A stretch of DNA of 46,779 nt from a virus. The notes under the pieces are model-generated. The model was not told the DNA's origin. It did no database searches and was given only the letters and a program-made list of their open reading frames with translations. Positions 1-46,779 of the stretch are shown in pieces. Where the stretch lies: the IMG/VR virus record IMGVR_UViG_3300034073_002788, positions 1 to 46,779 of that record; one strand, written 5' to 3'. A program made the position numbers and the translations under genes. How positions within the stretch are numbered: the stretch's first letter is position 1; every line of letters starts with the position of its first letter.

Positions 1-127
1 CGGTTTTCTGTGGACGTGCCATGTCAAGACTATAGCACGTCACCCGCTCCAGCGCAACACAAGCGCAACAGGTTTGTTGCGCTTGTTGCGCTCGTGTTGC
101 ACAAAAATGTTGTTGCGCTTGTTGCGC
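1..127. repeat. Terminal direct repeat (contig circularity overlap), copy 1
   Basis: These 127 bases are identical to 46653-46779. The exact length of 127 and perfect identity fit an assembler k-mer overlap on a circular or circularly permuted genome better than a biological terminal repeat. The copy carries the start region of the terminase small subunit on the minus strand, so that gene and its upstream DNA are continuous across the contig ends. Confidence 0.9.
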
Positions 128-242
128 TTGGGGTTTAGGGCATTAGGAAGCCAAATATAAGCGCAACACGAGCGCAACACGTTGTTGCGCTTGTTGCGCG
201 CAACAAGCGCAACAAGCGCAACAAGCGCAACAAGCGCAACAA
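52..242. repeat. GCGCAACA iteron cluster upstream of terminase
   Basis: The octamer GCGCAACA or its complement TGTTGCGC occurs about 15 times. Plus-strand copies start at 52, 63, 161, 172, 198, 207, 216, 225 and 234. Minus-strand copies start at 75, 84, 111, 120, 183 and 192, with a variant at 95. From 198 to 242 they form five tandem 9-mers (GCGCAACAA). No gene is present. The cluster lies immediately upstream of the terminase small subunit on the circular map, so it may be a packaging (pac) site bound by that subunit. Replication iterons or an operator array are alternatives. It is not a CRISPR array because there are no unique spacers. Confidence 0.7.
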
Positions 243-320
243 GAAATATGTGCAGAGTAGAGTAGTATAAAAGGGGTTTTAGAGATATAGTAGAGATACC
301 TATAAGAACGTTATGGTAAC

Positions 321-453
321 TTGCGCCATGCTCTCAACCTGGTACAATAGAAATAGCGAGCGTGTCGCTCGCCGCATGGTTAACCGGATAGGCAAGTTGG
401 ACATCCAGGCGAAGTCGAACGCGCGGGAAGGCACACCTGCGCGTTCGCATTTT
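321..453 (+). ncRNA. Possible small RNA gene
   Basis: A promoter-like TTGCGC (321-326) and TACAAT (343-348) with a 16-bp spacer would start transcription near 355. This would be directly at a 7-bp hairpin (356-372), with a 9-bp hairpin (416-447) and a short T run (450-453) at the end, giving an RNA of about 100 nt. This rests only on promoter and hairpin spacing; the -35 box is weak. Confidence 0.25.
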
Positions 454-462
454 CAGCGCAAC

Positions 463-487
463 AAAAAAACCGCTCTTACCGGAGCGG
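463..487 (-). terminator. Rho-independent terminator of the RHH/methyltransferase operon
   Basis: On the minus strand a 6-bp stem (CCGCTC/GAGCGG) is followed by seven T residues (complement of the A run at 463-469). It sits about 85 bp beyond the stop codon at 571, in the right place to end transcription of the genes between 2732 and 571. Confidence 0.75.
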
Positions 488-570
488 GTAGCGGAGCCGT
501 CTGGAGGAGTGGAGTGGAGAACACCACCGAATGTACACGGCTACAGTATAGGGCTAGTCAGCGGTAGGTG

Positions 571-1110
571 TCAAGCTGGCGGCTGATAAATGTTAACTGC
601 GGTTGTCTTCATCAAGTCTTCAATAGGGATGGCTATAAAATGCTGTCCCTTCTTATTGATCTCACGGCGAACTCGCACTTTTCCCCGGCGAACGTCATCA
701 AGCAGTGACGTCGTTGTAATTAGATACCACGAGTGAAACAGCCCACATGAATCATCAAAATAGCCGTACAAGATATAATTCGCCTTAATTTTGTACAACT
801 CGCTTGGCATATTTGACGCGCTATTCCACTCGGTAATTGTCACATCTTCATACTTGGCGTATGGCATGCGTCGAAACCGCTCCTGAACAGTGTACTCAAA
901 TGGATAGTTGAACCCGGGAACGTTCATTCTGACAATGACATCGATGGCCATTTCCCCATCGAACACGCGATGCATACCGCCATGCTCAACCTTTGTTCGC
1001 TCAAATGAGACGCCTTGGTGTTCAAACCAATATGGATAAATGATCTCCTTGGCAGCTTCATGTGCGGCGTCGCTAAACGCCTGGTTTTTGGGTTCGTGTA
1101 GGGTTCTCAC
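571..1110 (-). CDS. Unknown protein, possible PD-(D/E)XK-like nuclease
   Basis: A 179-residue protein. I chose the GTG at 1110 because it overlaps the stop of the upstream ParB-methyltransferase gene as GTGA and has GGAGG about ten bases before it; a start at 1152 would overlap by 46 bases. I do not recognise the family securely. The middle contains an acidic residue followed by a VQER motif (AIDVIVRMN, then EYTVQERF), then YEDVTITEW. This resembles the D...QxR/ExK arrangement of PD-(D/E)XK nucleases. It is the last gene of the operon and directly follows a DNA methyltransferase, so a restriction or nuclease partner role is conceivable. That is inference only; a structural prediction would decide. 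Confidence 0.5.
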   Translation of the reverse strand: MRTLHEPKNQAFSDAAHEAAKEIIYPYWFEHQGVSFERTKVEHGGMHRVFDGEMAIDVIVRMNVPGFNYPFEYTVQERFRRMPYAKYEDVTITEWNSASNMPSELYKIKANYILYGYFDDSCGLFHSWYLITTTSLLDDVRRGKVRVRREINKKGQHFIAIPIEDLMKTTAVNIYQPPA

Positions 1111-2492
1111 GATGAAACAACCTCCGCGTATTGCTTTGTCAATTCTTGCCACCGTGCAATGATCTCATTGCAGTGCTCCGGGATCAGCTCCCCGCCAATG
1201 CAGGCACGATCCGAGCGCTCGCACGAGAGAAGGGTTTGTCCACTTCCGAGAAACGGATCGATAACGGTGCTGCCCACAGGAGCGAAGAGATCGATTAAGT
1301 GCAGCATGTATTGTGATGGCTTCCTGCCCTTGTGCTTGGTCTCATCTGTTGCGCTTGTTTCGATGGTAATTTGATAGACATCCTGAGCCTGGCGAAACAG
1401 GGATACATCACGAGCGAATAACGCAGTGTAGATCCAATTGCCATACCCGAGCGCCCCGCGTGTCATGCCGTTCTTGATCCACGTAGCCATTGACCACTTG
1501 TAGGGCATCGTCGTTCGTTGGGCAAACGTGAAGATGCTCATGATGCCTGGTGTGACAGCCACGACGTCTGCACGTTCAATCAGGTAATCGTGCTGCCAAT
1601 AGAACACGCGATCATCGAACGTCTCAACGCCAGCGCCATACGGTGGGTCGGCGAACGCGAACGACACACGTTGAGGCAGGCGCTCGATAAATTGCGGCTG
1701 TGACGTGTCACCACAGTAGAGTAAGTGCCGACCGAGCTTGCACCACTGGCCCGGCTGCATCTGAATGTTTGCTCGCACCACAGCCGGAACTATCTCAATC
1801 TGTCGTGCCTGTTCGGCAATCTGCTCCTTCTTTTCTTCCTTTTTTTTCTCCTTGATCTCTCGCTTGGCTTCTTGAATGGTCACTTGTCCTGACTTCACTC
1901 GCTCGAACAACTCGGACGATTCTTGTTCAATCTTTTTAGCTTCCTGTACGTATGTCGGACTAACACCTACCATTGATGCAGCAACATCGCGAGACGTTGG
2001 CTCAGGTTGTTTTTTTGTTTTCTTTGGCTCGGGTTCTTGTTTCGGTTCTTGTTCGGACGCAGGTTCCGAAAAAACCCCTTCTGGTAAAATTACCAGAAGG
2101 GGTTTTTTCTTATTACCCCTCCCGCCTTCTGCACCAAACTTAGCACCTTGCGCACCCGCGGCCCGCTGCCTTTCCCTGGCATCCTCCTCTAACATGCTTT
2201 GAACATTCACGGCGAGCGCTGCGCGTTGGCTTGTATCCAAATGTCGCCGGTGCAAGTTCTTCGAGAGCACGAACGTCAAGAGCGAGCCGGTGCCGCTCCA
2301 TATGTCATATCTGGGCGTGACGCCAACGTCAAGACACGCAAGGTAACGATTACGGCCATCGATGATACTCCCGTCAGGATGCAGGGTAATCGGCTCAAGC
2401 AGTCCGTTTTCGGAGATGTCTTTCTTGAGCTTTTCGAACTCTTCTGCGTCCATGCGTGGGAATAGCTCAGCCAACTTATGGAATGGCTTCAT
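1107..2492 (-). CDS. ParB-like domain fused to DNA methyltransferase
   Basis: A 461-residue protein. The start at 2492 has GGAGGAGTT directly before ATG. The N-terminus is a ParB/Sulfiredoxin-type domain (LHPDGSIIDGRNRYLAC, then HRRHLDTSQRAALA). A charged, low-complexity linker rich in K, E and P follows. The C-terminal half is an amino-methyltransferase: DPPYGAG is the catalytic motif IV (N6-adenine or N4-cytosine type) and VIDPFLGSGQTLL is the SAM-binding motif I, in the order typical of beta-class enzymes. It probably modifies phage DNA against host restriction. Such ParB-methyltransferase fusions are common in phages. The linker contains a perfect terminator-like palindrome (2069-2108). 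Its leader matches that of the upstream RHH gene, so both are probably translated at similar levels. Confidence 0.88.
   Translation of the reverse strand: MKPFHKLAELFPRMDAEEFEKLKKDISENGLLEPITLHPDGSIIDGRNRYLACLDVGVTPRYDIWSGTGSLLTFVLSKNLHRRHLDTSQRAALAVNVQSMLEEDARERQRAAGAQGAKFGAEGGRGNKKKPLLVILPEGVFSEPASEQEPKQEPEPKKTKKQPEPTSRDVAASMVGVSPTYVQEAKKIEQESSELFERVKSGQVTIQEAKREIKEKKKEEKKEQIAEQARQIEIVPAVVRANIQMQPGQWCKLGRHLLYCGDTSQPQFIERLPQRVSFAFADPPYGAGVETFDDRVFYWQHDYLIERADVVAVTPGIMSIFTFAQRTTMPYKWSMATWIKNGMTRGALGYGNWIYTALFARDVSLFRQAQDVYQITIETSATDETKHKGRKPSQYMLHLIDLFAPVGSTVIDPFLGSGQTLLSCERSDRACIGGELIPEHCNEIIARWQELTKQYAEVVSS
2069..2108. terminator. Perfect 19-bp-arm palindrome inside the methyltransferase gene
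   Basis: Arms 2069-2087 and 2090-2108 are perfectly complementary with a two-base AA loop. Each begins with six A and ends with six T around a GC-rich core (ACCCCTTCTGG). On either strand this is a textbook intrinsic terminator, yet it lies in frame inside the linker of the ParB-methyltransferase and encodes KKPLLVILPEGVF. Confidence 0.75.
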
Positions 2493-2522
2493 AACTCCTC
2501 CGTGAACAGAAAACATAACTGC

Positions 2523-2714
2523 TTAACTTTTATTGGCCTCCATGTATGCCCTAATGGAGCGTCTCACGATCTCACCGATCGAAGCGCCCTCCTGTTTTGC
2601 CACTTCTCGGAGAGTTTCGAGCTCCCCGGGGAGTATGCGCGTTGACACAAGCATAGGCATTCTGCGCTTTCCTTCTTTCCGCTTAGGTTTGCGTGTGTTG
2701 TGCTCTGCGTTCAT
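2523..2714 (-). CDS. Ribbon-helix-helix (CopG/Arc-like) regulator
   Basis: A 63-residue protein with a basic N-terminus (KPKRKEGKRR) and a ribbon-helix-helix core. The beta strand is MPMLVSTRIL, followed by ELETLREVAKQEGASIGEIVRRSIRAYME. The start at 2714 follows GGAGGAGTT. It probably represses its own operon, which continues into the ParB-methyltransferase. An inverted repeat ATTGCAA-N7-TTGCAAT lies upstream at 2796-2816 and is a candidate operator or leader hairpin. Confidence 0.75.
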   Translation of the reverse strand: MNAEHNTRKPKRKEGKRRMPMLVSTRILPGELETLREVAKQEGASIGEIVRRSIRAYMEANKS

Positions 2715-2797
2715 AACTCCTCCACGAAACAACGAAGCCCGACGTCAGGGCGACGCGGGCGACAAGCACAAGCCGGGTTGTGGTACAATACGTGCAT
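2711..2797 (-). CDS. Possible 28-residue leader peptide
   Basis: ATG at 2797 opens a 28-codon frame that ends in TGA overlapping the ATG of the RHH gene (ATGA). An AGGAG lies a few bases before the start, but it sits in the loop of the ATTGCAA hairpin. The peptide is Cys/Arg-rich and unlike known proteins. The support is the exact stop-start overlap and the SD; length and composition argue caution. Confidence 0.3.
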   Translation of the reverse strand: MHVLYHNPACACRPRRPDVGLRCFVEEL

Positions 2798-2816
2798 TGC
2801 AACTCCTGATTGCAAT
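2796..2816 (-). promoter_or_regulatory. Inverted repeat ATTGCAA-N7-TTGCAAT in the RHH operon leader
   Basis: Seven-base arms are perfectly complementary. On the minus-strand RNA the loop reads TCAGGAG, which is an SD sequence. It could be an operator for the RHH protein or an RNA hairpin controlling the small leader frame. Confidence 0.45.
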
Positions 2817-2819
2817 CGA

Positions 2820-2849
2820 GCCCTAGGCCGCTGCGAACGGCGCTAGGGC
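2820..2849 (-). promoter_or_regulatory. Stem-loop in the RHH operon leader
   Basis: GCCCTAG pairs with CTAGGGC, with an inner GCCG/CGGC stem. There is no T run on either side, so it is not a clear terminator. It lies just after the candidate -10 box at 2853-2858 and would form at the 5' end of the transcript; it could also trim or stop transcripts arriving from the gene at 2865. Confidence 0.4.
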
Positions 2850-2852
2850 ATC

Positions 2853-2858
2853 ATTATA
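2853..2858 (-). promoter_or_regulatory. Candidate -10 box for the RHH/methyltransferase operon
   Basis: TATAAT on the minus strand, in the gap after the methyltransferase gene that ends at 2865. No good -35 box is visible at 17 bp, so the promoter may depend on an activator or be weak. Confidence 0.4.
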
Positions 2859-2864
2859 CCATAC

Positions 2865-3452
2865 TCACCCAGGCATCCGATACACCCAGACGATGTCGTC
2901 GTAACGCCCTTTGACGTGACGCAGATCGTACGTCTGTACCCAGCCGCGTTCGCGCTCGGGCAGTGTTGCGGTGAGTATGTCCAGGTGCGTGATGTCCTGG
3001 ATATCTTCGATCACCAGGATGCCGCCAGGTGCGAGCAGCTGGCGGTAGTTCCGTGCCGCGAACTGTTGGCTCTCAAGCGTATGCGGCCCGTCGTCGATGA
3101 TGATGTCAAACGGTGTCTCGGCCTCGCGCTCCAGATGCTCCAGCATGGCGACGGTGTACGCGTCGCCGATGAAGAGCTGGCCATCATTTGATAGCAAGAG
3201 CTCGCGGTTGTGGTGCGTGACGGCATACTCGATATCGATGCCGTAGATCGTGGCGTCGTCCAGGTAGTAGTGCCACAGCACGAGCGATCCGCCCGACTGC
3301 ACGCCGATCTCTAGGAGCGTGCAGGGTGCGAAGCGATAGGGAGCGAGCAGATCGGGGTAGATCTGCTCGTAGCTGTGATCGGTGGTTTTGTCGGTGCCAT
3401 GGGGAAACCCATTGATCCCGAACGTCTGGATGACGGCAAGGAAGTCGTTCAT
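2865..3452 (-). CDS. SAM-dependent methyltransferase (class I)
   Basis: A 195-residue protein with a Rossmann-type methyltransferase core: LLEIGVQSGGSL is the SAM-binding glycine loop, YGIDIE the acidic residue after strand 2, and DIIIDDGPH followed by LAPGGILVIEDI are the later strands. This pattern is typical of the Methyltransf_24 / cephalosporin-hydroxylase-like group that acts on sugars or small molecules. Nothing suggests DNA methylation, since the DPPY motif is absent. It overlaps the upstream coiled-coil gene by four bases. Together with the glycosyltransferase at 35863 it may modify virion or host surface glycans, but that link is speculative. Confidence 0.8.
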   Translation of the reverse strand: MNDFLAVIQTFGINGFPHGTDKTTDHSYEQIYPDLLAPYRFAPCTLLEIGVQSGGSLVLWHYYLDDATIYGIDIEYAVTHHNRELLLSNDGQLFIGDAYTVAMLEHLEREAETPFDIIIDDGPHTLESQQFAARNYRQLLAPGGILVIEDIQDITHLDILTATLPERERGWVQTYDLRHVKGRYDDIVWVYRMPG

Positions 3453-3718
3453 TGCTGATCGAAGATCCGCTCTTCGAGCCTGCTGATGCGCCGCTCAAGC
3501 TCCGAGTGAGACTCGGCGAAGCGATCGCCGATGTCTTGCGCCAACTTGTCAAGGCGCTTGTCGAGGTCGCCGTTCAGCGAGTGGTTCACACGATCCGTCT
3601 TCTCCGTGTTGGCTTGGAGGTCGCGGCGGAGCCGTTCGAGGTAGGCGATCAGCACCGGGATAGCGGCGGCGAAGAGCGCGTACACGAGTGCCTGGAAGTC
3701 CATACCGGCGGTTTCCAT
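3449..3718 (-). CDS. Small membrane protein with coiled coil
   Basis: An 89-residue protein with one N-terminal transmembrane helix (about residues 8-26, ALVYALFAAAIPVLIAYL). A long charged heptad region follows (NTEKTDRVNHSLNGDLDKRLDKLAQDIGDRF to LERRISRLEERI), predicted as a coiled coil. The architecture recalls XhlA-like or spanin-like lysis accessory proteins. It lies two genes downstream of the endolysin and metallophosphoesterase, so a lysis role is plausible but not shown by sequence identity. Confidence 0.65.
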   Translation of the reverse strand: METAGMDFQALVYALFAAAIPVLIAYLERLRRDLQANTEKTDRVNHSLNGDLDKRLDKLAQDIGDRFAESHSELERRISRLEERIFDQQ

Positions 3719-3724
3719 TGCGAG

Positions 3725-4738
3725 TTAGTCCTTTCGTAAATAGGCGAGAAACGAAGAAGCCTCAGATAATTTGTCAAACCACCATTGCCGACCGTCGGGG
3801 TGCAGCACCATGGCTCCAGAGCCGGAGCCGTGCGACGGAGCAAGGCCAAGTTCGGCGGCGTAGGCGTCGGCGAGCTTGTAGGTGCCGATGAGTATGGCGT
3901 GGCGTAAAATACCGTGCCGGAGGAACGGGCGGCAGACGGTAGCGATATGCGTGTGGCCGCCGATACTCCAATCGTAGTCGAGGCCCATGCGTTCCCAGCT
4001 GACCTCAAGCCCGTGCGTCACATTGAAGACGCTACTCCCACGCCACTTGTGACGCACGCAGACGGTGCGCGTAGCGTCGCCGATCTGGAGCGAGAACACG
4101 ACCTGCTGCGCATGATACAGCACGGTGAGTGGCTGCACCAGATCGCGCAGGCGATCGATACCCGCCAGTTTCGTCGTCCAGTTGTCGTGGTTTCCGGCTA
4201 CCACGACGAGGAGCTTCGACGACACGAGACGCAGCCACGCTTCAAGCAGCCTCCACTCGTCGTCAAACGCAACCGCCTGACCGCGTTGCAAGCCTGCCAG
4301 TTTGCCAATGATCCAGTTGTCGATCCCATCACCCGCGAACGCGGCGTACATGCCCTCGGTCGATGCGACGATCTCCGCGTCTCGTCGAATGGCGGCGTAG
4401 TCCGTGCCCGCGTTGCCGATGTGCAGATCGGAGAGGAACGCCACGGCGCAGGGCGCGGATGGCAGGATCACCGACTGGAGCGTCGGCTCGCGTAGGCGCT
4501 GCTGCTGCTCGTCAATCAGCCGTTGCCAGACCGCGCCGACGTCCTCGCCTGCGTCCTCGCCGAACGAGGAGCCGATGAGGGTCACGGCGTCGCCGCTCGT
4601 GATGCTACGGGCGGCGTCTTCGGCGTCTTCTCGCGTAGGATAGACACCGACGGCTCTCCGCGTGCCGTCCTCGTAGACTGCCCGAACGCGCCACTGGCCA
4701 TCGCGTCGCTGCTCGATGGCCAGGCGGCGGAGCGTCAT
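3725..4738 (-). CDS. Calcineurin-like metallophosphoesterase
   Basis: A 337-residue protein. The start at 4738 overlaps the endolysin stop as ATGA. Metal-ligand motifs occur in family order: DLHIG (D104, H106), GDGIDN, GNHDN and GGHTH, which define the binuclear metallophosphoesterase fold. The roughly 95-residue N-terminal part has a small beta-rich segment (QWRVRAVYEDGTRRAVGVYPTREDAEDAA) resembling AP2/integrase-like strand repeats. Phage members of this family are variously phosphodiesterases or nucleases; the substrate cannot be read here. The position between endolysin and coiled-coil membrane gene places it in the lysis transcript. Confidence 0.85.
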   Translation of the reverse strand: MTLRRLAIEQRRDGQWRVRAVYEDGTRRAVGVYPTREDAEDAARSITSGDAVTLIGSSFGEDAGEDVGAVWQRLIDEQQQRLREPTLQSVILPSAPCAVAFLSDLHIGNAGTDYAAIRRDAEIVASTEGMYAAFAGDGIDNWIIGKLAGLQRGQAVAFDDEWRLLEAWLRLVSSKLLVVVAGNHDNWTTKLAGIDRLRDLVQPLTVLYHAQQVVFSLQIGDATRTVCVRHKWRGSSVFNVTHGLEVSWERMGLDYDWSIGGHTHIATVCRPFLRHGILRHAILIGTYKLADAYAAELGLAPSHGSGSGAMVLHPDGRQWWFDKLSEASSFLAYLRKD

Positions 4739-5826
4739 AGCGCCCTCATCCTGTTTGCCAGTCCGGCGATCGACTGGCCGTAGCTCGTGCCGGGAACCGC
4801 CCAGCGTCCATTGAGTGCGCCGATGGTTGAGGCCACACCGCGAAGGTGCGCTGGGAGCGGGCGAACGCTGAGCGCGTAGCTGATGCGCCGACGCTGCACG
4901 TCGTTCGCCTGCTCGTCGGTGAGTGCGTAGGCGAGGAGCCGACCGAGGTGGGCGGCGACACTCAGATCGTCCCACTGGGCAAACCGCGCTCCTTCATACC
5001 AACGACCGTCTCGATACGCCCAGTTGCGTCCTGGCGGCATGCCAGGAGTGCCAGGGATGCTATGGCCCGTGACACCGATGCCCGCCGGGTTGCGTCGTGG
5101 GCGGTCGCACCACCAGCTGGTCAGGCTGCCGGTTTCGTGGGCGCACTGAGCGAGGGCGAGGAACCAGTCAATACCCACTTCTTCCCCAACGCGTCGATAC
5201 GCACTGACGATCTCTTCGATAGCGAAGCGGGAATACAGGGTAGAGCGTGCGACAAACCAGCTCACCGCCTGTTCGTACGTACCGAGTGGCGCACCGAGGA
5301 TCGGCGCGTCCGCGGTGTATCGCGGTTCGTTCGTCTGGTAGACGGCGTTCACAAAATCGCCCCAGCGAAACGCCACGGGATCCGTCTTGCGCCCAGGGCT
5401 GATATCGAGGTGGCGCACGAGCTGACTGCGCGGGATGCCATAGCGACGCACGATGTCACGCGCCAGTTCAACCGTGGCGTCAAATTGCGCCTGTGGGTAC
5501 GGATCCACACCGTTGTTTCGGTTACTGAGCTCGATGCCGATTGACCACGCGTTGAGGTTCTCCCGCGGCGTCCCGTCGATTGTCCAGGCGCTTTTACCGG
5601 CGTGCCACGCCGTATCGCGCTCACGCACGAACTGATACCCAGCGCCGTCCTTGGCAATCAGGTAGTGCACCGAGACCGGGTTGAAGATTGATCCACCCTT
5701 CGCCAGCCAATCGCGATCTCCGGGAAAGCTCCCCGCCGTCGCGTGGATGACGAGCACGCGGATCGGCACGGTGCGCCCCGGTGTGTATGAATTACGTGTC
5801 ATTCCCAACCACGTTATTGTGCTCAT
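4735..5826 (-). CDS. Endolysin: amidase plus glucosaminidase domains
   Basis: A 363-residue cell-wall hydrolase. The N-terminal amidase_2 (T7-lysozyme-like) domain covers about residues 15-150, with zinc ligands H28 (VIHATAG) and H139 (VRHLDIS), and GRKTDP completing the site; it cuts the MurNAc to L-Ala bond. The C-terminal half (about 180-363) resembles a glucosaminidase / Flg_new-type domain (LALAQCAHETGSLTSWWC, NPAGIGVTG), with E in AHETG as candidate acid. There is no signal peptide, so a holin is needed. The -10-like TAAAAT ends six bases before the ATG and no SD is visible, so the mRNA may be leaderless. Confidence 0.88.
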   Translation of the reverse strand: MSTITWLGMTRNSYTPGRTVPIRVLVIHATAGSFPGDRDWLAKGGSIFNPVSVHYLIAKDGAGYQFVRERDTAWHAGKSAWTIDGTPRENLNAWSIGIELSNRNNGVDPYPQAQFDATVELARDIVRRYGIPRSQLVRHLDISPGRKTDPVAFRWGDFVNAVYQTNEPRYTADAPILGAPLGTYEQAVSWFVARSTLYSRFAIEEIVSAYRRVGEEVGIDWFLALAQCAHETGSLTSWWCDRPRRNPAGIGVTGHSIPGTPGMPPGRNWAYRDGRWYEGARFAQWDDLSVAAHLGRLLAYALTDEQANDVQRRRISYALSVRPLPAHLRGVASTIGALNGRWAVPGTSYGQSIAGLANRMRAL

Positions 5827-5832
5827 AGAGCA

Positions 5833-5861
5833 ATTTTAGCACGGCGTGCAAGGGGCTGCAA
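5833..5861 (-). promoter_or_regulatory. Candidate endolysin promoter
   Basis: TAAAAT (5838-5833) lies six bases before the endolysin ATG, with TTGCAG (5861-5856) 17 bp upstream. Transcription would begin at or next to the start codon. The -35 matches only in TTG, and the box abuts the T run of the preceding terminator. Confidence 0.4.
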
Positions 5862-5868
5862 AAAGCGA

Positions 5869-5892
5869 AGCGCCCTCCGTCTGGAGGGCGCT
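5869..5892 (-). terminator. Intrinsic terminator upstream of the endolysin
   Basis: A 10-bp perfect stem AGCGCCCTCC/GGAGGGCGCT with a GTCT loop. On the minus strand it is followed by TCGCTTTTT. It separates the regulator and membrane gene cluster (8735-5932) from the lysis genes, implying a separate lysis promoter. Confidence 0.7.
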
Positions 5893-5900
5893 TGTTCGTG

Positions 5901-5953
5901 CGCTCATATCTCGATATGCTCGCGCTCATATCTATGGCGCATCGCTCATATCT
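5901..5953. repeat. Three direct repeats of CGCTCATATCT
   Basis: Identical 11-mers at 5901-5911, 5923-5933 and 5943-5953, spaced 22 and 20 bp, about two helical turns. They span the end of the membrane-HTH gene and the gap after it, so the last copies encode its C-terminus. Same-face spacing suggests a protein-binding array, possibly for that HTH protein. Confidence 0.55.
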
Positions 5954-6558
5954 CTGAGCCTGCGGCTCAGCGTACTGGGCGAGATGTCGAGCGCACGCGC
6001 CAGGCCGCGCAGGCTGATGCGCCGCTCGGACACCTCCAGCAGCACGTCGTCTGGCACCTGCGTCAACTGTTTCATGGCGTCGTTGGCCTGCGCTTCGGCC
6101 TGAACCGCCCGCTGCTCAGCCTGTGCCAACGCGGTACGGAGCCGTGCCACCTCGGGCTGTGGCTGTGCCACGGCGTCCGGCACGCGGTGGAGCAACAGAT
6201 CCGCCACGAGGAACGCCACCCACGCGAGCGGCGCACCGTGAAGCAGCGCTAGTCCAACGTTGGCCCAGAGTGGTGCGCCGTCGAGTAGCGCCGGTTCGCG
6301 GTGGAACAGCCCTGCGAGGGTGTTGTAGCAGATCGACACGACGACCGCGCCCAGGCTGATCCACCTGGCGCGGATGCGCTGATCCGCCTGCACCTGGACG
6401 ACGGCGAGGCCCACGTAGGTCAACTCAAACGCGGCAGCCTGTACCAGTGCCACCCACGCGGGAACGAACAGCCGCGAGAACTCGTAAACACCGTAGCTGG
6501 CCGCCAGGGCAAGCATCGGGAGCGGTAGGACGGCTAGGACGCTTCTCCACTGTTTCAT
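5932..6558 (-). CDS. Membrane protein with C-terminal HTH domain
   Basis: A 208-residue protein starting at 6558 (ATGA overlap with the gene upstream). Four hydrophobic helices occupy about residues 5-130. A coiled coil follows (EVARLRTALAQAEQRAVQAEAQANDAMKQL), and then a helix-turn-helix (ERRISLRGLARALDISPSTLSRRLRDM). A membrane-anchored DNA-binding protein is unusual. The layout recalls DUF2637 / plasmid-spread proteins of actinobacterial elements, but I cannot claim homology. Direct repeats that could be its binding sites overlap its 3' end. Confidence 0.7.
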   Translation of the reverse strand: MKQWRSVLAVLPLPMLALAASYGVYEFSRLFVPAWVALVQAAAFELTYVGLAVVQVQADQRIRARWISLGAVVVSICYNTLAGLFHREPALLDGAPLWANVGLALLHGAPLAWVAFLVADLLLHRVPDAVAQPQPEVARLRTALAQAEQRAVQAEAQANDAMKQLTQVPDDVLLEVSERRISLRGLARALDISPSTLSRRLRDMSDAP

Positions 6559-6953
6559 GGCGTTTCCTCCGGCTGATCGTACAGCTCGGCCAACACTCCC
6601 ACGCCATTGAACAGCGCCAGGCTCACAATCCCCGGCTTCAGCCACGCGGTACGTATGGCATTGCGAATGAACCGATCCAACCGCCACACGAGCCGACCGC
6701 CCCACGTGTGCTGCGTGTCAATCGTCGGCAACTCCGGCACACGACGCTTTGCCATAGAGCGCGGCACGAACACGCTCGCACTCGGTGGCATGTGCGACGT
6801 GTCGAACGTGACGCGCAGCAGCTCGTCGTACCACTGAACGAAGAACACGTTCGGGTGCGCGTGCCAAATCTGGAGCGTGCCGCCCAGTTGGCCCAACAGC
6901 GGCAGTAGATGACTGGTATAGAGCGGGTGATCCTCGGCTCTTGGCAGTCTCAC
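6555..6953 (-). CDS. Unknown protein, paralogue of next gene upstream
   Basis: A 132-residue protein. The GTG at 6953 overlaps the upstream stop (GTGA) and has GAGGAGG nearby; the earlier ATG at 7055 would give about 100 bases of overlap. It shares an ordered set of segments with the protein at 6950-7309: LLPLLGQLGG against LRPLLTQLGG, VQWYDELLRVTF against LEWNNGEILHINI, and IRTAWLKPGIVS against IREAWLKSGVVT. The two are tandem duplicates. There are no recognised motifs and no transmembrane helix; the function is unknown. Confidence 0.65.
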   Translation of the reverse strand: MRLPRAEDHPLYTSHLLPLLGQLGGTLQIWHAHPNVFFVQWYDELLRVTFDTSHMPPSASVFVPRSMAKRRVPELPTIDTQHTWGGRLVWRLDRFIRNAIRTAWLKPGIVSLALFNGVGVLAELYDQPEETP

Positions 6954-7309
6954 AACTGCACCTCCTCGCCGTTGAGGTATACAGGACAGGTCACGACGCC
7001 ACTCTTTAGCCACGCCTCTCGGATGCACATTTCGATGTATGCAGACAGCTTCCACTTCGCGCCCGTCTGTGGATGATCGATGAAGCCACTTGAAGACGCA
7101 AACCGTGAGAATCTGATGGTAATGCAGTCCGTAATGCTGTCGGTAATGTTGATGTGTAGTATTTCGCCGTTATTCCACTCCAGGAAATACCATGCAGCAT
7201 GGTCTTCCACGATACGATGGATCTCCCAGCCGCCGCCCAGCTGCGTTAGCAGTGGTCGAAGATATTTCTCAAGATGCGATAAATACTTGGAATATTCGTT
7301 CTCTCTCAC
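6950..7309 (-). CDS. Unknown protein, tandem paralogue
   Basis: A 119-residue protein starting with GTG at 7309, overlapping the upstream stop as GTGA, after GGAGG. It is related to the next gene (6555-6953) along its whole length. Predicted alpha/beta, soluble, about neutral. I do not recognise the family. Its tight coupling to membrane genes suggests a shared membrane-associated task. Confidence 0.65.
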   Translation of the reverse strand: MRENEYSKYLSHLEKYLRPLLTQLGGGWEIHRIVEDHAAWYFLEWNNGEILHINITDSITDCITIRFSRFASSSGFIDHPQTGAKWKLSAYIEMCIREAWLKSGVVTCPVYLNGEEVQL

Positions 7310-7749
7310 AACTCCACCTCCTGTACAGGTTCTCCGTGCCGACTAATCGTAATCGTTCGAGCTGCCGCAGGCAGCCCCAGGCGCTCCCTGGCGGCTGCCA
7401 CCTCAGCGCTGATAACGCCGTTGTCGCCCTTCAGCACCCCGCGGATCTGTCCTACGCCCCACTCGTTCGTCACAAGCGCTTCGACCAGAGCACCGCGATC
7501 GCCCGGCGGTATCGCACATTCTGTCAAGTTGCGCGGCGCTTCGGGCTCCTCCTGGGCAGCAGACGGGCTGTCTGGCCTGTCTGTCTGTCCCGGCTGCGTC
7601 GTCTGGGGCTGGGGCTTGCCATAAAATGCGCCCTTCAGCGGCGCTCTTACACCAAATGCTTCGAGCAGCGGAATGACGACTCGGGCGTAGACGATGGCGA
7701 TTACGCCTATGGCAGCGCACAACGCATAGAGATAGACGACATCGCCCAT
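7306..7749 (-). CDS. Membrane-anchored protein of unknown function
   Basis: A 147-residue protein. One N-terminal transmembrane helix (YLYALCAAIGVIAIVYARVVI), a Pro/Gln/Thr-rich linker (QPQTTQPGQTDRPDSPSAA), and a C-terminal helical domain (LVEALVTNEWGVGQIRGVLKGDNGVISAEVAAARERL) that looks HTH-like. Together with the four-helix gene just upstream it may be a split version of the membrane-HTH protein at 5932-6558. Confidence 0.6.
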   Translation of the reverse strand: MGDVVYLYALCAAIGVIAIVYARVVIPLLEAFGVRAPLKGAFYGKPQPQTTQPGQTDRPDSPSAAQEEPEAPRNLTECAIPPGDRGALVEALVTNEWGVGQIRGVLKGDNGVISAEVAAARERLGLPAAARTITISRHGEPVQEVEL

Positions 7750-7761
7750 CGAAGCCTCCTC

Positions 7762-8211
7762 CTACTTCTTCAGCAGCCATTCGGGAGTGACATCGCCACC
7801 GATAATCAGCACGATGGCGACCAGCCACGGCATACCCGCAACCACAACCAGCGGTTCCCAGTACGCCGCAACGTTGAATGTGACCGATGCCAACAATGAG
7901 CCCACATACACCACCCACATGCGCCGATCCTCGCGTGCGAGCTCGATACCGCCCCACTGGCCGAGTGTCAGGCCGAGTTGGAGCGCCAACGCCAACGCCG
8001 CCTGGGCCGGTGATGCAACCACGTCGCCGATGATCCGCCAGGGCTGCCAGAGTGGCACAGCCTGTCCCAGGACACCGTAGAGTGTGCCGACCGCGCTCAG
8101 CGCGATGAGACACCACATGGCCGAGCGTAGCACGATGGTCAGCGCCTGTGCTGCCTGTGCGCCGTCGATATGCGCGGTGCGGAGCGGACGTGAAACGGTG
8201 CGGTTGTTCAT
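7762..8211 (-). CDS. Four-helix membrane protein
   Basis: A 149-residue protein with four predicted transmembrane helices (about 25-50, 65-82, 95-112 and 117-137). The segment VYVGSLLASVTFNVAAYWEP resembles SLGAVVVSICYNTLAGLFH of the membrane-HTH protein downstream, suggesting distant common ancestry without the HTH tail. ATG at 8211 overlaps the stop of the tiny gene before it. Confidence 0.65.
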   Translation of the reverse strand: MNNRTVSRPLRTAHIDGAQAAQALTIVLRSAMWCLIALSAVGTLYGVLGQAVPLWQPWRIIGDVVASPAQAALALALQLGLTLGQWGGIELAREDRRMWVVYVGSLLASVTFNVAAYWEPLVVVAGMPWLVAIVLIIGGDVTPEWLLKK

Positions 8212-8306
8212 GGTGCCACCTGCACCACGATGCTATAGCGGTCGAACAGCCACGCGACGACGAACGCGAACAGAACCAAGCCCGCCACAGCCTGGCCGAT
8301 GCTCAT
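8208..8306 (-). CDS. Tiny one-helix membrane peptide (32 aa)
   Basis: The frame from ATG 8306 encodes 32 residues with a single helix (QAVAGLVLFAFVVAWLF) and ends in TGA overlapping the next ATG. GGAGGAGAG lies eight bases upstream. In-frame ATGs at 8324 and 8342 would add a charged N-terminus (MTEEERMEERAP), giving up to 44 residues. Dual starts are a known holin/antiholin trick. Candidate holin, inferred from size, topology and position. Confidence 0.6.
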   Translation of the reverse strand: MSIGQAVAGLVLFAFVVAWLFDRYSIVVQVAP

Positions 8307-8334
8307 GGGTGCTCTCTCCTCCATACGCTCCTCC

Positions 8335-8409
8335 TCAGTCATTGGTGATCTGCCACGCGACGTAGCAGATCAGCACGGTTGCAATCGCCACGATTAGCAG
8401 CCAGTCCAC
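8335..8409 (-). CDS. Tiny one-helix membrane peptide (24 aa)
   Basis: GTG at 8409 overlaps the stop of the preceding gene (TAGTG) and follows GAGGAGGAG. It encodes 24 residues, nearly all one hydrophobic helix (WLLIVAIATVLICYVAW). Chained stop-start overlaps on both sides support translation. Confidence 0.5.
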   Translation of the reverse strand: MDWLLIVAIATVLICYVAWQITND

Positions 8410-8504
8410 TACTCCTCCTCGACGAACTGCTCCATCAACTTCAGGAACCCCAACACGGCCATGCCAACGAGAATCAACGAACCGACCGCGTACCACTCGT
8501 CCAT
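8409..8504 (-). CDS. Tiny one-helix membrane peptide (31 aa)
   Basis: ATG at 8504 directly follows the stop of the regulator gene, whose 3' end (GGAGGAGGAGG) supplies a strong SD. It encodes 31 residues: a short polar start (MDEWYA), one helix (VGSLILVGMAVLGFL) and an acidic end (EQFVEEE). This is the first of three such peptides in a row. Confidence 0.55.
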   Translation of the reverse strand: MDEWYAVGSLILVGMAVLGFLKLMEQFVEEE

Positions 8505-8735
8505 TTAGTCCTCCTCCTCCAACTTGAGTAGATCGCCCGGCTCGCAGTCGAGCCAGGCACAGAGCCGAGCGAGATCTTCCATCGGCAACCGGCGCAACTC
8601 GTTGCGCATCAGCCGATCCACCACGGTGCGTGATGCACCACTCTCGCGTGCGATCTGGCGCACGCCGTAGTAGCGGAGATTCGCTGCACCACGCTCCATA
8701 ACCAACTGTTTCAACCTGTTGCGTACGTGTTTCAT
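8505..8735 (-). CDS. Cro/CI-like (XRE) HTH regulator
   Basis: A 76-residue protein with an XRE-type helix-turn-helix (YYGVRQIARESGASRTVVDRLMRNELRRLPMEDLARLCAWLDCEPGDLL), close to the HTH_26 group. I chose ATG 8735 because a perfect promoter ends six bases before it, predicting a leaderless mRNA; the in-frame ATG at 8756 lies inside that promoter. It starts the leftward membrane-gene operon and faces the rightward early promoter. The inverted repeat TGTCTCAC/GTGAGACA (8749-8783) is a likely operator. It probably acts as the immunity or early-switch repressor. Confidence 0.85.
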   Translation of the reverse strand: MKHVRNRLKQLVMERGAANLRYYGVRQIARESGASRTVVDRLMRNELRRLPMEDLARLCAWLDCEPGDLLKLEEED

Positions 8736-8741
8736 GACTGC

Positions 8742-8770
8742 ATTATACTGTCTCACGAGTGACGTGTCAA
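8742..8770 (-). promoter_or_regulatory. Consensus sigma70 promoter for the XRE regulator
   Basis: Minus strand: TTGACA (8770-8765), 17-bp spacer, TATAAT (8747-8742). Counting six bases on puts +1 at the A of the ATG, as in lambda cI transcribed from PRM. Confidence 0.85.
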
Positions 8771-8783
8771 ACGAAGTGAGACA
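8749..8783. promoter_or_regulatory. Candidate operator TGTCTCAC-N19-GTGAGACA
   Basis: Perfect 8-bp inverted repeat (8749-8756 and 8776-8783) that brackets the regulator -35 box and lies between the divergent promoters. Spacing of about 27 bp centre to centre suggests two half-sites or two dimers. Confidence 0.6.
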
Positions 8784-8797
8784 ATCGTATCACCTAG

Positions 8798-8826
8798 TTG
8801 ACGCGCCGCAATAAGTATGGTATATT
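8798..8826 (+). promoter_or_regulatory. Rightward early promoter
   Basis: TTGACG (8798-8803), 17-bp spacer, TATATT (8821-8826), with transcription expected near 8833 and the first gene at 8865. Confidence 0.75.
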
Positions 8827-8864
8827 TAATGGCGTGAGGGGCAGTATGTAGCAGGAGAACCACC

Positions 8865-9482
8865 ATGAACCTGGCAATCACCGGACGCAACCGCCGCAAT
8901 GTCGAACTGGACGCCGAGTTTATCGTCACCGCCGTGAACAACGCGCTGGAGCGCGTGGGCGACGATGGCCGTTGGAAGCGGGCCATCGAGAAGGCGGCGA
9001 CGTGGCTGATGGCACAGGACGCGCTCGTCTACGACGGCGACACGAGCGAGCTCGTCGGCGTCGGCAGCGCCACGAGCGACCGCACCTACACGCCGTCGCC
9101 GCTCTCGTGCCAGTGCGAGGCGTTCGCGAAGAACGCGCCGTGTTGGCACCGTGCGGCTGCCCTGCTCGTGAAGCGTGCTGCCGAAATGCTCGACAAAACG
9201 TACCTTGAGGACGTTGCCATCCGTCTGGCTACGTGGCAGGAGCGCGGCTGGGTGCCCCAGAGCATGGACATTGTCGAGCTGAAGGGCGGCGAGCGGTTCG
9301 CCGAGTGGCGTGACACCCAGGGCCGCCGGTGGACGGCAGATCTCGCCGCCAACGAGAACTACGTGGTACTGCCCTTGCACTGCCGGGAGATCGGCCAGCT
9401 GGCCGCGGAGCGGTTGGTACTGACGCCGCAGCGCTTGGAGCGGGCGCGGCAGTGGATCGCCGATATGGTGGAGTTCATCTAG
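8865..9482 (+). CDS. SWIM zinc-finger protein
   Basis: A 205-residue protein, the first gene of the rightward operon, with GGAG before ATG. A SWIM-type zinc motif is visible: C82-x-C84-x8-C93-x-H95 (SCQCEAFAKNAPCWH). The rest is unrecognised. SWIM fingers bind DNA or proteins and occur in helicases and recombination factors. Being first after the early promoter, it may be a regulator or host-takeover factor. Confidence 0.7.
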   Translation: MNLAITGRNRRNVELDAEFIVTAVNNALERVGDDGRWKRAIEKAATWLMAQDALVYDGDTSELVGVGSATSDRTYTPSPLSCQCEAFAKNAPCWHRAAALLVKRAAEMLDKTYLEDVAIRLATWQERGWVPQSMDIVELKGGERFAEWRDTQGRRWTADLAANENYVVLPLHCREIGQLAAERLVLTPQRLERARQWIADMVEFI

Positions 9483-9499
9483 GATAGTCAATCGTAGCC

Positions 9500-9522
9500 G
9501 GGCGGGGTGCTGAGCCCCGCCC
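9500..9522 (+). promoter_or_regulatory. GC-rich hairpin abutting a Shine-Dalgarno site
   Basis: GGGCGGGG pairs with CCCCGCCC (loop TGCTGAG). It ends three bases before GGAGGA, the SD of the gene at 9540. There is no T run, so it is more likely an mRNA stability or translation element than a terminator. Confidence 0.5.
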
Positions 9523-9539
9523 CAGGAGGAGATGGAACT

Positions 9540-9875
9540 ATGATCACCTTGCTTTCGACCGTCGTTGCACCCGCGTTTAGCGCCGGTGCACTCGTACTCA
9601 CGCCCGTGTACGCCGACCAGCTCCCCGGGTTTCTCCGCGGTGTCACGCGCAACTTGTGCGGGCATCCCGTGACGGTGAGCGTGCTTCGGGAGCTGTGCCC
9701 GACGCTGCCCGAGGCCGAGCGTGGCTTCTGGACGGGCGACACCGTGGGCCTAGCCGTGAGGCCGAAGGGCGGAGTTCGTGGGGCGTCGCAGCAGGGTGAC
9801 ACGCTCGTGACGTTGGGCGATCTGGAGGCGGTGTTGGTGGAGTGGAAGCCGGAGGTGCGCCATGACGACATCTAA
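9540..9875 (+). CDS. Possible DUF1874 / AcrIII-1-like protein
   Basis: A 111-residue protein starting at ATG 9540 after AGGAGGA. Segment order resembles the DUF1874 (STIV B116) family, which includes the viral ring nuclease AcrIII-1. The signs are an AFS motif near the start (F13, S14), CGH followed by T and a leucine helix (G41-H42, TVSVLRELC), then a GD strand (WTGDTVGLAV), an R-G-x-L turn and LGDLEAVLVEW. H42 would correspond to the active-site histidine. The conserved glutamate after the arginine seems replaced by glutamine (QQGDTL), so activity is uncertain. This is a pattern match made by eye. Confidence 0.4.
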   Translation: MITLLSTVVAPAFSAGALVLTPVYADQLPGFLRGVTRNLCGHPVTVSVLRELCPTLPEAERGFWTGDTVGLAVRPKGGVRGASQQGDTLVTLGDLEAVLVEWKPEVRHDDI

Positions 9876-10056
9876 GAAGCGCACCGTCACCGTCCTGCTC
9901 GCCGGGTTGCTCCTCGCCCTCCTGCTCGCCTGTGCCCCTGCGCCGATCAGTCAGGAGGAGGCGTGGCGGCAGTGCAATGAGGATCCGCACTGCCACCCGG
10001 CGCCGGGTTGGGTGGCTAGGGAGTGGGAAGAAGAGCGCAGCCGACAAGGAAAGTGA
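9862..10056 (+). CDS. Small lipoprotein
   Basis: A 64-residue protein. Basic start (MTTSKKR), hydrophobic helix, then the lipobox LLAC, with C24 the predicted lipidated cysteine. The mature part of about 40 residues is polar with two further cysteines. It overlaps the previous gene by 14 bases. Phage lipoproteins of this size serve in superinfection exclusion or as outer spanins; early-operon placement favours exclusion. Confidence 0.75.
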   Translation: MTTSKKRTVTVLLAGLLLALLLACAPAPISQEEAWRQCNEDPHCHPAPGWVAREWEEERSRQGK

Positions 10057-10062
10057 CACGAC

Positions 10063-10089
10063 AAAGCCCCGGGGAAACCCGGGGCTTTT
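10063..10089 (+). terminator. Bidirectional terminator between convergent operons
   Basis: 9-bp stem AGCCCCGGG/CCCGGGGCT with a GAAA loop, followed by TTTTCTCTT on the plus strand and preceded by AAA. It ends the early operon and can also stop leftward RNR transcripts. Confidence 0.8.
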
Positions 10090-10157
10090 CTCTTGCCGTC
10101 CAAACGTACCACCGCGTCCGTTCCGTGCGTCCTGAGCCCGCCTAGAGGCTCACAGGG

Positions 10158-11062
10158 CTACACCTCGCACAGCCCTGCGACACACGCGAGCTCCTGAGCC
10201 GCGTTGGTGAGATCCGTCTGCTCGTAGTGGTAGATGCGCGAGAAGTCGATCTCGGGGAACTCGGCAACACGCCGCTCATACTCCTCGCGGTCGATCTCCA
10301 CGTAGGGCATATTGTCGTACATGGCGTCCGACGCCGGGAGGAACGACATGCCGCCGAGCGAGTGACGGTTGTCCCACACCCAGTCGCGCAACTCCTCCAC
10401 CTCGTGCGGGCGATAGGTCACTGTGCAACTCGGATTATGTTCAGTCCACGCCATTTTGTTCTGAAGCCAAATGTCACACTGCTCAATGGCGCTATGGTCA
10501 TTCCGCGTGATGGCACCCTCCGGCGAGCGCACGGGGAACTGCGCCACCCAGGTGGTCGCGTTCTCTGCCGTCTGGCCGTTCTCGGGCACCATTGGGGCAC
10601 CGGCGTCACGCAGTACGTGGTAGATCGGCGAATGAGCACCTACCCGCACGTTGCGGACGTAGTAGGGTGCCCAGCGAGCATGCAAGCCTGACGAACAGTT
10701 CACGAGTTGCGACGTGTTGCCGCTGGGCTTGACACAGGTGATCGCCGCGGAGGGGTTGATACCGAGCTGCTTGGCGTAACGTGCGTTGACAAACTGCGCA
10801 ACACGTCGCAGCTCTTCCTGCCAGACGAGGATGTGGGGCGCGTCCATCTGGCCGGTGATATCGACACCGAGCAAGCGCTCCTCTTCACAGTTGCGCTGCC
10901 ACTCGGGACGCAGGCCAGGGAAGTGGGTTGCCATCGACTGAATGGTGCCGATGATCGTTGCCACCTCCACTTTGTCCGCCATGTCGTCGTAGGTGTCCTC
11001 GGCGCGTGCAATGGCCGCGCTGAGGTTGCACAGTTGCATCGAGCGGAGGGCAATCTCACCAC
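10158..11062 (-). CDS. nrdJ: Class II ribonucleotide reductase, exon 2
   Basis: The 3' exon begins at 11062 with GT GGT GAG ATT, completing the NPCGEI motif after splicing. It contains LCNL, whose cysteine pairs with the exon 1 cysteine during ribose reduction, KPSGNTSQ, and a C-terminal C-x4-C (ELACVAGLCEV) that matches the re-reducing cysteine pair of the monomeric adenosylcobalamin enzyme. Joined to exon 1 the protein is about 639 residues, shorter than the 739-residue Lactobacillus leichmannii enzyme. It reduces ribonucleotides to deoxyribonucleotides for phage DNA synthesis and needs coenzyme B12 but not oxygen. An internal ATG at 11039 would give only a non-functional fragment. Confidence 0.9.
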
Positions 11063-11295
11063 CACGTCTGTTAGCCTACCGCTGTGCGGTATCCTGTGGT
11101 CATTTCTGCCACAGTCTGCACCTTCCTGTAGCGTTATGGGTGCAGGTCAGAGCACATCACCATCTCGTTCGAGATGCCCCTTGTTGCTCGTTCGCGCCTT
11201 CCCGTGAGGGCTGTGCGACGGAGTTACCCACGCCTGGGCTTCCTCCGTTATTCAGGGTTTTCATAGTGTGTCGCCACGCTATGCCGCTAGGGTTA
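11063..11295 (-). ncRNA. Self-splicing intron, probably group I, in nrdJ
   Basis: This 233-nt insert interrupts the RNR gene with in-frame stops, and removing it restores GTNP-C-GEIALRSMQLCNL exactly. Group I hallmarks: the 5' exon ends in U and the intron ends in G. A P1-like helix pairs exon CCGU with intron GCGG, placing a U-G wobble at the splice site. A P2 hairpin (CAUAG...CUAUG) is capped by a GCGA tetraloop. Further stems are ACGGAG/CUCCGU, CAUCUC/GAGAUG, CUGCACC/GGUGCAG, UGUGG/CCACA and UACCGC/GCGGUA. I could not assign P3/P7 with confidence. No homing endonuclease frame is inside. Confidence 0.8.
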
Positions 11296-12310
11296 ACGGA
11301 TTGGTCCCAAACTCCGCCGGTTTTCGTCGCTCCGGTCGCCAGTCGTTCGCCGCCACGCGGCTGAAGAACCCAGGCTCCCCGCGCCCTGAGCGTACCATCT
11401 CGTCGAACTGATCCTCGAACTGTTCCCACGTCGGCTCTTCGGCCCAGACGACTGAGTTGTTCGCGTTCCACCTTTGCTCGTTGCCGACGAGGTTGTCGCC
11501 ACTCTTGCACTCCAACATCTCCTGATCACCGGCGGAGAACAGACTAATGAGTGCCGTACGCCTGACGCCACCGCTCACCGCCGCGTTGCCCACCGAGCAC
11601 ATGATGTCATGCGCGTCGATCGGGCGCAGCCACCCACCCTGTCGTGCCAGGATGCGACCGCGCACGAACGCGAGCATCGCACGCAGCGGCTCAGGGCCAC
11701 TCGCACGACCGCCCTTGATACGCAGCGGCGTACCAGCTGGGCGCACGAGGCTCAGATCGAACTGAACGTCACCACCGGCGAACCACGTTTCAATACCCAC
11801 GCGCAGCGCCGCGGCCCAACCCTCCGTCGTATCCTCCACGACGTGCGTATGGGCGAACAACCCGCGCTGCGGAAGCACGTGCGGCAGCTTCGCGACGTAG
11901 TGGCGCTCGACCGAGTAACCGACGCCACAGCCGCTCATGGAGATAATCAGCGCTTCGACGAACGCATCTAGGCTATCCACGGCCATGTAGGCGCAATTGT
12001 AGATCGCCAGGTTGTTGCGCCGTGCCGCCGGGCCTGCCATGGCGAGTAGGCGCATCGATGGCATCACGCGCATCTCGCGGATTGACTGAGCAATGCGCTC
12101 GTAGGTGCTGTCTGGCAGCCGGTTTTGGGACAGCTCGCGCAGGAAGTCAACGGCGCGATCCACCGTCTCAACCCACGTCTCGCGCCGACCGAGCTCGTAG
12201 TTGAAGCGCGAATACTTATCGAAGAACTGGAATTGCTGAAGGGCCGTGGGGAAGAACTGGCTGGACTCGTGATAGGCGTACCGGACAGTGAGCGGAATAG
12301 GGCGATCCAT
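11296..12310 (-). CDS. nrdJ: Class II ribonucleotide reductase, exon 1
   Basis: The 5' exon (338 codons plus one base) starts at ATG 12310 after GAGGA. It holds the N-terminal part of the adenosylcobalamin-dependent reductase: RLLAMAGPAARRNNLAIYNCAYM (first redox cysteine), SMSGCGVGYSVE, and VSGGVRRTALISLFSAGD. It ends GTNP plus T, the first base of the radical cysteine codon. Without splicing, translation would run on to LTLAA and stop at 11279. The gene is on the minus strand, opposite to its neighbours, with palindromic element A just upstream, so it is probably transcribed alone. Confidence 0.9.
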
Positions 12311-12338
12311 ACAATCCTCGTGATAGGGTTGACGCGGC

Positions 12339-12390
12339 GAATATGGATCACAGTCCTATAGATATATTTATAGGGGTCTGATCCATATTC
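12339..12390. repeat. 50-bp palindrome family, copy A
   Basis: Arms GAATATGGATCA / TGATCCATATTC around an AT-rich core (CCTATA...TATAGG); 52 bp. It is the most divergent copy (ATGG instead of ATTG) and lies 28 bp upstream of nrdJ, so it may be its promoter or operator. Confidence 0.75.
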
Positions 12391-12439
12391 CTCAGAACGA
12401 CGGGCCTGGGCGACGAAACAGACAGCGACTATTGGCGGC

Positions 12440-12489
12440 GAATATTGATCTCTGACCTTAATATATATATAGGTTGAAGATCAATATTC
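12440..12489. repeat. 50-bp palindrome family, copy B
   Basis: Arms GAATATTGATC / GATCAATATTC, core TTAATATATATATAGG. It ends five bases before the TTGACA of the promoter at 12495 and is nearly identical to copy D read on the opposite strand. Confidence 0.8.
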
Positions 12490-12494
12490 CCCGT

Positions 12495-12523
12495 TTGACA
12501 CCCGAGCTAACGTGCTATATAAT
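12495..12523 (+). promoter_or_regulatory. Consensus promoter for the RecT-like gene
   Basis: TTGACA (12495-12500), 17-bp spacer, TATAAT (12518-12523): a perfect sigma70 match. The -10 box lies inside an inverted repeat. Confidence 0.85.
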
Positions 12524-12537
12524 GCTATCACGTTAGC
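12506..12537. promoter_or_regulatory. Operator-like inverted repeat over the -10 box
   Basis: GCTAACGTG (12506-12514) and CACGTTAGC (12529-12537) form a perfect 9-bp inverted repeat with a 14-bp spacer that contains TATAAT. A repressor bound here would block the promoter. The protein is unknown; the sequence differs from the TGTCTCAC operator. Confidence 0.65.
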
Positions 12538-12562
12538 CGTGATTATGCAAGGAGTGAGTGTA

Positions 12563-13300
12563 ATGACTGACATCATCGTACGACCAAACGCCGGGCTGGA
12601 TGAGGTTCTGACGCTGGGCAAAACCCTGGCGGCTTCTGGCTACTTCAACGACACACGAGATGCGGCACAGGCTGCCGTGAAAGTGCTCGCTGGCCAGGAG
12701 CTTGGCCTCGGGCCGATTGCGTCGATGACGGGCATCTACATTGTCAAAGGGCGCGTGACGATGAGTGCGAACCTGATGGCTGCTCAGATTAAGCGCTCGG
12801 GGCGGTACAACTACCGCGTGACGACGATGACGAATGACGCCGTCGTCGTGGAGTTTTACGAGAGCGGCCAGAGCATTGGTGTCAGCAGCTATACGGCTGA
12901 CGACGCCAAGGCCGCGGGGCTGTGGGGCTCTTCGGATCCCTGGAAGAAATCACCCAGAAACATGCTCTTTGCTCGTGCCATGTCGAACGGGGCCAGGTGG
13001 TTTTGTCCTGACATCTTCGCCGGACCGGTCTACACTCCTGACGAGATGGAGACGGAGGGGCCGATGCTGCCGCCTGCGCCACCCGTGAACGTGTTGACTG
13101 GTGAGGTGGTTGAGCAGGACGAGCGCCAGGTGCTGATTACCGAGTTGCGCGGACTGTACCGCGAGGCCAAGAGCGCCGGGGTGAGTGACCTGCCGACCAA
13201 AGAGCAGATTGCTTCCAGTTCGGTGGAGCAGCTGCGGGCCATTGCCGACACGCTCCGCGAGATGATCCACGCGGTGCAACTCGATCAGAGCGTCGCGTAA
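12563..13300 (+). CDS. RecT-like single-strand annealing protein (putative)
   Basis: A 245-residue protein starting at ATG 12563 after AAGGAGTGAG. It contains LGLGPIASMTGIYIVKGRVTMSANLMAAQIKRSGRYNYRV and later WKKSPRNMLFARAMSNGARWFCPDIFAGPVYTPDEM, the ordered blocks of a phage family often labelled RecT-like or recombination-associated. The C-terminal 70 residues are a helical tail. It would anneal single strands in recombination-dependent replication, fitting the helicase and primase genes that follow. The assignment is from remembered motif patterns. Confidence 0.6.
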   Translation: MTDIIVRPNAGLDEVLTLGKTLAASGYFNDTRDAAQAAVKVLAGQELGLGPIASMTGIYIVKGRVTMSANLMAAQIKRSGRYNYRVTTMTNDAVVVEFYESGQSIGVSSYTADDAKAAGLWGSSDPWKKSPRNMLFARAMSNGARWFCPDIFAGPVYTPDEMETEGPMLPPAPPVNVLTGEVVEQDERQVLITELRGLYREAKSAGVSDLPTKEQIASSSVEQLRAIADTLREMIHAVQLDQSVA

Positions 13301-13315
13301 TTGGCGGTAGAATGA

Positions 13316-13348
13316 AAGCCAGGTACCGAGATCAGCGGTACCTGGCTT
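13316..13348 (+). terminator. Terminator after the RecT-like gene
   Basis: 13-bp perfect stem (AAGCCAGGTACCG/CGGTACCTGGCTT) with a seven-base loop, followed by TTGTTTCC. Only a short T stretch follows, but the stem is strong and lies 16 bp after the stop. Confidence 0.7.
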
Positions 13349-13385
13349 GTTTCCCCATCCGCGCCAACGAAGATGATTATACCAC

Positions 13386-15347
13386 ATGACACACGTCGTT
13401 GAGGAATATCTGGCGTCGTTGCCAGACGACGAGCCTGCACGACCCGCGTATGAGATGCAGCGCAAGCTGCGCTCTGCGCCGGTTGGCGAGCTGCCAGACT
13501 ATACGCCACTGGATCAGCTCCCTGGCATCATCGACGCAGCCGTACAGCGCTACCTCGCCGATCCCGATCCCCAGCGTGCCCTGCTGCTTGCCCTCCCACC
13601 AGGATCAGGCAAAACGACGGCCATGGTGCACGTGGCTGAGCAGGTGGCGGCGTCGGGGCGTCGCGTGCTCTACGCTGGCCCTCGGCACGATCTCTATGAC
13701 GACGTGATCGACAAAGCACAGCGTCCCGCCTGGTGGTACCACTGGATGCCACGACAAAAAGGCGACGAGCAGCGTGAAGAAACCTGCCGTTGGGCTCCGC
13801 AGATGGCAGCGTGGTTGCAGCGCGGGTATGAGGCTATGACGATGTGCCGCAACGAGCGCATCTGTGGCTACAGCTACCTCAACACGCAATGCCCATATCA
13901 CCAGCAGCGCAACCGGCGCGAGCCGATCCTCTACGTCCAACACCAGCACGTGTTTCTCGGCCACCCACTGATGGAGGAGGCGTCGTTACTGATTGGTGAT
14001 GAGCTGCCCATTGGTGCATTGACACGAGCCTGGACGATCCCCGCGGCGGAGATTACCATGGACACCACGGCACCGGATATCAGCCGAGCACTCTGGACGT
14101 TGCGTTCGCTGACCACTGCCAAACCTCCCGACGATGCGCACCACTGGAGTGGTGTTTCCGTGCTGAACGCGCTAGGAGGTGCCGTCGAGGCCCTGGCGTT
14201 CTGCCGTGCGCATAGCTTGCTTCGCCCAGGTGTGGACACCGATGCGCCCGATCTTCGCGACCCCAACGACGTGGAGCGGCAACCGTACAACTACCTGCCG
14301 TATCTGCTGTCACTCCTGGAGCAAGAGGCGACGGCAGCGCTAAATAACACGCCGTACGTGGCACGCATCATCATTGATAAGCGTGGTCTCACGCTGCTGA
14401 TGCGACGCAGGCCACCACAGCGCAAGCTGCCGAGGCACATTATCTGGTGTGACGGCACGGGCGACGCCAGGCTCTACGAGCAGATCCTCTGCATGCCCGT
14501 GGAGGAGGTGCGGCCTGTGGTACCACTGACGGGTACGGTATACCAGGTGGCGACGTCGATCAACAACCGCTCAGCCATGAAGGTCGAAGACGGCGACGAC
14601 GCGAAGCTCCAGCGCATCAGGCAGCAGATCGACGCTATCCGCGAGCGTCCGTTTGCCCCAGGTGGAAAGCCGTACGAGAACCTCGTTACGATCACCTACA
14701 AAGCGGCAAAAGACGCGCTTGGCGCTGACGGTCACTTCGGGGCTGAGCGTGGCACGAACCGATACGAGCAGTGCGACGCGCTCGTCGTCGTGGGCACGCC
14801 ACAACCGCCAACGCACGCCATTGTGCAGACTGCGGCAATGCTGTTTGATACGCGCATTACTCCGCCGTTCAACGCGGAGTGGACGACACGCGAGGTTGCC
14901 TACGATGGCCAGCCGTTTGCCATTCCTGTCGCCGGGTTCTGGTCGGACGCCGATCTGCAACTGCTCCTCGAACAGCAGCGTGACGCCGAACTCATTCAGA
15001 CACTCTACCGAGCGCGTCCACTCCGTCGCCAGGTGGACGTCTACCTGCTCACGTCAATACCCTTGCGTGGCATTGTCACCAAACTGGTGCAAACTTCTGA
15101 TCTATTTGGCGCTCCGCCAGGCGTGGACGTCTACCGCTGGTTGCGGGTACGCGATTGGGTGTTGCAGACATTGGCCGAGCGTGGTATCATCACGACACCT
15201 GAGTTGGCCGCCCACGCGAACATTCAGGCCGCCGCAGCGAGACGTTGGCTCACCTCCCTCTCTCAGCAGATCCCACACACCACCATCGGAACAGCACCCA
15301 GCACCGGACGCGGCAAGCCGCCTCTGGCGCTTCGCGTTACCATGTAA
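13386..15347 (+). CDS. Putative Fe-S cluster helicase (XPD/DinG-like layout)
   Basis: A 653-residue P-loop ATPase. Walker A is PPGSGKT (71-77); Walker B is LLIGDE (to 206). Between them four cysteines, C134, C154, C160 and C169, are followed by ILYVQHQHVFL. Cysteines inserted between Walker A and B are the mark of Fe-S superfamily 2 helicases such as XPD and DinG. The C-terminus has a helicase-like block (TLYRARPLRRQVDVYLLTSIPL) and a winged-helix-like tail (GIITTPELAAHANIQAAAARRWLTSL). It probably unwinds DNA at the phage fork or in recombination. There is no clear SD before ATG. A primase-helicase-type ATPase is the alternative. Confidence 0.65.
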   Translation: MTHVVEEYLASLPDDEPARPAYEMQRKLRSAPVGELPDYTPLDQLPGIIDAAVQRYLADPDPQRALLLALPPGSGKTTAMVHVAEQVAASGRRVLYAGPRHDLYDDVIDKAQRPAWWYHWMPRQKGDEQREETCRWAPQMAAWLQRGYEAMTMCRNERICGYSYLNTQCPYHQQRNRREPILYVQHQHVFLGHPLMEEASLLIGDELPIGALTRAWTIPAAEITMDTTAPDISRALWTLRSLTTAKPPDDAHHWSGVSVLNALGGAVEALAFCRAHSLLRPGVDTDAPDLRDPNDVERQPYNYLPYLLSLLEQEATAALNNTPYVARIIIDKRGLTLLMRRRPPQRKLPRHIIWCDGTGDARLYEQILCMPVEEVRPVVPLTGTVYQVATSINNRSAMKVEDGDDAKLQRIRQQIDAIRERPFAPGGKPYENLVTITYKAAKDALGADGHFGAERGTNRYEQCDALVVVGTPQPPTHAIVQTAAMLFDTRITPPFNAEWTTREVAYDGQPFAIPVAGFWSDADLQLLLEQQRDAELIQTLYRARPLRRQVDVYLLTSIPLRGIVTKLVQTSDLFGAPPGVDVYRWLRVRDWVLQTLAERGIITTPELAAHANIQAAAARRWLTSLSQQIPHTTIGTAPSTGRGKPPLALRVTM

Positions 15348-15362
15348 AGCATTTCCAGCCGG

Positions 15363-15412
15363 GAATATTGATCTCCAATCTTAATATATATAGAGATTGA
15401 AGATCAATATTC
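15363..15412. repeat. 50-bp palindrome family, copy C
   Basis: Arms GAATATTGATCT / AGATCAATATTC with core CAATCTTAATATATATAGAGATTG. It lies between two convergent genes (stops at 15347 and 15421), so here it cannot be a simple upstream promoter for either neighbour. Confidence 0.8.
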
Positions 15413-15420
15413 GGCGCTCG

Positions 15421-15606
15421 TTATGGCGTACACTCCTCATTTGGAGCCTCCGACACGGTGGCCCGCTTCGCACTCAGCGCCTCGTCGATGAGCATCAGCA
15501 GTTGCTGATTGACACTCCGATACTCGCTCCTGGCCAGCTGACACACCAGCTGATAGCGATCGTGTGGCATCCGAAACAACACCGCCTTGCGTTCGTTCTC
15601 TCTCAT
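15421..15606 (-). CDS. Small RHH-like DNA-binding protein
   Basis: A 61-residue protein from ATG 15606 (AGGAG upstream). The pattern KAVLFRMPHDRYQLVCQLARSEYRSVNQQLLMLIDEAL fits a ribbon-helix-helix fold (strand, helix, turn, helix), similar to Arc/MetJ-type regulators. It is transcribed divergently from the SF2 helicase gene from overlapping promoters, so it probably regulates that region. Confidence 0.65.
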   Translation of the reverse strand: MRENERKAVLFRMPHDRYQLVCQLARSEYRSVNQQLLMLIDEALSAKRATVSEAPNEECTP

Positions 15607-15639
15607 GATTGTACTCCTGTCACAGAACAACGTGCCCCC

Positions 15640-15667
15640 ATTATACCACACTGATACACTTTGACAA
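15640..15667 (-). promoter_or_regulatory. Leftward promoter of the small RHH gene
   Basis: TTGTCA (15667-15662), 16-bp spacer, TATAAT (15645-15640) on the minus strand. The -35 box overlaps that of the rightward promoter, so the two compete. Confidence 0.6.
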
Positions 15668-15689
15668 AATGCGTAGCATACGGTATACT
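15661..15689 (+). promoter_or_regulatory. Rightward promoter of the helicase operon
   Basis: TTGACA (15661-15666), 17-bp spacer, TATACT (15684-15689); transcription would start near 15696, with ATG at 15718 after AGGAGG. Confidence 0.8.
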
Positions 15690-15717
15690 ACCCGTGAGGA
15701 GTGAACAGGAGGCACCT

Positions 15718-17421
15718 ATGCTACGTGACTACCAACAACGAGCCATTCACAACGTCTACGAGCAGTGGCAATCAGGCCACCACGAGACGCTACTCGTTGC
15801 GGCGACGGGAGCCGGTAAAACCCAAATGTATCTGTCGATTGGCATGGACGCGCTGGACGTCGATCCCGACGCCCGCGCACTGGTCATTGCCCATCGGCGT
15901 GAACTGATTGAACAGCCGATTGAGCGCATCAAACTGATGAACGCGCAGTGGCTACTGAATGGCTCGATTGATCGTCCACGGGTTGGCGTGATTACGCAGG
16001 GCCGGTGCGACACCGACCGCCAACTGACCGTGGCAACCGTGCAGTCCATGAACGAGCGCCGCACGACGGAACTGCTCCGCCACGGGCCGATTACGCATCT
16101 CATCACCGACGAAGCTCATCACGTGGTAGCTGGTGGCTACCTGCGGCTGCGCAGCCAACTGCTGGAGGCGAACCCCAACCTCTTGCACCTGGGCGTGACG
16201 GCTACGCCGATGCGGGCAGACGGCGACGGACTACGGAAGGTGTACACCAGCGTCGCCGACCGTATCAGTATTGCCGATCTGGTGCGCCAGGGCTGGTTGG
16301 TGAAGCCCCGCTGGTTGGGTGTTAGCACTGCCGTCTCGCTGAGCGGTGTGCACACCCGAGCTGGTGATTACGTCGCCTCGGAACTGGCAGATGCTGTCGA
16401 AACCGAGAGCATGCGCCGCCTCGTGGTGCAGAGCTATCAGCAGTATGCGGCAGGGCGTCGGTTTATCGCGTTCACGGTCACCGTCGATGGTGCACACAAG
16501 CTGGCCGAAGCGTTCGTAGAGGCCGGGTTGCGTGTCAAGGCGATCGACGGCACCACGCCACTAGAGGAGCGGGCGTCGATCCTGGCCGCCTACCGCAAAG
16601 GCGAGTTAGACGGGCTCACGAACTGTCAGGTACTCACCGAGGGGTTTGATGCTCCCGGCACGTCGTGCATCCTGATGTGTCGCCCGACGCGCTCGGACGG
16701 GCTCTACGTGCAGTGCATGGGCCGCGGGCTGCGCCCTGCACGTGGGCGTGCAGAACCCGGCGAAGATTGTCTGATCCTCGACTTCATTCCGGCTGACGCC
16801 CGAAACATTGTCATGGCGGGTGACGTGCTCGGCATCCCGAAGGAGCAGGCCAAGGCCATTCGCGAACTGGCAGAAGACGAGGCCGAAGAGGGCGCGGTGC
16901 AGGTGGGCTTTACGTTTGACGGCGAACGCATCGACGCCAGCGGCACGCCACTAGAGATCGTCGCACGTCAAATTGACTACCTCCAGGCATCCACACTCGC
17001 GTGGTACCCGCCGCGTGGCACACGGGGTAGTGACGACATCCTGACGGTTGGCCTGGGCCGCGGTCGGGACAACAACGAGCGCATCCTGGCCGTGCGCAAC
17101 GAGCAGCTGTACGGACTCATTCGCTGCCCGCAGCCGGACGACACTGGCCGCTACGGGCCATGGAAAGTACACCGCATCGAAGCGACAGACATCTACGCAC
17201 GTGCCGAAGCCATTGCCGAGAAGTGGGGCATTGAGGCGCTGATGAACCGTGGCACGAGCTGGCGCGGTCGCATGATCAGCGAGAAGCAGGCGTCCTACCT
17301 GGCCAGGTTGGCACGTGGCCATCTCAAGCTCGCAGCTATTCGGCTGATGACGGCAGGAGAAGCGGCGCAGGCCATCACGCACTACCAGGCGCTTGACGCG
17401 CTGGGAAGGGCCGACGTATGA
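15718..17421 (+). CDS. Superfamily 2 DEAH-box DNA helicase
   Basis: A 567-residue helicase starting at ATG 15718 (AGGAGG seven bases before). Motifs: LRDYQQRAI (Q-like), AATGAGKT (motif I, ends at residue 35), DEAH (131-134, motif II), TATPMR (motif III), and QCMGRGLRPARG (motif VI). This is the UvrB/RecG/DEAD type close to phage and type III restriction helicases (COG1061). The C-terminal 130 residues are extra, with EKQASYLARLARGHL resembling a DNA-binding tail. It probably unwinds DNA for phage replication. It overlaps the primase gene by four bases. Confidence 0.9.
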   Translation: MLRDYQQRAIHNVYEQWQSGHHETLLVAATGAGKTQMYLSIGMDALDVDPDARALVIAHRRELIEQPIERIKLMNAQWLLNGSIDRPRVGVITQGRCDTDRQLTVATVQSMNERRTTELLRHGPITHLITDEAHHVVAGGYLRLRSQLLEANPNLLHLGVTATPMRADGDGLRKVYTSVADRISIADLVRQGWLVKPRWLGVSTAVSLSGVHTRAGDYVASELADAVETESMRRLVVQSYQQYAAGRRFIAFTVTVDGAHKLAEAFVEAGLRVKAIDGTTPLEERASILAAYRKGELDGLTNCQVLTEGFDAPGTSCILMCRPTRSDGLYVQCMGRGLRPARGRAEPGEDCLILDFIPADARNIVMAGDVLGIPKEQAKAIRELAEDEAEEGAVQVGFTFDGERIDASGTPLEIVARQIDYLQASTLAWYPPRGTRGSDDILTVGLGRGRDNNERILAVRNEQLYGLIRCPQPDDTGRYGPWKVHRIEATDIYARAEAIAEKWGIEALMNRGTSWRGRMISEKQASYLARLARGHLKLAAIRLMTAGEAAQAITHYQALDALGRADV

Positions 17422-18446
17422 CCACCATGCTTGAGCAGTTGGCAATGCAGCTCCAGGCTACGCAGGATCGACAGGGCCGGTGGCACGCGGACTGTCCGCG
17501 GTGCGGTGCTGCTGCCATTCGGAAACGCGCACCGGCCTATCACTTTTATTTGTACGACATGCCAGGCCGAGGGCGCGGTGCTATCTGCTGGTCGTGCAAC
17601 TACCGAGCCAGTCTCCTGCAACTGTCTCGTGACATCGGCACGGACTACGACCCTACGCGTGACACGCCCACTACGGCAGCAATGGTGGCCCCAGAGCCAC
17701 CGTGGTCAACACCTGATAACTGGCAGCGCTGGCAGGCGTTCCAGGTCACTCGTATCGAAGCGACGTGGCAGGCGTGGCAATCGTATCGACCGTACAGCCG
17801 CGAGACGGTGCAGCGCTACGGACTGGCCGTGGAGCGGCTCACGTTCTGGTCGGACGCCAACCAACAATGGATACCGGCGCGATACCCACGGCTGCTCATC
17901 CCGATCGTGCGCGAAGGCGTCATCATCGGGGTGCGTGGCCGTGCGTGGCATAAGCAGGACGACGGGCCGAAGTGGATTAGTGCTACCGGCTCCGAGACGT
18001 GGCTATGTGGTGTGGAGGACGTGCAGCCCGGGCAGGACGTCGTGTGGTGTGAGAGCCTGGCTGACCGCATCCTTGGGGCACAACAACTCCCACACGTCGC
18101 CTTCGTGGCAGGTGGTGGCATCACCTGGCAGCAGGAGTGGATTGATGCGCTCGTGAAACGCTCCCCGCGTCGTGTGGTTGTGTGGTTTGACCACGATCTC
18201 TCCGGAAACGGCTCGCCAGCGCATCAGGAGGAGTGGACAGAGCGATGGCAACAGGAAATGCAGCGCCGTCGTGCTGAGCGACAAACCACCATGGCAGCAC
18301 CGACGCCACCACAACCACGCGGCCCACAACTCTGTACGTTGCTGCGTGACGCAGGGCTCAAGGCTCATCTCTACCAATGGCCCGCAAGCGCCCCCGAGCA
18401 CGCGGATCTTGGGTGGCAATTGATGCAAACAGGAGGAGCGAAATGA
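17418..18446 (+). CDS. DnaG-like primase
   Basis: A 342-residue protein. An N-terminal zinc-binding domain has C26-P-R-C29 and C57-W-S-C60 as ligands. A TOPRIM-type catalytic core follows: VVWCESLADRILGAQ carries the conserved glutamate and VVVWFDHDLSGNG the DxD-like acidic pair. It would make RNA primers for the phage replication fork. It overlaps the helicase gene as ATGA, consistent with a coupled primase-helicase pair. There is no helicase domain of its own, unlike the T7 gp4 fusion. Confidence 0.85.
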   Translation: MTTMLEQLAMQLQATQDRQGRWHADCPRCGAAAIRKRAPAYHFYLYDMPGRGRGAICWSCNYRASLLQLSRDIGTDYDPTRDTPTTAAMVAPEPPWSTPDNWQRWQAFQVTRIEATWQAWQSYRPYSRETVQRYGLAVERLTFWSDANQQWIPARYPRLLIPIVREGVIIGVRGRAWHKQDDGPKWISATGSETWLCGVEDVQPGQDVVWCESLADRILGAQQLPHVAFVAGGGITWQQEWIDALVKRSPRRVVVWFDHDLSGNGSPAHQEEWTERWQQEMQRRRAERQTTMAAPTPPQPRGPQLCTLLRDAGLKAHLYQWPASAPEHADLGWQLMQTGGAK

Positions 18447-18649
18447 CCGACATCCCGTACCTCAAACTGCCCTACGTTAGGGCATCGTCCATCGAGAACA
18501 TCGACGGCATCGCCATTATCGAGTGCGTGACGCCGGACATCGCCGAGGCGCTGGTGAACATTGTTAATACCGCGCTGTTCTTGGCGTCGCAGGGTAAGAC
18601 GCCCGCGCTGCGACTGCCCGCGGAGCTGTTCCGGGAGGTGGCATCGTGA
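18443..18649 (+). CDS. Small unknown protein
   Basis: A 68-residue protein from ATG 18443 (GGAGG upstream; overlaps the primase stop). It contains VRASSIENIDGIAIIECVTPDIAEALVNIVNTALFLA, alpha/beta and soluble. No family recognised. It lies between primase and clamp genes in a chain of stop-start overlaps, suggesting an accessory replication role. Confidence 0.6.
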   Translation: MTDIPYLKLPYVRASSIENIDGIAIIECVTPDIAEALVNIVNTALFLASQGKTPALRLPAELFREVAS

Positions 18650-18813
18650 AGTATCTCCCTAAGACGCCCGGCTACATCGCAGATCGCATCTACGAGCTGG
18701 AGATCTACCGTGAAGCGCTGCGCCAGATTGGCAAACTGACCGACGACAAACGACAGCAGATCGCTGCCGAGCTGGCCGAGTTGCGCCAGCGCCTAGCAGG
18801 AGCTACGAAGTGA
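18646..18813 (+). CDS. Small coiled-coil protein (55 aa)
   Basis: GTG at 18646 overlaps the previous stop (GTGA), with GGAGG 10 bases upstream. It encodes 55 residues, mostly a charged helix (RIYELEIYREALRQIGKLTDDKRQQIAAEL). The stop overlaps the GTG of the clamp gene. Function unknown; too short for most ORF callers. Confidence 0.6.
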   Translation: MKYLPKTPGYIADRIYELEIYREALRQIGKLTDDKRQQIAAELAELRQRLAGATK

Positions 18814-19928
18814 CTACCACGATCCACACCAACACCTTGGCCACTGCGCTCAAAACGATTATGCCCGCCGTACCCGGCAAGAGCAGCCTGACGGTGCTGA
18901 ACAACGTGCACCTTCGTGTCGATGGCACCACGCTCACGCTCACCGCTACTGATCTGGCGATTGGCATTGCTCACCGCGTGACACTCCCCGCCGACGGAGG
19001 CTACTGGGCACTCACGGTACCGGCCAAGACGCTCAGCGAGATCATCGCCAAGCTCCCAGGCGGCGACGTGACGATGGAAGCCAACCTGGAGCGCTCAACC
19101 CTGCGCCTGGGCGGTATCAACTTCAAAACGAGCATTAACGGCATCGACGCGGACGAGTTCCCCAGCGTCCCTACCGCTCGTGACGTCGTGGAGGAGTTCG
19201 TATCGATCCCGATGGCGCAGTTCCAGGCCGGTATCCGGAGCGTTGCGTTCTGTGCGTCGCCTGACGACGCCAGGCCGGTGTTGCAGGCCGTACACCTGGC
19301 GCTGCGCTCGGACGGATACACCATGACGGCAGCCGACGGCTACCGCCTGGCGCAGTACCACGCCAAGACGGCACTGAGCGTTCCCGAGTACCTCGGCGAG
19401 CCGCTCTTGATCCCCGGCGTGGCACTGCGAGAGATCGCGAAGTTACGCGGTGAGACGATCAGCCTGGGTGTGACACCCGGGCGTAATCAGATCGTCGCGC
19501 TGACCGAGGATACCGCACTGTCAAGCCGCATGATCGAAGGCCAATACCCGGACGTCACGCGTATCATCCCGCAGCAGGACGCCACGCGCATCGATCTCAA
19601 CGATCCCGGGGCGCTGCGTCGGGCCGCTGAAGTGGTGCGGGTGCTCATGGCGAACGAGCAGGGCACGCCGATGCACCTGCGCATTGATGGCACCAACGTC
19701 ACCGTCTCAACGACCAAATCCGAGACGGGAGAGGCGGAGGTGCACGTCACCGGCTACGGCCACTCGGGGCCGCCGGTTACTACCGCCGTGAACGTGGGGT
19801 ATCTCCTGGAACTGCTCCCCACGCTGCCGCAGCAGTACACCCTGGGCACCGGCGGCGCCAGTTCGCCCGTCGTGTTCCGGGCCTCGGGCCTCATTCACAT
19901 CATCATGCCCATGTCGATCCGCAAGTAG
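18810..19928 (+). CDS. dnaN: DNA polymerase III beta sliding clamp
   Basis: A 372-residue protein starting with GTG 18810 (AGGAG upstream). Full-length similarity to bacterial beta clamps: LATALKTIMPAVPGKSSLTVLNNVHLRVDG at the start, the domain 2 signature VAFCASPDDARPVLQAVHLAL followed by TAADGYRLAQ, and the C-terminus HIIMPMSIRK, matching the usual YLIMPMRL end. It encircles DNA and tethers the polymerase. No phage polymerase gene is seen, so it likely recruits the host enzyme or diverts it to phage DNA. Confidence 0.9.
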   Translation: MTTTIHTNTLATALKTIMPAVPGKSSLTVLNNVHLRVDGTTLTLTATDLAIGIAHRVTLPADGGYWALTVPAKTLSEIIAKLPGGDVTMEANLERSTLRLGGINFKTSINGIDADEFPSVPTARDVVEEFVSIPMAQFQAGIRSVAFCASPDDARPVLQAVHLALRSDGYTMTAADGYRLAQYHAKTALSVPEYLGEPLLIPGVALREIAKLRGETISLGVTPGRNQIVALTEDTALSSRMIEGQYPDVTRIIPQQDATRIDLNDPGALRRAAEVVRVLMANEQGTPMHLRIDGTNVTVSTTKSETGEAEVHVTGYGHSGPPVTTAVNVGYLLELLPTLPQQYTLGTGGASSPVVFRASGLIHIIMPMSIRK

Positions 19929-19938
19929 GAGGAGCGCC

Positions 19939-20571
19939 ATGCCGGGGAGACACTGGACACCACTGGAGGATAGCACCCTGATCGCGCTCTGCGATCGGGG
20001 TGCGCCACTCACGCAGATCATGCGCGTGCTCGGACGGCCACGCAGCGGGATTCATCGACGTATGCGCAAGTTGCGCATCCGCCGGGTGCACCGCCCGCAG
20101 GGCGTACACACCGCGAACGGCATTGCACGCCTACTCGATCGATCGCCAGAGAGCGTCATCCGCTGGATGGAAGCAGCCAACCTGCCACACCGCAAAGTGG
20201 TCGATAAGGACGCTCGATACACCCACTACCGAGTGGGTCGCCTCGATCTGATCGATTGGCTCGCCGACCCACTCAACTGGCACCGCTACCAGGTTGAACT
20301 CGTCACCGACGCGTCCCTGCGCGACTATCTGCGCGACGTGCAGCGCACCGCGCACAACCCATATCTCACGATTGCCCAGATCGCCGAACGCTACACGGTC
20401 GCCAAGGGCACCGTGGAGGGATGGCTCAAGCACAGACGACTACACAACTGTAATCCAATGCATGGACACACCCTGGTGCATGAAGATGAACTCAACACTT
20501 TTGTCCCACCCCATCTCAACCGAGCGAAGCGCGGCACCGCGAAGGCGCGAGTGGACAGCCGACGAGCTTGA
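19939..20571 (+). CDS. Multi-HTH DNA-binding protein 1
   Basis: A 210-residue protein. It begins with a SANT/Myb-like HTH (HWTPLEDSTLIALCDRGAPLTQIMRVLGRPRSGIHRRMRKL). Two further excisionase-like modules follow: GIARLLDRSPESVIRWMEAANLPH, then LTIAQIAERYTVAKGTVEGWLKHRRLHN. It is the shorter paralogue of the next gene. It is probably a DNA-binding regulator or replication initiator-like protein; which, the sequence does not say. Confidence 0.7.
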   Translation: MPGRHWTPLEDSTLIALCDRGAPLTQIMRVLGRPRSGIHRRMRKLRIRRVHRPQGVHTANGIARLLDRSPESVIRWMEAANLPHRKVVDKDARYTHYRVGRLDLIDWLADPLNWHRYQVELVTDASLRDYLRDVQRTAHNPYLTIAQIAERYTVAKGTVEGWLKHRRLHNCNPMHGHTLVHEDELNTFVPPHLNRAKRGTAKARVDSRRA

Positions 20572-21424
20572 ACTCCTCAACGCGATGCGCCGTAAACGGC
20601 GAAGCATCGCGGAGATTGCCCAGCGCCTGGGCCGGACGCGGTCGTCAGTCAACGCGTACATCACGCGCAATATGGACAGCGTCGTGCAGTATCCACGTCG
20701 TCACCAGAACGAGCGCCAACCCTGGAGCGAGCGTGACGACACGCTCATCATCGAACTGGCCGAGAGCAGCACTACTATCAAGCGCATGCGCCAGATCCTC
20801 AAGCGCAGCAGCAAATCGATCCGCGACCGGTTGCGCACCCTGCGCGGGAACGGCTCCATCATTCGCCGCGCCAGTCCGGAAATGCTCACGGCGCGAGCGG
20901 TGGGCCAGCTGCTAGGCGTCAGTGATCAGACGGTGCGCAACTGGGTGCGTTACATGGCGCTCCCAGCGATCATCCACGAGACGCGGAGCCGCCGGTTTCA
21001 CGTCATTCACTCAACCGATCTCTGGCACTGGCTCGGACGCCCTGAGCATCAGCACCTCGTGAGCCTGGCCACCGTTACCGATCCCGAGCTTGTCGCCTAC
21101 CTGCGTGAGCAGTGGAGCCGCGAAGAGTGGCTGAACATGGCGCAGGTGGCTGAGCAGTTGTGCCTCGGCATGTCGGCGACGTTCAACTGGCGCACCCAGG
21201 GCTGGCTATCCTGCTACTATCCCTACCGAAACTATTGCGTCGTTCGCAGAGACGAACTCGAACGAGCGATTAAGGAGCAACGCCCCTATGGACAGAGACA
21301 AACCCACCCTTCGCCTCCTCGGCGCTCTGCGCCACGCAACAGGCCGGGCAACGATCGAAACGATGGCCGACGATCACTGGGCCGAGGCCGAGCGTCTGGC
21401 GGCGTCGTTACATCGGCTGATTAA
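20486..21424 (+). CDS. Multi-HTH DNA-binding protein 2 (paralogue)
   Basis: 312 residues if started at ATG 20486 (20480 is possible); both overlap the previous gene in another frame. It has two SANT-like repeats (EWTADELELLNAMRRKRRSIAEIAQRLGRTRSSV and PWSERDDTLIIELAESSTTIKRMRQIL). These are followed by TARAVGQLLGVSDQTVRNWV and MAQVAEQLCLGMSATFNWRTQGW, matching the module order of the preceding protein. The last 45 residues are basic low-complexity sequence overlapping the next gene by 137 bases, and may reflect loss of an earlier stop. Confidence 0.65.
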   Translation: MNSTLLSHPISTERSAAPRRREWTADELELLNAMRRKRRSIAEIAQRLGRTRSSVNAYITRNMDSVVQYPRRHQNERQPWSERDDTLIIELAESSTTIKRMRQILKRSSKSIRDRLRTLRGNGSIIRRASPEMLTARAVGQLLGVSDQTVRNWVRYMALPAIIHETRSRRFHVIHSTDLWHWLGRPEHQHLVSLATVTDPELVAYLREQWSREEWLNMAQVAEQLCLGMSATFNWRTQGWLSCYYPYRNYCVVRRDELERAIKEQRPYGQRQTHPSPPRRSAPRNRPGNDRNDGRRSLGRGRASGGVVTSAD

Positions 21425-21491
21425 GGCTCGCCGTGACCAGGCGAAATACGATCGCTATGCGCGTATGATGCGGAGGCCGAGTGATGTTTGA
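21288..21491 (+). CDS. Small basic protein
   Basis: A 67-residue helical, basic protein (DDHWAEAERLAASLHRLIKARRDQAKYDRYARMM). AAGGAG lies before ATG 21288, and the gene overlaps the tail of the HTH gene and the start of the nuclease gene. Unknown family. Confidence 0.5.
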   Translation: MDRDKPTLRLLGALRHATGRATIETMADDHWAEAERLAASLHRLIKARRDQAKYDRYARMMRRPSDV

Positions 21492-21792
21492 TCTCATGCT
21501 GCGAGCCAACCCGGACATTCCGGAACCTGTCAAAGAGCACCGCTTTCACGCTACGCGCAAGTGGCGTTTCGACTACGCGTGGCCGTCACCATCGCATCGC
21601 GTAGCAGTCGAAATTGATGGCGGGCAGTGGGTGGCAGGCGGTGGGCGGCATAATCGAGACAGCGACCGAGAAAAGCTCAACCACGCCGCAGCCGACGGCT
21701 GGCGCGTGCTGCGGTTCAGCACGCAGCAGGTCGAGAAGGAGCCGGACGCGTGCATTGAACTGCTGAGGAGGGCCCTGCAATGGCACTCGTAA
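21484..21792 (+). CDS. DUF559/Vsr-like small endonuclease (putative)
   Basis: A 102-residue protein. The sequence WRFDYAWPSPSHRVAVEIDGGQW, then HNRDSDREKLNHAAADGWRVLRFSTQQV, follows the PD-(D/E)XK pattern of DUF559 and Vsr-type nucleases: D in FDYAWP, and VEIDGG as the E-x-K-like strand with D/G replacing K. It may act in DNA repair or as a junction nuclease. It is the only recognisable small repair-type nuclease in the replication block. Confidence 0.75.
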   Translation: MFDLMLRANPDIPEPVKEHRFHATRKWRFDYAWPSPSHRVAVEIDGGQWVAGGGRHNRDSDREKLNHAAADGWRVLRFSTQQVEKEPDACIELLRRALQWHS

Positions 21793-22463
21793 TCAACGAC
21801 TACGCCTGTCCATCGGCGACACAATGGCGCATTGCCATCGACGGCATGCGCAATTCGTGGGAGAGTTGGGAGAAGGGCGACAGTTACATCAGCCCGTACG
21901 GTGATTGGGTGTTTGGTGCGAAAGATAAGCAGTTGCTCCGCCAGTTGCTCAAGGCGGGGCCGGATCATGCCAAGGCGTCTAGGCAGTTTTTTCTGATCGC
22001 TACCGTCACCGCACCGGATTACTGGTGGCGACAACTGGATCAGTACCGCGTTGGCGTAGACAAAAACAGGCCCAACGAGATTCTCTCCATCGGCCCGGAC
22101 GATGTGAGCACGAACAGCACGAGTCAGATGCACACGCTAGGCCGCCAACCAATCACGGAGGAGCATATCGATCTGAGTGACGTGCCCGAGGACGTCCGCG
22201 AACAGTACCTCGATCTCCTCAACGGACAGCGCGAGCGATGGGTTGAGGCGGGGAAGCGTAAAGGGCCCCAGGCTACCGAGTGGCGTGGATTACTCCAGTT
22301 GGTGCCAGCCGGGTGGATCTACCGGCGCACCATTGCCACCAACTATCAGGCCGCCAGGGCCATGTACCACGCACGGAAGAGCCACCGCGAAGGCGAGTGG
22401 CGGGAGTTCTGCGCGTGGTTGGAGACGATTGAGCACCATTGGATTATCACGGAGGAGTTCTAA
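21780..22463 (+). CDS. ThyX-like protein
   Basis: A 227-residue protein. The block PDYWWRQLDQYRVGVDKN...NSTSQMHTLG, then VPAGWIYRRTIATNYQAARAMYHARKSHREGEWREFCAWL, follows the layout of phage proteins distantly related to flavin-dependent thymidylate synthase (ThyX). The canonical RHR-x7-S signature is not intact, so catalysis is uncertain. Next to a dCTP-deaminase-like gene, a role in pyrimidine nucleotide supply is reasonable. Confidence 0.6.
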   Translation: MALVINDYACPSATQWRIAIDGMRNSWESWEKGDSYISPYGDWVFGAKDKQLLRQLLKAGPDHAKASRQFFLIATVTAPDYWWRQLDQYRVGVDKNRPNEILSIGPDDVSTNSTSQMHTLGRQPITEEHIDLSDVPEDVREQYLDLLNGQRERWVEAGKRKGPQATEWRGLLQLVPAGWIYRRTIATNYQAARAMYHARKSHREGEWREFCAWLETIEHHWIITEEF

Positions 22464-23042
22464 ATGCTTGCCACATCCGCCATCCGCGCCGCACTCGACG
22501 ACGGTGCCATCATCTGCGTGCCGCCACCGGCGCGGATCGAGGGTGCACACATCGACATCACGCTTGGGCAACACGCCTGGTTGTTCGATCCGGAAGACGC
22601 GGAGCACGAGCTCGAACCACTCGATATCAGCACCGCCGATCCTGCTGAGTGGTTCGAGGCCTGGGACGCGATCGATGGCTACATCTGGCTGCCCGCGCAG
22701 TCCACGATCCTGACGCACACGCGGGAATACATCGGCACGGCGGACGGATCTGGCATCGTGCCGATGCTGCACACGCGCTCAACCCTGGCACGGTGGGGCC
22801 TAAGCGTCTGTACCGCGAACGCAGGGCAAGGCGATGAAGGGTACTGCACGCGGTGGACGTTGGAGATTGTCAACCCGCACCAGCGCACCATCCTGATCCC
22901 CGTCGGCTCTCGTGTGGGCTCCATCTCGTTCCACCGAACCGAGGGCACGGCGCAGCGCTACCAGCCTGGCACGCGCTACAACGCGACGGTCGCCCAGTGG
23001 CAACCGGCCCACATGCTGCCACGGAGGGGCAACCTGCGATGA
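22464..23042 (+). CDS. dCTP deaminase / dUTPase family protein
   Basis: A 192-residue protein starting directly after the ThyX-like stop. It has the trimeric dUTPase/DCD core: ARIEGAHIDITLGQ, HTRSTLARWGLSVCTANAGQGDEGYCTRWTLEIVNPHQRTILIPVGSRVGSISF. The STLAR serine and arginine and the TLEI glutamate correspond to the active site of dCTP deaminase, which converts dCTP to dUTP. It complements the RNR and ThyX-like genes. A dUTPase activity cannot be excluded. Confidence 0.8.
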   Translation: MLATSAIRAALDDGAIICVPPPARIEGAHIDITLGQHAWLFDPEDAEHELEPLDISTADPAEWFEAWDAIDGYIWLPAQSTILTHTREYIGTADGSGIVPMLHTRSTLARWGLSVCTANAGQGDEGYCTRWTLEIVNPHQRTILIPVGSRVGSISFHRTEGTAQRYQPGTRYNATVAQWQPAHMLPRRGNLR

Positions 23043-23236
23043 ACGAACGTATCTCCGAGCATCTGCTCAACGCGCAACAGCGCCTCCAGGAGCGCTACGA
23101 CAACTCGCACCCCTACCCCAATCGTAGGGGCTGGCTGTATCAGCACGATGATGGCACCAAGCGCCTGCGCCGCGTGACGCTCAGCCGGTTGCGGTGGCTC
23201 CAGGATTGCCTGGTGTTCGAACACCTCGACGACTAG
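23039..23236 (+). CDS. Small unknown protein
   Basis: A 65-residue protein from ATG 23039, overlapping the previous stop as ATGA. Charged, soluble (AQQRLQERYDNSHPYPNRRGWLYQHDDGTKRLRRVTLSRLRWL). Unknown function; last gene of this transcript before the promoter gap. Confidence 0.6.
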   Translation: MNERISEHLLNAQQRLQERYDNSHPYPNRRGWLYQHDDGTKRLRRVTLSRLRWLQDCLVFEHLDD

Positions 23237-23271
23237 GCTAAAATTGCTCCAAAATTGCCCATTTTGCCTAC

Positions 23272-23300
23272 TTCACAAGCTATAGTTAGTATGATATAGT
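23272..23300 (+). promoter_or_regulatory. Candidate promoter for the downstream early genes
   Basis: TTCACA (23272-23277), 17-bp spacer, TATAGT (23295-23300), in the 109-bp AT-rich gap between 23236 and 23346. A GCTAAAATTGCTC 13-mer at 23237-23249 is shared with the endolysin start region (5840-5828). Confidence 0.5.
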
Positions 23301-23345
23301 AATTCACGGGAGGGATAGCCGCTAGTAGCAACAGGAGACACCGCA

Positions 23346-23591
23346 ATGACTATCAATCAGCTCAACGCCGAACTCAAGGCCCGTGTCGCCGCCGCCGGAC
23401 TCAGCACCTACGTTGCCAACGCCATTCTCCGCAACGACGTGACGCCCGCGATGCTCGACAACGCCGCGATCGCCTACCTGGAGCGGTGGTACTGGGACGC
23501 GCACGAGGCGATTGTCCAGTCGGAGGAGCGTGTAGCTTCTGCGCAGAAGGCCATCGACGAGTACCTGGCTAGCGGCGAGAGCCTGTTTTAG
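23346..23591 (+). CDS. Small helical protein of unknown function
   Basis: An 81-residue, largely helical acidic protein (LNAELKARVAAAGLSTYVANAILRNDVTPAMLDNAAIAYLERWY). AGGAG lies ten bases before ATG. No family recognised. It is followed immediately by the first structured RNA element, with no separate terminator, so RNA and gene share a transcript. Confidence 0.65.
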   Translation: MTINQLNAELKARVAAAGLSTYVANAILRNDVTPAMLDNAAIAYLERWYWDAHEAIVQSEERVASAQKAIDEYLASGESLF

Positions 23592-23592
23592 C

Positions 23593-23673
23593 CTCCAGTC
23601 GTGCGGGAGGGGCTACGGCCCCTCCACTACCGTAGCAGTCGGTAGCGCCGCCAACGTGGCGGTGGGCGTGGAG
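23593..23673 (+). ncRNA. Structured leader RNA, copy 1 (four-way junction)
   Basis: Closing stem CTCCA (23593-23597) with TGGAG (23669-23673). Hairpin 1 is 23606-23625 (GGAGGGGC/GCCCCTCC with a UACG tetraloop closed by C-G). Hairpin 2 is 23627-23645 (CTACCG/CGGTAG, loop TAGCAGT). Hairpin 3 is 23646-23664 (CCGCCA/TGGCGG core). Junction segments GTCGTGC and TGGGCG are identical in copy 2 while the stems differ by compensatory changes. It ends seven bases before the SD of the gene at 23694. Confidence 0.75.
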
Positions 23674-23693
23674 AGCAAGAGGAGAACACCGAG

Positions 23694-24119
23694 ATGCAGT
23701 ACAACGTATTGGTTCACTCGCATTTGACGGACGACGTTATCGAGCTGCCGGGCACCGTGGTTTCGAAGGGCGACGTTACGATGCACCCGATCTACGCGGA
23801 GGTACAGAAGTTCGTGTTCAACGTCGCGGAGAATGACGCCGAGGAGTTCGCCGCTGCGTGCGAGCGCCTGGACGCGGTGGCAATGTATTGGCCCGTTTCT
23901 GTAGAAGAGACTGAGGCTGAGAAAGAGGCCGCGCAAGCTGCCGATCTGGAGCCGCTGAGCGAGTTGCGCATCAGCGAGATTGCCGAGCTGCTCGATATGT
24001 CCGATAAGTTCGTTGATACGTTCTGCCACGCCGATTGGGGCGATCCCAACCATCGTGCTTGGCTGCACACCTCCACCAATCGGGCAATTGCCAACTGGAT
24101 CCTCGCCTGTACGCGCTAG
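23694..24119 (+). CDS. Acidic protein of unknown function
   Basis: A 141-residue acidic protein (ENDAEEFAAACERLDAVAMYWP, VEETEAEKEAAQAADLEPLSELRISEIAELLDMSDKFVDTF). The C-terminal half may hold a degenerate HTH (RISEIAELLDMSDKFVDTF). AGGAG precedes ATG 23694 by nine bases, directly after structured RNA copy 1. Unknown role. Confidence 0.65.
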   Translation: MQYNVLVHSHLTDDVIELPGTVVSKGDVTMHPIYAEVQKFVFNVAENDAEEFAAACERLDAVAMYWPVSVEETEAEKEAAQAADLEPLSELRISEIAELLDMSDKFVDTFCHADWGDPNHRAWLHTSTNRAIANWILACTR

Positions 24120-24121
24120 CC

Positions 24122-24202
24122 CCTCCAGTCGTGCAGCGGGCGCAAGCCCGCTCCAGGGTAGAGTCCCTGGCCCGTGGCAAGTGGCCGCGGTGGGCGTGGA
24201 GG
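24122..24202 (+). ncRNA. Structured leader RNA, copy 2 (four-way junction)
   Basis: Closing stem CCTCCA (24122-24127) with TGGAGG (24197-24202). Hairpin 1 is 24135-24152 (AGCGGGC/GCCCGCT with a GCAA tetraloop). Hairpin 2 is 24153-24170 (CCAGGG/CCCTGG, loop TAGAGT). Hairpin 3 is 24172-24190 (CCGTGGC/GCCGCGG). Junctions GTCGTGC and TGGGCG match copy 1. The 3' strand of the closing stem is GGAGG, part of the SD of the gene at 24214, so folding could hide the ribosome site. Confidence 0.75.
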
Positions 24203-24213
24203 AGGAGTGAGAT

Positions 24214-24426
24214 ATGAACCACATCACCCCGGAGAACGTTCGGACGGCCAGCCCCGAGCTGCTGGCGGCAATCTGTGCTGTCGTCAACGCGGCGATCGAC
24301 CATGACGGCGCGTTCAACAAGGCGCACGCGCACATGACGAGCATCGTGGTGCCTGAGTGGTACCACTACGGCATCGCCGAGGCGCTGGTTGAGTTGGCCC
24401 GCGTGCAGCAGGAGCGTCTGTCATGA
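24214..24426 (+). CDS. Small unknown protein under structured RNA copy 2
   Basis: A 70-residue helical protein (PELLAAICAVVNAAIDHDGAFNKAHAHMTSIVVPEWYHYGIAEALVELARVQQERL). GGAGGAGGAG precedes ATG 24214 and overlaps the RNA closing stem. No family recognised. Confidence 0.65.
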   Translation: MNHITPENVRTASPELLAAICAVVNAAIDHDGAFNKAHAHMTSIVVPEWYHYGIAEALVELARVQQERLS

Positions 24427-24689
24427 CGCTTGACGACCGCCTGCGGCGCGTGGGATACCACCTCACGCGCCGTACCCTGGGCGACGGTTCTAAGGTGTGG
24501 TTCGTCGCCGCGGACTCGCCCTACGGGGCGAAGGGCTATCACTGTCGGACGCTGGCGGAGGTGCGCGAGCTGTGCCAGGCTCTCACCGAGTGCCACGCCA
24601 AGCGCGGAGCCGTGACTAACTACGGCGGCGTGTGGCGCTGCCACGAGTTAGGCGAGGAGTACCAACACCGTGACAACGAACGCTACTAA
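24423..24689 (+). CDS. Small unknown protein
   Basis: An 88-residue protein overlapping the previous stop as ATGA. Contains LGDGSKVWFVAADSPYGAKGYHCRTLAEVRELCQAL, a small alpha/beta fold. Unknown role. Confidence 0.6.
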   Translation: MTLDDRLRRVGYHLTRRTLGDGSKVWFVAADSPYGAKGYHCRTLAEVRELCQALTECHAKRGAVTNYGGVWRCHELGEEYQHRDNERY

Positions 24690-24852
24690 GCGCGGTCGCC
24701 CGCCGTTCGCCGACGGCCAACCGCGGCGCGTGAGCGTCTGCATGACGATCCGCGAGGATATCCTGAAGCAGGTCGACAAGTTGGCCGCCGAGCGCGGCGT
24801 CACGCGATCGGAAGTGGCCAACGAGTTGCTAAGCAGAGCCATTCCACAATAG
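24670..24852 (+). CDS. Ribbon-helix-helix regulator
   Basis: A 60-residue protein beginning with GTG 24670 (GAGGAG upstream; overlaps the previous gene by 20 bases). Basic start (KRGRPPFADGQPRR), strand VSVCMTIRED, then ILKQVDKLAAERGVTRSEVANELLSRAI, a clear CopG/Arc-like RHH. It closes the early operon and is a candidate regulator of the early-to-late switch. Confidence 0.75.
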   Translation: MTTNATKRGRPPFADGQPRRVSVCMTIREDILKQVDKLAAERGVTRSEVANELLSRAIPQ

Positions 24853-24865
24853 GCCCACGACGCGC

Positions 24866-24897
24866 AAAAAAGCCCCTGGGAGCGTTCCCAGGGGCTT
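24866..24897 (-). terminator. Strong terminator of the late operon (convergent with early genes)
   Basis: 12-bp perfect stem AAGCCCCTGGGA/TCCCAGGGGCTT. On the minus strand it is followed by six T. It ends the leftward structural transcript; on the plus strand it can also stop the early operon, though with little T run. Confidence 0.85.
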
Positions 24898-24906
24898 CGC
24901 CGTGTC

Positions 24907-25068
24907 TCAGTATCCCTGCGGCTCTTGTGGCGGCTCTGGAGCCTCCAAGAGCTTTTCGAGCTCGGCAGCGGCGGTGAGCAACGCGGTGATCTGCATCTCC
25001 GCGTTGCGCTTCGTCTCCTCAGCCTGGCGCCGCAGCTCAGCCGCTCGCTGTGCGATACGCTCACGCAT
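24907..25068 (-). CDS. Small coiled-coil protein (53 aa)
   Basis: ATG 25068 overlaps the previous gene's end by eight bases. Encodes 53 residues: an alpha-helical charged stretch (ERIAQRAAELRRQAEETKRNAEMQITALL) and a Pro/Glu end. Last gene of the late operon; unknown function. Confidence 0.55.
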   Translation of the reverse strand: MRERIAQRAAELRRQAEETKRNAEMQITALLTAAAELEKLLEAPEPPQEPQGY

Positions 25069-25297
25069 TGCCAGACTCCGGCAGGTTGGCCCAAGCGTGC
25101 TGTGCCTGATCTAGGAAAAACGGCTCGGCACCCAGCACGGCCTGAGCGTTGGGGTCGTTGGGCCGGAGCACGCAGCGCCAGTAGGTGGTGGCAATCACGA
25201 CGTCGTCGCGAAGTACCTCCGTCGTTTTTCGCACTAAAATCTGTCCATCTTTGCGTACGTCAAATTGACTGATGTAGGTTTGTTCGATGAGTGCCAT
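25061..25297 (-). CDS. Tail-fibre-associated small protein
   Basis: A 78-residue protein (LIEQTYISQFDVRKDGQILVRKTTEVLRDDVVIATTYWRCVLRPNDPNAQAVL). This pattern is common in small phage genes next to tail fibres (predicted beta strands). Function not established. Confidence 0.6.
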   Translation of the reverse strand: MALIEQTYISQFDVRKDGQILVRKTTEVLRDDVVIATTYWRCVLRPNDPNAQAVLGAEPFFLDQAQHAWANLPESGNA

Positions 25298-25307
25298 GCT
25301 CTACCTC

Positions 25308-26054
25308 CTATGCTCGATAAAATCCACTTAACGTATAAGCACCAATAAAATCGGTAATGTTGGCTGAAGCAACATTGTCGCCATAGGAAAATACACCCAA
25401 CAGACTCGTACCGCCGGAGGCTTGCAGTGCAACCGCGGTGGTTCCGGCTGCCAGATCAATGTCGCCCGTAAACCCGGATCCTGCACCACCATTGGATCCG
25501 GACACAACAGTAATTGGTAGTGTAACACGCACGTTGTCTAATCCGTTACGAGTATGTGTGCTGCATGCCAAGTTGATTTCAAAAAAGACGTATCTGCCAA
25601 TTTTGGTATACGATCCAAATTGCACGGTGTAGGTGCCGCTTCCAGGCGTAGTCGCTCCCTCCAACACCGGCGTCCACGTGCCCTCTTCGTAGTCGTCCAA
25701 CGTGTTAGCGTTGGTAGACGCCGATTGAGCCGCTGGAAACGTCACACCCGATCCGCTCGCTGACGGCGTAGCGCCGCCGACGCCGATCGTGGTGGCGAAC
25801 TGCGCCGTGCCCGTGAACACGTTGTTGGCGTTCAGCCTGGCCGCCGTTCCCGTGCCATCGACGGTGAGTATCCAGTCTCCGCTCGCTGGCGACGTGGCGA
25901 TCTTGATGCCACCCGTGTTGTCTTTGACGGTTGCTAGATCGCCGTTGGTATCGACGAAGAGTGACGCAAAGCCGCTCGCCGGGGTTCCAGGATCGACAGA
26001 CTGCTCAGCGAGCCGGATGCTCGTGATGTTCGCCGCGTTGATGTTTACCGTCAT
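25308..26054 (-). CDS. Tail fibre / receptor-binding protein (putative)
   Basis: A 248-residue protein, Gly/Ser/Thr-rich and beta-rich. NTLDDYEEGTWTPVLEGATTPGSGTYTVQFGSYTKIGRYVFFEINL is a segment typical of phage tail fibre and spike heads. The N-terminus (NGDLATVKDNTGGIKIAT) looks like a repeat-containing stalk. It lies downstream of the large fibronectin-type tail protein and is likely part of host recognition. Confidence 0.7.
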   Translation of the reverse strand: MTVNINAANITSIRLAEQSVDPGTPASGFASLFVDTNGDLATVKDNTGGIKIATSPASGDWILTVDGTGTAARLNANNVFTGTAQFATTIGVGGATPSASGSGVTFPAAQSASTNANTLDDYEEGTWTPVLEGATTPGSGTYTVQFGSYTKIGRYVFFEINLACSTHTRNGLDNVRVTLPITVVSGSNGGAGSGFTGDIDLAAGTTAVALQASGGTSLLGVFSYGDNVASANITDFIGAYTLSGFYRA

Positions 26055-26065
26055 ATGCGTTACTC

Positions 26066-28981
26066 CTATGGTGGTGTGGGGCCAATGAGCCCGTGGGTTG
26101 TGAGATCGTCGATGAGCGCCTTGACGCGCTCGGCCAGTTGTACGAGCGTAACGCTGCCAGTAGCAAACGTCGTACGTGTCGGTGTGCCTGAGGGAGCGCC
26201 CCAGCCGGTGATACGAGCTTTAACGACGTTATTTGTGCCTACGCGATATTCGCTTGTAGCGGGAATAGAAACAAAACTATTGTTGCTAATACTAATATTT
26301 CCTTGATAGTCAATGACCATACGCTGAGTATTATTGGTATTAAAATCTAAATTTTGTGTACCTCCAGTGTTTAGAGTTATACCGTAAATAGTGCCCATGT
26401 CTATATATGTATTCCCTGTACTCAACTTCATAATTTGAATCGCACCAGCATCACCAGTGGAAATATCAAGAGATGCTTCAGGTGGTATGCCAGCTGGGTT
26501 AAAAAACGAAGATATTGTTGCAATAGTATCATTACTGGTGTTAGCAAACGTAACAGTTTGTTTTCCTAGTAATGTATCGCCAATTAATTTTAAACCTTTA
26601 TCATCTAGTTGAACTGAACCATCACCAGAAATAATCGTCGCATTACCTGCTATCACACTTCCATTAGCCTCTACACGAAACGGCGCAATATTGGGATCCG
26701 CGTTTCCTGCGTAGATCCGCCACGTGTTCCCGCGAATAGGTGTGCCGTTTGCGTCCGTGAGCTCGCTGGTGCCGTCCGTGAGGATGCCCGATGCGCCATT
26801 CAATACGGCGATCGCATTGCCGCTTCCGGCGGTAATCGTGGTAGAAGACGAGATGTTGTTGCCGGTAATCGTGCCCGCGGCAATCTGTGCCGCGGTAATC
26901 GTGCCCGCGGCAATGTTGATCGCTAAAATACTCTCCGCCTGGATGTCGTCCGACTGCACCAGGCGGCGCGGGTAGAACTCGTAGAGCACGTAGTTGCTGC
27001 TCGTGTTGCGGTGGAACAGCCGGATGTTCACCGCCTCTTCGATGGTCGGCAACTCCCACCTGGTGCGCGTCGTGTAGCTGTTCGTATCCACCGCAGCACT
27101 CTGTGCCGCCGCTTCGCTCGCCACGTTGGTCAGTGTTGCCATGTCTCCAGAGACGGTAACCGGCCCCGCAAACCACTTGGTGTTGGTGCCATCAAACGTA
27201 CGAACGTAGAACGTCGTTCCACTCGTGACTGAGAACCGGCCAATCGTGAGTGTCTTATACCGATCCTCCAGGCTGCGTGCCATCTCCGTCCAGCGGTAGG
27301 TCGCGTTGGAGTTGTACGCCACACCGCCACTCGTCGTGTTGTTGTCCTTGAGCGCGTCCAGTGTAGTGACGGTGTTACCAACACTATCGCTGTAGATCGC
27401 GTTGGCGCGTAGCTCGTCGATCGACAGACTGACAGGCGTAATTTTGCTGCTTGACGCAGCTGAGCTCATCTGCGCAAACACATCTTCGGTGTCAACAAAT
27501 AACTGATATTCTCCACTACTCGTCACGGATGTGGTGAAAAATTGCGTTGTCGTATATTCGGTGACAATTGGCACGCCGTTTCGCTCAAGTACGCAGCGAT
27601 GGCGTCGAAACGTGCGCGTGGGCGAGTGCGTCCAGGTGCCTGTAATGGCTGAGAAGAAGCCATTGAGTGTGACGGCAGTGGGTGCCACCGGCAGCGGGGA
27701 AACTGCTGCCGCTGTTGCAGGAGTGGTTGAGGTGCGATTAAACGCATCCACGCCCCAAACGCTCACGTCCACCGTCGGATCGGGCGGTGTGCCGTTATCG
27801 GCTGCGTTTTGTGCGAGCGTGTACGTGAACGTGTTGGTAAAGCCGATGTCACGGGCCGTTGCCGTGTTGAACTGGACACGATACCCGGCGGTGTTCGTGG
27901 TTGATGCGGCCCATGTCACTACCAAATCGGGCGATGTAAAATCCGTTGCCAGGCTTCCCGGTGTGCCAGGGAGCGTGAAGCTCGCCGTTCCTGACGTCGC
28001 ACTGGCCGATACCTGGCCGAGCGCGTTGACACCCACAATGTTCCAGGGCAACGACGTTGCTGCGTTCCCACTATGTTCCGATGCGTTTTGTTGTAGGCTG
28101 TAGGTGTACGTCGTGCTGTAGACGTCTCGGGCAATGCCATCGATCGTTAGGCGGTAGAAGTTCGCACCCGTGGCAGTACTCCAGCGCCAGGTTGCTGCAC
28201 CCGTATTGCCGTCGGTTGATGGGGTAGCCACCATCGACACGTTGCCCGGTACGCTGGATGACGTGGTTAACGTCGCTGACGTGGCGCTCAGCACGTTGTT
28301 ATAGTTCCGTGCTTGAAACTCGATATACAGACTCGGATCAGGGTTGTTGGTCGTGTCCTGATTGTTCTGGGCGAGCGTATAGACGTAGCGGCCCGTGGTG
28401 GAGTAGACGGTGCGCCTGGGCGCAATGTCGCCGCTCGCCCCGTAGATCCGCACTTCCACGTCCTTGAAGTTCGCACTGGTGGGGTTCGTCCAGGTGAGCG
28501 TGAGATCTCCCGTCACCGGCGACCAGTTCCCCGCTGGGCTCGTTGGTGCAGCAGGAGGCGTGGTATCGACCGGCATGGTGGAGTTGACCGATGCCGACCA
28601 TGCACCCTGTGCCGAGCGCCACACCGCGGCAACACGGAAGTATACCGTACTCCCCGGCGGCAGCCCGTCCACCGCTGCCGTCGTCTGGGCGCGTGCTGTC
28701 GGGATCGTCGTGGCGTTACTAAAACTACCACTCAGTGACCACTGTACCAGATAGTTATCAGGTTCTGGCGCAGCAATCGGCTGCCAGCGCAGGTTGGCAA
28801 CAGCTTGGGGTGCAATCGAGGTGTAGGCCAAAAACGTACTGACGACGGCGAGACCCGTTACCTGCTGTGGTGTTGGCACCGCCGATGGCACCGTCTCGGT
28901 ATCAAGCGAGATCAGCGTGCCCTGGCCCGTGCGTGGCAATCGCTCGTCGATGCGTCGCGTGCGTCGCTCCGTGGTTGGCAT
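26066..28981 (-). CDS. Large tail protein with fibronectin-like domains
   Basis: A 971-residue protein. The N-terminal two thirds carry several fibronectin type III-like modules (for example PTSPAGNWSPVTGDLTLTWTNP and NYLVQWSLSGSFSNATTIPTARAQTTAAVDGLPPGSTVYFRVAAVW). A region after about residue 650 has TITAAQIAAGTITGNNISSSTTITAG and resembles tip or fibre proteins, ending in a trimer-like tail. It probably forms the tail tip or central fibre. The last quarter (26220-26690) is markedly AT-rich, unlike the rest. Confidence 0.75.
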   Translation of the reverse strand: MPTTERRTRRIDERLPRTGQGTLISLDTETVPSAVPTPQQVTGLAVVSTFLAYTSIAPQAVANLRWQPIAAPEPDNYLVQWSLSGSFSNATTIPTARAQTTAAVDGLPPGSTVYFRVAAVWRSAQGAWSASVNSTMPVDTTPPAAPTSPAGNWSPVTGDLTLTWTNPTSANFKDVEVRIYGASGDIAPRRTVYSTTGRYVYTLAQNNQDTTNNPDPSLYIEFQARNYNNVLSATSATLTTSSSVPGNVSMVATPSTDGNTGAATWRWSTATGANFYRLTIDGIARDVYSTTYTYSLQQNASEHSGNAATSLPWNIVGVNALGQVSASATSGTASFTLPGTPGSLATDFTSPDLVVTWAASTTNTAGYRVQFNTATARDIGFTNTFTYTLAQNAADNGTPPDPTVDVSVWGVDAFNRTSTTPATAAAVSPLPVAPTAVTLNGFFSAITGTWTHSPTRTFRRHRCVLERNGVPIVTEYTTTQFFTTSVTSSGEYQLFVDTEDVFAQMSSAASSSKITPVSLSIDELRANAIYSDSVGNTVTTLDALKDNNTTSGGVAYNSNATYRWTEMARSLEDRYKTLTIGRFSVTSGTTFYVRTFDGTNTKWFAGPVTVSGDMATLTNVASEAAAQSAAVDTNSYTTRTRWELPTIEEAVNIRLFHRNTSSNYVLYEFYPRRLVQSDDIQAESILAINIAAGTITAAQIAAGTITGNNISSSTTITAGSGNAIAVLNGASGILTDGTSELTDANGTPIRGNTWRIYAGNADPNIAPFRVEANGSVIAGNATIISGDGSVQLDDKGLKLIGDTLLGKQTVTFANTSNDTIATISSFFNPAGIPPEASLDISTGDAGAIQIMKLSTGNTYIDMGTIYGITLNTGGTQNLDFNTNNTQRMVIDYQGNISISNNSFVSIPATSEYRVGTNNVVKARITGWGAPSGTPTRTTFATGSVTLVQLAERVKALIDDLTTHGLIGPTPP

Positions 28982-28982
28982 A

Positions 28983-30437
28983 CTACACCACCGTCTTCAG
29001 CCGCTCCGCGGCATACAAGAGATCGACACCACGTAGGTTGTAGGGTGCTCCTGATGGCAGCCCAGGTGCGTTGTCGAGAAACCACAGCACCGACTGCGTA
29101 GCATCACCCGGAATGATCGATGTGCTACGCGTGTTCGAGAACTCGTAGAAACCTACCTCGTTCGTCCGCTCAAACTGTGCACCACCCACGCCAATCGAGA
29201 CGCCACGGCCACGAATGGCCACGGCGTCGCCCGCACGTCGCCAGCGCATAGCCAGGCCACCAGGCTCAAACCATGCCTGCTGATCAAGACGCCCATAGCG
29301 AGCGCGGTAGCAGATTTGTCGGCTCCACAGCGCCGCGTTCGTCGTCACGATCCGCGTGTAGGTCGCGTTAACAATCGTTGCCAGGCTGTTCAGCCACGAC
29401 TGCAACGACGAGAACGACGGACGTTGTCGTGCCACCTGCTGCTCCAACGTCACTGGAGCCGTCGTGTCTGACGACGTGTAGATCTCGTTGACGCTCCAGC
29501 GGTTGATGCCGAGCAGTCCGCCGTTGTCCTCGTCTGGTGCCGTCCGTTCGTACTGAACCATGACATAGATAATATCTCCCGTCGATCCCGGTAGTGCAGT
29601 CGACAACGTCCACTCGTGCTGCCCGACTGCGGCTGGTACGTTATACGTTGCCACCACGTTTAGCCCAATGGTGAGCGTGACGCGCTCGGTCGCACCTGGA
29701 TGCTCGCGTAGAACATAGCCGCTGGCAATCACGGTGCCATGCGAAGGCGATCGACGCACTGTCGCACGCAACTGCACATCACCCTGCTGAAAAAACGGCC
29801 CGAAGCGCCGCACGACGCCCTGGAACAGCGGATCGTAGCGTGTGCCCATGCGCAGGGTGAGCCAGTCGATCGCATTGGCCAGTTGGTTGAGATTCGCGGC
29901 ACTAATCGCGCCAAACGTAGGCACCCCCGGCCAGGTATCGCTGATGCTGATAGGCGTCAGTGATACTTCGCGGATCTCAATGTCTCCCCAATTCTCCGAC
30001 GCTCCACCGGCGGCGTTATACAACTCAATGTCCACAAGGACAATCTGCCCATTGCTGTAATTTGCCGGGGTGATATCAATCGTGATCGTTTGTGGCGGTC
30101 CTGGTGGATTGTCCAAATCGTGCGTGCTACTGATCGCGCTCGCGCCAGTGCGTGTGACGCGCAGCAGGTTTACTCCCGAGATGCTGCTGGTTACCAGCAC
30201 GATCGTCAGCGTCGTGGCACCGTCAACCATGGTAAAGCCGCCGCGCCAAATGAGATTGGGGTTCTCGTCGTCATTCTGTGGTGGGTTGCCGTAGCTGGCA
30301 CAAAACGCCACACCGCCCAGTCGTGATGCCTCGTCCTGGGCCAGTGCCGCGTCGCGCATGGTATTCAGCTTTGCCGCACTGAGCAGTTCGCCCGTGCGAA
30401 ACAGCGGCATGTTGGTTGCCAGTGACAGAATAGCCAT
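28983..30437 (-). CDS. Minor tail protein
   Basis: A 484-residue protein with beta-rich segments; it begins LSLATNMPLFRTGELLSAAKLNTMRDAALAQDEASRLGGVAFCASYGNPP. Position between the hub-like protein and fibre protein suggests a baseplate or tail-tip component. No catalytic motif is seen. It overlaps the upstream gene stop by one base. Confidence 0.6.
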   Translation of the reverse strand: MAILSLATNMPLFRTGELLSAAKLNTMRDAALAQDEASRLGGVAFCASYGNPPQNDDENPNLIWRGGFTMVDGATTLTIVLVTSSISGVNLLRVTRTGASAISSTHDLDNPPGPPQTITIDITPANYSNGQIVLVDIELYNAAGGASENWGDIEIREVSLTPISISDTWPGVPTFGAISAANLNQLANAIDWLTLRMGTRYDPLFQGVVRRFGPFFQQGDVQLRATVRRSPSHGTVIASGYVLREHPGATERVTLTIGLNVVATYNVPAAVGQHEWTLSTALPGSTGDIIYVMVQYERTAPDEDNGGLLGINRWSVNEIYTSSDTTAPVTLEQQVARQRPSFSSLQSWLNSLATIVNATYTRIVTTNAALWSRQICYRARYGRLDQQAWFEPGGLAMRWRRAGDAVAIRGRGVSIGVGGAQFERTNEVGFYEFSNTRSTSIIPGDATQSVLWFLDNAPGLPSGAPYNLRGVDLLYAAERLKTVV

Positions 30438-32044
30438 TAGTAGCTCACCTCCAGCGTCTGGTTCGCCGTGTAGCTCGTGCCAACTATGAACGTTTCACTG
30501 ATCGTCGGCAGGAGTGCAAGCACCGGCGTCATGTCCACGTCCATCCACGCTCCATCGACGGGCCGGATGCCAATGATGATGTGCGGCTCAGCCACGATGT
30601 TCCACAGGCTGCACGTCAAATTGACACGCTCGCCCACGTTCCGATCGGGATCGTACGGCACACCGGCGAGCGTGCGGATCGGCCCCGTGCCGCTGTAGAA
30701 ATCATACACCATCTGGCACAACTGTTCGGCGTGACGCCTACTCTGCACCCACGGGTTGTCTTCGATCTGAAGCGTGCGCGTGTTGGAGAGTGCGCCGTTG
30801 TTGTCGCTGTAGCTCGCCGAGCCTTCCTCGCCGGGTTCCACCGGGTTGCCCACGACGCGGATCGCTTCGATCTGCACCGGCTCGGTCAGCGTGTTGGCAA
30901 TCGTCACGTTCACGCGCTGCGCTGACGTGCTGTTTACGGTCACGGTCACACTGGCACCACCCGGGTTGGCGGTGCGAATGATCAGCGTGTCAATCTCCAC
31001 CTGGCTCACCGCGGCAATCGGGTACTGCGTGTCCAGGTTGATCGTGATCGACGCACCGGACTGTCCCACCCGCGGCAGGTAGCGCGGCTCCGTGTCCTCA
31101 TAGATCACCTGTACGCCCGCCACGCGCCGGGTGACAAACTGACAACCTACTGAGCTCAGCGCCTCCTGGATGGACGCTCGCTCGCTGATCGCCTGGTATG
31201 GCACCACGCTGTTGCTCACGCGCTGCGCTGCCGTCTGCACCGTGTCGGAGAAGGTGATCGACGCCGTACCCGAGACAAGGCTGACGGGATTCTTATAGCG
31301 GATCACACCCAGGCTGTCCTGGTAAAGTTGCCCACCCGCAGCACGCACCAGACGCAGCAGCGCTTCCCAGGCGTCCTCGCTGGCAATCCACGTAAACGCA
31401 GGGGCAATCAGTGCCGTGTCGCACGAGTAATAGAACACCGCGTTCGGGTACGAACCGGCTTGCTCGTACGGCCTGCCGCCGCATTGCCAGAGCGTGTAGT
31501 TGACAATGCCGCCCGCGTAGCCTCCGGCAGTTGGGTCATCGTTGCCGCCCGCTTCGGTGAGCGTGGCCACGGGCCGATCGGTAAACAACGGACTGCGAAT
31601 GTCGGTACTGGCAATGATCGCACTCCAGCCCTGACACCCCCACGTACCGCCCGCGGCGTCACGGTTGCGCTCGGTAATCACGCCGCTGAAGCGTGTCAGC
31701 TTATTGGACGTGCTAAATCCGTGCCTAATCCGGATAGGCGTCAGTGGCCACTGGTAATCTACCGCGTTCGTCTGCACCGTAATCAGCGTGTTGGTTCCAT
31801 CGGTGAGTATGTTTGTCCCGTCGGTGAGTTGCACGAGTGCCTGATCCGCGGTGAACGTCACGGTTGCCCGCGGCTCTACCGTGGATCCGAACGCCAATCC
31901 TGACACGCCGTTCGACGACTGCACATCAATCGACACCGAAGTTACGGAACTACTGACGTCGATCCACGAGCCAACATAGATCTCCACCTGCGTCGTGGGA
32001 GCGGTAACGTCCGCGCTAATCTGCGTGCGTGTCGGATCGCTCAT
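30437..32044 (-). CDS. Tail hub / baseplate protein (putative)
   Basis: A 535-residue protein. N-terminal beta domain (TQVEIYVGSWIDVSSSVTSVSIDVQSS), then a hub-like core with many strands, and ERVNLTCSLWNIVAEPHIIIGI, a pattern of phage tail hub (gp27/Tal) proteins. It follows the tape measure and a small tail protein, the usual position for the hub. Confidence 0.65.
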   Translation of the reverse strand: MSDPTRTQISADVTAPTTQVEIYVGSWIDVSSSVTSVSIDVQSSNGVSGLAFGSTVEPRATVTFTADQALVQLTDGTNILTDGTNTLITVQTNAVDYQWPLTPIRIRHGFSTSNKLTRFSGVITERNRDAAGGTWGCQGWSAIIASTDIRSPLFTDRPVATLTEAGGNDDPTAGGYAGGIVNYTLWQCGGRPYEQAGSYPNAVFYYSCDTALIAPAFTWIASEDAWEALLRLVRAAGGQLYQDSLGVIRYKNPVSLVSGTASITFSDTVQTAAQRVSNSVVPYQAISERASIQEALSSVGCQFVTRRVAGVQVIYEDTEPRYLPRVGQSGASITINLDTQYPIAAVSQVEIDTLIIRTANPGGASVTVTVNSTSAQRVNVTIANTLTEPVQIEAIRVVGNPVEPGEEGSASYSDNNGALSNTRTLQIEDNPWVQSRRHAEQLCQMVYDFYSGTGPIRTLAGVPYDPDRNVGERVNLTCSLWNIVAEPHIIIGIRPVDGAWMDVDMTPVLALLPTISETFIVGTSYTANQTLEVSY

Positions 32045-32388
32045 ACCTCTTCGACCTCAACCTCGACGAGATAAAACGACGCGTTGGACGCGACAATCGT
32101 TTCCTCAAGCACCTCGTCACGTCGCACCGTTACCACCGTACGTGACACGCCAAGCTCATCAACGTGCGTGTAGGACGAGCTGAACGGGTGCGCTGATACC
32201 CACGTGCTGCGCTCGGCTTCGCTCAACCCACCGCGCTGGTAGCTCAGACGCATCTTCTCGGCACGGTACGCCCGGCGCAGTTGGCCATTGACCATGCGCC
32301 GATCCTCGGTCACGAGTATGGGCGTGCGATCAATGGGCAGTTCCGGGTAGATCGTGGAGCCGTTCGAAACAATCGCCAGAGTTGCCAC
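32041..32388 (-). CDS. Small tail protein (distal-tail position)
   Basis: A 115-residue protein (MRLSYQRGGLSEAERSTWVSAHPFSSSYTHVDELGVSRTVVTVRRDEV), immediately after the tape measure and overlapping the hub gene by four bases. Position matches a distal tail or tail-tip adaptor. Unknown family. Confidence 0.55.
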   Translation of the reverse strand: MATLAIVSNGSTIYPELPIDRTPILVTEDRRMVNGQLRRAYRAEKMRLSYQRGGLSEAERSTWVSAHPFSSSYTHVDELGVSRTVVTVRRDEVLEETIVASNASFYLVEVEVEEV

Positions 32389-34752
32389 TTACCCACCTCC
32401 CACCGCTGAGCGCGTCGGTATCCTACTCACCGCCCGCTCCACCGCGTTCACCGCGTCACGCACCCCTGCCAGCGCCTGCGCTACCACTGCATCATACACC
32501 GCAACACTCGACCCGCCCGCGGCTCCGGCAATCGTGGGTGCGGTCGTCGTTGATGCGGTGGTTGTGGCGGTTGTCCCTGCCGTCGTTACCGGCCTGCCGC
32601 CGATCTGCCCAAGGAGATCCACCTGCTTCTGGAGCGCTTCGTTCGTCGTCCCAATCGCTGTGTTGGCATCCTGTTGTGCTTTGAGCAGCGCCTTACCCGC
32701 GTCGTCTGCCGCGTTCTTGATATCTTCCTGGAGCTGTACCGCGGCCTCTTGCCGGTCTTCCTCCTCCTGTGCAGCAATCGACGCTTCGCCGCTCCCGGCC
32801 CGTTTCAGCCTTCTATCCTCAACCTCGCGCTCCATCTCGTCAAGTGCGATCAGATACTCCAGGTTCTTATCGCCGTCTTGTCGCGCCTTGCGGATCTCGT
32901 CGGCTCGTTGGGCACGCGCTGCGGCAATTCGTCCCGCTTCGGCCAGGTATTCCGCTGCGACGTCAGCGCCCAGGGCGTCACGGATCTGCGTCGCCTCAAG
33001 CGCCAGAGCCTCGTACTCGGCACTCGCCTGCTGCTTAATTGCCTGATCCTCGATATTCATCAGTTGGCGATAGAACCCGGCACGATCTTCGAACTGCTGA
33101 TCGCTGTAATCTTGGTTGGCTTCTCTCCGTCGCTTCGCGTAGTCCTCGGTGATACGCAGGAGGCGCTGTTGATACGTCTCCTCAGCGCGGATCATGCGCT
33201 CCTGATGGCGCTCCGCAATGCGCTGAACTTCGTTCGCCTGATCGCGTGCTACACTCGTCGGCCCGGCTCCTCCTCCACCGCCACCCGTTGGCGGAGACGT
33301 GATCGTGGTGCGCGGCGCAACAACCGGCGTGCTCGGCCCGAGCAGCCCAAGCTCCATGCCAGCCACAACTGATGCGTTCCGTGCGCTCTCGGCAGCTACG
33401 GCCAGGTTGTAGTAGCGAGCAATCAACTTGTCAATGTTGCTCGTACTGTCGGCCAGTTGCAGCGCTGCCAATCGACCCGCTTCACCGGCACCCAGTAGGG
33501 CGATCGCTGCCTGCTTCGCCTGCTCATCAAGGCTTAGGTTGGCGTTCGCCGCCTCGAACATGGCCTTCGTCGCTTCGCCCAGGGCGTCGTCAAGTGCCTT
33601 GGTCGCCAGGGTACTGGTATCGATAATACCAATGGAGTCGGCCTGTGCCGCGGCCTGCTCGCGGTTCTGAATTGCGGCGTTGCGCGTGGCTTCAGCCAGG
33701 AGAGCCTGCGCCTCGGCCAGTGCGCCAGACTGTTCCTCGTAGTAGCCCGCACCCTCCGTCAGCTCAACCCAGGTTCGTCCGTAGAGCTGCGCCTGATCAA
33801 TCGCACTCTCCATCGTGACGCCTGTCATGACAAGCGCCTGCATGTACGTGAACTGCGCTTCGTTGAGCTTGCGGTTCTGGAGCTCGATGCGCTTTCCGGC
33901 GTCGTCGGTTGCCGCTGCGGCCTCGTCGATCGCCGCGCTGTACTGCTCGTAGGTTCGCGCGGTGGTGGCTGCGGCAACGTTCGTTTCCGTCGCCAGGATC
34001 TCATTCAGCCCCATCATCACGTTGAGCAGGTTGGCCACCGGCTCGAACGCGGCGGCTGCCGACTGTCCGATCTGGACGAACGTGTTGTTTGCCAGGGTGC
34101 CCAGCGTCTGGTACGTCTGCGCTACCGTACCGGTGCGTGCGGCCAGTGTCTCCGCCGTGATGCCCTGCTCGGCCAGGAGCGATGTCAGACCTGCGATAAT
34201 CTCCTCTGCGCTCGAACTTTCATTGAGCAGATCGCGGATCGCCTGGCGTGGAAGGTTGAAGCGCTCGACAATCGAAGTGATATCGCCCGCAAACAACTCG
34301 CTCAGTGCAAATCCGGCACCCTCGAACCCCTCGAACGGATTGACGACGGAGAGCAGTTGTGCCACGTCGTTGAGTTGGCCGAGATCGGCACCGGTGCGGT
34401 TTGCGATAAACGCAAACTGCTGCATGGCGCCAAGGCTCTGCTCCAGAGAGCCACCAAACAACATCTGGTTCTTGGTGGCTTCCTGAAGAATACGATCGTA
34501 TTGCTCCTGCGATCCTGCGACCGCTCGTAGCGTCGCCTGCACCGTCGTGAGTGCGTTGCCCGCGGTAATCGCTTCCGCGCCCAGTTGCACGAGCGAGTTA
34601 ATGCTGTAGCCCACGCCAAGCAGTCCAAACGACGTGCCCGTTAGCTGATTGAGCTGCTTGAGCTTCTGCTGGATGCCACTCAGCGCGGCGTCCAACTTCG
34701 TCGTATCGGCACCAATCTCAACTTTGGCTTTGGATACACGCGGATCACTCAT
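32389..34752 (-). CDS. Tape measure protein
   Basis: A 787-residue, mostly helical protein. N-terminal VSKAKVEIGADTTKLDAALSGIQQKLKQLN is the start typical of phage tape measures. Long coiled-coil stretches follow (QRIAERHQERMIRAEETYQQRLLRITEDYAKRRREANQDYSDQQFED), and a Thr/Ala-rich end. Its length sets tail length; by the usual 0.15 nm per residue this gives roughly 118 nm. It overlaps the chaperone frame as ATGA. Confidence 0.85.
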   Translation of the reverse strand: MSDPRVSKAKVEIGADTTKLDAALSGIQQKLKQLNQLTGTSFGLLGVGYSINSLVQLGAEAITAGNALTTVQATLRAVAGSQEQYDRILQEATKNQMLFGGSLEQSLGAMQQFAFIANRTGADLGQLNDVAQLLSVVNPFEGFEGAGFALSELFAGDITSIVERFNLPRQAIRDLLNESSSAEEIIAGLTSLLAEQGITAETLAARTGTVAQTYQTLGTLANNTFVQIGQSAAAAFEPVANLLNVMMGLNEILATETNVAAATTARTYEQYSAAIDEAAAATDDAGKRIELQNRKLNEAQFTYMQALVMTGVTMESAIDQAQLYGRTWVELTEGAGYYEEQSGALAEAQALLAEATRNAAIQNREQAAAQADSIGIIDTSTLATKALDDALGEATKAMFEAANANLSLDEQAKQAAIALLGAGEAGRLAALQLADSTSNIDKLIARYYNLAVAAESARNASVVAGMELGLLGPSTPVVAPRTTITSPPTGGGGGGAGPTSVARDQANEVQRIAERHQERMIRAEETYQQRLLRITEDYAKRRREANQDYSDQQFEDRAGFYRQLMNIEDQAIKQQASAEYEALALEATQIRDALGADVAAEYLAEAGRIAAARAQRADEIRKARQDGDKNLEYLIALDEMEREVEDRRLKRAGSGEASIAAQEEEDRQEAAVQLQEDIKNAADDAGKALLKAQQDANTAIGTTNEALQKQVDLLGQIGGRPVTTAGTTATTTASTTTAPTIAGAAGGSSVAVYDAVVAQALAGVRDAVNAVERAVSRIPTRSAVGGG

Positions 34753-35070
34753 CGCTCACGCTCCCATCGCTCAGCGAGCAGTACCGCGTAGCGATCGATG
34801 TCGCTTGGACTGGCCATTAGTCGCCTCCGCAGCGTGTGGTACTCGCCTTTGTCCTTCTGACGTGACAAGCTGCTCAGGTGCCGCGCACTGTCTACGATCA
34901 GATCGTAGTGGTAGCGTGCCACCTCTGCTGCCACCTGATGGTCATTGAGCCCGTACATACTCTGCTCCTGCCACTGTCTGGCTCTCAGCAGCTGCTGCAC
35001 TGAACGCGTCTGTACGAGGCTCAGCAGGCCACACCGCTTCACCCACTCACGTGGGCTCGGGAGGGGTTTC
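34749..35070 (-). CDS. Tail assembly chaperone, frameshift extension (T)
   Basis: A frame in the +1 phase relative to the gene at 35047-35517 continues past its stop: PREWVKRCGLLSLVQTRSVQQLLRARQWQ, then YGLNDHQVAAEVARYHYDLIVDSARHL. Tail chaperone genes just before the tape measure are classically made by programmed frameshifting. The candidate slip site is ACC-CCT-CCC-GAG at 35056-35067 (a +1 slip on CCC would give CCG). An independent start at ATG 34958 with AGGAG seven bases before is also possible, giving a 69-residue protein. Confidence 0.55.
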
Positions 35071-35517
35071 ACCGACGAGGGCCGCAAGCTCGGCCCGCAA
35101 GAGATCGGGAGGGACTGGGCCCAGCCGCTCAATCTGCTGGTGGAGGTATTTGACGACGTCGTAGCCCCACGCCTCCACCACGCTGCTCGGGAGATCAGGA
35201 GGGTTGATGATGCCAAGACGCACCTCCTCTACCACACGACGCCAGTCGTCGATCGTCTGCTGTGGCTGCGGGCCGGGTCGAGGCGGCATCGTAGCCGCCT
35301 GCTCCGCCTGACGACGCTGCGCATAGCTCCACGCTCGCACCGTCACCCCACGATGCAGGAGCGTCCCGTCAGGCTGCATGATCGTCCACTGGGGTACTGG
35401 GATAGTTGCCGTAGCGCGGCTGTCCACGACGAGCGCCTGCTCGGACGTGATCAGCGTTGGCTGGGACTGGCCAGCCAACGCCGTCACGATCTGACTGAGA
35501 GCGAGATGGAGATCCAT
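35047..35517 (-). CDS. Tail assembly chaperone (G-like)
   Basis: A 156-residue protein (PEWTIMQPDGTLLHRG-like strand, then helical TIDDWRRVVEEVRLGIINPPDLPSSVVEAWGYDVVKYLHQQI). The position between tail tube and tape measure is that of the lambda G homologue. It ends with a proline-rich codon run over which the following frame begins. Confidence 0.65.
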   Translation of the reverse strand: MDLHLALSQIVTALAGQSQPTLITSEQALVVDSRATATIPVPQWTIMQPDGTLLHRGVTVRAWSYAQRRQAEQAATMPPRPGPQPQQTIDDWRRVVEEVRLGIINPPDLPSSVVEAWGYDVVKYLHQQIERLGPVPPDLLRAELAALVGETPPEPT

Positions 35518-35519
35518 GC

Positions 35520-35981
35520 TTACGCGTACTTCGTGTAGGTGAGGCTGTCCGCTGTCCAGTTCACCGTGTAGGTCGCCGTGGTGGCCGGATCAACGGTGCC
35601 GTCCTGCGAACAGATACACTGATCCCACACGTACTTCTCGACACCCGCGGTGGCACTGCCAACCTGGCCGCCGATGACGAGCGTGAACTTGAGCTTCGTA
35701 CCAGCGTTGATCGCTTCGATGATCTTGCCGCGTGCCGCACTCACCGCCTGGTGCAGATCGATGGTGAACGAGCCGGTGTACGCCACGCCACCCACGCTGT
35801 TGGTGAGGGCCTGCTTGTTGATGTGCGGCCCGCGAGCGGTGACCGTGCGTGTGGTGCTCCAGCTAAACGTTGTCCCGTACGGCACTTCGTCCGCTGTGCC
35901 CACGGTTGCGGTGACACCCGCGTCCTGCACGTACAGGTTGCTCTTCCACCCGTCGATCAGGGTTCCGGTTGTCCAAGACAT
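35520..35981 (-). CDS. Major tail tube protein
   Basis: A 153-residue protein from ATG 35981 after GGAGGC. Beta-rich, with GWKSNLYVQDAGVTATVGTADEVPYGTTFSWSTTRTVTARG and ending in TADSLTYTKYA, matching the small tail tube (TP901/HK97-type) fold. It is next to the tail chaperones. The upstream glycosyltransferase gene runs 119 bases into this gene in another frame. Confidence 0.7.
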   Translation of the reverse strand: MSWTTGTLIDGWKSNLYVQDAGVTATVGTADEVPYGTTFSWSTTRTVTARGPHINKQALTNSVGGVAYTGSFTIDLHQAVSAARGKIIEAINAGTKLKFTLVIGGQVGSATAGVEKYVWDQCICSQDGTVDPATTATYTVNWTADSLTYTKYA

Positions 35982-36966
35982 TGCTGCCTCCATACGCCTG
36001 ACGGATGGTTTCCGCGTGGCGTGCTACATCTCTCGTGGTGACGATATGCCGTTGCAGCGCCGTAGCGTCTGCCGTAATCTGTTCAGGATAATCGAGGTAG
36101 TACCCGATACGCTCAACCCAGTGACGCTCGAACAGCATCACATTATCATTCATTGCCGCCTCGCGCAACACCGGCCCATACTGCGTCAGACTGCCCAGTA
36201 CAGTGCACCCTGCGAGCGCCGTCTCGTACAGTTTGATGGGGCTCTTGCACGTGTTGAACGCGGTGTGTGGGAGTGGGCAGAGTGCCACGTGTGCGCCAAT
36301 CAGTGCCGGTGGGTAGCTCTTCAGATCGGGCATCCACGGGGAACGCTCCGTGACGAACGGCTCCAGGTAGTCTGGACAGAAGCCGACCACGCGCAGCCGG
36401 TACCGGCCCTGATGCGCCTTGAGCGCAGATACTACCATCTGCCAGTCCTGATAGTGCGAAGCTCCGCCCGTCATCAGCAACACCGGCTTGTCAGTGACAG
36501 GCTGAGGTGCGGCAATCGGCCACCGTGTCATATCGAGGTAGTTGGGTACAATCGTCACGTTGCGATTGTAGGAGCGTAGTCTGCCTGCGAGCGTGCTGTT
36601 CGTGCACACCACACCGTCCGCGTGGCGGAGCATACCCTCCAAGCGCACCTTCTGCTCATGCTTCCACGGGCTCAGATCGTCATCCTGATCGACAAGCACA
36701 CGCCGCTTACCGCCTTGTCGGATCATATCGAGCAGGCGCTTCGTCTGACTGACCGGCTCACTCTCGTGTGTTTGCACTCGTGACGTGACGACGAGCTTGG
36801 CCGCATCTCGCTGCTCCTGCGTCGCCAGGGAGTACGCCGTGACTGCCACGTTCTCCGCCCCGAACGCGGCCTTGAGTGATACGCTCAGCCGGTAGTACGC
36901 CTGGGCGTACTCCTCCACGTAGAGGCCGAGTACGGGTGCGGAATGGGTGTCACGCTCGATATACAT
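35863..36966 (-). CDS. Glycosyltransferase (GT-B-like)
   Basis: A 367-residue protein with two Rossmann-like halves: VLVDQDDDLSPWKH and LRHADGVVCTNSTLAGRLRSYNRNVTIVPNYLD, then PVLLMTGGASHYQDWQMVV, RLRVVGFCPDY and SPIKLYETALAGCTVLGS, the EALAxG-type signature of GT1/GT4 enzymes. It sits inside the tail module as a moron gene. It could glycosylate a virion protein or host surface. The last 40 residues are out-of-frame over the tail tube gene and basic, suggesting loss of an original stop. Confidence 0.85.
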   Translation of the reverse strand: MYIERDTHSAPVLGLYVEEYAQAYYRLSVSLKAAFGAENVAVTAYSLATQEQRDAAKLVVTSRVQTHESEPVSQTKRLLDMIRQGGKRRVLVDQDDDLSPWKHEQKVRLEGMLRHADGVVCTNSTLAGRLRSYNRNVTIVPNYLDMTRWPIAAPQPVTDKPVLLMTGGASHYQDWQMVVSALKAHQGRYRLRVVGFCPDYLEPFVTERSPWMPDLKSYPPALIGAHVALCPLPHTAFNTCKSPIKLYETALAGCTVLGSLTQYGPVLREAAMNDNVMLFERHWVERIGYYLDYPEQITADATALQRHIVTTRDVARHAETIRQAYGGSNVLDNRNPDRRVEEQPVRAGRGCHRNRGHSGRSAVRDNV

Positions 36967-37400
36967 TATGGCCTAATGATCTTGTCGGCGACAATGGTAT
37001 AGATGTCCGCAATGCGGTATTCGGTGCCATCAATCAGCGCGAAGCCCGTGCGGATCTCTTCGACGAACGCCTCACCCTGTGGTACCACACCGTTCAAGCG
37101 CCGATTGTCCAGGTTCTCCAGCAGGTTCGCAATGGTGTCCGCGTAGACGCGGAGATCCTGCTCCGCCGTCTCGGTGTCCTGCCATTGTAGCACAAGGCGG
37201 CTCATAAAGCGCCAGTTGTAGATCACAAAGCGCCCGTTCATCGTCGCCTGGCCCACATCGCGTGTCATGCTGTCCAGCAGCGTGTAGAGGATCGGGGTGG
37301 CGTGAATGGCGCGTGGTTCGTACGGGAGCGTGTCCACGAGGCCATGCACCTGGCCGTAGATCTTGTGGAGTGCTATCAGGATGTCGTCGGCAGTACTCAT
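36966..37400 (-). CDS. Tail terminator / tail completion protein
   Basis: A 144-residue protein, alpha/beta: DILIALHKIYGQVHGLVDTLPYEPRAIHATPILYTLLDSM, RFMSRLVLQWQDTETAEQDLRVYADTIANLLENLDNR. Size, location between the gp10-like gene and tail genes, and pattern fit the tail terminator (gpU-like). It shares one base with the glycosyltransferase gene. Confidence 0.65.
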   Translation of the reverse strand: MSTADDILIALHKIYGQVHGLVDTLPYEPRAIHATPILYTLLDSMTRDVGQATMNGRFVIYNWRFMSRLVLQWQDTETAEQDLRVYADTIANLLENLDNRRLNGVVPQGEAFVEEIRTGFALIDGTEYRIADIYTIVADKIIRP

Positions 37401-37759
37401 GAACTGATCGCCTCATCAAGTGCGCGATCGATCTCGCGGTTGATCTGATCGCGGGAGCGCTCCAGGCCCTGGCGCAGGTACGGCCTGCCGCGCATCCTGC
37501 GCGTGCCCTCGTGGACGTAGAGCGCGTAGTCGACCTTGGTACCGACTGCCACGCGGTTCCACTCCAGTGGTACGCTCGTAATGCTTCGCTTCAGGTTGCC
37601 CGTTCGTACTGGGGTAACGGGTTTGCTGTTCCGCTCCACGATCAGCCCGATGCGCTTGAGCGATCGCGCAATGATGCGCCGTGCACGTTCCGGGTTTGTG
37701 ATGCGGATAATATCGTCCAACCCAGTGATGCGCACAATCTCAATGGTGGGATCGCTCAT
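37397..37759 (-). CDS. HK97 gp10-like tail completion / head-tail joining protein
   Basis: A 120-residue protein from ATG 37759 (AAGGAG upstream). SLKRIGLIVERNSKPVTPVRTGNLKRSITSVPLE, VDYALYVHEGTRRMRGRPYLRQGLERSRDQI is the signature of the HK97 gp10 family (PVDTGxLRxS and YAxxxExG-type motifs). It seals the head-tail junction. Confidence 0.85.
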   Translation of the reverse strand: MSDPTIEIVRITGLDDIIRITNPERARRIIARSLKRIGLIVERNSKPVTPVRTGNLKRSITSVPLEWNRVAVGTKVDYALYVHEGTRRMRGRPYLRQGLERSRDQINREIDRALDEAISS

Positions 37760-38625
37760 TGCACGATCTCCTTGTAGCGCCGCGTGATGTTCAGCACCAT
37801 CATGCGCTGGGTCGCCGTCAGTCCGCCAATGTAGCGCACGCTGCCGCCATCCTCCACGCCCTGGATCTCGCTGTAGAGCCCACGATCTTTGGAGCGCCAG
37901 ATGTTCACCGCCACTTCGAGCGCGAGCTGCTGCGCTGCTGCCGGGGCTGGACCGTAGCCGAAGACACCCGTAATCCGGTACCACTGTCGCCCGGCCCACA
38001 TGGCACCGAGGATCAGGTAGCCGTCACGCTGCGTCCAATCCTCCACGTCGTCTTCGTCCGCTACCGGAGCCCCTGGGCGCGGGATCGTCTTGACTGCCGT
38101 GACGCTGCCCGCTTGGTGGATTGGCGGCTTGAGGTAGATACTTGGCTGTGCCTGCGAGAGCACGTCAATGCTCGTCGCCGTCCCGTACGTGGCAAACGCG
38201 ACTGGGGCCAGGGCGTCTTCAACGATCGCCTCGGCGCGCTCCAACACGTCGCTAAGGATGGCGTCCAGAGCAGGAGCCACCGTGACACTGGGTGTGGTGC
38301 CGCCGGTGAGGCTGTTGGTACCAAGAGCAAACGCGCTCGCCGTTTTGCCGCTGCGAGCGCTGAACACGACCAGGTACGGGCCACCAGCTTTGCCGTACAC
38401 CTGGAGCGGTGTCGCGTCGCTCACCGTAGCCGCCACCGCCACGAGTGCGGTTTGCACCGTGGCGGCGGTGGCGTTATACGCAATGGCAGCGGTTGTAGAG
38501 CTTGCATACGTCAGGGTATACGTGCCGCCACTCGGACTGCCAGTGACCGTGATGCGCTGTGCAGCGATGTCGGGCACCTGATCCAGGTAGGCCCGGAGAT
38601 CGGCGGTTGACAGTCCGAGTGCCAT
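37756..38625 (-). CDS. Head-tail connector with inserted beta-repeat domain
   Basis: A 289-residue protein. The N-terminus (STADLRAYLDQVP) and C-terminal half (LERAEAIVEDALAPVAFATYGT, YLILGAMWAGRQWYRITGVFGYGPAPAAAQQLALEVAVNIWRSKDRGL) fit the phage gp6-like connector or adaptor. An inserted segment about 25-125 (GTYTLTYASSTTAAIAYNATAATVQTAL, and GGPYLVVFSARSGKT) resembles a short beta-repeat found in large bacterial surface proteins. The insert probably projects from the neck. Confidence 0.7.
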   Translation of the reverse strand: MALGLSTADLRAYLDQVPDIAAQRITVTGSPSGGTYTLTYASSTTAAIAYNATAATVQTALVAVAATVSDATPLQVYGKAGGPYLVVFSARSGKTASAFALGTNSLTGGTTPSVTVAPALDAILSDVLERAEAIVEDALAPVAFATYGTATSIDVLSQAQPSIYLKPPIHQAGSVTAVKTIPRPGAPVADEDDVEDWTQRDGYLILGAMWAGRQWYRITGVFGYGPAPAAAQQLALEVAVNIWRSKDRGLYSEIQGVEDGGSVRYIGGLTATQRMMVLNITRRYKEIVQ

Positions 38626-38626
38626 G

Positions 38627-38902
38627 CTAGAACTCCACAATCATGACGCCGATCGTTTCGGTGGCCCCTGAAGCGCAAATGCCGTAGATGCTATCACCTG
38701 GCGGCAATGGCCCGTTGAGATAGGCGTTGCCGCTGCCGGTTCCGGAAATCGTGAACCCACTGTTGTGCGTCACGCTCGCCGTACCCAAAGTCACCGAATC
38801 ACCACCGTTGGCATGCGCGATATAGATAAAGCACCCGTTTGACGTCGCCTTGTGAATAAGCGTCGGGGTGTCGCCAATCGTGACGTTCTTAGAGATAATC
38901 AC
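38627..38902 (-). CDS. Small virion protein (beta-rich)
   Basis: A 91-residue protein; the GTG at 38902 follows AGGAGG, so I prefer it to the ATG at 38968. KNVTIGDTPTLIHKATSNGCFIYIAHANGGDSVTLGTASVTHNSG is a compact beta protein, probably a head decoration or neck component. It ends two bases before the next gene. Confidence 0.6.
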   Translation of the reverse strand: MIISKNVTIGDTPTLIHKATSNGCFIYIAHANGGDSVTLGTASVTHNSGFTISGTGSGNAYLNGPLPPGDSIYGICASGATETIGVMIVEF

Positions 38903-38912
38903 GTCACACCTC

Positions 38913-39371
38913 CTACGCCAGGCTCCACGTGATGTACGCTGAGCCCACGAGGCCTGCGACCGCGCCACTGGCCTGCGACGCGGTGATGAACTGCGTGCTC
39001 GTCATCTTGCGGCTCATGCTGCCGTTTGATCCTGCGTTGGTCGCCGAGTTGAACACACCTGCCGCGGCTCCACTCACACCGTCGATCAGGGTGTCTGACG
39101 AGGTGGTGCCGTTGGCGGCCACACCGACGTCAATCGTGGATGCGCCAGTTGACTGCGTCGTGATGTCCAGTACGATGTTATGCACGATAATTGACGCACC
39201 CGCCGGGTTGGCCCAGGAGAGCACGCCTCCCGCCGCGGTGCCAGCGGCCAGGGCGACTTTCGTCACCCTGGGCAGTCCGCTGATCACCGCTCCGCTCTCG
39301 ACGGTGAGAGTTCCACCGATCACCCACTCGGTGGCACCCTGCGCCTCATAGTTCGAAGCGTTGTACGACAT
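38913..39371 (-). CDS. Head decoration-like protein
   Basis: A 152-residue Ser/Thr/Ala/Gly-rich beta protein (LTVESGAVISGLPRVTKVALAAGTAAGGVLSWANPAG, TQSTGASTIDVGVAANGTTSSDTLIDG). Composition and location after the capsid gene suggest a decoration or fibre protein on the head. Confidence 0.6.
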   Translation of the reverse strand: MSYNASNYEAQGATEWVIGGTLTVESGAVISGLPRVTKVALAAGTAAGGVLSWANPAGASIIVHNIVLDITTQSTGASTIDVGVAANGTTSSDTLIDGVSGAAAGVFNSATNAGSNGSMSRKMTSTQFITASQASGAVAGLVGSAYITWSLA

Positions 39372-39818
39372 TTAGGCCTCCGCTGGGCTCACGGTGTCCG
39401 CTGACGCTGCCGTGGTGCTGGCTGCGGCGGTTGGTGCCGCCTTCGGGCCGTAGAGAATGGCAATGACCTGGCCGAACGCGCTGTTCGCCGTCGCACTCGT
39501 GCGTACCGCCTGCACGTAGCGCTCGCGCGGCTTGTGCACGCTGACGATCAGCGTCTTGCCGTTCAGGTCGTCCGTGACTGCCGACGTGGCCGCTGCGGAT
39601 GCGCCACTCAGTGCCGCCATGCCGCTGTCACTGTTGGCAGTGTTCTGCTCCGCCTTCAGCGTGACCACACTGGTAGCGGTAGAGGCGGTGACCGTGGTGA
39701 CGAAAATGACGCCGTCCCACCCGGCCATATCGATGATGGTGCTGTTGCTGTCGGTGCTGCTCGCCGCGGCTACCGCGGCTCCGACGTAGCGCACCTCAAC
39801 GTTCTTCGCGAGTTGCAT
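39372..39818 (-). CDS. Head decoration protein
   Basis: A 148-residue protein, Ser/Ala/Thr-rich (VRYVGAAVAAASSTDSNSTIIDMAGWDGVIFVTTVTASTATSVVTLKAEQN). Its start lies 26 bp downstream of palindrome D. This is the first gene after the major capsid and a typical decoration-protein position. Confidence 0.65.
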   Translation of the reverse strand: MQLAKNVEVRYVGAAVAAASSTDSNSTIIDMAGWDGVIFVTTVTASTATSVVTLKAEQNTANSDSGMAALSGASAAATSAVTDDLNGKTLIVSVHKPRERYVQAVRTSATANSAFGQVIAILYGPKAAPTAAASTTAASADTVSPAEA

Positions 39819-39843
39819 TGTACAATCTCCAATCTCAGGAGGG

Positions 39844-39893
39844 GAATATTGATCTTCAACCTATATATATATTAAGATTGAAGATCAATATTC
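39844..39893. repeat. 50-bp palindrome family, copy D
   Basis: Arms GAATATTGATCTTCAA / TTGAAGATCAATATTC around an AT core. Read on the minus strand it nearly matches copy B. It lies between the major capsid stop (39901) and the decoration gene start (39818) in the only substantial gap of the head genes. Confidence 0.8.
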
Positions 39894-39900
39894 GCTCCGA

Positions 39901-41145
39901 CTAGGCGAGCTTCAGACGGGCGAACGCCTCGGCGAGCACCGGCATGCCGTCACACTCTGCGCGGCTGATGTAGCCAACCTGCGAGGTCTTGGCGTACAGC
40001 TCGTAGAGCACCTGGATCTCAAGGCGCATCGCGTCGGCAATCCAGTAGTAGCTGAGGTCGCCAATCAGTGCGACGTACAGGCCCGTGGTGAACGTGTTGG
40101 GCGCGTACTCAGACACGACGTACGGCACGTCCACGATGGTTGCGGGCAGACCGCTGCTCAAACCACCACCAGGGCCAAGGCCTGGCGACCACAGGTAGTT
40201 GCCGTTGCCGTCCTTGAGCTTGCGGATGCGGGCGACGGTGTCGCGGTGCATGATCCAGCGAGTGTTGGGGCGGCCCCAGTAGGCGGCCTTCAGGCTGTGC
40301 TTGGTGTCCATCAAGTTGTCCGCCGTGAAGGACGTGGCAGCACTGGCCGTGGTGTCGCGCGCTGTGGTGATGCCCTGCGCTGACGCCGTGAACAGGCCCA
40401 GCGGCTGCTGTGCGCCGTTCCCCGTCATGAACGCCTTCTCCTCGGCGATCGCCGTCTTGTAGGCGAGACGATCGCGGATCACCTGCTCGATGTTGATGCG
40501 GCTCTGGTTGATGAGGCGCCGGGAGATCAGCAACTCCTTCGCGAGCATGTTGGGCTTGAGCGAGCGCTGCCCGGTGCGAGCGGCCGTATCGCGGCTGATC
40601 GACTGCACCTCGGCGGTCCAGTCCGCGTCACTCGGATCGACGTCCCAGGAGGGCGCGACCAGCTCGGTGCCCACGTCCAGGGGCCACACGGTGGCAAGGC
40701 GGCGAACGGCTACCTCGTCATCCACGAACTTGATGAACTGGTTGAGCACGCTTGCCGGAGCTACCAGGTACCCACCCTCAGCGTCCGTGGTTGCCGAGAG
40801 ATCCTTGAGCTCAGCTGCGCTCAGCGAGCGGGTGCCGTTGCTGATCGCCTTGACATACGCGTTGTAGGCGCGGGTCTCCGCGTTGGCGTCGGCCTGCGTG
40901 CCCTGGCGAGGGGTGCCTAGACGGTTGCTGGGCTCTGCCATGCCATCCACGCGAGCGCGTAGCTCAGCCGCTCGTTCGGCCAACTTCTCCTGCTTCTTGG
41001 CCTCCGCCGTCTTCTCGTCGAACGCAGCGAACAGGGTGTCAAGCTGTGCCTCCTGCTCTGCGCTCACACTCTCCTGATCAAGGATTGACTTGATCTGCCC
41101 GTAGATCTCGGTTGCCTCATTGTAGAGGCGCTGTGCGACACTCAT
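39901..41145 (-). CDS. HK97-type major capsid protein
   Basis: A 414-residue protein from ATG 41145 (ATGA overlap with the protease; GGAGG upstream). An N-terminal coiled delta domain of about 100 residues is removed in HK97-like phages. The fold motifs follow: TTDAEGGYLVAPASVLNQFIKFVDDEVAVRRLATVWPLD, WTAEVQSISRDTAARTGQRSLKPNMLAKELLISRRLI, EEKAFMTGNGAQQPLGLFT. It forms the capsid shell; the upstream protease is expected to cleave the delta domain. Confidence 0.9.
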   Translation of the reverse strand: MSVAQRLYNEATEIYGQIKSILDQESVSAEQEAQLDTLFAAFDEKTAEAKKQEKLAERAAELRARVDGMAEPSNRLGTPRQGTQADANAETRAYNAYVKAISNGTRSLSAAELKDLSATTDAEGGYLVAPASVLNQFIKFVDDEVAVRRLATVWPLDVGTELVAPSWDVDPSDADWTAEVQSISRDTAARTGQRSLKPNMLAKELLISRRLINQSRINIEQVIRDRLAYKTAIAEEKAFMTGNGAQQPLGLFTASAQGITTARDTTASAATSFTADNLMDTKHSLKAAYWGRPNTRWIMHRDTVARIRKLKDGNGNYLWSPGLGPGGGLSSGLPATIVDVPYVVSEYAPNTFTTGLYVALIGDLSYYWIADAMRLEIQVLYELYAKTSQVGYISRAECDGMPVLAEAFARLKLA

Positions 41146-42638
41146 GACATTCCTCCACGCAGCAGGGCGAGTGCCGCTGCTGCTGCACGTTGTCGATAGT
41201 TCAGACGATGCTTGCCCGCCATCTTGGGTGCCAGTTCGGCGGCCCATTCTTGCGACGCTGCATCGTTCGTAGCGTCCGTCTTCAGCATCACGTTGGTAGC
41301 TCCGAGCTCCAACGCGGCCTCGGCAATGTTGTTAATCAGCTGCACGTCTCGCGTACTGTGCCGCGCCCCGGCCTTCACCGCGATCTTCACGGCTTCAAGC
41401 AGCGTGGTGATCGGCAGGCTGCGCCTGGCAACCGTCGCACTGTTGGCACCAAAGAGCACGTCACTCGTCTCAAGGAGCCGGATCTCCCGCAGGTTGCGTA
41501 CCACGCCCAAAGGCGCGTCTGCCCGCTCCTGATAGTCGTAGGTGATGGCGTTGAACGCGAAGCTCATCTCCAGGGGAGAGCCACCGCGAATAGCGGCAAG
41601 TACTTCGTTCGCTCGGGGCGTGTCGAGGTAGCGCCGGGTTACTTCGGCTCCGCCCGTCGCGTCAGGAGCGCGTACGAGCGTTTCCGCGGGGAGCTGGTTG
41701 CGCGTCACTTCGCGGATACTCTCGATGACCGCGATGGGCGGCTGCTCCATATCATGCTGCCAGAGGTGCAGGATGCGGTCGCCACGCTCACGCATGGTTT
41801 TGCTCATGGCCCCTGGGAAGATGACGTCCGAGTAGCTGTCGATGTTGCCGAACACCGAGAAGATGCCCGTGACGGTGCGCTCTTCAATCATGCTTGGCAT
41901 CAGCAGGCTGTTCTTGTACTCCCGTCCGGGGCTCACGCGACGCTCCTCATTCCCGCTGTTGCGCTCCGCCCAGGCCATGGCGCGTTCGCTCTCACGTCGG
42001 CTGCCACCGCCCCAGAGCGCGTGAGCGACCACACCGGGGCTGGGGTAGTCCGGGTGATCAGGGCTGGCCGCCGGGGCGTCCAGATCCACCATGTGCCGCG
42101 CAAACCACGCGGCCATGCGTGCGGCCTTGTCGTCACTCACGTCGCCGCGGGCCATCGCTCGTGCTTCATTCACCGTCTGTTCCGTGACACCATCACCGGC
42201 CTTGCCGTCGGCGTACCACTCCAGGCCGCGCCTAGCGTTCGCCTGCATCCAAGCAGGAGCGTCCAGTTTGCTCTCCGTAGCTGCCGCGTTCGCCTTCTGC
42301 ATGCGAGCGACGATCCGATCCAGCGCCTGGCGTGCACGCTCCTGCACCGCTTCCGGTACGTCCGTCTGTGGGATGCGTGACGCTGCGGCCCGCATGCCCG
42401 CGGGCATGGCCATCAGCTCGCCATCCACCACGTCCGCAAAGCCCAGGCGGTAACTGCCGCGAAGTTCAGGCCGTTCCGCGTCATAGACGAGAAACGCTCG
42501 GCGTGCATAGGCGACGTCCGGATTGTCGCCGCCGAAACCGGCCCGCTCGAACACGCGACCAGCCGCCGCGTCGCCTTCCCATGGTTGGTCGGGGCCTATC
42601 GGCAGATCGGTATCAGCGCCTACCGTCCAACGTGCCAT
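41142..42638 (-). CDS. HK97-family prohead protease with N-terminal extension
   Basis: A 498-residue protein. The C-terminal half (from about residue 245) is the S78 protease: IEERTVTGIFSVFGNIDSYSDVIFPGAMSKTM, HLWQHD (catalytic H), GGSPLEMSFAFNA (catalytic S), VRNLREIRLLETSDVLFGAN. The 235-residue N-terminal part is a conserved extra domain (RRAFLVYDAERPELRGSYRLGFADVVDGELMAMP) seen in some long phage proteases. Cuts scaffold/delta domains during head maturation. Confidence 0.85.
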   Translation of the reverse strand: MARWTVGADTDLPIGPDQPWEGDAAAGRVFERAGFGGDNPDVAYARRAFLVYDAERPELRGSYRLGFADVVDGELMAMPAGMRAAASRIPQTDVPEAVQERARQALDRIVARMQKANAAATESKLDAPAWMQANARRGLEWYADGKAGDGVTEQTVNEARAMARGDVSDDKAARMAAWFARHMVDLDAPAASPDHPDYPSPGVVAHALWGGGSRRESERAMAWAERNSGNEERRVSPGREYKNSLLMPSMIEERTVTGIFSVFGNIDSYSDVIFPGAMSKTMRERGDRILHLWQHDMEQPPIAVIESIREVTRNQLPAETLVRAPDATGGAEVTRRYLDTPRANEVLAAIRGGSPLEMSFAFNAITYDYQERADAPLGVVRNLREIRLLETSDVLFGANSATVARRSLPITTLLEAVKIAVKAGARHSTRDVQLINNIAEAALELGATNVMLKTDATNDAASQEWAAELAPKMAGKHRLNYRQRAAAAALALLRGGMS

Positions 42639-42796
42639 AATCGCCTCCAGCAAAAAGCCCACCGTAGCAGCGGGTAGCGGTGCTAGGCGGGCGACGGGCT
42701 CAATGAGCCGGTATACGTAGTGTGACGCGGCAGATTACCCGCTGCCGCTCCGGGGTTCGATCCAAGCCGTCAGGAGCTTGCCGAAACTATAGCACA
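42639..42796 (-). other. 158-bp gap with hairpins upstream of the protease
   Basis: I see no gene that holds. On the minus strand there are hairpins GCGGCAG/CTGCCGC (about 42734-42755) and GGCTC/GAGCC, and an imperfect stem CACCG/CGGTG followed by GGGCTTTTT just before the protease. The last could be an attenuator between small gene and protease. Confidence 0.4.
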
Positions 42797-42979
42797 TTAC
42801 CGCGTCGGCTGCAACAGCGCCTGGCGCTCTTTGTTCCCGCGTCGCTCCCGCCACTGAGCCATGCACACCGCGAAGCGCTGCGTGCGATCGGGGTACTCGG
42901 TCTGCATGGTCGCGTCCTCCATACACCGCTCCATGTAGGCGATACGATCATCCCCGCTCTGGGGCGTTGGGATTGGCAT
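42797..42979 (-). CDS. Small conserved phage protein (protease-linked)
   Basis: A 60-residue protein. PIPTPQSGDDRIAYMERCMEDATMQTEYPDRTQRFAVCMAQW follows the pattern seen as a short module beside or fused to phage prohead proteases (two Cys, EYPD, QRFAVC). ATG 42979 is preferred; 42997 is possible. Probable zinc-binding accessory. Confidence 0.7.
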   Translation of the reverse strand: MPIPTPQSGDDRIAYMERCMEDATMQTEYPDRTQRFAVCMAQWRERRGNKERQALLQPTR

Positions 42980-43145
42980 GGCTCTCTCCTCGTGCAATTC
43001 TCCGGATCATGCCGCGTGCGTTGATCATCGCTCGGTCGTGCGTCGGGTGCTGCTCGTCGCGCACCCGACGCGCCTGAAGCTCCAACAACCTGGCGGCTCG
43101 GTGGAGCGTTTCGGCAGCCTTTAGGATGTCACTGCGACTAGGCAT
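42948..43145 (-). CDS. Small helical protein after the portal
   Basis: A 65-residue basic helical protein (RSDILKAAETLHRAARLLELQARRVRDEQHPTHDRAMINARGMIRRIARG). It overlaps the portal stop and the next gene. Unknown function; stop-start overlaps support translation. Confidence 0.6.
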   Translation of the reverse strand: MPSRSDILKAAETLHRAARLLELQARRVRDEQHPTHDRAMINARGMIRRIARGESHANPNAPERG

Positions 43146-45168
43146 CAGTCAACACCGGAAGCAGGGCACACCGGCAGTTTGGGTGTGCGGGCGGCATAAG
43201 GCCCTGGAATGGTGTGCCCAGCGGTACGACGGTTCCGTTCACGGCCCGACAGATCGGGCAGCAGTCCGGCTCAGCACTCCACTCCATTCTGTCCACCTCG
43301 CCACTCTCCTGCCACGCCAGGATACTGCCCTGCGTCCAGGCTCTTGCCGACTCGGTGACGGCAATCGTTCGAGCGCGTGCCTCGCTGTGGATACCGGCCA
43401 ATTGCAGGATCTCCAGCGCTGCCGCGTCGTAGCTGATACCTTCGGATGCCATGCGCCCCACGATGCCGCGGATCTCGTCGCGTGTCGTGTCCGAGACATT
43501 ACGCACCTGAAGCGCCAACAGGTGCAACGTCTCCTGCACCTTCGGGTTCTCCAGATCGAACGCGAGGTCAACACCAATCTGTGTCACCGCGTTATCCCAC
43601 GATCGCTCAAGCAGGAGCGGATAGAACTGGCGCATGATCTCCGCGATGCTCTCACCGAAGTCAAGCGGAAGCTGATCTTCGAGGGCGCGCGTTGCCATCT
43701 CGGGCTCAAGCGCTCGCAGGGCGTCAGCAGCACGCCGGTACTGCTCACTCAGGTACCGACGAATACGCCGGGAGATCGACATGGCGACGTCGTCGATGGC
43801 GGGCGGCACGTACTCGCGTGCAGGCGTAATGGACGAAACCGGCGCAGCACGCTGCTCCGGTTCTTGGGGCTCGTCTTCGTCGTCTGGGTCGTCGTCTGGG
43901 CTGTCGTCTGGGTCGTCGTCCTCCGGCTCTGGTGGCTCGGGAGCTTCGAACGACTGAGGGATCAGTACCAGGTTGGCGGGCATCGCGTAGACGTCGCCGT
44001 ATGGATCCTCGGGCAGGCCGAGCATGCGCCTGGCTTCATTGCGCGTCATCAGGCCGGTTGTCCACTGGTTGATGGTTCGTTCGCTCAGCGCGTTTTGGTT
44101 CTCCCGCATCGCAGCGACGTGGCGCAGATCGTACGCAATCTTGAGCCCCACCGGCTGCGCAAGAGCGGCATCAATCTCTTCAGCCCACGCGGCCCAGAGC
44201 GGGGTGAGTGTCTGCTGCGTGTATGCCTGGCGTGCTTCCGCGTAGTTGCTGTAGGTCGACGCGTCCAGCCCTGCACCGATACCGGCAATGATCGGCGGGA
44301 TACGAAACGCTGCCGCAATATGCGTCTCGGGCACGCGCATCAGCGCCTCAAACGCCATCTCGCTCATATCGAGCGAGAGCCGCTGGAGCGTGACACCCTC
44401 CTCAAGCACGGCTACGCTGCCGCGCTGATCACCGCCGTAGCGCTCGTTCCACTGCTCCTTCATGCGTGCGACCGTCTCGTCCGAGAGGAACGCACCTGTG
44501 GGCGTGGTGAGTACCACGCGGGGTGTTGCGTCGTTCTTCAAGAGCGCACGAATGTAGCGGATCGCTTCATTGCCCGCGTCCACGTCCGCGGCGACCGCGG
44601 CCAGTGGTGGCAGTGCTTGCCAAGGCTGGAGGAGATCGACGGAGGGCCACCGCAGGTGAATGACATCCTGCACCGGCACGGGGTAGAGCCTGGAGGTTCC
44701 GTCATCATACTCGTACCGTTCGATCCACATGGGCGCGTTGGGATCGGTGTTCGGGATCGGGATCATCTGGCCCGCGTGATACGGCCAGAGCTCAATCGGC
44801 TGCCCACGTCGGTCGCGCACGATGTGGAGGTAGGCGTTTCCGCCGACGGCAGCGTACACCGTCGCGATCTGCATCAGCTCCCGCTGGCTCATCATCGCGT
44901 TGGGCCGTCGCAACAGCCTGGCCAGCTGGCCCTGATCGATCATCTCGCCCTGCGGCGTGTAGAGACAGAGCGGAGGCTCGGCCATGTCAAACGAGAGCAC
45001 CGAGACACAGGCGAAGACCGATGCGTTGCGCTGGTATCCGTCGCGGCTCAGCGCTCGCCACGAGGGTTCTAAGACCGTCGTGTCCACCCACCGTGGCACA
45101 ATCGCTAAGCCACCTGCTTTGTAGAGCAGGCGGGCGAGTGCGAACCTGGCGCGATCGACAATACCCAT
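43138..45168 (-). CDS. Portal protein fused to a MuF head-morphogenesis domain
   Basis: A 676-residue protein. The N-terminal 400 residues are an HK97-type portal (SWRALSRDGYQRNASVFACVSVLSFDMAEPPLCLY, YAAVGGNAYLHIVRDRRGQPIELWPYHAGQMI, VPETHIAAAFRIPPIIAG). After an acidic Asp/Pro/Glu-rich linker (PEPEDDDPDDSPDDDPDDED), the C-terminal ~230 residues are an SPP1 gp7/Mu gpF-type domain (ARTIAVTESARAWTQGS, EPDCCPICRAVNGT, HPNCRCALLPV). The two functions are separate genes in most phages. Confidence 0.9.
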   Translation of the reverse strand: MGIVDRARFALARLLYKAGGLAIVPRWVDTTVLEPSWRALSRDGYQRNASVFACVSVLSFDMAEPPLCLYTPQGEMIDQGQLARLLRRPNAMMSQRELMQIATVYAAVGGNAYLHIVRDRRGQPIELWPYHAGQMIPIPNTDPNAPMWIERYEYDDGTSRLYPVPVQDVIHLRWPSVDLLQPWQALPPLAAVAADVDAGNEAIRYIRALLKNDATPRVVLTTPTGAFLSDETVARMKEQWNERYGGDQRGSVAVLEEGVTLQRLSLDMSEMAFEALMRVPETHIAAAFRIPPIIAGIGAGLDASTYSNYAEARQAYTQQTLTPLWAAWAEEIDAALAQPVGLKIAYDLRHVAAMRENQNALSERTINQWTTGLMTRNEARRMLGLPEDPYGDVYAMPANLVLIPQSFEAPEPPEPEDDDPDDSPDDDPDDEDEPQEPEQRAAPVSSITPAREYVPPAIDDVAMSISRRIRRYLSEQYRRAADALRALEPEMATRALEDQLPLDFGESIAEIMRQFYPLLLERSWDNAVTQIGVDLAFDLENPKVQETLHLLALQVRNVSDTTRDEIRGIVGRMASEGISYDAAALEILQLAGIHSEARARTIAVTESARAWTQGSILAWQESGEVDRMEWSAEPDCCPICRAVNGTVVPLGTPFQGLMPPAHPNCRCALLPVLTDA

Positions 45169-46397
45169 CAACGCACTCCTGCAAATCGCGTACGGCCCAA
45201 GCCATCATATGCCATGGCGAGGCTCATCACGCAGTCATCATGCCCACCCGACGGCGCACCGTACCGCGTGCTGCCGCTGGGCGTGCGATCAATCTCAAAC
45301 GCTTCGAGCTCGTCGAGTAACGGCTCGAACTGTAACAGCTGGAGCTCGCCGCGTTCGAGTGCCAAGGCCAGCGCATCAATGATAACACTCTTTGACGCGT
45401 TTGTCGTCACAAAGGGTTTCACCGGCAGCCCGTCACGGATCAACATCTCCACGATCGGCTGTCCCATCGCGTTCACTTCAGCCACCACCATACTGGCTCG
45501 CCACTGCTGCACCAGGTTCTTGAGCCGTCCACGCTGGAGCGCGTAGTCCACGTGGTTGCTCCGATCGACGGCCACGACCTGCCGAGCCGTCGCATCGACG
45601 ACCGTGAAGACGGTGTAGTCGTTCGACCGGCCCCAGTCGGCACCAATCACGTAGGTATGCCCTTCGACACGCTGGGCACCTGGGGCGACGGTCGCCGCAG
45701 CGCGGACACCGCGGAACACGCCACCGCCGTCCTCCACGAACTCGGCCAGCCACTCCTGGCGGTAGGTGCGATTGCTCACGCGCTCCCGTGCCAGTTCAGC
45801 AGCTTGTTTAATCGACGGGATCGGGTTGGCGCTGGTGGGTGCTTGAAACGACGCATACCCGGGCTGTCCCGCTTTGCCGCGCTGCCACTCGCGCCAGAAC
45901 CAGTTACGGCCCTTCGGTGTGGAGATCAGCAGCACGCGCCCCGAGCGATCTGCCAGAGTGGGTAGGATGACGTCGGTGTACGTCTCTTCGCGCACCATCG
46001 CCGCTTCGTCAACGATCACCAGATCGAACGCTTCGCCACGGATTGAGACGTCGTTGTCAGCCGAGTAGATCGACAGGCGGCCCGTGCCCAACGTCACGAC
46101 GCGCTCGGAGCGTCTGACGTCGCCCAGGCTACCTACGTGCATCTCGGCAAAGCGCCAGGGGCTACGTGCGTTCTTGTAGGTAGGCACAATCCACGCGACG
46201 GCGCCGCCGTGGGCAGCGCGATGCAGCGCCAGGGTGCCGCCCATGAGCGTCTTGCCCCAACGCCTGCCGCACGCCACGACGACGGTGCTATTCACGCTCA
46301 GGCTTGTCACGATCTGCACCTGGTCGTGCCGCAAGGCTGGCAGCCGCAGCGGCGTAATCGTAGGTTTGGATCTGGATTGGCCCGTTGTTCGGCCCAC
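45168..46397 (-). CDS. terL: Terminase large subunit
   Basis: A 409-residue protein starting at 46397 and overlapping the small subunit by 110 bases; the segment LRHDQVQIVTSLSVNSTVVVACGRRWGKT fits the family start, although a GTG at 46310 would shorten the overlap to 23. Walker A is GRRWGKT (44-50), Walker B is LVIVDEA (to residue 131). The C-terminal RNase H-like nuclease has acidic residues in ADWGRSND, VAEVNA and GHDDC. It packages DNA into proheads. Confidence 0.9.
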   Translation of the reverse strand: MGRTTGQSRSKPTITPLRLPALRHDQVQIVTSLSVNSTVVVACGRRWGKTLMGGTLALHRAAHGGAVAWIVPTYKNARSPWRFAEMHVGSLGDVRRSERVVTLGTGRLSIYSADNDVSIRGEAFDLVIVDEAAMVREETYTDVILPTLADRSGRVLLISTPKGRNWFWREWQRGKAGQPGYASFQAPTSANPIPSIKQAAELARERVSNRTYRQEWLAEFVEDGGGVFRGVRAAATVAPGAQRVEGHTYVIGADWGRSNDYTVFTVVDATARQVVAVDRSNHVDYALQRGRLKNLVQQWRASMVVAEVNAMGQPIVEMLIRDGLPVKPFVTTNASKSVIIDALALALERGELQLLQFEPLLDELEAFEIDRTPSGSTRYGAPSGGHDDCVMSLAMAYDGLGRTRFAGVR

Positions 46398-46674
46398 TGA
46401 TCTGCGTCTCCACGGTTTCGCGCTGGCCTAAATACACCTTGCCCAACCAAATCAGCATGGTGTCCGAGCCCTGATCGGCGCGTTCGAGTTGCTTACGCCG
46501 GACGCGAACGCGCAGGTTCGCGCGGCCATTTTTTAATTGAGCCTTGAAACTGTTTTGCAGCACAGCCTCACTAATCTGGCACAGCGCCGCGATCTCGCTA
46601 TCCGCACAGCCAATAGCGGCGAGTTGCTCGATCTGCTCAGCAGTCAAGGTGGCGGTTTTCTGTGGACGTGCCAT
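46288..46674 (-). CDS. Terminase small subunit
   Basis: A 128-residue protein (ATG 46674, MARPQK; a start at 46695 is possible). N-terminal HTH (LTAEQIEQLAAIGCADSEIAALCQISEAVLQNSF), a helical oligomerisation region, and a Pro/Gly-rich C-terminus. It selects the packaging site; the GCGCAACA cluster just upstream on the circle is a natural candidate target. Confidence 0.85.
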   Translation of the reverse strand: MARPQKTATLTAEQIEQLAAIGCADSEIAALCQISEAVLQNSFKAQLKNGRANLRVRVRRKQLERADQGSDTMLIWLGKVYLGQRETVETQISGPNNGPIQIQTYDYAAAAASLAARPGADRDKPERE

Positions 46675-46779
46675 GTCAAGACTATAGCACGTCACCCGCT
46701 CCAGCGCAACACAAGCGCAACAGGTTTGTTGCGCTTGTTGCGCTCGTGTTGCACAAAAATGTTGTTGCGCTTGTTGCGC
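46653..46779. repeat. Terminal direct repeat (contig circularity overlap), copy 2
   Basis: Exact copy of positions 1-127. It includes the first codons of the terminase small subunit (start 46674, minus strand) and the first six GCGCAACA-type octamers of the repeat region. Confidence 0.9.

Follow-up and report, generated by a model that had tools for sequence, protein, structure and literature searches.

A covarying four-way-junction RNA between small early genes of unrelated phages, with a possible role in transcript splitting

Two related RNAs in one run of small genes

Why would a phage place two copies of one structured RNA in consecutive gaps of the same run of small genes? The stretch of DNA that raises this question, referred to here as the window, is a virus record of 46,779 bases (IMGVR_UViG_3300034073_002788) with genes for an HK97-type capsid, a prohead protease and a terminase on its minus strand and genes for a helicase and a DNA polymerase sliding clamp on its plus strand. 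The capsid and its counterpart in Streptomyces phage Chymera are 44% identical, a distance too great for host assignment. Close to the end of the plus-strand genes lies a run of five small ORFs, preceded on the same strand by a promoter-like site at 23272..23300 (TTCACA-17-TATAGT with a TG upstream of the second hexamer, a consensus match only). RNA copy 1 occupies the gap between ORF1 (81 aa, 23346..23591, +), whose stop codon lies 1 nt before it, and ORF2 (141 aa, 23694..24119, +; SD AGAGGAG). RNA copy 2 occupies the gap between ORF2, whose stop codon lies 3 nt before it, and ORF3 (70 aa, 24214..24426, +), whose SD lies within GGAGGAGGAG, next to the 3′ strand of the RNA's closing stem, P1. 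No family match was found above cut-off for ORF1, or for ORF2. The final ORF of the run (24670..24852, +) encodes a ribbon-helix-helix protein of the CopG/Arc type (60 aa, with a Pfam match). Where the convergent gene blocks meet, a GC-rich hairpin flanked 5′ by an A run (24864-24897) resembles a minus-strand terminator; a simple terminator scan did not call this hairpin.

Both RNAs lie on the plus strand. Copy 1 (23593..23673, 81 nt) consists of P1 (23593-23597/23669-23673), the core segments GUCGUGC (23598-23604) and GGCG (23665-23668), and hairpins H1 (23606-23625), H2 (23627-23645) and H3 (23646-23664). Copy 2 (24123..24201, 79 nt) repeats this arrangement with P1 at 24123-24127/24197-24201, the core at 24128-24134 and 24193-24196, and hairpins at 24136-24151 (H1), 24153-24170 (H2) and 24171-24192 (H3, with a bulged U). 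Indeed, the two closing stems with three hairpins each that an initial annotation had described are both present and fold far better than shuffled sequences (copy 1, -49.7 kcal/mol, z = -4.8; copy 2, -50.5 kcal/mol, z = -4.0), none of 200 shuffles of either copy being equally stable. The window contains two occurrences of GTCGTGC...TGGGCG where 0.15 would be expected.

The same annotation was accurate on the exchange of a UACG for a GCAA loop in H1 and on the H2 stems, CTACCG/CGGTAG in one copy and CCAGGG/CCCTGG in the other. Other details needed adjustment. Its span for copy 2, from 24122 to 24202, includes one extra closing pair. The junction segments that it took as constant, GTCGTGC and TGGGCG, do occur in both copies, but the true constant 3′ core is GGCG; the preceding UG is part of H3, which is closed by C-G, G-C or A-U depending on the copy. 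Similarly, an outer CTCCA/TGGAG is common to the two window copies but covaries in the family as a whole (AUCCA/UGGAU, AGCCA/UGGCU, UGCCG/CGGCA). Finally, copy 2 was said to pair the downstream SD. The first GGAGG of GGAGGAGGAG is indeed paired, but the AGGAG nearer the ATG is free, and across the family the SD mostly lies outside the stem, so that SD sequestration is not a common feature.

Covariation and distribution of the family

We scanned viral contigs and 84,980 bacterial and archaeal species genomes with degenerate patterns and scored the results with covariance models built here; the patterns were exact and partial and may have overlooked members that diverge more strongly. This search returned further covarying copies between genes, for a total of 20 in the analysed records. 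They comprise 18 distinct sequences and come from 14 contigs, of which 13 are viral records; about ten lineages, having few proteins in common, are represented. Besides the two window copies there are three each on contigs G004 and G006, two each on G009 and G014, one each on G001, G002, G005, G007, G008, G011 and G012 (identical to G013), and one identical sequence in two records, G813 and G814. The window phage is related to G006, G012 and G013, and G007 is related to G009. The GC content of the contigs ranges from 53 to 73%, and a comparison of the lineages apart from G813/G814 found no protein common to all.

Every one of the 18 sequences decomposes as P1 (5 bp) - GU - CG - UGC - H1 - H2 - H3 - GG - CG - P1′. 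The element is thus a four-way junction of P1, H1, H2 and H3, 73-89 nt long, in which an invariant GUCGUGC on the 5′ side faces GGCG on the 3′ side. The core formed part of most search patterns, so that its invariance is tested independently only by the scans that omitted one side; these returned members with both sides intact. Two pairing registers are possible for the core, CG/CG leaving GU bulged or GUC/GGC leaving one G bulged, and covariation does not separate them. Among 17 sequences, H1 has 4-9 bp and H3 5-10 bp; their loops are for the most part unconserved and include several UUCG, UACG or GNRA tetraloops, and H2 has a fixed 6 bp with a loop ending in AGU, AGA or CGU. P1 covaries at pair 1 (A-U/C-G) and pair 2 (U-A/G-C), and at pair 5 (A-U/G-C) in G813/G814. 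On an alignment made with a model that contains this structure, which biases it toward that structure, although the hand decomposition agrees, the paired share of scored cells is 98.8% and 11 pairs show double changes. The double-change cells number 46 as compared to 12.4 in shuffles, none of 500 shuffles reaches any of these measures, and slid registers pair only 34-45% of cells. Covariation is seen in all four helices. Compensatory changes throughout, together with a strict sense orientation across unrelated phages, demonstrate selection at the RNA level. For practical purposes it is certain that the element is a structured RNA under selection, and the 18 distinct covarying homologues bear out the annotation's argument to that effect.

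The family appears to be new. An Rfam search, likewise proposed at the outset, gave no match overlapping any copy, and Rfam 15 contains no match at the gathering score or at relaxed E-values. No matching RNA was found in the freely accessible papers searched. By these two measures this is a previously undescribed RNA family, in line with the annotation, which knew of no described counterpart. Several known types were considered and rejected. Taking a hammerhead ribozyme to require a CUGAUGA ... GAAA core, a cleavage triplet NUH and a three-way junction, we found that core in none of the 18 sequences, and no Rfam hammerhead match to them in the same searches that detect a hammerhead elsewhere (see below). 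A hairpin ribozyme came into question since CCAGUC and the H2 loop both contain an A-GUC motif, but its partner loops are missing. Twister-sister, a candidate by junction type, has no Rfam support even at relaxed E-values. A tRNA or tRNA-like gene was dismissed since ARAGORN and the Rfam tRNA model find none in the window, and an intrinsic terminator since no copy has a T run after P1 and the scan found none in the window region.

Among the 84,980 bacterial and archaeal genomes a single copy was found, on G011 (L273, JABFRT010000045.1), a phage-like contig with terminase and helicase genes and a tRNA in a MAG titled Hyphomicrobium; this contig is probably misbinned into the MAG or a prophage. 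It also carries degenerate tandem copies inside a DNA methyltransferase ORF. No real copy emerged when 796 bacterial genomes, forming two groups picked around MAGs titled Chloroflexia and Actinobacteria, were scanned by pattern, and searching isolate phages and plasmids at the nucleotide level yielded short chance matches only, with no copy in isolate phages. The pattern matches L124/L131, L125, L127, L129, L132-L134, L138, L232, L356 and L368, as well as matches of 20-28 bits in bacterial genomes, were set aside as chance, having no matching helices or being found only through containing the search pattern.

Placement between cistrons and a neighbouring hammerhead

All 20 copies lie in the sense orientation between two ORFs. 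In 17 of them the distance between the upstream stop codon and the start of the element is -2 to +5 nt (11, 13 and 34 nt in the remaining three), and an ORF with an SD begins 6-53 nt downstream. Two or three copies may stand 330-530 nt apart within one gene run. The flanking proteins mostly belong to no families and have no common function. Small CopG/Arc-like proteins are encoded close downstream of the element in G005 (L271:10104-10373, minus strand) and in G007/G009 (L270:3328-3615); the two are 33% identical, and the G009 protein has no Pfam match. Together with the window's ribbon-helix-helix protein, they are possible regulators of these gene runs. Some 2.3 kb upstream of the RNA copies, G007 (L265:3822-4043, minus strand) and G009 (L270:113-334, plus strand) also carry a HEARO RNA (Rfam RF02033, 146 bits).

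One contig places a known ribozyme in the same setting. In G014 (IMGVR_UViG_3300045136_000380) Rfam identifies a type II hammerhead (Hammerhead_II, L274:13123-13206, minus strand; 40.0 bits against a cut-off of 37) with GAAAC, GUC and CUGAUGA all intact, positioned between two small ORFs directly after a TAG stop and in the same gene run as the new RNAs. A 143-kb sample of control viral DNA gave no Rfam match at all. Downstream of the hammerhead, as of both new RNAs, follows a leader of about 49 nt, CGCCCCAGGCCCGGGCGGGGGCGGGAAGCGGGC...GGAGGAA and then ATG, and the hammerhead leader is about 91-92% identical to the new-RNA leaders (E = 6e-15). This GC-rich leader of roughly 50 nt precedes four small genes (L274/L275, reverse complement: 18991-19042, 19417-19465, 20789-20842 and 21389-21416), the fourth and partial one following a terminator-like hairpin rather than a ribozyme. 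Since the hammerhead and the new RNAs each follow a stop codon and share this leader, they appear to occupy interchangeable positions in one operon, a co-location found in G014 only.

Possible functions and known systems

Because all copies are internal to a polycistronic run and follow a stop, and because the G014 hammerhead stands in an equivalent slot, the placement argues for transcript cleavage rather than an SD-sequestering leader. We favour transcript splitting, in which the new RNA would divide polycistronic early transcripts between cistrons and each small gene would thereby gain its own mRNA end. In full, with division most likely through self-cleavage by a new class of small ribozyme, this reading is a tentative one that we hold at somewhat less than an even chance. 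Self-cleavage itself, for which the case draws on one phage and on analogy, is plausible at nearly that level. Slightly less probable again is the specific proposal of a four-way-junction self-cleaving class with a GUCGUGC/GGCG core, interchangeable with hammerheads and cutting early transcripts into single-gene mRNAs. We infer both steps here, that the RNA would be cleaved and that it would cleave itself. The variable H1 and H3 with a fixed 6-bp H2 fit a core with peripheral arms, and we infer that H1 and H3 are those arms. A compact conserved core with peripheral stems variable in sequence and length is indeed what the family has, although aptamers share this trait and it is not diagnostic of a self-cleaving ribozyme. 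Other points weigh against a ribozyme: the core is unlike that of any known ribozyme family, local duplication could have carried the G014 leader to elements with different chemistry, and a ribosome terminating at the adjacent stop codon would probably unfold P1.

The position between small early genes and the very stable fold would equally suit a processing or stability element that depends on protein, its core being recognised by an RNase or RNA-binding protein, of host or phage origin, that cuts or protects the mRNA. The exchange with a hammerhead in G014 argues for cutting and is silent on the cutting agent. We nonetheless think this account unlikely, if still a serious one: no common phage-encoded partner was found, contigs of 53-73% GC share few genes, and RNase III sites are marked by structure, not by a sequence-invariant core.

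Rather unlikely, too, is translational control, either by a leader that binds a protein or small molecule or by a structure that couples or uncouples translation of neighbouring genes, comparable to the start-associated sequences of Cluster K mycobacteriophages. The initial annotation's suggestion of a translational leader or protein-binding RNA thus counts among the rival readings. The conserved core and H2 loop would suit an aptamer, and in the window clade, G001 and G011 the downstream SD overlaps or adjoins P1. However, the SD is clear of P1 in G004, G005, G007, G008, G009 and G014, leaving no common expression platform; an ORF lies upstream of every copy, and finding a hammerhead in the equivalent slot would be unexpected. 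An SD-sequestering riboswitch or leader was rejected on the same grounds, the SD lying outside P1 in most lineages and the window region having no terminator-like site.

A role in cis in antitermination or RNA polymerase binding, comparable to that of the put RNAs in phage HK022, could explain a structured RNA with a conserved core early in short phage gene runs, but we regard it as very improbable, as two or three copies per run each follow a gene rather than a promoter and the hammerhead exchange does not fit. Recombination may have left traces at the copies: between the window and G006, RNA copy 1 matches at all 81 of 81 nt, yet the ORFs on its two sides reach alignments of no more than about 43% and 59%; in G011 the RNA has duplicated genes on its flanks; and G009 reads gene-RNA-gene-RNA-gene (L270:2642-3046) where G007 reads gene-RNA-gene (L265:1449-1522), a difference consistent with deletion of the intervening gene by recombination between RNA copies. 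That the element is mainly a gene-cassette boundary promoting homologous recombination, with incidental structure, is the least credible account of all, being disfavoured by the compensatory changes in all helices and the strict sense orientation, which need RNA-level selection; recombination at the copies is probably a by-product.

Several known systems invite comparison. RNase III cuts T7 early mRNA at intercistronic sites which, like the new RNA, are structured and lie between small early genes; these sites, known for structure rather than an invariant sequence, are hairpins lacking the GUCGUGC/GGCG core and are cut by a host protein. The HK022 put RNAs are likewise phage-encoded, cis-acting, structured RNAs of early operons, but have another fold and are promoter-proximal, with two sites in separate operons. 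Twister-sister is a four-way-junction ribozyme that, like the new RNA, has a conserved asymmetric internal loop adjoining P1; it is in the searched Rfam library, yet does not match the element. To our knowledge there are only about a dozen classes of small self-cleaving ribozymes, several of which were discovered as structured RNAs near known ribozymes. An undescribed covarying RNA that shares its slot and leader with the G014 hammerhead is a direct lead to another class.

The start-associated and extended start-associated sequences of Cluster K mycobacteriophages, repeats of 13 bp located at the start site and in some cases accompanied by 17-bp inverted repeats (PMC3203893), resemble the new RNA in being repeated ahead of some small non-structural genes of different families; they are confined to one phage cluster, whereas the new RNA is a four-way junction of 73-89 nt that covaries across unrelated phages. 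The closest parallel in placement is with type II hammerheads (RF02276), which are also intercistronic, cluster in several copies around single prophage genes of changing identity, and are inferred to cut long phage transcripts into gene-length mRNAs, with in vitro cleavage demonstrated for three tandem arrangements (Perreault et al. 2011, PMC3088659). The G014 example shares with the new RNA both slot type and downstream leader. The new RNA differs from it in lacking the CUGAUGA/GAAA core, in its four-way rather than three-way junction and in that its cleavage is putative. Even without self-cutting, the element represents a new family of structured RNAs placed by unrelated phages between early genes, and it bears on the reason why phages carry ribozymes between cistrons.
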